IMG/VR virus record: IMGVR_UViG_3300025914_000468
Span: 1 to 22,640 of that record
Strand: one strand, 5' to 3'
Length of the DNA stretch: 22,640 nucleotides
Source of the DNA: a virus
Part shown: positions 1-22,640 of the stretch, in pieces
How the letters are laid out: each line of letters begins with the position of its first letter
Numbering within the stretch: the stretch's first letter is position 1
Translations under genes and position numbers: made by a program
The notes under the pieces: generated by a model
Databases searched by the model: none
The model's input: only the letters and a program-made list of their open reading frames with translations
What the model was told of the DNA's origin: nothing

Positions 1-261
1 TCACCCCATTGGTTTTGTGTTCGCATGAAGTTGCGCTTCCAATCGCTCCACCCGGTCCTGTAGCTCACAGACCTGCTTCTGGTTCGCACTCTGCGCCGAG
101 GCCGCCATGAAGAAGGCCAGTGGCAAGAAACAGAAGAAGGTGATGAGCCCGGGCCCAAATGAGTGAGGCGTTACAGCAAAATAAACGGCTAACTCGATAA
201 CGGCTAATGCCGCAACAAAGAGAGGCGCCGCCCAGTGCGGATTAGATGATTTTGAACGCAT
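1..261 (-). CDS. Small two-helix membrane protein with coiled-coil tail
   Basis: This 86-residue protein has two hydrophobic segments, at about residues 12-29 and 36-53, with a short polar or Gly/Pro turn between them. A charged heptad-like tail follows (about 62-80, KQVCELQDRVERLEAQL). That arrangement suggests a small inner-membrane hairpin protein that oligomerises through its C-terminus. The ATG is preceded by GGAGAAGG about 9 bases upstream, so the start is well supported, and the stop codon lies at the very edge of the window. No family is recognised. It sits downstream of the integrase stub and the XRE gene on the same strand, a position where temperate phages often carry accessory membrane proteins such as exclusion proteins. 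That role is only inferred from position. Confidence 0.6.
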   Translation of the reverse strand: MRSKSSNPHWAAPLFVAALAVIELAVYFAVTPHSFGPGLITFFCFLPLAFFMAASAQSANQKQVCELQDRVERLEAQLHANTKPMG

Positions 262-302
262 GCTAGTTTTCCTTCTCCACGCGGTGACATGTACATGCTA
301 TT

Positions 303-599
303 TCAGACACCTGGAATAACATAACGTTGCATATGAATCTGCCGGACGTGTTCCCGCTGAGCATGGGCATAGATCATCGTGGTCTGGATCCGATGATGCC
401 CCAGGATCTCCTTAGCGGCGAAAAAAATCCGGCATCTCACATCTTCGGTGTTCCGCTTTGCGTAATATTTCCGGCTGTTCTCCTTGCCATCATATTTTGA
501 AGCTGCCTCGCAAATAGAGTCTCTTACTACGCGGACGACAAATGATTGCCATTCATTTACCCTCTGCTTGGCCTGTTCCCCATCTAGAGCCATCCCCAA
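303..599 (-). pseudogene. C-terminal remnant of a tyrosine recombinase (phage integrase)
   Basis: The last 40 or so of 98 residues match the C-terminal end of tyrosine recombinases: EILGHHRIQTTMIYAHAQRE carries the LGHxxxxTTxxYxH signature, including the nucleophile-type Tyr. The residues before it do not contain the catalytic Arg, the Lys strand or the HxxR box, and the usual length is 300-400 residues, so the protein cannot be an active integrase. The reading frame opens only at a TTG (599) or an ATG (593), and neither has a clear ribosome-binding site. I read it as a stub left by deletion or rearrangement. A complete integrase may lie outside the window. The non-homologous N-terminal half may be out-of-frame or foreign DNA. 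Confidence 0.6.
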
Positions 600-634
600 A
601 TGCTGATTTTCACGAACTAACCACCGTTTTTAAC

Positions 635-991
635 CTATTCACCGTCTGTTTCCGGTTGTTCTTCCGTGATTTCGCTTGAGAGCAAGCCTCGCAGCATCGC
701 GACCGCGTACTTCTGTCCTATGGGTGACATTGCCGCCACAAGCTTTGACGCTTCTTCGGCGAGATTGACAGGGTGGGGTGCAACTTCGTTCTCGCCGTAG
801 AAGTAGCTGGGATCGACGCGCAGAACCTTGGCGAAGGCGGCGAGGTGTTCCGTGGTGATCACGGTGCGGCCCATCTCCATGGCTGTGATCGTCGTGCGAC
901 TTCGGCCTATGGCTTTGGCAAGGGTGGCCTGATCGATGTTGAGATATTCGCGGCGGGCGCGGATGCGCTGCGGTACGGTGGTGTCTGTCAT
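635..991 (-). CDS. XRE-family transcriptional regulator, repressor-like
   Basis: This 118-residue protein has a Cro/CI-type helix-turn-helix over about residues 7-62: PQRIRARREYLNIDQATLAK is helices 1-2 and SRTTITAMEMGRTVITTEHL covers the recognition helix and the next turn. The remaining 55 residues are helical and acidic at the end, with no S24 protease domain, so it is not a self-cleaving CI repressor. Its promoter lies in the 135-bp gap to the divergent membrane-protein genes, with TTGCGC and TATAAC boxes 17 bp apart and a palindrome over the -35 box. Position next to an integrase stub and at a divergent promoter suggests a lysogeny or accessory-gene repressor that autoregulates. The fold is confident; the target is inferred. 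Confidence 0.85.
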   Translation of the reverse strand: MTDTTVPQRIRARREYLNIDQATLAKAIGRSRTTITAMEMGRTVITTEHLAAFAKVLRVDPSYFYGENEVAPHPVNLAEEASKLVAAMSPIGQKYAVAMLRGLLSSEITEEQPETDGE

Positions 992-1029
992 GAGTGGGTC
1001 AGTCTTTGAGGTGTAGACGTTTGGGAGTC

Positions 1030-1066
1030 GTTATACCGAATTTGGGGGTAGGGCGCAATGGTTGCG
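1030..1066 (-). promoter_or_regulatory. Promoter and operator of the XRE gene
   Basis: On the minus strand TTGCGC (1058-1053) and TATAAC (1035-1030) are separated by exactly 17 bp. The -35 box overlaps an imperfect palindrome, CGCAATGGTTGCG (1054-1066). On the plus strand an extended -10 (TGGTATAAT, 1071-1079) lies just beyond it and could serve the divergent gene at 1127. One bound dimer could therefore affect both directions. The same arrangement recurs at 2457-2493. Confidence 0.6.
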
Positions 1067-1126
1067 GTAATGGTATAATCGGACTAGCCGGAACAAGGTC
1101 AGGCAGCTGTTTCGTACTTAGAACTC

Positions 1127-1705
1127 ATGATCGCCAAAAAAATGGAAAAGACGAAAACATCCCAATCTAATGAAAACGGGGAAGGCCAACTCAATCCTGA
1201 ACTAGACAGATCCATTGAACGTGCCTCGGCCATGCTCTCAATCACGTCTAGCTTGATTATCATTGGGTCTGTGTTTAGTTTCTATGGGTTTGCTCGAAGG
1301 ATAAATTTTGATAGCCCACACCCCTTAAACGCCATCTTTCAGGGGCCTCCTCTCCAACCATGGCTTTCCCTGTCATATTTTGCATACATAGCAGCGGTCG
1401 TTGTAATGTTCTTTACAGTCAAAGAAGTCGCTCACATTAGAGCGCTCCGCAAAGGGCAAAGGGCAAGGAAAAGCGCTCCTACCACGAAACCGGTCAGCCC
1501 GTTTCTACGTGGCGCGGCGACCCTCCTTGACCTGCGTGGAGCTTCTGCCAACCCTTACCGGGGGATAGATCCCAAAGTGGCCGACAGTAAGGCCATAGAG
1601 AGCGATTGGGCACATGTAGGCGCAGCGATCGAGGGCGCTATTAGCAAATATCGTGACAGTTTGCCAAAAGACCCGACATCTCAGGTGATGAATGGCCGAT
1701 CCTGA
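1127..1705 (+). CDS. Two-TM membrane protein of unknown function
   Basis: This 192-residue protein is polar and Lys/Glu/Asn-rich for the first 30 residues. It then has two hydrophobic segments, at about 35-55 (SITSSLIIIGSVFSFYGF) and 80-98 (LSLSYFAYIAAVVVMFFTV), and a cytoplasmic-looking basic stretch followed by an 80-residue soluble tail. No family is recognised. The start could be the ATG at 1127 or the one at 1142; neither has a strong ribosome-binding site, but an extended -10 promoter is present about 50 bp upstream. Its 3' end overlaps the start of the DUF2335-like gene by 14 bases, so the two are almost certainly translated together and may form one membrane complex. Confidence 0.6.
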   Translation: MIAKKMEKTKTSQSNENGEGQLNPELDRSIERASAMLSITSSLIIIGSVFSFYGFARRINFDSPHPLNAIFQGPPLQPWLSLSYFAYIAAVVVMFFTVKEVAHIRALRKGQRARKSAPTTKPVSPFLRGAATLLDLRGASANPYRGIDPKVADSKAIESDWAHVGAAIEGAISKYRDSLPKDPTSQVMNGRS

Positions 1706-2147
1706 AGAAACGACTGACCTGCAGACAGGTGAGACAACCGAGCTAGAAACACAAAATACCGACGATAGCGCTGGCCGCCATACATCTCCCCCACAGGATG
1801 TCCTTGTTCGCGACATCTTCAGTATCGTTGCTGAGAGCATGCACTTTTCGGGGCCGATCCCTCCCCCGTCGATGCTTAAGGAGTACAACGAAGCTGCCCC
1901 GGGCGCGGCAGACCTCATTCTGAAGATGGCAGAATTGCAGCAAGCACATCGTATTGAGACGGAGCGAGAAGATACTAAACGAGCCAATCGAGGTCAAATA
2001 TTAGCATTTCTTCTGGCGGCTGGTAGCTTCGCGTGCGGCACGATTACAATCCTGCACGGTCACGATACTGCTGGTACGATTTTCGGAGGTGGAACGATTC
2101 TGAGCTTGGTTTATGCCTTTATCCGTGGAAATGCCAAGAAGGAATAA
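1692..2147 (+). CDS. DUF2335-like predicted membrane protein
   Basis: This 151-residue protein has the layout typical of DUF2335 proteins. There is a variable acidic N-terminus, then FSGPIPPPSMLKEYNEAAPG (about 52-71) and a helical segment rich in Gln/Glu/Arg (ILKMAELQQAHRIETERE). RRGQI-like ANRGQILAFLLAAGSFACG opens the first membrane helix, and a second helix (about 124-143) precedes a basic end. The family is widespread in phages and bacteria and has no proven activity that I know of. The start ATG is preceded by AGGTG and lies inside the upstream gene, which shows translational coupling. A role in the cell envelope or in exclusion of other phages is possible but unproven. Confidence 0.75.
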   Translation: MADPEETTDLQTGETTELETQNTDDSAGRHTSPPQDVLVRDIFSIVAESMHFSGPIPPPSMLKEYNEAAPGAADLILKMAELQQAHRIETEREDTKRANRGQILAFLLAAGSFACGTITILHGHDTAGTIFGGGTILSLVYAFIRGNAKKE

Positions 2148-2173
2148 GTTCCTCGATACAGATTCTATCAATG

Positions 2174-2202
2174 AAGCCGCGTCCGTTTACCGGAAGCGGC
2201 TT
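2174..2202. terminator. Hairpin between convergent genes
   Basis: AAGCCGC (2174-2180) pairs with GCGGCTT (2196-2202), and an inner TCCG/CGGA stem adds four pairs around a five-base loop. It sits between the plus-strand DUF2335-like gene and the minus-strand antitoxin-like gene and could end both transcripts. Only a weak T-rich stretch follows, so it is not a textbook terminator. Confidence 0.5.
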
Positions 2203-2208
2203 GTCACT

Positions 2209-2421
2209 TTACCCCCCCTCGACCGTTCCCGCCTCCTCAATAAGATCGGCGATGCTGCGGCCGCCCAGATCGGCAGGAGCGCCTAACGAGCGCAGGGCGT
2301 GAGGCGCAGACGAGGTATGAAGCAGGCTGCGCAGATACGCCGCTTCATCCATGCCGGCCTTGGCGGCCTCGGAGCGCAAAAGGGCTTCCTCTTCTATACT
2401 GAGTTCTAGCGTGAGTGTCAT
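2209..2421 (-). CDS. Small antitoxin-like (ribbon-helix-helix type) protein
   Basis: This 70-residue protein begins with an alternating strand (MTLTLELSIEEEALLRSEAA) and continues with helices containing KAGMDEAAYLRSLL. That is the pattern of RHH or VapB/CopG-type DNA-binding antitoxins. The ATG at 2421 is chosen over the in-frame ATG at 2436 because GAGG lies 9 bases ahead of it and the upstream ATG overlaps that site. No adjacent toxin is visible: the next genes are the DUF2335-like gene (convergent) and the 291-residue protein (same strand, upstream). It may be an orphan antitoxin-like regulator. Its promoter closely resembles that of the XRE gene at 635-991. Confidence 0.6.
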   Translation of the reverse strand: MTLTLELSIEEEALLRSEAAKAGMDEAAYLRSLLHTSSAPHALRSLGAPADLGGRSIADLIEEAGTVEGG

Positions 2422-2456
2422 GGCTTCGGACCTCATAAAATACTTATTTCAGATAC

Positions 2457-2493
2457 TTTATACCGAATCCGGGGGCGCGGCGCAACTGTTGCG
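2457..2493 (-). promoter_or_regulatory. Promoter with perfect 13-bp palindromic operator
   Basis: On the minus strand TTGCGC (2485-2480) and TATAAA (2462-2457) are 17 bp apart. The palindrome CGCAACTGTTGCG (2481-2493) is perfect around its centre and covers the -35 box. The spacer also matches the XRE promoter at 1030-1066, including ATTCGG next to the -10 and a C-rich middle, so the two promoters look like copies under common control. Confidence 0.6.
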
Positions 2494-2556
2494 GTGGGGA
2501 CGGGGCGTGCGGACGTTGGCACACTCCTTCGTGTGGTAGCTAGATATCTCTGGGCT

Positions 2557-3432
2557 CTACTTTGTCATTAACGGTATCAAAAAATTGTATAACATTGCCT
2601 TTAATTTAACGGAGTACGGAGGGTAACTTGCTACTCGTTTGGAAAACTGTGTGGCATATCCATTAAAAACCAATCGAGATTCTGGTTGAAGACTTGCATA
2701 CACTTCCGCAAATATTGAAAATATAATGTCTTGTCTGGCACATGCGGCGCTTTCGAGTAATGCGATTTTTCGTGCCTCTTCATCCAAAGGTAGGCTCCAC
2801 ACGACATTAGGCTTATCTGTATAAAATCGACGAGACAAATTGCTCGACATCGCTGATGACATAAATATTTCAGAATAGCTTCCTGGGTGGTAATTCATAT
2901 ACTCGCGTGTTTTTCGCTCATAATGGCGATACGGGTCAGACCTTACCTTTACTATTGTGTCATCATAATCAGTGTCACGCCAATTGAAGTCTGAATACAA
3001 ATCGTAATTTGATGTCCATACTAATTTATGATTATTCACCTCTAAACGCTTAATATCAAAATTTCCAATGGTCGAGCCAGCCGATAACTCAAAGCTACTT
3101 CCTGTATTTAATGTCGATATAGATCGACCTGCGAGGCGATTCAAGCTAAGTACTGCGAAGTAATTGGCATAGTATAGAGTGACGCCAGACCAGCTCAACT
3201 GTCTTCGTTCTGCAAGTGCTTCATAGGCTACCAGATGGCTCAGAGATCTGAAACCAAATCTTAGAGCCTCAAAAAGTTGCGCACGGACTAAATCATTACT
3301 GAAGTGATTAATTGGTTTTTTTACATCAGTTGGAAGCAATATAGTACCATTCCCAAGTATATCCTTTAAACAGCTGCACGGAACAACACCGAGGCTTCCA
3401 ATTTGAGTGGCAATTGAACTTACTGTTTTCAT
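2557..3432 (-). CDS. Unknown protein paired with the DGQHR-domain gene
   Basis: This 291-residue soluble protein is not recognised. The only suggestive part is at about residues 78-101, where WSGVTLYYANYFAVLSLNRL resembles the helix seen in many HEPN-like proteins (YYAxFFAxRALLRL). The later region is rich in Tyr, Asp, Arg and Ser (for example YRHYERKTREYMNYH). It lacks an obvious HEPN RxxxxH motif in that helix, so the similarity is weak. Its ATG follows the stop of the DGQHR gene by a single base, which means the two are co-translated and probably act together. Base composition is visibly AT-rich compared with the replication and structural genes, consistent with later acquisition. Confidence 0.7.
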   Translation of the reverse strand: MKTVSSIATQIGSLGVVPCSCLKDILGNGTILLPTDVKKPINHFSNDLVRAQLFEALRFGFRSLSHLVAYEALAERRQLSWSGVTLYYANYFAVLSLNRLAGRSISTLNTGSSFELSAGSTIGNFDIKRLEVNNHKLVWTSNYDLYSDFNWRDTDYDDTIVKVRSDPYRHYERKTREYMNYHPGSYSEIFMSSAMSSNLSRRFYTDKPNVVWSLPLDEEARKIALLESAACARQDIIFSIFAEVYASLQPESRLVFNGYATQFSKRVASYPPYSVKLKAMLYNFLIPLMTK

Positions 3433-3433
3433 A

Positions 3434-4663
3434 CTAGAGTTGTAGGCGTTTACCTGTTTCTGCTCCTACGGTTTGCTCTATAGCTTCCAGGATACTAGTC
3501 CGAATTCTTTCTGCAAGTCGTTTAGAGGCAACCGTTCCCTGTTGTCCACTGTATACTCTGCCTGTCCACGGTATGCCTTGAACAGGTTTTATTACTTGGA
3601 CAATATGTTCTATTTTGAAATCTGAATATTTCTCTATCGTTTTTGTGAAAATAGTTGGCAGTACAAGCATTAGCGCATTAAAGCCGGTTGTCTTTGTCAC
3701 AATACTTTTATCATCAAACCAAAGATGTGGTAAAGTCTGTCTCACAGCATTGAAATAATTCCGTATTACACCACGCTGGTCTTCCAAAGCAAACTTATAC
3801 TCATTCGTGTGTGAGATTATTCCTCCAGGGCGTAAATGCGGAATCAAAGCATCAACAAAAGTACCTAAGGAGATTTGCCCTAGAACGCGGTCTGAAGTCA
3901 AGCTGATTCTTCCATAAAATGGCGACTCAGGATCACGGGTGAGGCTACGCGCAATATCACTAGCTCTGGAAGTATAAAATGCTTCCTTTGTATCGTCATC
4001 CTCTGAAAAATATTCTAGCAGATCATAAAGTAGTGACTTGTCCACTCCTTGCTGATATGAGTTAATGTCAATGAATAACCGGGCCTGCTCGACAAGTTCG
4101 AGACCAGCAAATGCACAAACAAGAAACTGAAAATCTTCAGGAGTCGCAAATAGTGCCTGGCTTTTGATAAGCAGATCCGCACCGTACACACGGTGCTGAC
4201 CATCGATAATCCAGGCAATCGGTGCCGACGCGGAAAAAGTTACCGTTCCAGCCGCGTCATCATAACGAAGATAATCTTCACTGTCGAAGTTGAGCAAGAT
4301 ACTACTTGGTAGTACACCTCCTGCCTCGACATAACGCTTTATAGATTCAGCACGTTTCGGATCAAGAATGCGTTGATAACCCGCTCCTCGATCCTCAGAG
4401 CGCCTACTAACATATGCGATCCTAACGATTTCGTCCATCGAAAGGCTGAAAGCAAAAAAAATACGGTTGTTCTGCTTGCACTGAACCGCTCTTTTCGTTA
4501 ACATTTCGTCCATCAAGTACTGGCTCCGATTTAAATATTTGGTCGTGAAGTTTTTACGACGGAAAATTAGGTCAATATTTTCTGTATAGATCTCAGTAAA
4601 GAGGCCATTTGCAGCTTTTGCGCTATAATTATCTAGTGCCGGCCTGATTGACGATAGACTCAA
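3434..4663 (-). CDS. DGQHR-domain protein (DndB-like family)
   Basis: This 409-residue protein carries the family hallmarks in order: GYQR at 95-98, the name-giving DGQHR at 154-158 (IIDGQHRVYGADLL) and FIDINSYQQGVDKSL at about 197-211. Such proteins include DndB, the regulator of DNA phosphorothioation, and DpdB of the 7-deazaguanine DNA modification system. The fold resembles ParB/sulfiredoxin, and the motif is thought to bind or hydrolyse nucleotide. No dndA, C, D or E gene, nor any dpd gene, is nearby, so this is a stand-alone member with a 291-residue partner one base downstream. The start is uncertain: the longest frame opens at TTG 4663 without a ribosome-binding site, and ATGs occur at 4513 and 4504. 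A short ORF in another frame immediately upstream leaves room for a frameshift at the 5' end. Confidence 0.8.
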   Translation of the reverse strand: MSLSSIRPALDNYSAKAANGLFTEIYTENIDLIFRRKNFTTKYLNRSQYLMDEMLTKRAVQCKQNNRIFFAFSLSMDEIVRIAYVSRRSEDRGAGYQRILDPKRAESIKRYVEAGGVLPSSILLNFDSEDYLRYDDAAGTVTFSASAPIAWIIDGQHRVYGADLLIKSQALFATPEDFQFLVCAFAGLELVEQARLFIDINSYQQGVDKSLLYDLLEYFSEDDDTKEAFYTSRASDIARSLTRDPESPFYGRISLTSDRVLGQISLGTFVDALIPHLRPGGIISHTNEYKFALEDQRGVIRNYFNAVRQTLPHLWFDDKSIVTKTTGFNALMLVLPTIFTKTIEKYSDFKIEHIVQVIKPVQGIPWTGRVYSGQQGTVASKRLAERIRTSILEAIEQTVGAETGKRLQL

Positions 4664-4805
4664 CCGTTACTGAATCAATATACTTGAACGAGTATGTCAT
4701 ATTTTCCACGACTTTTACTTCTTCCATGTCTTCGTCTTTTACGCGTCATACGTCCACACGCTTTCTTCCATCTTGGAGCAGGCCGGACAACAACCCACGA
4801 GAATT

Positions 4806-4821
4806 CTGGCAGATCTGCCAG
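4806..4821. promoter_or_regulatory. Perfect 16-bp palindrome upstream of the DGQHR gene
   Basis: CTGGCAGATCTGCCAG reads the same on both strands. It lies about 140 bp upstream of the DGQHR start, in the gap between two minus-strand genes, where an operator would be expected. No promoter boxes were assigned with confidence. Confidence 0.35.
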
Positions 4822-4877
4822 GATTAACTGAAGGGATCGTTATCAACTTCCCTGGCATTCAACTTCGTCACCAGGTA

Positions 4878-4904
4878 GCCATAAGGTTCACGCAACCTTA
4901 TGGC
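4878..4904. other. Strong hairpin at the end of the 106-residue gene
   Basis: GCCATAAGGTT (4878-4888) and AACCTTATGGC (4894-4904) form a perfect 11-bp stem with a five-base loop. It overlaps the stop codon of the minus-strand gene at 4888. No T-tract follows on either strand, so it may protect the mRNA end or reduce read-through rather than act as a classic terminator. Confidence 0.45.
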
Positions 4905-5208
4905 CGGCGAAACCATCAACAGACGCCTCTTCAACCTCGTCAAAATGTTGACTTAAGCTGGAAGCAAATAAGACTTGGCGCCCATTTTCAATCTCTTGGA
5001 GGATATCAAGTAAGCACGCCTTTGCCTTCCTGTACGCAGTATCGACATCCCCATCAATAGGCCAAGATAAGAGCAATCGAGCTGCATCGTCCGATCCAGG
5101 ATCCATTTGCGCAAGCAAATTGACGCACTTACCTTCTATCTCTTCAAAACTTATTTCGCATGCAACCGCTAAATTAATGACACGGCTCTCAGAATCTACA
5201 AAATACAT
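4888..5208 (-). CDS. Small acidic hypothetical protein
   Basis: This 106-residue protein is acidic and mostly helical, with no membrane segment or recognised motif. Its first strand (MYFVDSESRVINLAVACEIS) is followed by segments rich in Asp, Glu and Ala. It starts 28 bp after the stop of the 527-residue XRE protein on the same strand, so the two probably share a transcript. GGA lies a few bases ahead of the ATG. The small size and acidity would fit an accessory or inhibitory partner of the larger protein, but that is only inferred from position. Confidence 0.55.
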   Translation of the reverse strand: MYFVDSESRVINLAVACEISFEEIEGKCVNLLAQMDPGSDDAARLLLSWPIDGDVDTAYRKAKACLLDILQEIENGRQVLFASSLSQHFDEVEEASVDGFAGHKVA

Positions 5209-5236
5209 CTATTTTCCATTCTGCCTTATGCTTATT

Positions 5237-6820
5237 TCAGTTCGCCAACGAGTCCATATAGTGCTTCATCATTTCCATGTTTAGCAAGTTTGCCTCCCTA
5301 TGGCATTCATAAAGTTCACGACGTAGGCGAAGATCTTCAGATTCAAATTCGTCTTGGAGATCCTTTAAATATTCACTTCCATGTAAATCTCCCATACTAA
5401 TTGATCCGTCTTCGTCATTCTTTCGACGTTGCAAAGTTTGTCGATCAATGTAATAATGAAAGATGCGATCCAATAGATGACCATAACGATCATCTATTAT
5501 CTGAACGGTAAGATCGCCCCGTTCGAGATCCTCAATATAGACACGTTGAGCGTTTGCCCATCGCTTCATTACTTCCGCAACCTGGGTACTAGGGGCTTCA
5601 TCAAATGCGGATTCAATATCCTCTTCCCATGCAATCGAGAGCTCCGATTGTTCTAGACCACAATTGTCGTACCACCAGAGAACCGCACTAGTATATTCGC
5701 CATCGTGTCTCCCATCTGGCAGTGCCAGACCAAATCGCCCCACATCGTCGAATCGCTCAATCGGAGCACGTTTGTTATTTTGGTTCTCAACGTCTGGCGC
5801 GAGCTTCGCTCCATACCAGATCTCAAGCTCCCACATCCAATTTAGGATATAACTTGTTGTCGGTGCAGTAAGCGCATGCCCCATTAGATCTTCGAAGCTT
5901 AAGCGATAAATCCCGTTAACTGCCAAACCAAGTAGTCTTGATGAATAGTGAGGATGATCGAGGAGAATATCTTCTTCCAGCTTCTTAAGAAAGGAACTGA
6001 TGTCACGAATCTTGTAACGAGCTATAATATCACGGACGATTTTAACTGTGTGGTTAATAACATCGTGTCTTAATTGTTCATCCGCATGAACTATGGTGTC
6101 ATCGCGACCACCATCGAAATAATAGAGACGGAAAGCCCTTACAGCCATATAAGGTTCAAGACAGGCAGCATGATGGCGAGATCTGTACCCAAGGATCCCG
6201 AGCCGTATTACCTTAAACATAGCTACACAAACCGATGCAATGCCTGACGCTTCTGGCGTCGATGGTCCAACGCGACTTTCACCGCGACCATCTATCCTGG
6301 TATTCATGTATCGCAGTGTGGCATTGAGCAGATCAACTAGACCAGCCCGAATACTATTCCATTCCAGGTCGTCTTCTTTAGTCTCGTCGGTGAGGAATTC
6401 CGCCAGATCGAGCGGCGGTTCATCGGCAATTACAGACTCCGTTGCCGACCTCATCCAATGTGCCCATGCAATTTGAATGTATTCTTCGTATCCTTGGTCA
6501 ATCAGATCAGCTGCGTATAGGTGAAGCCAAGACGCAGGCACTTGAGGGATCGTAGCGGTAATCTCAGGATAGTCAGCAGCCCTTAGAAGCGGATTCGGAT
6601 CGACGCCCATCCCGCGAGCGAAGTCGATAATGAGTTCCATCGAAGCTTTCTCTCCGTTTGCCATCATGCCAATAGAAGAGTGGCTAACGCCAGTTTGCCT
6701 CGCTGCATCTTTTAGCGTTAGCCTATCTTTGTCACCCCAACGAAGAAGCTTTCGTACCAGCTTGGCCAGATCGGGATATGGTCCAGGTATAGGTGCGTCT
6801 GGTGAAACGGACTTTGCCAT
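5237..6820 (-). CDS. Large protein with N-terminal XRE helix-turn-helix
   Basis: This is a 527-residue protein. Residues about 17-75 form an XRE-type HTH (DRLTLKDAARQTGVSHSSIG, then ANGEKASMELIIDFARGMG), in which the VSHSSI helix would read DNA. The other 450 residues are an unrecognised, mainly helical, acidic domain with many Trp, Tyr and Asp residues. It has no membrane helices, no HExxH and no Walker motif that I can see. The length is far above ordinary phage repressors (100-250 residues), so the C-terminal part is likely an effector or sensor domain. It is divergently transcribed from the small HTH gene at 7022 and followed by a 106-residue gene. The start ATG has GGAAGAG about 13 bases upstream, a little far. 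Confidence 0.7.
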   Translation of the reverse strand: MAKSVSPDAPIPGPYPDLAKLVRKLLRWGDKDRLTLKDAARQTGVSHSSIGMMANGEKASMELIIDFARGMGVDPNPLLRAADYPEITATIPQVPASWLHLYAADLIDQGYEEYIQIAWAHWMRSATESVIADEPPLDLAEFLTDETKEDDLEWNSIRAGLVDLLNATLRYMNTRIDGRGESRVGPSTPEASGIASVCVAMFKVIRLGILGYRSRHHAACLEPYMAVRAFRLYYFDGGRDDTIVHADEQLRHDVINHTVKIVRDIIARYKIRDISSFLKKLEEDILLDHPHYSSRLLGLAVNGIYRLSFEDLMGHALTAPTTSYILNWMWELEIWYGAKLAPDVENQNNKRAPIERFDDVGRFGLALPDGRHDGEYTSAVLWWYDNCGLEQSELSIAWEEDIESAFDEAPSTQVAEVMKRWANAQRVYIEDLERGDLTVQIIDDRYGHLLDRIFHYYIDRQTLQRRKNDEDGSISMGDLHGSEYLKDLQDEFESEDLRLRRELYECHREANLLNMEMMKHYMDSLAN

Positions 6821-6911
6821 CGACTAAAAACAACTCTTCCTGCAACAAGATGCGACGATTTACAACTTTCATTGTGACACCACAGTTACGGTAAAAGTCG
6901 CACTATCAGAC

Positions 6912-6991
6912 TTATATCCGTATTTTTTTTTGGAAATAAAGATGTTTTAGGATTGAAATAGTCGAAACGAAGTGATATACTCTTTATATCC
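6912..6991. promoter_or_regulatory. Divergent control region with direct repeats
   Basis: The 201-bp gap between the divergent genes at 6820 and 7022 is strongly AT-rich. TTATATCC occurs twice in direct orientation (6912-6919 and 6984-6991), on either side of the promoter at 6953-6981. The repeats may be operators for either neighbouring HTH protein. Confidence 0.35.
6953..6981 (+). promoter_or_regulatory. Sigma-70 type promoter of the small HTH gene
   Basis: TTGAAA (6953-6958) and TATACT (6976-6981) are separated by 17 bp and lie 40 bp ahead of the ATG at 7022. This is the best housekeeping-type promoter match in the window. Confidence 0.7.
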
Positions 6992-7021
6992 AAAAAATTT
7001 TACAGAAATAGAGAGGGACGA

Positions 7022-7249
7022 ATGTTCACAAGAGGTCAGTTGATGGAGATTGACGAAAAACTTCGAAAAGGTGTGTTGCCAGAAGTGATTGCAGGAGACT
7101 TCGGGCTAAGTTATACCGGTTTTCGCAATGCACTGTATCGGAGTGGGCAACAATGGGAGGTTACTCGAAAACTTGTACCCACTGGCCCTGCTGACGATAT
7201 ACAAGCGACAAATGCAATACAAGAAGGCGCTCTATGCGCCCACACATAA
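7022..7249 (+). CDS. Small HTH protein
   Basis: This 75-residue protein's core, LRKGVLPEVIAGDFGLSYTG followed by FRNALYRSG, reads as a helix-turn-helix of the resolvase/transposase-like type: a helix, GLS as the turn, then a recognition helix. The tail of about 25 residues is disordered in appearance. GAGAGGGACG lies directly ahead of the ATG and a strong promoter is present 40 bp upstream. The gene is followed at once by a hairpin terminator, so it is a single-gene unit. It could be a Cro- or CII-like early regulator that opposes the divergent XRE protein, though direct evidence is lacking. Confidence 0.65.
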   Translation: MFTRGQLMEIDEKLRKGVLPEVIAGDFGLSYTGFRNALYRSGQQWEVTRKLVPTGPADDIQATNAIQEGALCAHT

Positions 7250-7251
7250 AA

Positions 7252-7281
7252 AGAGCCCGCCGGTCGGCGCCAGCGGGCTCT
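7252..7281. terminator. Intrinsic terminator hairpin
   Basis: AGAGCCCGC (7252-7260) pairs with GCGGGCTCT (7273-7281) around a 12-base loop, directly after the stop of the small HTH gene. On the plus strand the tail is CTACCTTTA. On the minus strand it is TTTTTATG, so the hairpin may stop transcription in both directions. Confidence 0.7.
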
Positions 7282-7322
7282 CTACCTTTACTCAGCGTGA
7301 ACTGAGCATATGAAAGGCTACG

Positions 7323-7643
7323 ATGGTTATTTTACTCGAAAGACCACTCCCGGCGCAAGTGCCGCCATCAGACCTACCGGTTCGATCAAATATCACGCAC
7401 ATCGTGCGAGTGGACGATGATCGGCTCTTGCCCACCTTCGAAGCGGGCGATATGCTTCTCGTAGACCGCGAATTCGACGCATCTGTTGAGGATCCGGAAC
7501 AGATGGCGCTGCTGCTGAACTTCTGCGGCAATCTCGAAATTCTGACTGTCAAAGGCGCACTGCGCACGGATCGGATGAAGGGCGGCTACTTTGTTGCCAT
7601 CGTCCGTGGCGTTTACACATCGTTTGGTCTGAGGGGGATATGA
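7323..7643 (+). CDS. LexA/S24-fold-like protein without visible catalytic serine
   Basis: In this 106-residue protein, residues 30-53 (VDDDRLLPTFEAGDMLLVDR) match the DSMxPTxxxGDxxLVDR box of S24 peptidases (LexA, CI, UmuD). The Ser-Met pair is replaced by Arg-Leu. The later part, ILTVKGALRTDRMKGGYFVA, resembles the strand that carries the catalytic Lys in that family. There is no N-terminal DNA-binding domain. A fold-only, non-proteolytic relative is the simplest reading. AAGG lies five bases ahead of the ATG. The next gene starts inside this gene's stop codon (ATGA), so the two proteins are made together. The family call rests on motif shape only. Confidence 0.5.
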   Translation: MVILLERPLPAQVPPSDLPVRSNITHIVRVDDDRLLPTFEAGDMLLVDREFDASVEDPEQMALLLNFCGNLEILTVKGALRTDRMKGGYFVAIVRGVYTSFGLRGI

Positions 7644-7990
7644 TGACTGCAACACTCGCTCCACAGCTTTCCAGCCGTTCCCAGATTGCGCGCGCGTCGG
7701 CTGCTCTTGCGTCCCCCTGCAACGTTCGGGATGTCGTCTCACCTGTTCTGTCTCGCACGGACCTTGCGCTCTATCTATATAACGCCGTTCCTCAGTACGA
7801 GCTCTTTATCGGCGACACGCTTCTTTGTAACAAGACGATCGAGCCGCAGGCCGGCGACAAAGTTGTCTTGTTATTCCGTGGTGGACACACAGACGTCGTG
7901 AGCTTCGACGACTACACCGTAGCGCCGAAGGCTGACATTCACATGGTTGCTGTCGTTTTGGGCTTCATTCGAAGCATGGGGGAGGCGTAG
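7640..7990 (+). CDS. UmuD-like protein lacking the catalytic segment
   Basis: In this 116-residue protein, residues about 40-75 follow UmuD closely in pattern: DLALYLYNAV resembles DLNEYLI, FIGDTLLCNKTIEPQAGDKV resembles DGDLLIVDRSLEPRHGDIV, and the end (VAVVLGFIRSM) resembles WGVVTHVIH. The stretch that normally holds GDSM with the active-site Ser is shortened or missing, and no obvious catalytic Lys follows. Together with the preceding gene it forms a tandem of degenerate S24-fold proteins linked by an ATGA overlap. Such proteins could dimerise with host LexA or UmuD, or with a phage repressor, and change their cleavage; this is a hypothesis. GAGGGGG precedes the start. Confidence 0.5.
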   Translation: MMTATLAPQLSSRSQIARASAALASPCNVRDVVSPVLSRTDLALYLYNAVPQYELFIGDTLLCNKTIEPQAGDKVVLLFRGGHTDVVSFDDYTVAPKADIHMVAVVLGFIRSMGEA

Positions 7991-8012
7991 GCAGTATTCC
8001 TGCAATGGACAC

Positions 8013-8039
8013 GCCCGCAACGGATATTCCGTTGCGGGC
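8013..8039. terminator. Perfect 12-bp stem-loop after the UmuD-like gene
   Basis: GCCCGCAACGGA (8013-8024) and TCCGTTGCGGGC (8028-8039) are perfectly complementary around a three-base loop. No T-tract follows (TCCGGAG), so it may be a weak or factor-dependent terminator or an mRNA-stabilising hairpin. Confidence 0.5.
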
Positions 8040-8066
8040 TCCGGAGATTACAAATAAGATTGCAGG

Positions 8067-8201
8067 ATGACAAGTGCGGCAATGCGACCCGTTTGGCTGC
8101 CTACTACTGCACTTAGCCAGGATTCACTCTATCGTCAGCTGGTGCGCGTTTGGCGTGCCCGTAGCCACTGCAACTGCGACAGGGCCAGCCGTAATGGCTG
8201 A
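8067..8201 (+). CDS. Possible 44-residue ORF
   Basis: An open frame of 44 codons lies in the 380-bp gap ahead of the replication gene. It is basic and ends in a Cys-containing stretch (RSHCNCDRASRNG). The nearest purine-rich sequence (AGG) abuts the ATG and is too close to be a good ribosome-binding site. It may be chance; the ORF is listed because otherwise the stretch 8040-8239 holds nothing else I can support. Confidence 0.25.
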   Translation: MTSAAMRPVWLPTTALSQDSLYRQLVRVWRARSHCNCDRASRNG

Positions 8202-8239
8202 TTGAGCTGTGTTCGTGGCACCTACACGGAGATCAAATA

Positions 8240-8362
8240 ATGGCTGAGTTTCTACCTGCACAACCTATCAGACACGAAGCGCTGGAAAAGGTTACGCGTT
8301 GCGAAAAGAATTTCCGTGAAGCCAGCGGCCATACCGGTTGGCTCCATCTCATCAGGATCTAA
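8240..8362 (+). CDS. 40-residue small protein ahead of the replication gene
   Basis: This short ORF starts with an ATG that has GGAG eight bases ahead, and ends nine bases before the ATG of the replication initiator. The peptide is basic and soluble (MAEFLPAQPIRHEALEKVTR, then CEKNFREASGHTGWLHLIRI). Good spacing on both sides argues that it is translated in one operon with the initiator. No family is recognised. It may work as a small regulator or only as a leader peptide for translational coupling. Confidence 0.5.
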   Translation: MAEFLPAQPIRHEALEKVTRCEKNFREASGHTGWLHLIRI

Positions 8363-8371
8363 GGATAACAA

Positions 8372-9562
8372 ATGCCCAGGGCAAAAAAGACTTGGTATCG
8401 GCTGCACGTTGAGTTGCTGCGCGATCGTAAGATCAGGCGGCTTCCAGCGGCTCAGCGTTGGGTCTGGATCGCGTTGCTCAGCATTGCGCGCCAGTCACCA
8501 ACGCCTGGAACACTGCTCCTCGATGACGGTTCCGTCGCCGTTGTCGCAGATATCGTCGACGAAGCTGCCGTCTCAGACAAGGACGTTCGCACCGCCATAG
8601 AAAGCTTCATGGCGTCCGGGATGGTCCATCTCGATGGATCCGCGATCGTCATCACGCAATGGCATGAACGTCAATTTGAGAGCGATAACGTCACGGCGCG
8701 CACGCAGGCACATCGCGACCGAATCCGCAATTCCCAATTTGGCGAGGGCGATGATGAAGGCAATGGCAGTGAAGAACACAGTTCGTTGGAACGTTCCTAC
8801 GGGTGTTCCAACGGCAGTTCCTATGACGGTTCCTACGAGCGTTCCGACGAACAGCCACCGGAACAACCAATGGGACAGGATAGGAACGTTCTTGGGAACG
8901 ACGTTGGAACGGTTTACCCTTCGCGCGATCAGAGTCCCAGAGTTACAGAGAAGACAGAGGATAAGAATAAGAACCCCCAAACCCCCAAGGGGGTTGCATC
9001 GCCTCCTTTTGACGCTACGCAGGTTGGAAATGGGACTGTTGGCCGCAGTAAGATCCCACCTCCCAAGCACGAACCAGAAGCGTTTCGGAGGTTCTATCAG
9101 CTCTATCCGCGGCACGACAATCCGGGCGATGCGGCGAAGGCATGGCAGAGTGGGGCACCGTCCCCTGACGATATCACCGCTATCTTTGCGGCCCTGAAGC
9201 CTTTTGAGAATTGTAAGCTTACGGCCGATGAAACCACCAAGGTTAAAGCGCCTGGCCCATGGCTCAGAGCAAGGCGGTGGGAGAGTGAAGCGCCGTTCCC
9301 AGGACTGCAGATCCATGCCGAGGAAAAGCGCCGGCAGGAGATCGCCGCGATGAAGGCCGTAGAGGTCGACTTCCAAGTGAAACCACCGCCAGGTACGGAG
9401 TTCGATTGGGGCGCTACGTTAGCCAATGCCCTGGCGCCGGTAGATCTGACATCCGATCCGACTACGCTGAATTACACACCGCCCCGGCGTCATGTCGGAG
9501 CATCAATCGCCGATATCGCAAGAAGGCATGCACAGCAAAATGGGCAGACAAACGCAAACTAG
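8372..9562 (+). CDS. Phage replication initiator / replisome organiser
   Basis: In this 396-residue protein, residues about 1-100 form a winged-helix-like domain typical of phage replisome organisers: WYRLHVELLRDRKIRRLP, then WVWIALLSIA and SDKDVRTAIESFMASGMVHL. Residues about 130-200 are a low-complexity linker of Ser, Gly, Tyr, Glu and Gln. From about 230, FRRFYQLYPRHDNPGDAAKAW and KAPGPWLRARRWE match the C-terminal module of many phage replication proteins that precede a DnaB or DnaC gene. It would bind the origin and bring in the helicase encoded next. The linker DNA contains a regular 12-bp repeat array, which suggests that the origin lies inside the gene, as for lambda O. AAGG precedes the ATG. 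The 3' end overlaps the helicase gene. Confidence 0.75.
   Translation: MPRAKKTWYRLHVELLRDRKIRRLPAAQRWVWIALLSIARQSPTPGTLLLDDGSVAVVADIVDEAAVSDKDVRTAIESFMASGMVHLDGSAIVITQWHERQFESDNVTARTQAHRDRIRNSQFGEGDDEGNGSEEHSSLERSYGCSNGSSYDGSYERSDEQPPEQPMGQDRNVLGNDVGTVYPSRDQSPRVTEKTEDKNKNPQTPKGVASPPFDATQVGNGTVGRSKIPPPKHEPEAFRRFYQLYPRHDNPGDAAKAWQSGAPSPDDITAIFAALKPFENCKLTADETTKVKAPGPWLRARRWESEAPFPGLQIHAEEKRRQEIAAMKAVEVDFQVKPPPGTEFDWGATLANALAPVDLTSDPTTLNYTPPRRHVGASIADIARRHAQQNGQTNAN
8781..8910. repeat. 12-bp iteron array, candidate replication origin
   Basis: Six head-to-tail 12-bp units start at 8781, 8793, 8805, 8817, 8829 and 8841, with consensus GTTCCNAYGRNN (the first reads GTTCG). Inverted copies of the core (GGAAC) follow at 8860, 8883, 8895 and 8906, the last three spaced by 12 and 11 bp. 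GGAACGTTCC at 8788-8797 is a perfect palindrome. An A/G-rich stretch (about 8938-8972) lies directly after the array, as the easily melted region does in lambda ori. The array is inside the initiator gene. Because each unit is four codons, a protein-level repeat is an alternative cause. Confidence 0.6.
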
Positions 9563-10937
9563 GGCATCGCTTCAGGAGAGTGCTACGCCCATCCTGGGAA
9601 GCTATGAGCCGCCGCACAACATAGAGGCGGAACAATCGACGCTTGGCTCCATGCTGATCGACGGCGAGGCTGCTGAACTCGGCATAGAGATCCTACGACG
9701 CGAGGATTTCTACCGACTAACACATCAGACCATCTACGATGTGATCGGCAGTCTCCTAACCCGTAATCAGCCCGTGGACTTGATCACCGTGCAGGCCGCG
9801 CTCAGGGACATGGAAAAACTCGATGAGATCGGCGGAATGTCGTATCTCACCAGCCTGTTCGACACCGTTCCTACTGCTGCTTGCCTGCCGCACTACGCCG
9901 AGATCGTTAAGCGAAAATCAATCGCTAGGGAGATCATCAATACCGGTCTTGCCCTAGTGGGCATCGGTCGGTTTGAAGCAGAAAACATTGATGAAGCCAT
10001 TGACCGGTCTGAGCAGCTTGTGTACAAGATCCGCCGCGATTCTGCGGGGCAAATAGGGTTCGACATTGAGACGCTGAGTGGCGAACTTTATGACTTGAGC
10101 AACAACAATAGTAACGATGACGGCACTCTACTCGGCCTTGCCAGTGGCTATCCCGAACTCGATCGGTTTACACACGGTATTCGAAAGAAAAAGCTGATCG
10201 TCATTGGCGCCCGTCCCAGTGTCGGAAAGACCAGCCTCGCGACGGGGCTTGCCTTGCACATTGCCGACAAAATCCGGGAGCCAGTTCTATTCATCTCGAT
10301 CGAAATGGGAGCAGAAGACATAGGCCTTCGGTGCATGTCCTCACTCGTACGGATCGACAGCAATCGGCTCTTATCAGGCAAGCTTAGCCAGGATGAATGG
10401 GAGCGATATTATCAGGTCGTCACCAAAATGCAGGGAGTTCCTTTACGCATAGTCACTGAAGTCGACACTGTGTCGGAGATCCGTGCCGTTACCCGTCGTT
10501 TCATCAAGGAGTACGGACGATGCGGCCTTGTCATCGTGGACTATCTGCAACTGATGGCGAGCACTGGCAAGATCGAAAACCGAAACCAGGAAGTCGGCGA
10601 GTACGCCAAAGGGCTGAAGAAGATGGCTAAACAGCTCGACACCACGGTTTGTGTACTGTCGCAGCTTACACGTGTGGCAGAAACCAAAGAACCGACCAAG
10701 GCAGACCTTCGGGAGTCTGGAGATATCGAAGCCGTTGCTGATCTCATTCTGCTGCTGCATCGGCCAAGGATAGGCAAAGGCGACATTATTCCGCCTGTTG
10801 AGCCAACTGTCGTTATCGTCGACAAGAACAGGGACGGGCCCAAGGGACGCTTCACTCTCGGCTTCGTGTCGGAGACGGCGACCTACGTAAGCCCTGCGTT
10901 TAACCTTATTCCGCCCAGCGAGAAGACGGGATATTAG
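9492..10937 (+). CDS. dnaB: DnaB-type replicative DNA helicase
   Basis: This 481-residue protein unwinds DNA ahead of the fork as a ring-shaped hexamer powered by ATP. Residues about 40-140 are the DnaB N-terminal domain (PPHNIEAEQSTLGSMLIDGE). The RecA-like motor has Walker A GARPSVGKTS (239-248), IEMGAED (270-276), Walker B VIVDYLQLM (347-355), VLSQLTR (388-394) and the finger region DKNRDGPKG (444-452). Length and motif order are those of bacterial DnaB, so it looks active. The start is uncertain: ATGs at 9492, 9528 and 9540 all overlap the initiator gene and none has a clean ribosome-binding site. Having its own helicase, the phage would not need to capture the host's. Confidence 0.95.
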   Translation: MSEHQSPISQEGMHSKMGRQTQTRASLQESATPILGSYEPPHNIEAEQSTLGSMLIDGEAAELGIEILRREDFYRLTHQTIYDVIGSLLTRNQPVDLITVQAALRDMEKLDEIGGMSYLTSLFDTVPTAACLPHYAEIVKRKSIAREIINTGLALVGIGRFEAENIDEAIDRSEQLVYKIRRDSAGQIGFDIETLSGELYDLSNNNSNDDGTLLGLASGYPELDRFTHGIRKKKLIVIGARPSVGKTSLATGLALHIADKIREPVLFISIEMGAEDIGLRCMSSLVRIDSNRLLSGKLSQDEWERYYQVVTKMQGVPLRIVTEVDTVSEIRAVTRRFIKEYGRCGLVIVDYLQLMASTGKIENRNQEVGEYAKGLKKMAKQLDTTVCVLSQLTRVAETKEPTKADLRESGDIEAVADLILLLHRPRIGKGDIIPPVEPTVVIVDKNRDGPKGRFTLGFVSETATYVSPAFNLIPPSEKTGY

Positions 10938-11046
10938 AAATCCTATAGACCGCTCACAACGACGGAAATCTTATGGATGCTCGCAAAAACATGCCTTATA
11001 GATTGCTTAGCATCCAAATACATCAAGTTTGAAATGAGAAAAACCG

Positions 11047-11901
11047 ATGTCCACCACAATCACAAAGACCATACCCGCAGACTTCGACAGTCAACAGCCG
11101 TTGCGCTTCAGCAATGTACGCCCTTCGTCTCTGCCCTATTTGTGGGCACAGGCCAAAGCGGGCGATCCCGTTGCCTGCAAGATGTTATTCGACCACTACA
11201 CACCATTGGCTCTGAAGATTGCTGCTCGCCTCAGCCAGTACAAGGCCGCGGGAATGGAAAGCGAAGATCTGTTAGGAATGGCCGTCATAGCGCTTCCTGG
11301 CGTGATTGCGGCCTATGATCCGGCGAAAGGTAGGTTTGAGGCGTTCGCCAGGCTAGCCATCAAGAGATCCGTCATTTCGGCAATACGAGCGTCCAACTTT
11401 TACCGTGGAAGCGCGGATCAGGTCAAAGGCAAGATTGAGGCAGCCGCAGCTCGTGTTGAGGCCCGAACGTTGAGGGCAGCGACCAATGCAGAGATTGCAG
11501 CTGAGCTTGATATTACGATCGATGAATTGGAGAAAAAGCGCAAGTTGGGGCTGTATCGCCACGTTGGTGAACTTGATGTCCAATGGTTCGATGCAGAGGG
11601 CTATACGATGTCATTGGTCGATGTAATACCAGATCCACGTCAGGATGTTGAGGCCGCTGTCTCGCGTAATGATAAGGCCGAACGTGTGCATGCTGCCATC
11701 AATGATCTCCCCGACCTTCAGCGTCGCATCGTTCGAGAGCGTGCATTGAACGACGTCAATCCCAGTGCGGTTGCGGAGAACCTTTGCATGTCTCAATCTT
11801 CGATGTGGATGCACTACACCCGCGGTATCAAAAATCTGCGGATTGCCCTCTCTCAGGACGCTGAGGCGTTCATTTCGATAAGTCATGGGACGAACGCATG
11901 A
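11047..11901 (+). CDS. Sigma-70 family RNA polymerase sigma factor (phage-encoded)
   Basis: In this 284-residue protein, region 2 covers about residues 45-118 (ACKMLFDHYTPLALKIAARL, EDLLGMAVIALPGVIAAYDP, FEAFARLAIKRSVISAIRAS). A region-3-like helix pair is at about 140-165 (NAEIAAELDITIDELEK), and region 4 is at about 217-268 (INDLPDLQRRIVRERALN, AVAENLCMSQSSMWMHYTRG), where the second helix would contact the -35 box. Region 1.1 is absent, so it belongs to the small group-3-like factors (FliA/SigF/SigB-type layout). It most likely redirects host polymerase to phage promoters, perhaps for the structural genes downstream. It lies 109 bp after the helicase gene. GAGAAA before the ATG is a weak ribosome-binding site. 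Confidence 0.85.
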   Translation: MSTTITKTIPADFDSQQPLRFSNVRPSSLPYLWAQAKAGDPVACKMLFDHYTPLALKIAARLSQYKAAGMESEDLLGMAVIALPGVIAAYDPAKGRFEAFARLAIKRSVISAIRASNFYRGSADQVKGKIEAAAARVEARTLRAATNAEIAAELDITIDELEKKRKLGLYRHVGELDVQWFDAEGYTMSLVDVIPDPRQDVEAAVSRNDKAERVHAAINDLPDLQRRIVRERALNDVNPSAVAENLCMSQSSMWMHYTRGIKNLRIALSQDAEAFISISHGTNA

Positions 11902-11945
11902 GCTTCATCAACTTCAACGAAATCAAATTGAAAGGCGAAAATTGA
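11898..11945 (+). CDS. 15-codon linker ORF between sigma and RHH-like genes
   Basis: This tiny ORF (MSFINFNEIKLKGEN) starts within the stop codon of the sigma gene (ATGA) and ends in TGATG, which contains the start of the next gene. Ribosomes finishing the sigma gene could therefore reach the next gene through it. The first ten residues resemble the N-terminus of some phage primase-type proteins, so it may be the last trace of a deleted gene. Either way its start and stop overlaps are unlikely to be chance. Confidence 0.45.
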   Translation: MSFINFNEIKLKGEN

Positions 11946-12433
11946 TGAGCAAGAAATCAACCGTGCTGGGTGCATCCTGTGACTTCGCCCTTGCCGAAGC
12001 CGTAGAGCTTTACGCATTTCGACACAACCTTCCACGCGCTGACGCGATCCGGCAAATCTTGCGCCAGATCGCTGACCCACGCGGCGAGTGTTCCCGCGTG
12101 AGGACGTCATTGCAGTGGGTTCAGGTGAAAGAAGGCAAGTCCCTCGTATGGATGCTGGATGGGGGAGATGGCCGCTGGGCAGTTATGCGGTGCGCACCCA
12201 ACGCCTACCCCGTACTTACGATCGAGGAGCCGGGCTGCCTGGAATTCAGCCGGTCTATGTATTACTCGCCGGATGAGTATGCCATCTACCTTGCCGAAGG
12301 CATCATCTTGAAGCGCTGGCCACACCTCGCGCCCAAGGCGCCGATGATCGTTAAGACCGTTGGCGAAAAGAGCAAAGATGCAGGAATTGGTCACTGGACT
12401 ATTGATTTGGAAGAAGCACTGAAGGCGGCATAG
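11945..12433 (+). CDS. RHH-like N-terminal domain protein of unknown function
   Basis: This is a 162-residue protein from the ATG at 11945. That start is preferred over an in-frame one at 11885 because AAAGGCG lies eight bases ahead and the longer form would run deep into the sigma gene. Residues about 10-48 (FALAEAVELYAFRHNLPRAD, AIRQILRQI) look like a CopG/Arc-type ribbon-helix-helix or a related helix pair. The rest is a mixed alpha/beta domain with many Trp and Tyr residues and no motif I recognise. It is coupled to the sigma factor through the 15-codon ORF, so it may modulate sigma activity or act as a co-expressed regulator; that is a guess from position. Confidence 0.65.
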   Translation: MSKKSTVLGASCDFALAEAVELYAFRHNLPRADAIRQILRQIADPRGECSRVRTSLQWVQVKEGKSLVWMLDGGDGRWAVMRCAPNAYPVLTIEEPGCLEFSRSMYYSPDEYAIYLAEGIILKRWPHLAPKAPMIVKTVGEKSKDAGIGHWTIDLEEALKAA

Positions 12434-12632
12434 AGGTACAGCGGCGTGAGCCAATGGCATACAAGCTCAAGACAGGAAGTGTGGATTGGAGACACAGTGC
12501 CGCATAAACCGCACTACACGCACGGAGAGACGCTAAAGCTACGTCAAGCGATGTTAGTTAAGCTGACGTAGTAAGTAAGCAACAGGAGAGGCAGCCGACG
12601 GCTGAAGCAGAGGATGAGGCTAAGAGATTTCG
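12434..12632. other. Gap with dyad and debris-like short frames
   Basis: No long gene is present. CTACGTCA (12539-12546) and TGACGTAG (12564-12571) form a perfect inverted repeat around 17 bases. A GTG at 12497 with GGAG five bases ahead opens 24 codons (ending VKLT), and another plus frame ends at 12636 with a coding-like tail (RQPTAEAEDEAKRFR). The two could be halves of one small gene broken by a frameshift, but this is weak. Confidence 0.3.
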
Positions 12633-12791
12633 TTAGCGAGAGTTCTGCATCTGCGAGATCTGGATCTGCTGTTGAGTTGTAAGCTGGGCAGATTTCCGGT
12701 GCCCCCATGTGACGGTAACCACAGCCAAGACGACGATCACGAGCGCCAAAGCAAGCATACATTTTTGTCGTGGTATATTTTCTCTCATCAT
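12633..12791 (-). CDS. 52-residue single-TM protein
   Basis: This ORF runs against its neighbours. After a short basic start (MMRENIPRQK) comes a strong membrane helix (about 11-29, CMLALALVIVVLAVVTVTW) and a Gln-rich hydrophilic tail (QLTTQQQIQISQMQ) that could form a coiled coil. Such a clear layout is uncommon by chance in a 53-codon frame. No good ribosome-binding site is visible ahead of either ATG (12791, 12788), which lowers confidence. The topology is that of small phage inner-membrane proteins such as spanin-, holin-like or exclusion peptides, but the function cannot be assigned. Confidence 0.45.
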   Translation of the reverse strand: MMRENIPRQKCMLALALVIVVLAVVTVTWGHRKSAQLTTQQQIQISQMQNSR

Positions 12792-12859
12792 GATATTAGT
12801 GTATCCGTTGTCAGGCGCTCGTAACCCTTTTTACAGTAATGGTTGACGATCACGGGAGG

Positions 12860-12891
12860 CCCACACGAAGCCTGTAGAGCTTGTGTGTGGG
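12860..12891. other. Stem-loop ahead of the small HTH gene at 12923
   Basis: CCCACAC (12860-12866) pairs with GTGTGGG (12885-12891) around 18 bases. It lies about 30 bp before the next start codon and could be an operator or a leader hairpin. Confidence 0.35.
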
Positions 12892-12922
12892 TCATTGATC
12901 AGGAAGAAGTGAGGCGAGCAGC

Positions 12923-13129
12923 ATGATGGACGAACGAAGTACGAAACCGAAGCCGTTACCCTACCGCTACCCCGAAGAAGTGGTGGCGGAATGGATGCGA
13001 TACTACCAAGAGGCAAAGCAGCGCTGGCCTACGGTGCGGGAACTGGCGGCGAGTACAGGGATTTCGAGGAGTCGGGCTGGCGAGTATAGAAGGATTTATC
13101 TTATAACACGCGAAAATTTGCGAACATAA
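12923..13129 (+). CDS. Small HTH DNA-binding protein
   Basis: In this 68-residue protein, WPTVRELAASTGISRSRAGE (about residues 35-54) is a clear helix-turn-helix: ELAAST as the first helix, GIS as the turn and RSRAGEYRRIY as the recognition helix. The N-terminal half is basic and Pro/Tyr-rich (KPKPLPYRYPEE). GAGG lies eight bases ahead of the first ATG. It stands alone between the minus-strand membrane ORF and a 980-bp gene-poor stretch, so a regulator acting on the nearby inverted repeats is a reasonable guess. Confidence 0.65.
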   Translation: MMDERSTKPKPLPYRYPEEVVAEWMRYYQEAKQRWPTVRELAASTGISRSRAGEYRRIYLITRENLRT

Positions 13130-13241
13130 ACTCAGTGCCAATTAACATTTGCTAGCAAAATAATCCAACAAGTAACAACAACGTGCATATTTTTGTTACT
13201 TTAGATTTACCTAATTATATCAAATGAGAATTTTAAAGGTA

Positions 13242-13533
13242 TATAATAGCAATGTACTTGCGATGGAGGATGATCTAGCCACAAATGGTCATACTCCCCA
13301 GTTTAGATACTGCGCACAACAATACCTAAACTGGGAAATCTGGCTAGGACCAATACGTTACCATGTATGGACCGTGGCAACAATGGCTGCAACAGTACCC
13401 AACACTGCTGCGACAGCGATCACTATATTCAGAATATAGGATTTGAACTCCAGATTTTTACCAGACAAAATCAAAATCTCCTTTCATTGCAGATACTAGA
13501 CGCTTCATGGTTACCGGCCATGGGCGTCTTTTT
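13242..13533 (+). ncRNA. Candidate untranslated RNA with nested hairpin
   Basis: A perfect -10 box (TATAAT, 13242-13247; the -35 is poor) precedes a nested inverted repeat. CTAGCCA (13275-13281) pairs with TGGCTAG (13341-13347), and inside it CCCAGTTTAG (13297-13306) pairs with CTAAACTGGG (13326-13335). A strong intrinsic terminator ends at 13533. The distances fit an RNA of about 280 bases. A 71-codon ORF starts at 13224, before the -10 box, has no ribosome-binding site and resembles nothing known. Expression is unproven. Confidence 0.35.
13498..13533 (+). terminator. Strong intrinsic terminator
   Basis: AGACGC (13498-13503) pairs with GCGTCT (13524-13529), extended by wobble pairing and by CATGG with CCATG, around a loop of about seven bases. 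A run of T (TTTTTAT) follows immediately. This is a textbook plus-strand terminator, although no protein gene lies just upstream. Confidence 0.8.
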
Positions 13534-14073
13534 ATATTGTAATCAAAATTTATCCAAATTGTTGAAATATTTGATTACAGATTGGTTAAAACATGGAATA
13601 ATGCGCCGAACGGCTCACTGGACTGCCTAGATGGCGTAGAGTGAGCCATGGCAATGATCGGGTAAGTGGGAATTATTATCAATAACGTCACACCTGTTAT
13701 CAAAATAAGCGCTGCCATGGAATCAAACGGAAGCGAAATGTAAAGCCGATAAAAATCTGTGCATCTAAGCTATAACGAAATAAAACTCGGCTTATTTTAT
13801 TTCATTATGAAAATCCGCATGCCGACGATAATTAAGTATCCCATTTTGGGACAACTAACTTCCCAACACGTTAAGAAACTGCTATCATAACTACGTCAGT
13901 CTGCTGTGGTGGCGACTGTCAACCAGGTCAGTTCTAAAGCGAGGTTCGGAGTAGGGCTTGCTCTGGACCTCACCAACTGCCCTACACGATTTCGTAACCC
14001 GTGCGGTAATGGTCCCCGCAGAAGCAACCGTGCTGACGGACGAAATACCCGCAAGTGTCTCTGAACCCTCTTG

Positions 14074-14098
14074 GGCAGCCTTCACCGGCTGCCTTTCG
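14074..14098 (+). terminator. Intrinsic terminator ahead of the gene at 14116
   Basis: GGCAGCC (14074-14080) and GGCTGCC (14087-14093) form a seven-pair stem with a six-base loop, followed by TTTCGTT. It lies about 20 bp before the next start codon, so it either ends a transcript from upstream or attenuates the next gene. Confidence 0.6.
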
Positions 14099-14115
14099 TT
14101 GTTTGTGAGGTCTCC

Positions 14116-14439
14116 ATGAATCGCCGTGATCTTGCCAAGAAGCGCCGCCGGGAACAGTACCAGATGCCCGCGCCGTGCCGTAGCTCAACGCGTGAGGAGA
14201 TCGAGACACGCCGGCTCATTGCCCGCGAATGCGGCATCGGCGTTGTGGTGATCAGCGTGCCGACGATGTTGACGCCGCAGGCTGCGAAACGGCTGAGTGA
14301 TGACGGGCTTGCTTATCGGTTGGAATCGGAGCCAACTGTTGCGGACTATGTGATGCCTCATCCGCTGCGGCATGATAAGCCAGTGAGGTTTGAGGATGCT
14401 GTTAAGGCGTACGACCGGGCTCATGGAACATTACCATAG
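14116..14439 (+). CDS. Hypothetical 107-residue protein
   Basis: The ATG at 14116 is chosen over the in-frame one at 14071 because GAGG lies five bases ahead and the longer start would sit inside the terminator hairpin. The N-terminus is very basic (MNRRDLAKKRRREQYQMP). A compact domain follows with a hydrophobic strand (CGIGVVVISVPTMLTPQAAK) and a helical C-terminus. It resembles no family I know. The basic start could bind nucleic acid. Base composition is GC-rich like the structural genes and unlike the surrounding sequence. Confidence 0.6.
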   Translation: MNRRDLAKKRRREQYQMPAPCRSSTREEIETRRLIARECGIGVVVISVPTMLTPQAAKRLSDDGLAYRLESEPTVADYVMPHPLRHDKPVRFEDAVKAYDRAHGTLP

Positions 14440-14551
14440 AACTTGGTAGACACCATGGATCAGGCAACAAGTCGTTTTCTTTGTTTCCGAAGTATGAGTT
14501 GTATTCGTACTCGAACGTGACAAACGAGCCGACATAGGATAAAATGAGCAC

Positions 14552-14587
14552 AGCACGAACGTTTTGTGTTCACAAAACGTTCGTGCT
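14552..14587. repeat. Perfect 36-bp palindromic site (17-bp arms)
   Basis: AGCACGAACGTTTTGTG (14552-14568) and CACAAAACGTTCGTGCT (14571-14587) are perfectly complementary with only two bases between them. It is by far the longest perfect dyad in the window. No T-tract follows on either strand, so it is not a typical terminator. It could be a protein-binding, partition or resolution site, or form a long RNA hairpin. Confidence 0.7.
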
Positions 14588-14596
14588 GATGGGAAG

Positions 14597-14731
14597 TCAA
14601 TGGGCAGAATGCCTATCGAAGAAGTCGATCAATCGCAACACCAGGTTGGTTAAGCCAACAAGATTGGCAAAACCACTCAGAGAGTTGCGAAGCCTACTCG
14701 ATCCAGTAGGTTTGTGTGGGATTTTCTTCAT
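14597..14731 (-). CDS. Possible 44-residue amphipathic peptide
   Basis: The minus-strand ORF begins at an ATG with GGAG six bases ahead. Its first half is basic (MKKIPHKPTGSSRLR). The second half is a hydrophobic or amphipathic helix (GFANLVGLTNLVLRLIDFF), reminiscent of small membrane-active peptides such as type I toxins. It lies opposite the structured stretch 14645-14771, so an antisense pair is conceivable. The inverted repeats in the DNA could also have produced the frame by chance. Confidence 0.35.
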   Translation of the reverse strand: MKKIPHKPTGSSRLRNSLSGFANLVGLTNLVLRLIDFFDRHSAH

Positions 14732-14865
14732 CTGACGCTCCTGTCGTGCCAATGCTCTAACCGTGCATTGGACTGTACGTATGGTTGAGTTGAAACCCTC
14801 CTTTCGATTGAAGCGATGGGTGACGAAGATGCTAGCTGTTGGCGCAGCTAGCATCTTCTTTTTTT
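14645..14865 (+). ncRNA. Candidate structured RNA ending in a terminator
   Basis: Four successive local stems occur on the plus strand: GTTGG/CCAAC (14645-14659), CCTACT/AGTAGG (14693-14710), CCAATGC/GCATTGG (14749-14771) and a 14-bp terminator stem with seven T (14825-14865). No promoter was assigned. Several stems in a row followed by a strong terminator suggest a folded small RNA, which would be antisense to the 44-residue ORF on the other strand. Confidence 0.4.
14825..14865 (+). terminator. Very strong intrinsic terminator
   Basis: GAAGATGCTAGCTG (14825-14838) and CAGCTAGCATCTTC (14845-14858) form a perfect 14-bp stem with a six-base loop, followed by seven T. It ends a plus-strand transcript for which no protein gene is evident. 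Confidence 0.85.
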
Positions 14866-15091
14866 GTCAACCTCGCACTACCTTACTTGAGGAAATTATA
14901 TCACACCTTGCAGGTCGGCGAACAATGAGAACAGCCTCAAGTAATCCCGATTTTAACTAGCGTGAAACAAGGTCTGTGATACCGTAAAAAAGCATTGAAA
15001 TTGCCCCTGTTGGTGCTTTTAATGGCTCGTTTTTGCAAATTCCGCCTCCGTAAGGTTCGCAAAAACGCCGACAACAGCTAGAACGTGAGTA

Positions 15092-15262
15092 TTAAAAATT
15101 CGTTCCATGCTCAAAACAATCTGCACTCCAGTGAACGGTCTGATGGCTTCGCTGGGGATTGGAATGCAGGCACCCTTCATGGCCATGCTGCCAGCGTTGA
15201 AATAGTCTTCGACGAACTGTTAGATGCTCCTCAATGACCTTGAGAAGGTCCCACGCTTCCAC
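15092..15262 (-). pseudogene. Truncated 5' fragment of a prkA-like gene, copy 1
   Basis: A GTG at 15262 with AAAGG seven bases ahead opens a frame that begins MEAWDLLKVIEEH (first residue read from GTG). The DNA of the leader and first 13 codons closely matches the better preserved prkA fragment at 15507-15839, where the peptide begins METWDVLKAVEQH. After that the two diverge and the remaining 43 residues (ending DCFEHGTNF) look like nothing known. A minus-strand terminator lies just upstream. I read it as a second, shorter copy of the start of a kinase gene. It is unlikely to make a functional protein. Confidence 0.5.
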
Positions 15263-15302
15263 TATCAATCCTTTCATGACATCTAAGGATATCATGCTCT
15301 TA

Positions 15303-15340
15303 AAAAATAAAAACCGGCCACCGCACGAGCGGGCCGGTTC
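15303..15340 (-). terminator. Minus-strand terminator upstream of prkA copy 1
   Basis: Read on the minus strand, AACCGGCC and GGCCGGTT (plus 15333-15340 and 15313-15320) form an eight-pair stem with a 12-base loop, followed by TTTTTATTTTTT. It ends a leftward transcript, although no leftward gene is visible to its right. Confidence 0.7.
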
Positions 15341-15506
15341 AAGTTCATTGCAATTGCGATATGGATGAAAAACGGGGAAAACAGGTGAATCGGCCAGCTC
15401 GAAAATATGAATGTGCAGTAGTTACGTATTTACTAGAAAAGTTTACGTAACTCCCCGGCTGGCTTGCGGCACGCTGGCCGCAACGGGGTCGTTTCAAATG
15501 CTAACT

Positions 15507-15839
15507 CTAGCTTAAATATACCACAAAATTTGTCTCTCGTAAAGATCTCAATTCAATTGTGTAACAAAGATTTAAGTAGTCTTCCACGAGGTACTGGATC
15601 GTCTTTTCCATCCCAAAGAGCTCGCCCTCGAAGAACTTGTAAGTCTTCATCTGACCTTCACCGTTGTCCTGAACGCCTCCAGCAAGAATCATGTCGTAGA
15701 CGCGGGCGTGCGCAAGGTCCGTTACTCTGGGGTTGGTACGTATTATCTACAGGTAGTCCTTAAACGTACCTTCCCACTGCAATTTGTCCTCCTCTGCCTG
15801 ATGCTGCTCAACGGCCTTGAGAACGTCCCAAGTTTCCAT
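15507..15839 (-). pseudogene. prkA: Broken 5' part of serine protein kinase gene prkA, copy 2
   Basis: The frame starts METWDVLKAVEQHQAEEDKL, continues QWEGTFKDYL, meets a TAG (15749-15747), then goes on in the same frame with IIRTNPRVTDLAHARVYDMI and MKTYKFFEGELFGMEKTIQ, YLVEDYL. This matches the N-terminus of PrkA (Bacillus form: KWEGTF..YL.IV..NP, AHSRVF.MI, .ELFGL...IE.LVE.Y). The TAG sits where PrkA normally has Glu (GAG). After VEDYL the similarity stops, before the Walker A region, and about 20 unrelated residues end the frame. PrkA normally has about 630 residues, so this is a dead fragment. AAAGG lies eight bases ahead of the ATG, so the host leader was carried along. Confidence 0.7.
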
Positions 15840-15885
15840 AAACTATCCTTTCGGGGCCATCAGTCGCGGGGCATATTTCACCCCG

Positions 15886-15935
15886 AAAAAAAGACACAGC
15901 CTCGGCGGTCACCGGGAAGTGTCCACCGAGGCTGT
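15886..15935 (-). terminator. Minus-strand terminator upstream of prkA copy 2
   Basis: On the minus strand ACAGCCTCGG (15935-15926) pairs with CCGAGGCTGT (15905-15896), two further pairs follow past a mismatch, and seven T come after a three-base step. It points away from the terminase genes and towards the prkA fragment, as if a host gene once ended here. Confidence 0.75.
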
Positions 15936-15991
15936 ATCTTAGATTCTTCAGCGATTTGGTGTTGAGATCTTGATAGTGATTGGATAGCACT

Positions 15992-16630
15992 ATGCCCTAC
16001 GAACCCAACCCCAGCACAACCGACCTCGACGCCCGTGCCGCCGGTAAGTGTGGCTGGATCAAGGACAACGGCGAGCCCTGCAAGAACAAGGCTGGACACG
16101 GGACGGCGCATGTGGGGCAGGGGTGCTGCAAGAAGCACAACGGCGGCGGAGGACGGCCACCGACACATGGCCTCTACTCGCAGATCAAACGGCCGCGTAT
16201 CGTGGAGCTGCTCGCCGCGTGTGATGCGCTCGACGATCCTCTCGACCTCACCGCGGACCTGAAGATGCTGCGCTCTCTCACTGTGGATTGGATCGAGCGC
16301 TACGACGAACTCGTGGAAGCCATCATCGCCTGGCATGAAAGCTATCAGAACCCGGAGCGCACTTACAAGCCGACGAAGGTCCCGGACATTGCCGATGCAA
16401 CCGCGCTGCTGGACCGGATCGGCGCGATGGTGGACCGGATTGAGAAACGCCGTGAGAAAGGCGCATTGTCGATGAGCCGGGTGAAGACGATCCTCGATCA
16501 GTACGCGGAGCAGGTTCTGATGGCAACGCAGGCACACGTCGATGACCCTGACCTACAAACCAAGCTTCTCGACGATATCGAGGAACGCTGGGGTCGCATC
16601 GAACTCGACACTCAGCCGTCCGGACGATGA
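15992..16630 (+). CDS. Terminase small subunit-like protein with Cys/His N-terminus
   Basis: This 212-residue protein starts at the ATG 15992; a TTG at 15980 is in frame but less likely. Residues 20-50 hold Cys20, Cys30, Cys46 and His49 within KCGWIKDNGEPCKN and GHGTAHVGQGCCKKHNGG. This is the Zn-finger-like box found in many phage proteins directly upstream of the large terminase (CGxxxxxGxPCxxxxGxGTxHxGxGxCxxHGG). The rest is helical, with a coiled region (ATALLDRIGAMVDRIEKRRE). It would recognise phage DNA and start packaging together with the large subunit encoded next. Its stop is about 10 bp before the large-subunit start. Confidence 0.75.
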   Translation: MPYEPNPSTTDLDARAAGKCGWIKDNGEPCKNKAGHGTAHVGQGCCKKHNGGGGRPPTHGLYSQIKRPRIVELLAACDALDDPLDLTADLKMLRSLTVDWIERYDELVEAIIAWHESYQNPERTYKPTKVPDIADATALLDRIGAMVDRIEKRREKGALSMSRVKTILDQYAEQVLMATQAHVDDPDLQTKLLDDIEERWGRIELDTQPSGR

Positions 16631-16640
16631 ACAGAACCCG

Positions 16641-18275
16641 ATGCGCCGGGCCCGGCGCGACTTCACCAATGCGGACCTTTCCGAATACCAGTACGATCCC
16701 GTGCGCTACATCCGCGAAAAGCTCGGATGGGAGCCATGGGAGGGCAGCGAAGCGACGCCCGGACAGGTCGAAGTCATCAACGCCTACGTGCTGGCGCTCC
16801 GCCAACAGCATGAGCGAGCCGACTTCAAAAAGGGCCTGATTGCCGAAGCCGACCTGAAGTACTGGCGGCCGGGCGAAGTCATCAAGAACCGCATTCGCAT
16901 TGAAGCAGGCCACACGGTCGGCAAAACCAAGCTCGCCAGCGGCCTGTTCAATCACTTCTTCGACTGCTTTTGTCCCTCAATCATTTACAGCTATGCGCCG
17001 GGCTGGGAGTCCATCAAAGATCTTCTCTGGAAGGAAATCGAGACCGACCGCGAGGGCAAGGGATTGCCCGGCCGCGTGCTGCAGACGTGCGAGATCAAGT
17101 ACAAGCCGAATCACTTCGCCAAGGGGCGCGCGACCAACGATAGCGGCGGTAAGGGTACGGAGCGCGTCCAGGGCCAGCACGGCAAGTACCTGATGTTCGT
17201 GCTTGATGAGGCCGAGGGCGTTGCCGACTTCGTGTACGGCGCGGTCGAGTCGATGACCTCGGGCGGCATCAGCATCGTCTTGATGCTCGCCAACCCGAAA
17301 AGTCGCGGCTCACTCTTTCACAAGCAGGCAGGACGCTCGGACACGGCATCGTTTCGGATCAGCTGCGTTAACCATCCGAATGTGCTCACCGACCGCGAGA
17401 TCGTGCCGGGAGCCGTCCAGCGCGATTATGTACGCAAGATGGTCGAGCTGCTGACCGAGATCGTGCCCGAGCATGACGAGGATCAACAGACATTCACCCT
17501 GCCGTTTCCGGTGACCGTTCACGGCGCGGAGCGGCCGGGCGGGACGATCTTTAAACCCTATCCAGAGTTCTTGTGGCGCGTCCTGGGCATCGCGCCGTCC
17601 AACGTTGCCGACAACACGTTCGTTCCATTCGGCCGGTATGAGGCAGCTTGCAAACGTGCAGCGCCGGCCGAAGACCGGGCGCAAGGACGCATCGGTGTCG
17701 ACGTGGCGGGGTTCGGCAAGGACTACGGGACGATCTACATTCGGCACAACGGCCGCGTGTGGCGCTTCGCTCAGATTTGGCGACAGGACTACGACGACTA
17801 CGCCCGTAGGGTCAAGCAGGCGGCTCTGCATCTGAAGTCGCTGGGTGTGACGAACATCCAGATTCGCATTGACGCCGGCGGCGGCTTCGGCAACGGTGTC
17901 ACATCACACCTCAAGCTCGACAGCGAGTTCCTGGAAGCCTTCCCGGAAGAGAACCGCCGCGTGATCATGGTGCATTTCGGTGTGCCGCCTCACGACAAGA
18001 CGGCCTACGCCGATGTGATCACCGAGCTTTACGCGGAAGCGGCCGAAACCCTGAAGGGCATCCGTGTGGACAATCCACCGGAGGCGCTCGAAGGCGATCT
18101 CACCGAACGCACGTATGACTGGGTGAACAAGTCCGGCGTCTCCGTGAAGAAGCTTGAAGAGAAGAAAGCATTCAAAAAGCGCAAGATGCGCAGTCCGGAC
18201 GACGGCGACGGCTTTGTGTTGTGTGCTGCCCCGGATCACCTCTTCACCAGTCGCAAGGTCGTGACATTCGAATGA
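16641..18275 (+). CDS. terL: Terminase large subunit (packaging ATPase and nuclease)
   Basis: This is a 544-residue protein from the ATG at 16641. The frame is open from 16542, but that would overlap the small subunit by 89 bases. The ATPase half has Walker A GHTVGKTK (about 90-97) and Walker B LMFVLDEAEG (about 184-193) with the catalytic Glu. The RNase-H-like nuclease half shows IGVDVAGFGKDYGTI (Asp about 354), IRIDAGGGFGNGV (Asp about 411) and a final DDGDGF. Length and motif order fit an intact terminase. It cuts concatemeric DNA and pumps it into the prohead through the portal. Its stop codon overlaps the start of a 42-residue membrane ORF by the ATGA arrangement. Confidence 0.95.
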   Translation: MRRARRDFTNADLSEYQYDPVRYIREKLGWEPWEGSEATPGQVEVINAYVLALRQQHERADFKKGLIAEADLKYWRPGEVIKNRIRIEAGHTVGKTKLASGLFNHFFDCFCPSIIYSYAPGWESIKDLLWKEIETDREGKGLPGRVLQTCEIKYKPNHFAKGRATNDSGGKGTERVQGQHGKYLMFVLDEAEGVADFVYGAVESMTSGGISIVLMLANPKSRGSLFHKQAGRSDTASFRISCVNHPNVLTDREIVPGAVQRDYVRKMVELLTEIVPEHDEDQQTFTLPFPVTVHGAERPGGTIFKPYPEFLWRVLGIAPSNVADNTFVPFGRYEAACKRAAPAEDRAQGRIGVDVAGFGKDYGTIYIRHNGRVWRFAQIWRQDYDDYARRVKQAALHLKSLGVTNIQIRIDAGGGFGNGVTSHLKLDSEFLEAFPEENRRVIMVHFGVPPHDKTAYADVITELYAEAAETLKGIRVDNPPEALEGDLTERTYDWVNKSGVSVKKLEEKKAFKKRKMRSPDDGDGFVLCAAPDHLFTSRKVVTFE

Positions 18276-18400
18276 CACCATTCCTCCTATTTTTGTACAT
18301 GGTCGCTGCCGCCGCCGGCATTGTCGTCATTGGTCTCTGCGGGATTGGCCTGTGGCTGCTTTACCTGTACATCGTGGGGACGCTGAGGGCGAAGCCGTAA
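18272..18400 (+). CDS. 42-residue membrane peptide between terminase and portal
   Basis: The ATG overlaps the terL stop (ATGA) and the TAA is directly followed by the portal ATG, so this ORF fills the gap to the base. Nearly the whole peptide is hydrophobic (MTPFLLFLYMVAAAAGIVVI, then GLCGIGLWLLYLYIVG), ending in the polar, basic TLRAKP. It forms one long or two short membrane helices. The exact fit and coupling make translation likely. No family is recognised. Possible roles are a small membrane protein for the head-assembly site or a holin-like peptide; neither is shown. Confidence 0.75.
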   Translation: MTPFLLFLYMVAAAAGIVVIGLCGIGLWLLYLYIVGTLRAKP

Positions 18401-19702
18401 ATGCTAAACACAAAAGCAATCGCTTCACGGCTGCAGGGTGGTCTGGAGGCCGTTCGTAAGGGATTCAGCCTCTCATGGGGCAACGGGACGGTCGGCAGCA
18501 ACGGCGGCAATCCCTGGCGCGTGATGCTCCCCGGTTCCCAGATCGACTACAAAGAGAAGGCTGGCGATCTGTGGCTCAATAGCGCCGTTTCTATCTGTAT
18601 CGGCTGGATTTCGGATAACCTGCCTGAGGCGGAACTGGAGGTCGTCACGACCCAGGACGACGGTACCACGGCGGCCGTTCCCGATCATCCGCTTGTCGAT
18701 CTGATCCAGAACCCGAACTCGTACTACGATGACGATGTCCTCTGGGCGGCGACGATCCTCAGTTACTGCACGGACGGCAACGCCTATTGGTACAAGGCGC
18801 GCGACGGCTACGGCTACATCAAGGAGCTCTGGTATCTGCCGCACTGGCAGGTCGAGCCGCGCCGTCTGCCGAACAGCACCAACTTTCTCGATTACTTTGA
18901 GTATCGCCCGGGCGGGAGGCCGCAAGCGCTCCCTCCGGAGGATGTGATCCACTTCCGCTTCGGTATGGATCCAGACAACCTCATGAAGGGCTTTGCCCGT
19001 CTCAAGCCGGTCCTGCGCGAGATCATGACCGACAACGAATCGGCAACGTACACGGCCGCGTTGCTCCATAACATGGGTGTTCCCGGTGTCATCATCACTC
19101 CGGCCAGTCCCGAGGGCGTGCTCGGCGACGGTGTCCCCGCAAAGCTTAAATCCCTCTGGAGAGAGCGCGTTACGGGCGACTTCCGCGGCGATCCGATCGT
19201 GGCGCCGGCCGCCGTGCGCATCGAGAAGCTCAGCTTTAGCCCGGAAGAGCTCGCCCTCGACAAGATCCGCATCGTGCCGGAAGCGCGCATCCTCGGCGCA
19301 CTGCGGATGCCGGGAATGGTTGTCGGCCTGAGCGTCGGCGATGCGCAGCGCACGTACAGCAACTACAAAGAGGCGCGGGAAGCCGCGAACGAAGACTGCC
19401 TCATCCCGGTCGGCAAGCGTTTCGTCAAAACCATTAACCGACAACTCAAGCCGGATTTTAAGAAGACCGAGAACCAAGTCCTGCGCTGGAATTACCAGAA
19501 TGTCCGGTCGATGCAGCCGGACCGCATGGAAGCGTCGAAGCGGGCTGTCATCGAGTACACCGGCGGGATTGCCACACTCAACGAAGCCCGCAGTGAGACC
19601 GGGAAGCCGCCGGACAAAACCGCCCGGGGCAATCAGTACTGCCCGAAACCGGCCGCGCCGGTTCCTGATAAGTCCGCCGACACTGGCGATTCCACGCCGT
19701 GA
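18401..19702 (+). CDS. HK97-family portal protein
   Basis: In this 433-residue protein the order of segments is that of HK97-type portals: KAGDLWLNSAVSICIGWISD (entry of the clip and wing), DHPLVDLIQNPN, YCTDGNAYWYKARDG, ELWYLPHWQVEPRR, LPPEDVIHFRFGMDP and a C-terminal RSETGKPPDKTARGNQY. Twelve copies form the ring through which DNA enters and leaves the head. GAGGGCG nine bases ahead supports the ATG. The last residues are Pro/Ala/Asp-rich and disordered. The gene is followed within about 15 bp by a terminator before the protease gene. Confidence 0.93.
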   Translation: MLNTKAIASRLQGGLEAVRKGFSLSWGNGTVGSNGGNPWRVMLPGSQIDYKEKAGDLWLNSAVSICIGWISDNLPEAELEVVTTQDDGTTAAVPDHPLVDLIQNPNSYYDDDVLWAATILSYCTDGNAYWYKARDGYGYIKELWYLPHWQVEPRRLPNSTNFLDYFEYRPGGRPQALPPEDVIHFRFGMDPDNLMKGFARLKPVLREIMTDNESATYTAALLHNMGVPGVIITPASPEGVLGDGVPAKLKSLWRERVTGDFRGDPIVAPAAVRIEKLSFSPEELALDKIRIVPEARILGALRMPGMVVGLSVGDAQRTYSNYKEAREAANEDCLIPVGKRFVKTINRQLKPDFKKTENQVLRWNYQNVRSMQPDRMEASKRAVIEYTGGIATLNEARSETGKPPDKTARGNQYCPKPAAPVPDKSADTGDSTP

Positions 19703-19717
19703 CCCTGCTTTTGACCT

Positions 19718-19746
19718 GCCGCCTACGCAAACGTAGCGGCTTTTTT
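19718..19746 (+). terminator. Intrinsic terminator between portal and protease
   Basis: GCCG-CCTACG (19718-19727) pairs with CGTAG-CGGC (19732-19740) with one bulged base and a four-base loop, followed by six T. It lies inside the structural gene cluster, so part of the transcripts would end after the portal gene. Confidence 0.75.
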
Positions 19747-19765
19747 GTTGCCTCCGAGGTGGCCT

Positions 19766-20983
19766 GTGAAACGTGAAAAACCAAAGCTTTATGTGCTGAA
19801 GGATGCCGCCTTCGACGGTAACAAGCTGCGCGGCGTCGCGTCCGTGATGGGCAATCTCGACAATGCCAATGTCCGGGACGTCATCTATCCGATCGCCTTC
19901 GGGACGTGTCTCACCAGCTTTCTCAGCGCCGGATTTATGGCCGATAGTCACGACTGGTCGAAGATGATCGGCATGCCTTTAGTCGCTGAGGTTCAGGGCA
20001 ATTCCCTCTTCACCGAGAGTGAGTTCCATTCTACGGCGGACGCGCAGGACCTGCGTACGAAGTGTATGGAGCGTATGGCGAACGGCCTGAGCGTCGGCCT
20101 ATCCATCGGCTTCTCGATTGCGCCAGACGGCTCTCGGGTGTTTGCGAATGGAGACGACCTGCTGACCCATGCCCGCGAGATGGGATGCGACATGTCCTTG
20201 TTTGACGTCGCGGGAATCTCGGCGTGGAAAAGCAAGTGCCGGGGCATCTGGGACATCTCCGACCTCTATGAGTACTCCATCGTGAGCGTGCCCGCCAATC
20301 CGCTCGCGAACGCCACCGACGTCAAAAACCGGGATGCCGAGTTCAAGGCGCAGTATCTGGGCGAATACCTCGAACAGTCGATGACGATGGCGGCTCTGCG
20401 GCGGCTCGATGACGCGTTGTTCTACAACGTGCTCTATGAACTTGTATTCGGCGATTATGTTTATAATCCGACCACGGACGAGTACGAGTATGTCCGGCCG
20501 CCTCTGGATGAAGCTCTGACCACGCTTGAAGCCACCTTGCAGGAGTTTACGACCATCTTCCTGCGCACCTTTAAGACGCTCATGGCCGATGTGACGGACG
20601 AGGAGGCGACGGAGCTTGCCAAGTCGATTCGCACACTCTGGCCTGACCCTTCTCACGCATCAGCGGCCCCGCCTGCTCGGGGTCCCTATGCCGACCAGCT
20701 GACATCGGCGCTTGCTGCCGTGAAAGGCTGCATCGAGCGCGGCGTGTCCATCAAGGATATCCGCGCCAAAGATCAGCGCACCCTCTCGCCGGAGCGGGCC
20801 GCGCAGATCAAAGTCCTCCAGGACGCCCTGGGCGAACTCGCCACCGCAGAGATATCCGCCACGGAAACCGGCGCATCCGCCGAGACCGAGGCAGACAATC
20901 TTGCGGGCGCGAAATCAGCCCGGATAGCCTTCGAAATTTCACGGGCTCGGCAGTGGGGTGTTGACCTCACCGAGACCAATTAG
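19766..20983 (+). CDS. HK97-family prohead protease with long C-terminal extension
   Basis: The GTG at 19766 is taken as start because GAGGTGG lies six bases ahead; a TTG at 19745 lies inside the terminator tail. In this 405-residue protein, the first 185 or so form the U35-type protease: catalytic His62 (SHDWSKMIGMPL), Ser113 (SVGLSIGFSI) and EYSIVSVPANPLA near 170-182. The other 220 residues are an extra domain that typical HK97 gp4 proteases (about 225 residues) do not have, with helical segments and an acidic, Ala/Glu-rich end. It matures the head by cutting the capsid delta domain and itself. The extension could serve as a built-in scaffold. Confidence 0.9.
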   Translation: MKREKPKLYVLKDAAFDGNKLRGVASVMGNLDNANVRDVIYPIAFGTCLTSFLSAGFMADSHDWSKMIGMPLVAEVQGNSLFTESEFHSTADAQDLRTKCMERMANGLSVGLSIGFSIAPDGSRVFANGDDLLTHAREMGCDMSLFDVAGISAWKSKCRGIWDISDLYEYSIVSVPANPLANATDVKNRDAEFKAQYLGEYLEQSMTMAALRRLDDALFYNVLYELVFGDYVYNPTTDEYEYVRPPLDEALTTLEATLQEFTTIFLRTFKTLMADVTDEEATELAKSIRTLWPDPSHASAAPPARGPYADQLTSALAAVKGCIERGVSIKDIRAKDQRTLSPERAAQIKVLQDALGELATAEISATETGASAETEADNLAGAKSARIAFEISRARQWGVDLTETN

Positions 20984-21031
20984 TCTCCTTACCGAGATTT
21001 ATGAGCAGCGCACAGCGCAAGGATACACAAA

Positions 21032-22264
21032 ATGCCGACATATAAAGAACTCAGCGAGCAGCTGGATGTGAAGCGCAAGGAACTGAAGACGTTCTTCGAC
21101 ACCCACAAGAACGCCGCCGGCGAGTACGACATGACGACCGACGATCTGAAGGTTGTCAACGATCGCAACGCGGAGCTTGAAAAGCTCGGCAAGGACTGGC
21201 TTGCGGTGCGCGAGACGGAAGTCGTCGCGAAGAACCTGCAGGATGCGATGGAGGCGGCCGGTCACATTCAGCGCCCGGAGTTTGGCAAGGATGGTCGCCA
21301 GGGCGACCCGTCCGAGCAGTTCCGTGAGGCGAAGTCTCTTGGTCAGAGCCTGATCGATTCCAAGGAATACAAGGGCGTCGCGCCCTTCTCCACCAAGCGG
21401 TTTCAGGTTGAACTGGAGAACGTCTCCCTCAAGACAACGATGACGAGCGCGGCCGGATATCCGCCGTTCAGCCCGCGCGGCGACAAGCTGGTTCTCTCCG
21501 CGCAGCGCCGCCCGATGATCGCCGATTTGATCCCGCAGGACGATACCCCGTACGCGGCGATCAAGTACATGGAGGAAACCACCTTCACGAACGCGGCGGC
21601 GTCCACGGCGGAAGCGGCGGCCTCCCCGGAATCGGCGCTGGCCTACACGGAGCGCACGATCCCGGTGGAGAAGATCTCCACCTTCATCCCGGTCACCGAA
21701 GAGCAGGTCGCGGACACGGCCGCCCTGCGCGGTCTGATTGATAGCCGCCTGCGCCTGATGATCAGCCTGAAGGAAGAAGATCAGATCCTGAACGGATCCG
21801 GCACCTCGCCGCAGCTGCAGGGATTCTATAACAAGTCCGGCATTCAGACGCAGGCACTCGGCGTGGACCCGGTTCCGGATGCGATCTACAAGGCGATGAC
21901 GAAGGTCCGCTGGACCGGCTACGCGGACCCGACCGGCGTCGTCTTGCACCCCAACGACTGGCAGGACATTCGCCTGCTGCGCACGGCTGACGGTCTGTAT
22001 ATCTGGGGCAACCCGGCCGAAGCGGGGCCGGAAACGATCTGGGGCCTGCCTGTCATCGCGACGACGGCGGCCACGGAGAACACAGGCCTCACCGGCGACT
22101 TCCAGATGTACGCGCACATCAGCCGCCGTCTCGGGATCACGATCGCCGTCAGCGATTCCCATGGCAACAACTTCATCGCGGGCATCCTGGCCATTCGCGC
22201 CGACAGCCGCCTGTCGCTGGAGATCTACCGCGCGTCCGCGTTCTGCACCGTGACCGGCATCTAA
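21032..22264 (+). CDS. HK97-family major capsid protein
   Basis: This is a 410-residue protein. The N-terminal 100 or so residues are charged and helical (YKELSEQLDVKRKELKTFFD), the delta domain that acts as scaffold and is cut off by the protease. Next comes the HK97-fold shell domain: SLKTTMTSAAGYPPFSP, AAIKYMEETTFTNAAASTAE (E-loop region), VEKISTFIPVTEEQVADTA (spine helix region), EEDQILNGSGTSPQLQGFY and a C-terminal GNNFIAGILAIRADSRLSLE. Length is normal for the family. AAGGATACACAAA before the ATG gives a usable ribosome-binding site. It is the main shell protein of the virion and would be highly expressed. Confidence 0.95.
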   Translation: MPTYKELSEQLDVKRKELKTFFDTHKNAAGEYDMTTDDLKVVNDRNAELEKLGKDWLAVRETEVVAKNLQDAMEAAGHIQRPEFGKDGRQGDPSEQFREAKSLGQSLIDSKEYKGVAPFSTKRFQVELENVSLKTTMTSAAGYPPFSPRGDKLVLSAQRRPMIADLIPQDDTPYAAIKYMEETTFTNAAASTAEAAASPESALAYTERTIPVEKISTFIPVTEEQVADTAALRGLIDSRLRLMISLKEEDQILNGSGTSPQLQGFYNKSGIQTQALGVDPVPDAIYKAMTKVRWTGYADPTGVVLHPNDWQDIRLLRTADGLYIWGNPAEAGPETIWGLPVIATTAATENTGLTGDFQMYAHISRRLGITIAVSDSHGNNFIAGILAIRADSRLSLEIYRASAFCTVTGI

Positions 22265-22283
22265 ACCCGCTACGGACGTTCGC

Positions 22284-22313
22284 GCCGCCCTCTGATCGAC
22301 TGGTGAGGGCGGC
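22284..22313. other. Hairpin after the major capsid gene
   Basis: GCCGCCCTC (22284-22292) pairs with GAGGGCGGC (22305-22313) around 12 bases. No T-tract follows; a ribosome-binding site comes right after. It may stabilise the 3' end of the capsid mRNA or tune the next gene. Confidence 0.5.
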
Positions 22314-22325
22314 CGGAGGAAAACA

Positions 22326-22640
22326 ATGATTCTACAAGGCGGAAATGTGATGCCGGGCAGCGGACTGGGCAATCCGCTGACAAACGCCGGCGCGCCCGTG
22401 AACGGCACGACCGAAGTTCAGACGATCACTCTTGGCGGCACACCGACCGGCGGAACCTTCAAACTTGGTTTTGACGGGTTTGTCACTGGTCCGATTGCCT
22501 GGAGCGCAACGAATGCGACGCTGATCGCCAACATCGACGCAGCTCTTGAGGCCTTGCCGAACGTGGGAGTGGGGGGCATTGTGATTGCTGTCGGATCAAT
22601 GACAGCGGGAATCGGCACGGCCACGGCCACGTTACCGGCG
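22326..22640 (+). CDS. Putative head decoration-type protein, cut by the window end
   Basis: The open frame starts at an ATG with GGAGG seven bases ahead and runs past the end of the window (105 codons seen). After a Gly/Pro/Asn-rich start comes EVQTITLGGTPTGGTFKLGF, then SATNATLIANIDAALEALPN and a beta-rich stretch. This is the pattern of a repeated beta domain often seen in phage head or decoration proteins (EVQTVTLTGTPTGGTFTLTF...AALEAL). Location directly after the capsid gene supports a head role. The remainder cannot be judged from this window. Confidence 0.6.
   Translation, partial: MILQGGNVMPGSGLGNPLTNAGAPVNGTTEVQTITLGGTPTGGTFKLGFDGFVTGPIAWSATNATLIANIDAALEALPNVGVGGIVIAVGSMTAGIGTATATLPA

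Follow-up and report, generated by a model that had tools for sequence, protein, structure and literature searches.

An autorepressor that also acts at a satellite operator is an ordinary, textbook regulatory principle, and in phage lambda the operator layout is tripartite. The site of the alphaproteobacterial XRE protein PraR is given, in the available part of the source, as a 13-bp palindrome, CAAC-N5-GTTG (PMC5527310), and a further report, in its accessible part, deals with PraR orthologues and with TgrL of phage phiCbK (PMC10688885). The locus described here lies in a stretch of 22,640 bases (the window), which constitutes an entire virus record, one not linked to any host genome. Its XRE protein has the P22 C2 repressor as nearest solved structure, although its own structure model is poor (pLDDT 47). 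Two features of autoregulating Cro/C1-type phage repressors are found, an HTH_3/XRE DNA-binding domain that scores well above its cut-off and, as judged by sequence only, a symmetric site at 1054-1066 on the gene's own promoter. The S24 peptidase domain of LexA/S24-type cleavable repressors is absent from this 118-aa protein. The features of the locus are as follows, the promoter elements being read from the sequence.

635-991, minus strand: XRE (HTH_3) protein, 118 aa, presumed autorepressor (HTH_3, 1.7e-10, 41.2 bits, cut-off 23)
1030-1035, minus strand: -10 of the XRE promoter, TATAAC
1053-1058, minus strand: -35 of the XRE promoter, TTGCGC (3/6 to consensus)
1054-1066, no strand: putative operator 1, CGCAATGGTTGCG (exact match)
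1071-1079, plus strand: divergent extended -10, TGGTATAAT, presumed membrane-protein gene promoter (no clear -35)
1127-1705, plus strand: 192-aa ORF, apparently with two membrane spans (by eye)
1692-2147, plus strand: DUF2335 membrane protein, 151 aa (PF10097, 1.3e-12; phrog_3996, 1.6e-28)
2174-2202, no strand: hairpin separating the convergent genes, possibly a two-way terminator (fold z -2.27 on the plus strand, -3.59 on the minus strand)
2209-2421, minus strand: acidic protein like ribbon-helix-helix (RHH) proteins, 70 aa, with 2436 as alternative start (weak matches, NikA-like 0.0047 and MbpA 0.0045)
2457-2462, minus strand: -10 of the RHH promoter, TATAAA
2480-2485, minus strand: -35 of the RHH promoter, TTGCGC
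2481-2493, no strand: putative operator 2, CGCAACTGTTGCG (exact match)

The likeness of the XRE and RHH promoters exceeds chance. Both have a 17-bp spacer between -35 and -10, and their 38-mers are identical at 31/38 positions, ranking second among all 38-mer pairs in the window, whereas in 60 dinucleotide shuffles the top direct pair scored 25 to 28 each time. With the two hexamers removed, 20/28 positions still agree (binomial tail 3e-7, uncorrected for the search). Within the window, exact copies of ATTCGGTATAA occur only at 1031-1041 and 2458-2468, that is, at the two promoters, and those of CGCAANNGTTGCG only at 1054-1066 and 2481-2493. The shared stretch spans ~49 bp and drops to background on both sides, identities being 4/20 and 3/20 at about 40-60 bases from the -10 on its upstream and downstream sides, respectively; because identity falls away on either side, the twin promoters are not part of a long repeat. 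The CGCAA-N3-TTGCG palindrome overlies the -35 region of both promoters in the same register. By itself the palindrome is unremarkable and not significant, as palindromes of this form (5-base arms, 3-base gap) number 29 in the window, with four different arms occurring twice; it is the composite with the promoter that stands out. The original prediction, which had paired the near-identical promoters of the XRE gene and an antitoxin-like gene and had placed a palindrome on their -35 region, is thus upheld. The top-ranked 38-mer pair of the window belongs to a 53-nt direct repeat (15223-15275 and 15800-15852, 81% identical, 577 bp apart) located before the terminase genes.

Operator 1 also sits in a predicted divergent plus-strand promoter ahead of two membrane-protein genes, a third likely target that the first reading of the sequence had missed. 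The nonamer TGGTATAAT is the consensus extended -10 and, because it occupies 1071-1079 on the plus strand, operator 1 lies between back-to-back promoters, the plus-strand member of which is presumably real. The DUF2335 gene, whose product carries a Pfam domain that has no assigned function and turned up in 20 phage records, overlaps the 1127-1705 ORF, and it is separated from the convergent RHH gene by the hairpin at 2174-2202, which lacks a strong T-run. The four genes, together with the two operators, thereby make up a tidy unit at 635-2495, a layout that suggests a self-contained accessory cassette. DNA similarity of positions 600-2600 to phages and plasmids was not found, nor were Rfam families in the window, and the 12 stretches of viral contigs recovered as possible DUF2335 homologues included none that was confirmed. 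Also encoded in the window, on the minus strand, are a 291-aa protein of no assigned family (2557-3432) and, adjoining it, a DGQHR/DpdB-like protein (3434-4663; TIGR03187, 3.5e-45; NCBIfam DpdB, 2.3e-25, below the equivalog cut-off), with no other dpd genes named among ten proteins scanned.

The observed sequence shared between promoters and operators, the XRE domain, the gene layout and the predicted hairpin are the starting point for a mechanism that we hold to be probable, if only modestly so, in which XRE is an operator-binding autorepressor with a satellite site at operator 2. The 118-aa XRE would be a dimeric repressor, small and of the Cro/C1 type, with CGCAA-N3-TTGCG as its binding site. 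Bound to operator 1, it would cover its own gene's -35 region, resulting in autorepression, as well as the spacer of the divergent promoter for the two membrane-protein genes; bound to operator 2, it would cover the -35 region in front of the RHH gene. XRE, the two membrane proteins, the shared hairpin and RHH would then constitute an accessory cassette that is self-contained and lies close to the phage fragment's left end. XRE fits best as the binder because the palindrome lies on its own -35 region and because its HTH part is basic (charge +4.8), as against -7.3 for the RHH-like protein; furthermore, the gene adjoins operator 1 and encodes a confident HTH. That XRE binds is our best inference from the anatomy rather than a result, and binding would presumably repress. 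If the mechanism is right, a DUF2335 membrane protein and an orphan RHH protein are tied to a repressor, and the timing of their production could then be worked out simply.

Several observations speak against XRE in this role. No homologue shares the operator (0/10, all distant relatives), an operator by itself does not account for conservation that continues beyond the palindrome through the spacer, and TTGCGC, with 3/6 bases of TTGACA, is a poor -35. In addition, the real switch could be at ~5237-7643, where another HTH protein is encoded along with an S24-like ORF. Neither promoter is among the sites listed by a sigma-70 scan of the window, and their firing is presumed from their sequence motifs.

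The homologue count deserves a closer reading. XRE-like matches came from 86 phage and 54 plasmid records. Ten of these were fetched, and in each the neighbourhood of the gene start was scanned; no site within 1 mismatch of CGCAANNNTTGCG turned up, and L030 and L032 each held two 2-mismatch matches. The recognition helix is clearly different from that of XRE in 9/10 of these relatives, all distant, and the negative therefore says little. In 8/10 the helix is of the TFQQ type, which we take to be the PraR/CdxA/TgrL kind. Searches for XRE homologues returned 17 stretches in viral contigs and 166 in genome contigs, none confirmed, and 0/19 matches among related viral records in a search run without a positive control (14 records related by terminase and 5 by the DGQHR gene); the collections searched may omit records very near the window. 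For RHH, 80 stretches of viral contigs were likewise unconfirmed and plasmids gave none. No close relative of either protein, or of the operator, was detected in the collections searched.

A search for the full site found just the two copies in the window and none further in the nearly identical record IMGVR_UViG_3300009545_000275 (G006, locus L008, 24,073 bases). This record overlaps window positions 15795-22640 at 99.985% over 6,847 columns and so extends the part of the phage open to searching. A half-site pattern with one mismatch allowed was found in 4 of the 19 related records, at five places: the G006 match is a coding site at window position 19726 in the overlap (by our coordinate conversion), the G014 match is inside an ORF, and two of the remaining three are one and the same G001 palindrome, matched on either strand. 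The promoter pattern was found in 0/7 records, a subset of the 19.

That conservation extends into the spacer (12/17 positions, including the C-tract and ATTCGG) has no explanation except wider contact or recent duplication. Were the twin promoters one segment duplicated by recombination, the palindrome would have been carried along and no common repressor would be needed, and both the conserved spacer and the abrupt end of identity at ~49 bp would fit. However, the differences between the copies avoid both the -10 and the arms of the palindrome, 8/10 non-hexamer positions around the palindrome match, and symmetry is kept in both copies, so that we regard duplication alone as unlikely. Reading of the palindrome by a host regulator instead of a phage protein, which would couple both genes to host physiology, is rather improbable: the element could come from the host, but a form with 20 specified bases is absent from an 84,980-species genome collection and three forms are absent from viral contigs, these patterns being strict, with the -10 or C-tract included, such that a looser host site could escape them. 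The likeness of TTGCGC to only half of the -35 consensus and the silence of the promoter scan are what an activator site compensating for a poor -35 box would predict, yet class II activators sit near -41.5, whereas the centre of the palindrome falls within the hexamer itself, at about -37 relative to the expected start, and we consider this reading very improbable indeed.

The RHH-like protein is the other candidate encoded within the unit. RHH proteins often autoregulate, and operator 2 is on the RHH gene's own promoter, as expected if the protein bound both sites as an antitoxin-like autorepressor. Against this, its net charge is -7.3, the presumed DNA-facing strand would present T2, T4 and E6, no toxin family was named among the scanned neighbours, and the next gene downstream is convergent, in place of the adjacent, co-transcribed toxin of a type II toxin-antitoxin system. 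Control of both promoters by RHH is unlikely because of the acidic charge and because no partner toxin was found, and as an account of the whole locus we rate it as quite improbable. The model of the protein has two helices at low confidence (pLDDT 64), and the antitoxin-like label that the gene was first given has the weak NikA-like and MbpA matches in its favor, both of which are below cut-off.

Returning to XRE as the repressor, the remaining question is where its cassette stands in the phage. By our reading of the ORF list rather than by family searches, helicase, terminase, portal, protease and capsid-like ORFs follow the left region. A tyrosine integrase is represented by its last 22 profile positions (351-416, minus strand; 14.7 bits, below the Pfam cut-off), the record ends being missing; G006 has no integrase match, and full-length matches are present in G009 and G014, 2/6 of the related records G009, G012, G014, G015, G017 and G018. 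The original prediction that one repressor, probably XRE itself, controls a small regulon in the lysogen holds in part, in that XRE on both sites fits the anatomy best, and it is extended by the third likely target, the plus-strand promoter; the lysogen is a supposition, the window having no more of an integrase than this tail. Pseudomonas phage MD8 also has a DUF2335 gene near an integrase, and the other three DUF2335 cases fetched have no integrase annotated within 3 kb.

The main switch of the phage is probably the region 5237-7643, where a gene for a 527-aa HTH protein (5237-6820) diverges from a small ORF (7022-7249), behind which is an S24-like ORF without an HTH (7323-7643, weak match). 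The same region has a promoter-like site, TTGAAA-17-TATACT, as well as repeats (6912-7015). In the 6820-7022 gap, a search that allowed up to 2 mismatches found no copy of the operator. It is doubtful that the XRE cassette is the immunity switch, and more likely that it is an accessory (moron) unit. A more specific version, which we advance tentatively, is of a compact, movable cassette in which XRE, by means of a bidirectional operator and its distant twin, would switch two convergent units, the membrane pair (one of them DUF2335) and the acidic RHH, possibly for superinfection exclusion and independently of the main immunity region.

Among described systems, the mycobacteriophage stoperators, as far as the available part of the account goes, likewise have one repressor with sites away from the repressor gene, but those sites are many and asymmetric, whereas here two symmetric sites lie at promoters. 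The many dispersed sites of stoperator-type immunity are not seen in the window or further in G006, in a phage that may be incomplete. Some ChIP motif sites of Pf4r, the repressor C of filamentous phage Pf4, hold GCAACAGTTGC or nearly so, and the Pf4r site is described as non-palindromic, unlike the palindrome here, in the part of PMC8402870 available; at E 0.01, XRE matched no solved chain named Pf4r. The published PraR site, in the portion of the source available, has the same overall length of 13 bp as the present one, with different half-sites and with the spacing CAAC-N5-GTTG as against CAAC-N1-GTTG at site 2, so that the PraR-family site is not the one found here. The recognition helices differ as well, SRTTITAMEMG in XRE and TFQQVQKYEKG in the PraR/CdxA/TgrL kind. 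In short length XRE resembles DicA of the Qin prophage and RstR of the CTX phage, but in this comparison, which is by protein alone, its NCBIfam scores of 43.5 bits (DicA) and 24.2 bits (RstR) fall far short of the 101 and 80 bits set as curated cut-offs. Compared with the P22 C2 and lambda-type repressors, XRE is a 118-aa protein without the S24 cleavage domain, and each promoter has one palindrome in place of a tripartite operator; like them, it has an HTH that aligns with residues 6-64 of P22 C2 and a palindromic site over its own and a divergent promoter.

Follow-up and report, generated by a model that had tools for sequence, protein, structure and literature searches.

Decayed pieces of a probable Armatimonadota dedA-prkA locus between the early and the terminase genes of a phage genome

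The window studied here, the whole of a linear IMG/VR virus record of 22,640 bases, very probably contains decayed dedA-prkA DNA from an Armatimonadota host between positions ~14460 and 15945 (probability about 0.8), with at least two copies of prkA and with neither a working PrkA nor a working DedA. Four pieces homologous to the host genes were observed, all of them on the minus strand and in the order prkA (codons 1-88), prkA (codons 1-13), dedA and prkA (codons 299-318) (Table 1). This arrangement is best read as the outcome of past recombination with the prkA locus of the host. The kind of event is ordinary, the phage lineage is poorly known, and the remnants do not demonstrate a new mechanism.

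Table 1. Coordinates of the host-related features in the window
Feature	Position	Strand	Remarks
Mid-prkA fragment, host codons ~299-318 (TFEYEYNSYFGNKENDLLPD)	14459-14518	-	profile E 4e-5
Fragment (45 aa) of dedA, a VTT-domain membrane protein	15052-15186	-	E 4.8e-13
Weak VEDYF-like match, perhaps codons 84-88 of prkA copy 2	15197-15215	-	16/19 nt to 15571-15589
prkA copy 2	15223-15275	-	codons 1-13 with the ribosome-binding site (VEAWDLLKVIEEH)
Terminator-like hairpin upstream of copy 2	15311-15340	-	fold -19.6 kcal/mol, T-rich tail
prkA copy 1	15576-15839	-	codons 1-88, ribosome-binding site and start codon retained; homology stops at VEDY
In-frame TAG, codon 31 of copy 1	15747-15749	-	
Phage/host-DNA junction region, repeated in contig G001	15795-15980		G001 ends at 15795, inside copy 1
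Terminator-like hairpin upstream of copy 1	15891-15940	-	homologous to the pre-prkA hairpin of Armatimonadota chromosomes

The sequence-only reading had claimed two broken prkA 5' ends, the longer one interrupted by an in-frame TAG, and both of these claims are borne out. Copy 1, translated on the minus strand from 15839 to 15576, reads METWDVLKAVEQHQAEEDKLQWEGTFKDYL, a stop and IIRTNPRVTDLAHARVYDMILAGGVQDNGEGQMKTYKFFEGELFGMEKTIQYLVEDY. With the stop read as X, it matched Pfam AAA_PrkA at E 1.7e-9, and against a profile built from 41 Armatimonadota PrkA proteins the parts before and after the stop gave E values of 6.6e-8 and 1.8e-24, respectively. The best match among 80 loci was L002 (66% identity). 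The start codon is the ATG at 15839, preceded by a GAAAGGAT ribosome-binding site. Apart from the single stop no frameshift was found in the 264 nt, and only 3 of the 26 residues invariant in hosts were changed, so that either decay set in recently or a degree of constraint persisted; copy 1 may be a young pseudogene. Its upstream hairpin has 22-nt arms that are 86% complementary, with a fold of -38.4 kcal/mol and a T7 tail on the minus strand. A promoter-like site was also noticed on the minus strand at 15543-15515.

The shorter related copy, which had been placed about 580 bp away, lies at a measured spacing of 577 bp. Positions 15275-15223 agree with the region 15852-15800 of copy 1 in 43 of 53 nt (81%, E 4e-5), whereas the maximum across 60 simulated windows was 31 of 53. 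Its start is the GTG at 15262, again with GAAAGGAT ahead, and an in-frame ATG is present at 15277. Both copies therefore carry the ribosome-binding site and the leftward upstream hairpin that had been described for them, and the similarity of both reading frames to PrkA, on which the sequence-only reading depended, was confirmed. The hairpin of copy 2 is unlike that of copy 1 in sequence. The VEDYF-like match beside copy 2 is so short that chance could give it; this stretch was also considered as the N-terminus of DedA and rejected, as the DedA match begins past it. Between the two copies, a palindrome at 15420-15452 (AGTTACGTA...TACGTAACT) stands in the AT-rich spacer and is possibly an operator.

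Two further host pieces, additions to what had been described earlier, were detected by a DNA search of the low-density stretch around the two copies against host genomes and by tblastn of host reading frames. The DedA piece shows 64, 60 and 56% identity to the dedA genes that lie upstream of prkA in the genomes G034, G011 and G036, respectively. The host dedA gene matches Pfam VTT_dom at 4e-22; the open reading frame of the window over this piece gave no Pfam match. The mid-prkA piece shares 93% DNA identity over 42 nt with prkA of G034 (E 1.2e-9; 75% identity by tblastn). The distance from the first to the last prkA piece is ~1,058 nt here as against ~630 nt in the host, which indicates that other DNA was inserted too. 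A hairpin at 14551-14588 has 18-nt arms that are fully complementary and a T-rich tail pointing to the mid-prkA piece; it comes after a 44-aa ORF without convincing relatives. This ORF (14597-14731) was rejected as a further host gene, its sole matches having E values of 0.5-0.9 and being antisense to an unrelated gene. No convincing match to host DNA was found farther left, at 12430-14480.

The four pieces point to one common locus in the host. The best prkA matches among genome contigs were Armatimonadota, and the three best genomes for copy 1 (G011, G036 and G034) were all among the five best for the DedA piece. In G011 and G036 dedA is the immediate upstream neighbour of prkA; in G034 it is also upstream, but a single gene separates the two. 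A hairpin with CAGCCTCGG (CGGCCTCGG in one of them) precedes prkA in five closely related Armatimonadota genomes. In G034, a single contig of 7.6 Mb, the pattern CAGCCTCGG-N(8-38)-CCGAGGCTG has a single occurrence, before prkA, and the copy 1 hairpin of the window is 96% identical to that site over 23 nt. On the strength of this match, the copy 1 terminator was most likely captured as host DNA together with the start of the gene; the single occurrence led us to reject the idea that it is a common host terminator. The flank of the window thus resembles real prkA 5' flanks. In the tree, the copy 1 fragment fell inside the Armatimonadota group (support only 80/86) on a long unplaced branch, and the nearest of the host genomes compared showed ~66% protein identity over copy 1. 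The terminase of the phage has a counterpart of 62% identity in the Armatimonadota genome G035.

Phage genes are present on both flanks of the remnants. The window encodes a replication module with DnaB and a replication initiator, as well as a sigma factor, and from ~12.4 to 15.95 kb there is a long low-density stretch which holds the prkA and dedA pieces. To the right of it, one gene precedes the large terminase, portal and capsid genes, and the remnants accordingly lie in the gap that separates the early genes from the terminase genes. Several other features of the record were noted. The C-terminal scrap of a tyrosine integrase is found at 303-599 on the minus strand (phrog_7269, 4e-4), the remainder of the gene being missing. 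A DndB/DGQHR-domain protein (3434-4663, minus strand; Pfam 1e-15) adjoins an uncharacterised gene of 291 aa, and a link of the two to DNA modification or defence is possible. The sigma factor is encoded at 11047-11901 on the plus strand (phrog_351, 2e-14), and no close relative of it was found in IMG/VR. No RNA family was detected in the window with Rfam.

A second IMG/VR contig, G001 (24,073 bases), is 99.985% identical to positions 15795-22640 of the window. The junction of phage DNA, hairpin and prkA start is therefore present in two contigs, which may come from the same sample. Neither PrkA nor DedA gave a tblastn match at E 0.1 in G001, L102 or any of 14 loci with related terminases, and nine related full contigs likewise had no match to PrkA codons 1-89, which indicates that the acquisition was local. 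It had been asked whether similar prophages carry the fragments as well; searches with the PrkA peptide, the PrkA profile, the DNA pattern, the sigma factor and the replication proteins revealed no related phage with the same remnants, and the region is carried by one phage only.

Compared with the PrkA serine protein kinases (AAA_PrkA, PF08298; B. subtilis PrkA and E. coli YeaG), the window is homologous in codons 1-88 and ~299-318 but has a stop at codon 31, lacks the C-terminal domain entirely and has lost the greater part of the AAA domain. Consequently no kinase can be made, as the reading frame does not stay open across the AAA ATPase core and the C-terminal kinase domain (PF06798). For the DedA/VTT family (PF09335), the 45 aa correspond to the region of the ACIPIPSEAI...PF motif and share 56-64% identity with the dedA genes adjacent to prkA. 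A full VTT domain has about 200 aa, and only these 45 aa are matched; moreover, unlike the host dedA, the fragment sits after a prkA start and not before it. Homology thus extends to a non-coding flank (the hairpin) and to the neighbouring dedA gene, and disabling changes are present as a stop, truncation and scrambled pieces, as is characteristic of a host-derived remnant. No sign of a present function was seen at the sequence level, and the remnants are probably without one.

Phages acquire host genes by illegitimate or homologous recombination, as in specialised transduction and the acquisition of morons. As in other phages with remnants of host genes, the host DNA of the window occupies a gap that separates phage modules; in contrast to moron-type acquisition, there is no intact cargo gene but several pieces of one locus with its 5' end doubled. 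Capture of host DNA is supported by the best prkA and dedA matches falling in the same lineages, by the two genes being neighbours there and by the hairpin before prkA being shared between those lineages and the window. The uptake, by illegitimate or homologous recombination, would have taken place while the phage infected or lysogenised its host. The presence of at least two prkA copies could be caused by two separate captures, or by one capture followed by duplication, and the order of the pieces could derive either from separate captures or from deletions within tandemly repeated copies of the host segment. After the capture, deletion and point decay would have proceeded in a gap without essential genes, most of the length being lost and a stop gained.

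The sequence-only reading had left room both for captured or duplicated host DNA and for the history of an attachment site; the former gains support from the common locus and the hairpin, while the latter fits poorly. According to it, prkA was the integration site of an ancestral phage, and the fragments are either attP or what imprecise excision left of attL/attR. Sites of this kind do exist elsewhere. The SPbeta prophage is described as inserting into the sporulation gene spsM (PMC4191935) and the gin element as inserting into gerE (PMC5595907). In the Bacillales-type locus L099 (1515-4067), prkA is cut short near codon 296-305, and the next gene, on the opposite strand, encodes a large serine recombinase; this is a prophage inside prkA, akin to the interruptions of spsM and gerE, and it indicates that prkA can be an insertion site elsewhere, though its anatomy differs from that of the window. 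L100 (1-4902), a virus record from an isolate genome and likewise of Bacillales, begins with prkA and its partner gene yhbH; a serine recombinase adjoins the 3' end of yhbH, and the prkA-yhbH operon is the boundary of the prophage. These cases share with the window a sporulation-associated gene together with mobile or phage DNA, the mid-prkA piece starts near the same part of PrkA as the break in L099, and the end of G001 inside copy 1 resembles an assembly fork at an att core. However, spsM, gerE and L099 are clean site-specific insertions in a host gene, whereas the window has scraps of host DNA inside a phage. No recombinase was found within 13 kb of the remnants, the integrase scrap being ~14 kb off. 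Furthermore, the prkA pieces run from codons 1-88 to 299-318 in one orientation, while the joined outer flanks of a prophage in prkA would give the reverse order, and the prkA match of 264 nt is much longer than the usual att core. Nearly all of the Armatimonadota genomes listed have long prkA frames, with no case of interruption by phage genes among them; a relative integrated at prkA was not found in 291 Armatimonadota genomes, many of them fragmented. In the parts of the literature that were available, nothing was found on prophages of Armatimonadota or on insertion at prkA. An attachment site at prkA was consequently rejected as the preferred explanation and is considered unlikely.

An assembly artefact, in which the assembler joined DNA of a host contig to phage DNA, is somewhat less probable still. 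The record is metagenomic and G001 stops at 15795 within a prkA piece, but two contigs agree exactly over the right-hand junction (15795-15945), the host DNA consists of scrambled, degraded pieces and not of an intact gene, and phage genes run on at both sides. Least probable of all, and hardly to be expected, is a retained function as nucleic acid, in which the two prkA leaders (hairpin, ribosome-binding site and start) would act as a decoy or antisense-type RNA altering host prkA expression in the course of infection. It is just as improbable that they are regulatory RNA mimics titrating a factor that controls host PrkA during infection. Both copies do retain the hairpin, the ribosome-binding site and start codons, and the promoter-like site lies on the same strand. 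On the other hand, the two hairpins have no sequence in common, the dedA and mid-prkA pieces are left unexplained, no Rfam family was matched, and a second phage in which conservation could be seen was not found. Judged from the sequence, nothing appears to point to an RNA role of the two leaders, which are known from one phage genome.

Taken as captured host DNA, the remnants tie an anonymous virus contig to Armatimonadota, a little-known phylum, and are of moderate value for host assignment. They represent a readable fossil of phage-host recombination at one locus, with pieces of both dedA and prkA and with the 5' end doubled. A host-derived terminator and gene start could here be traced by locus synteny at only 60-70% sequence identity.
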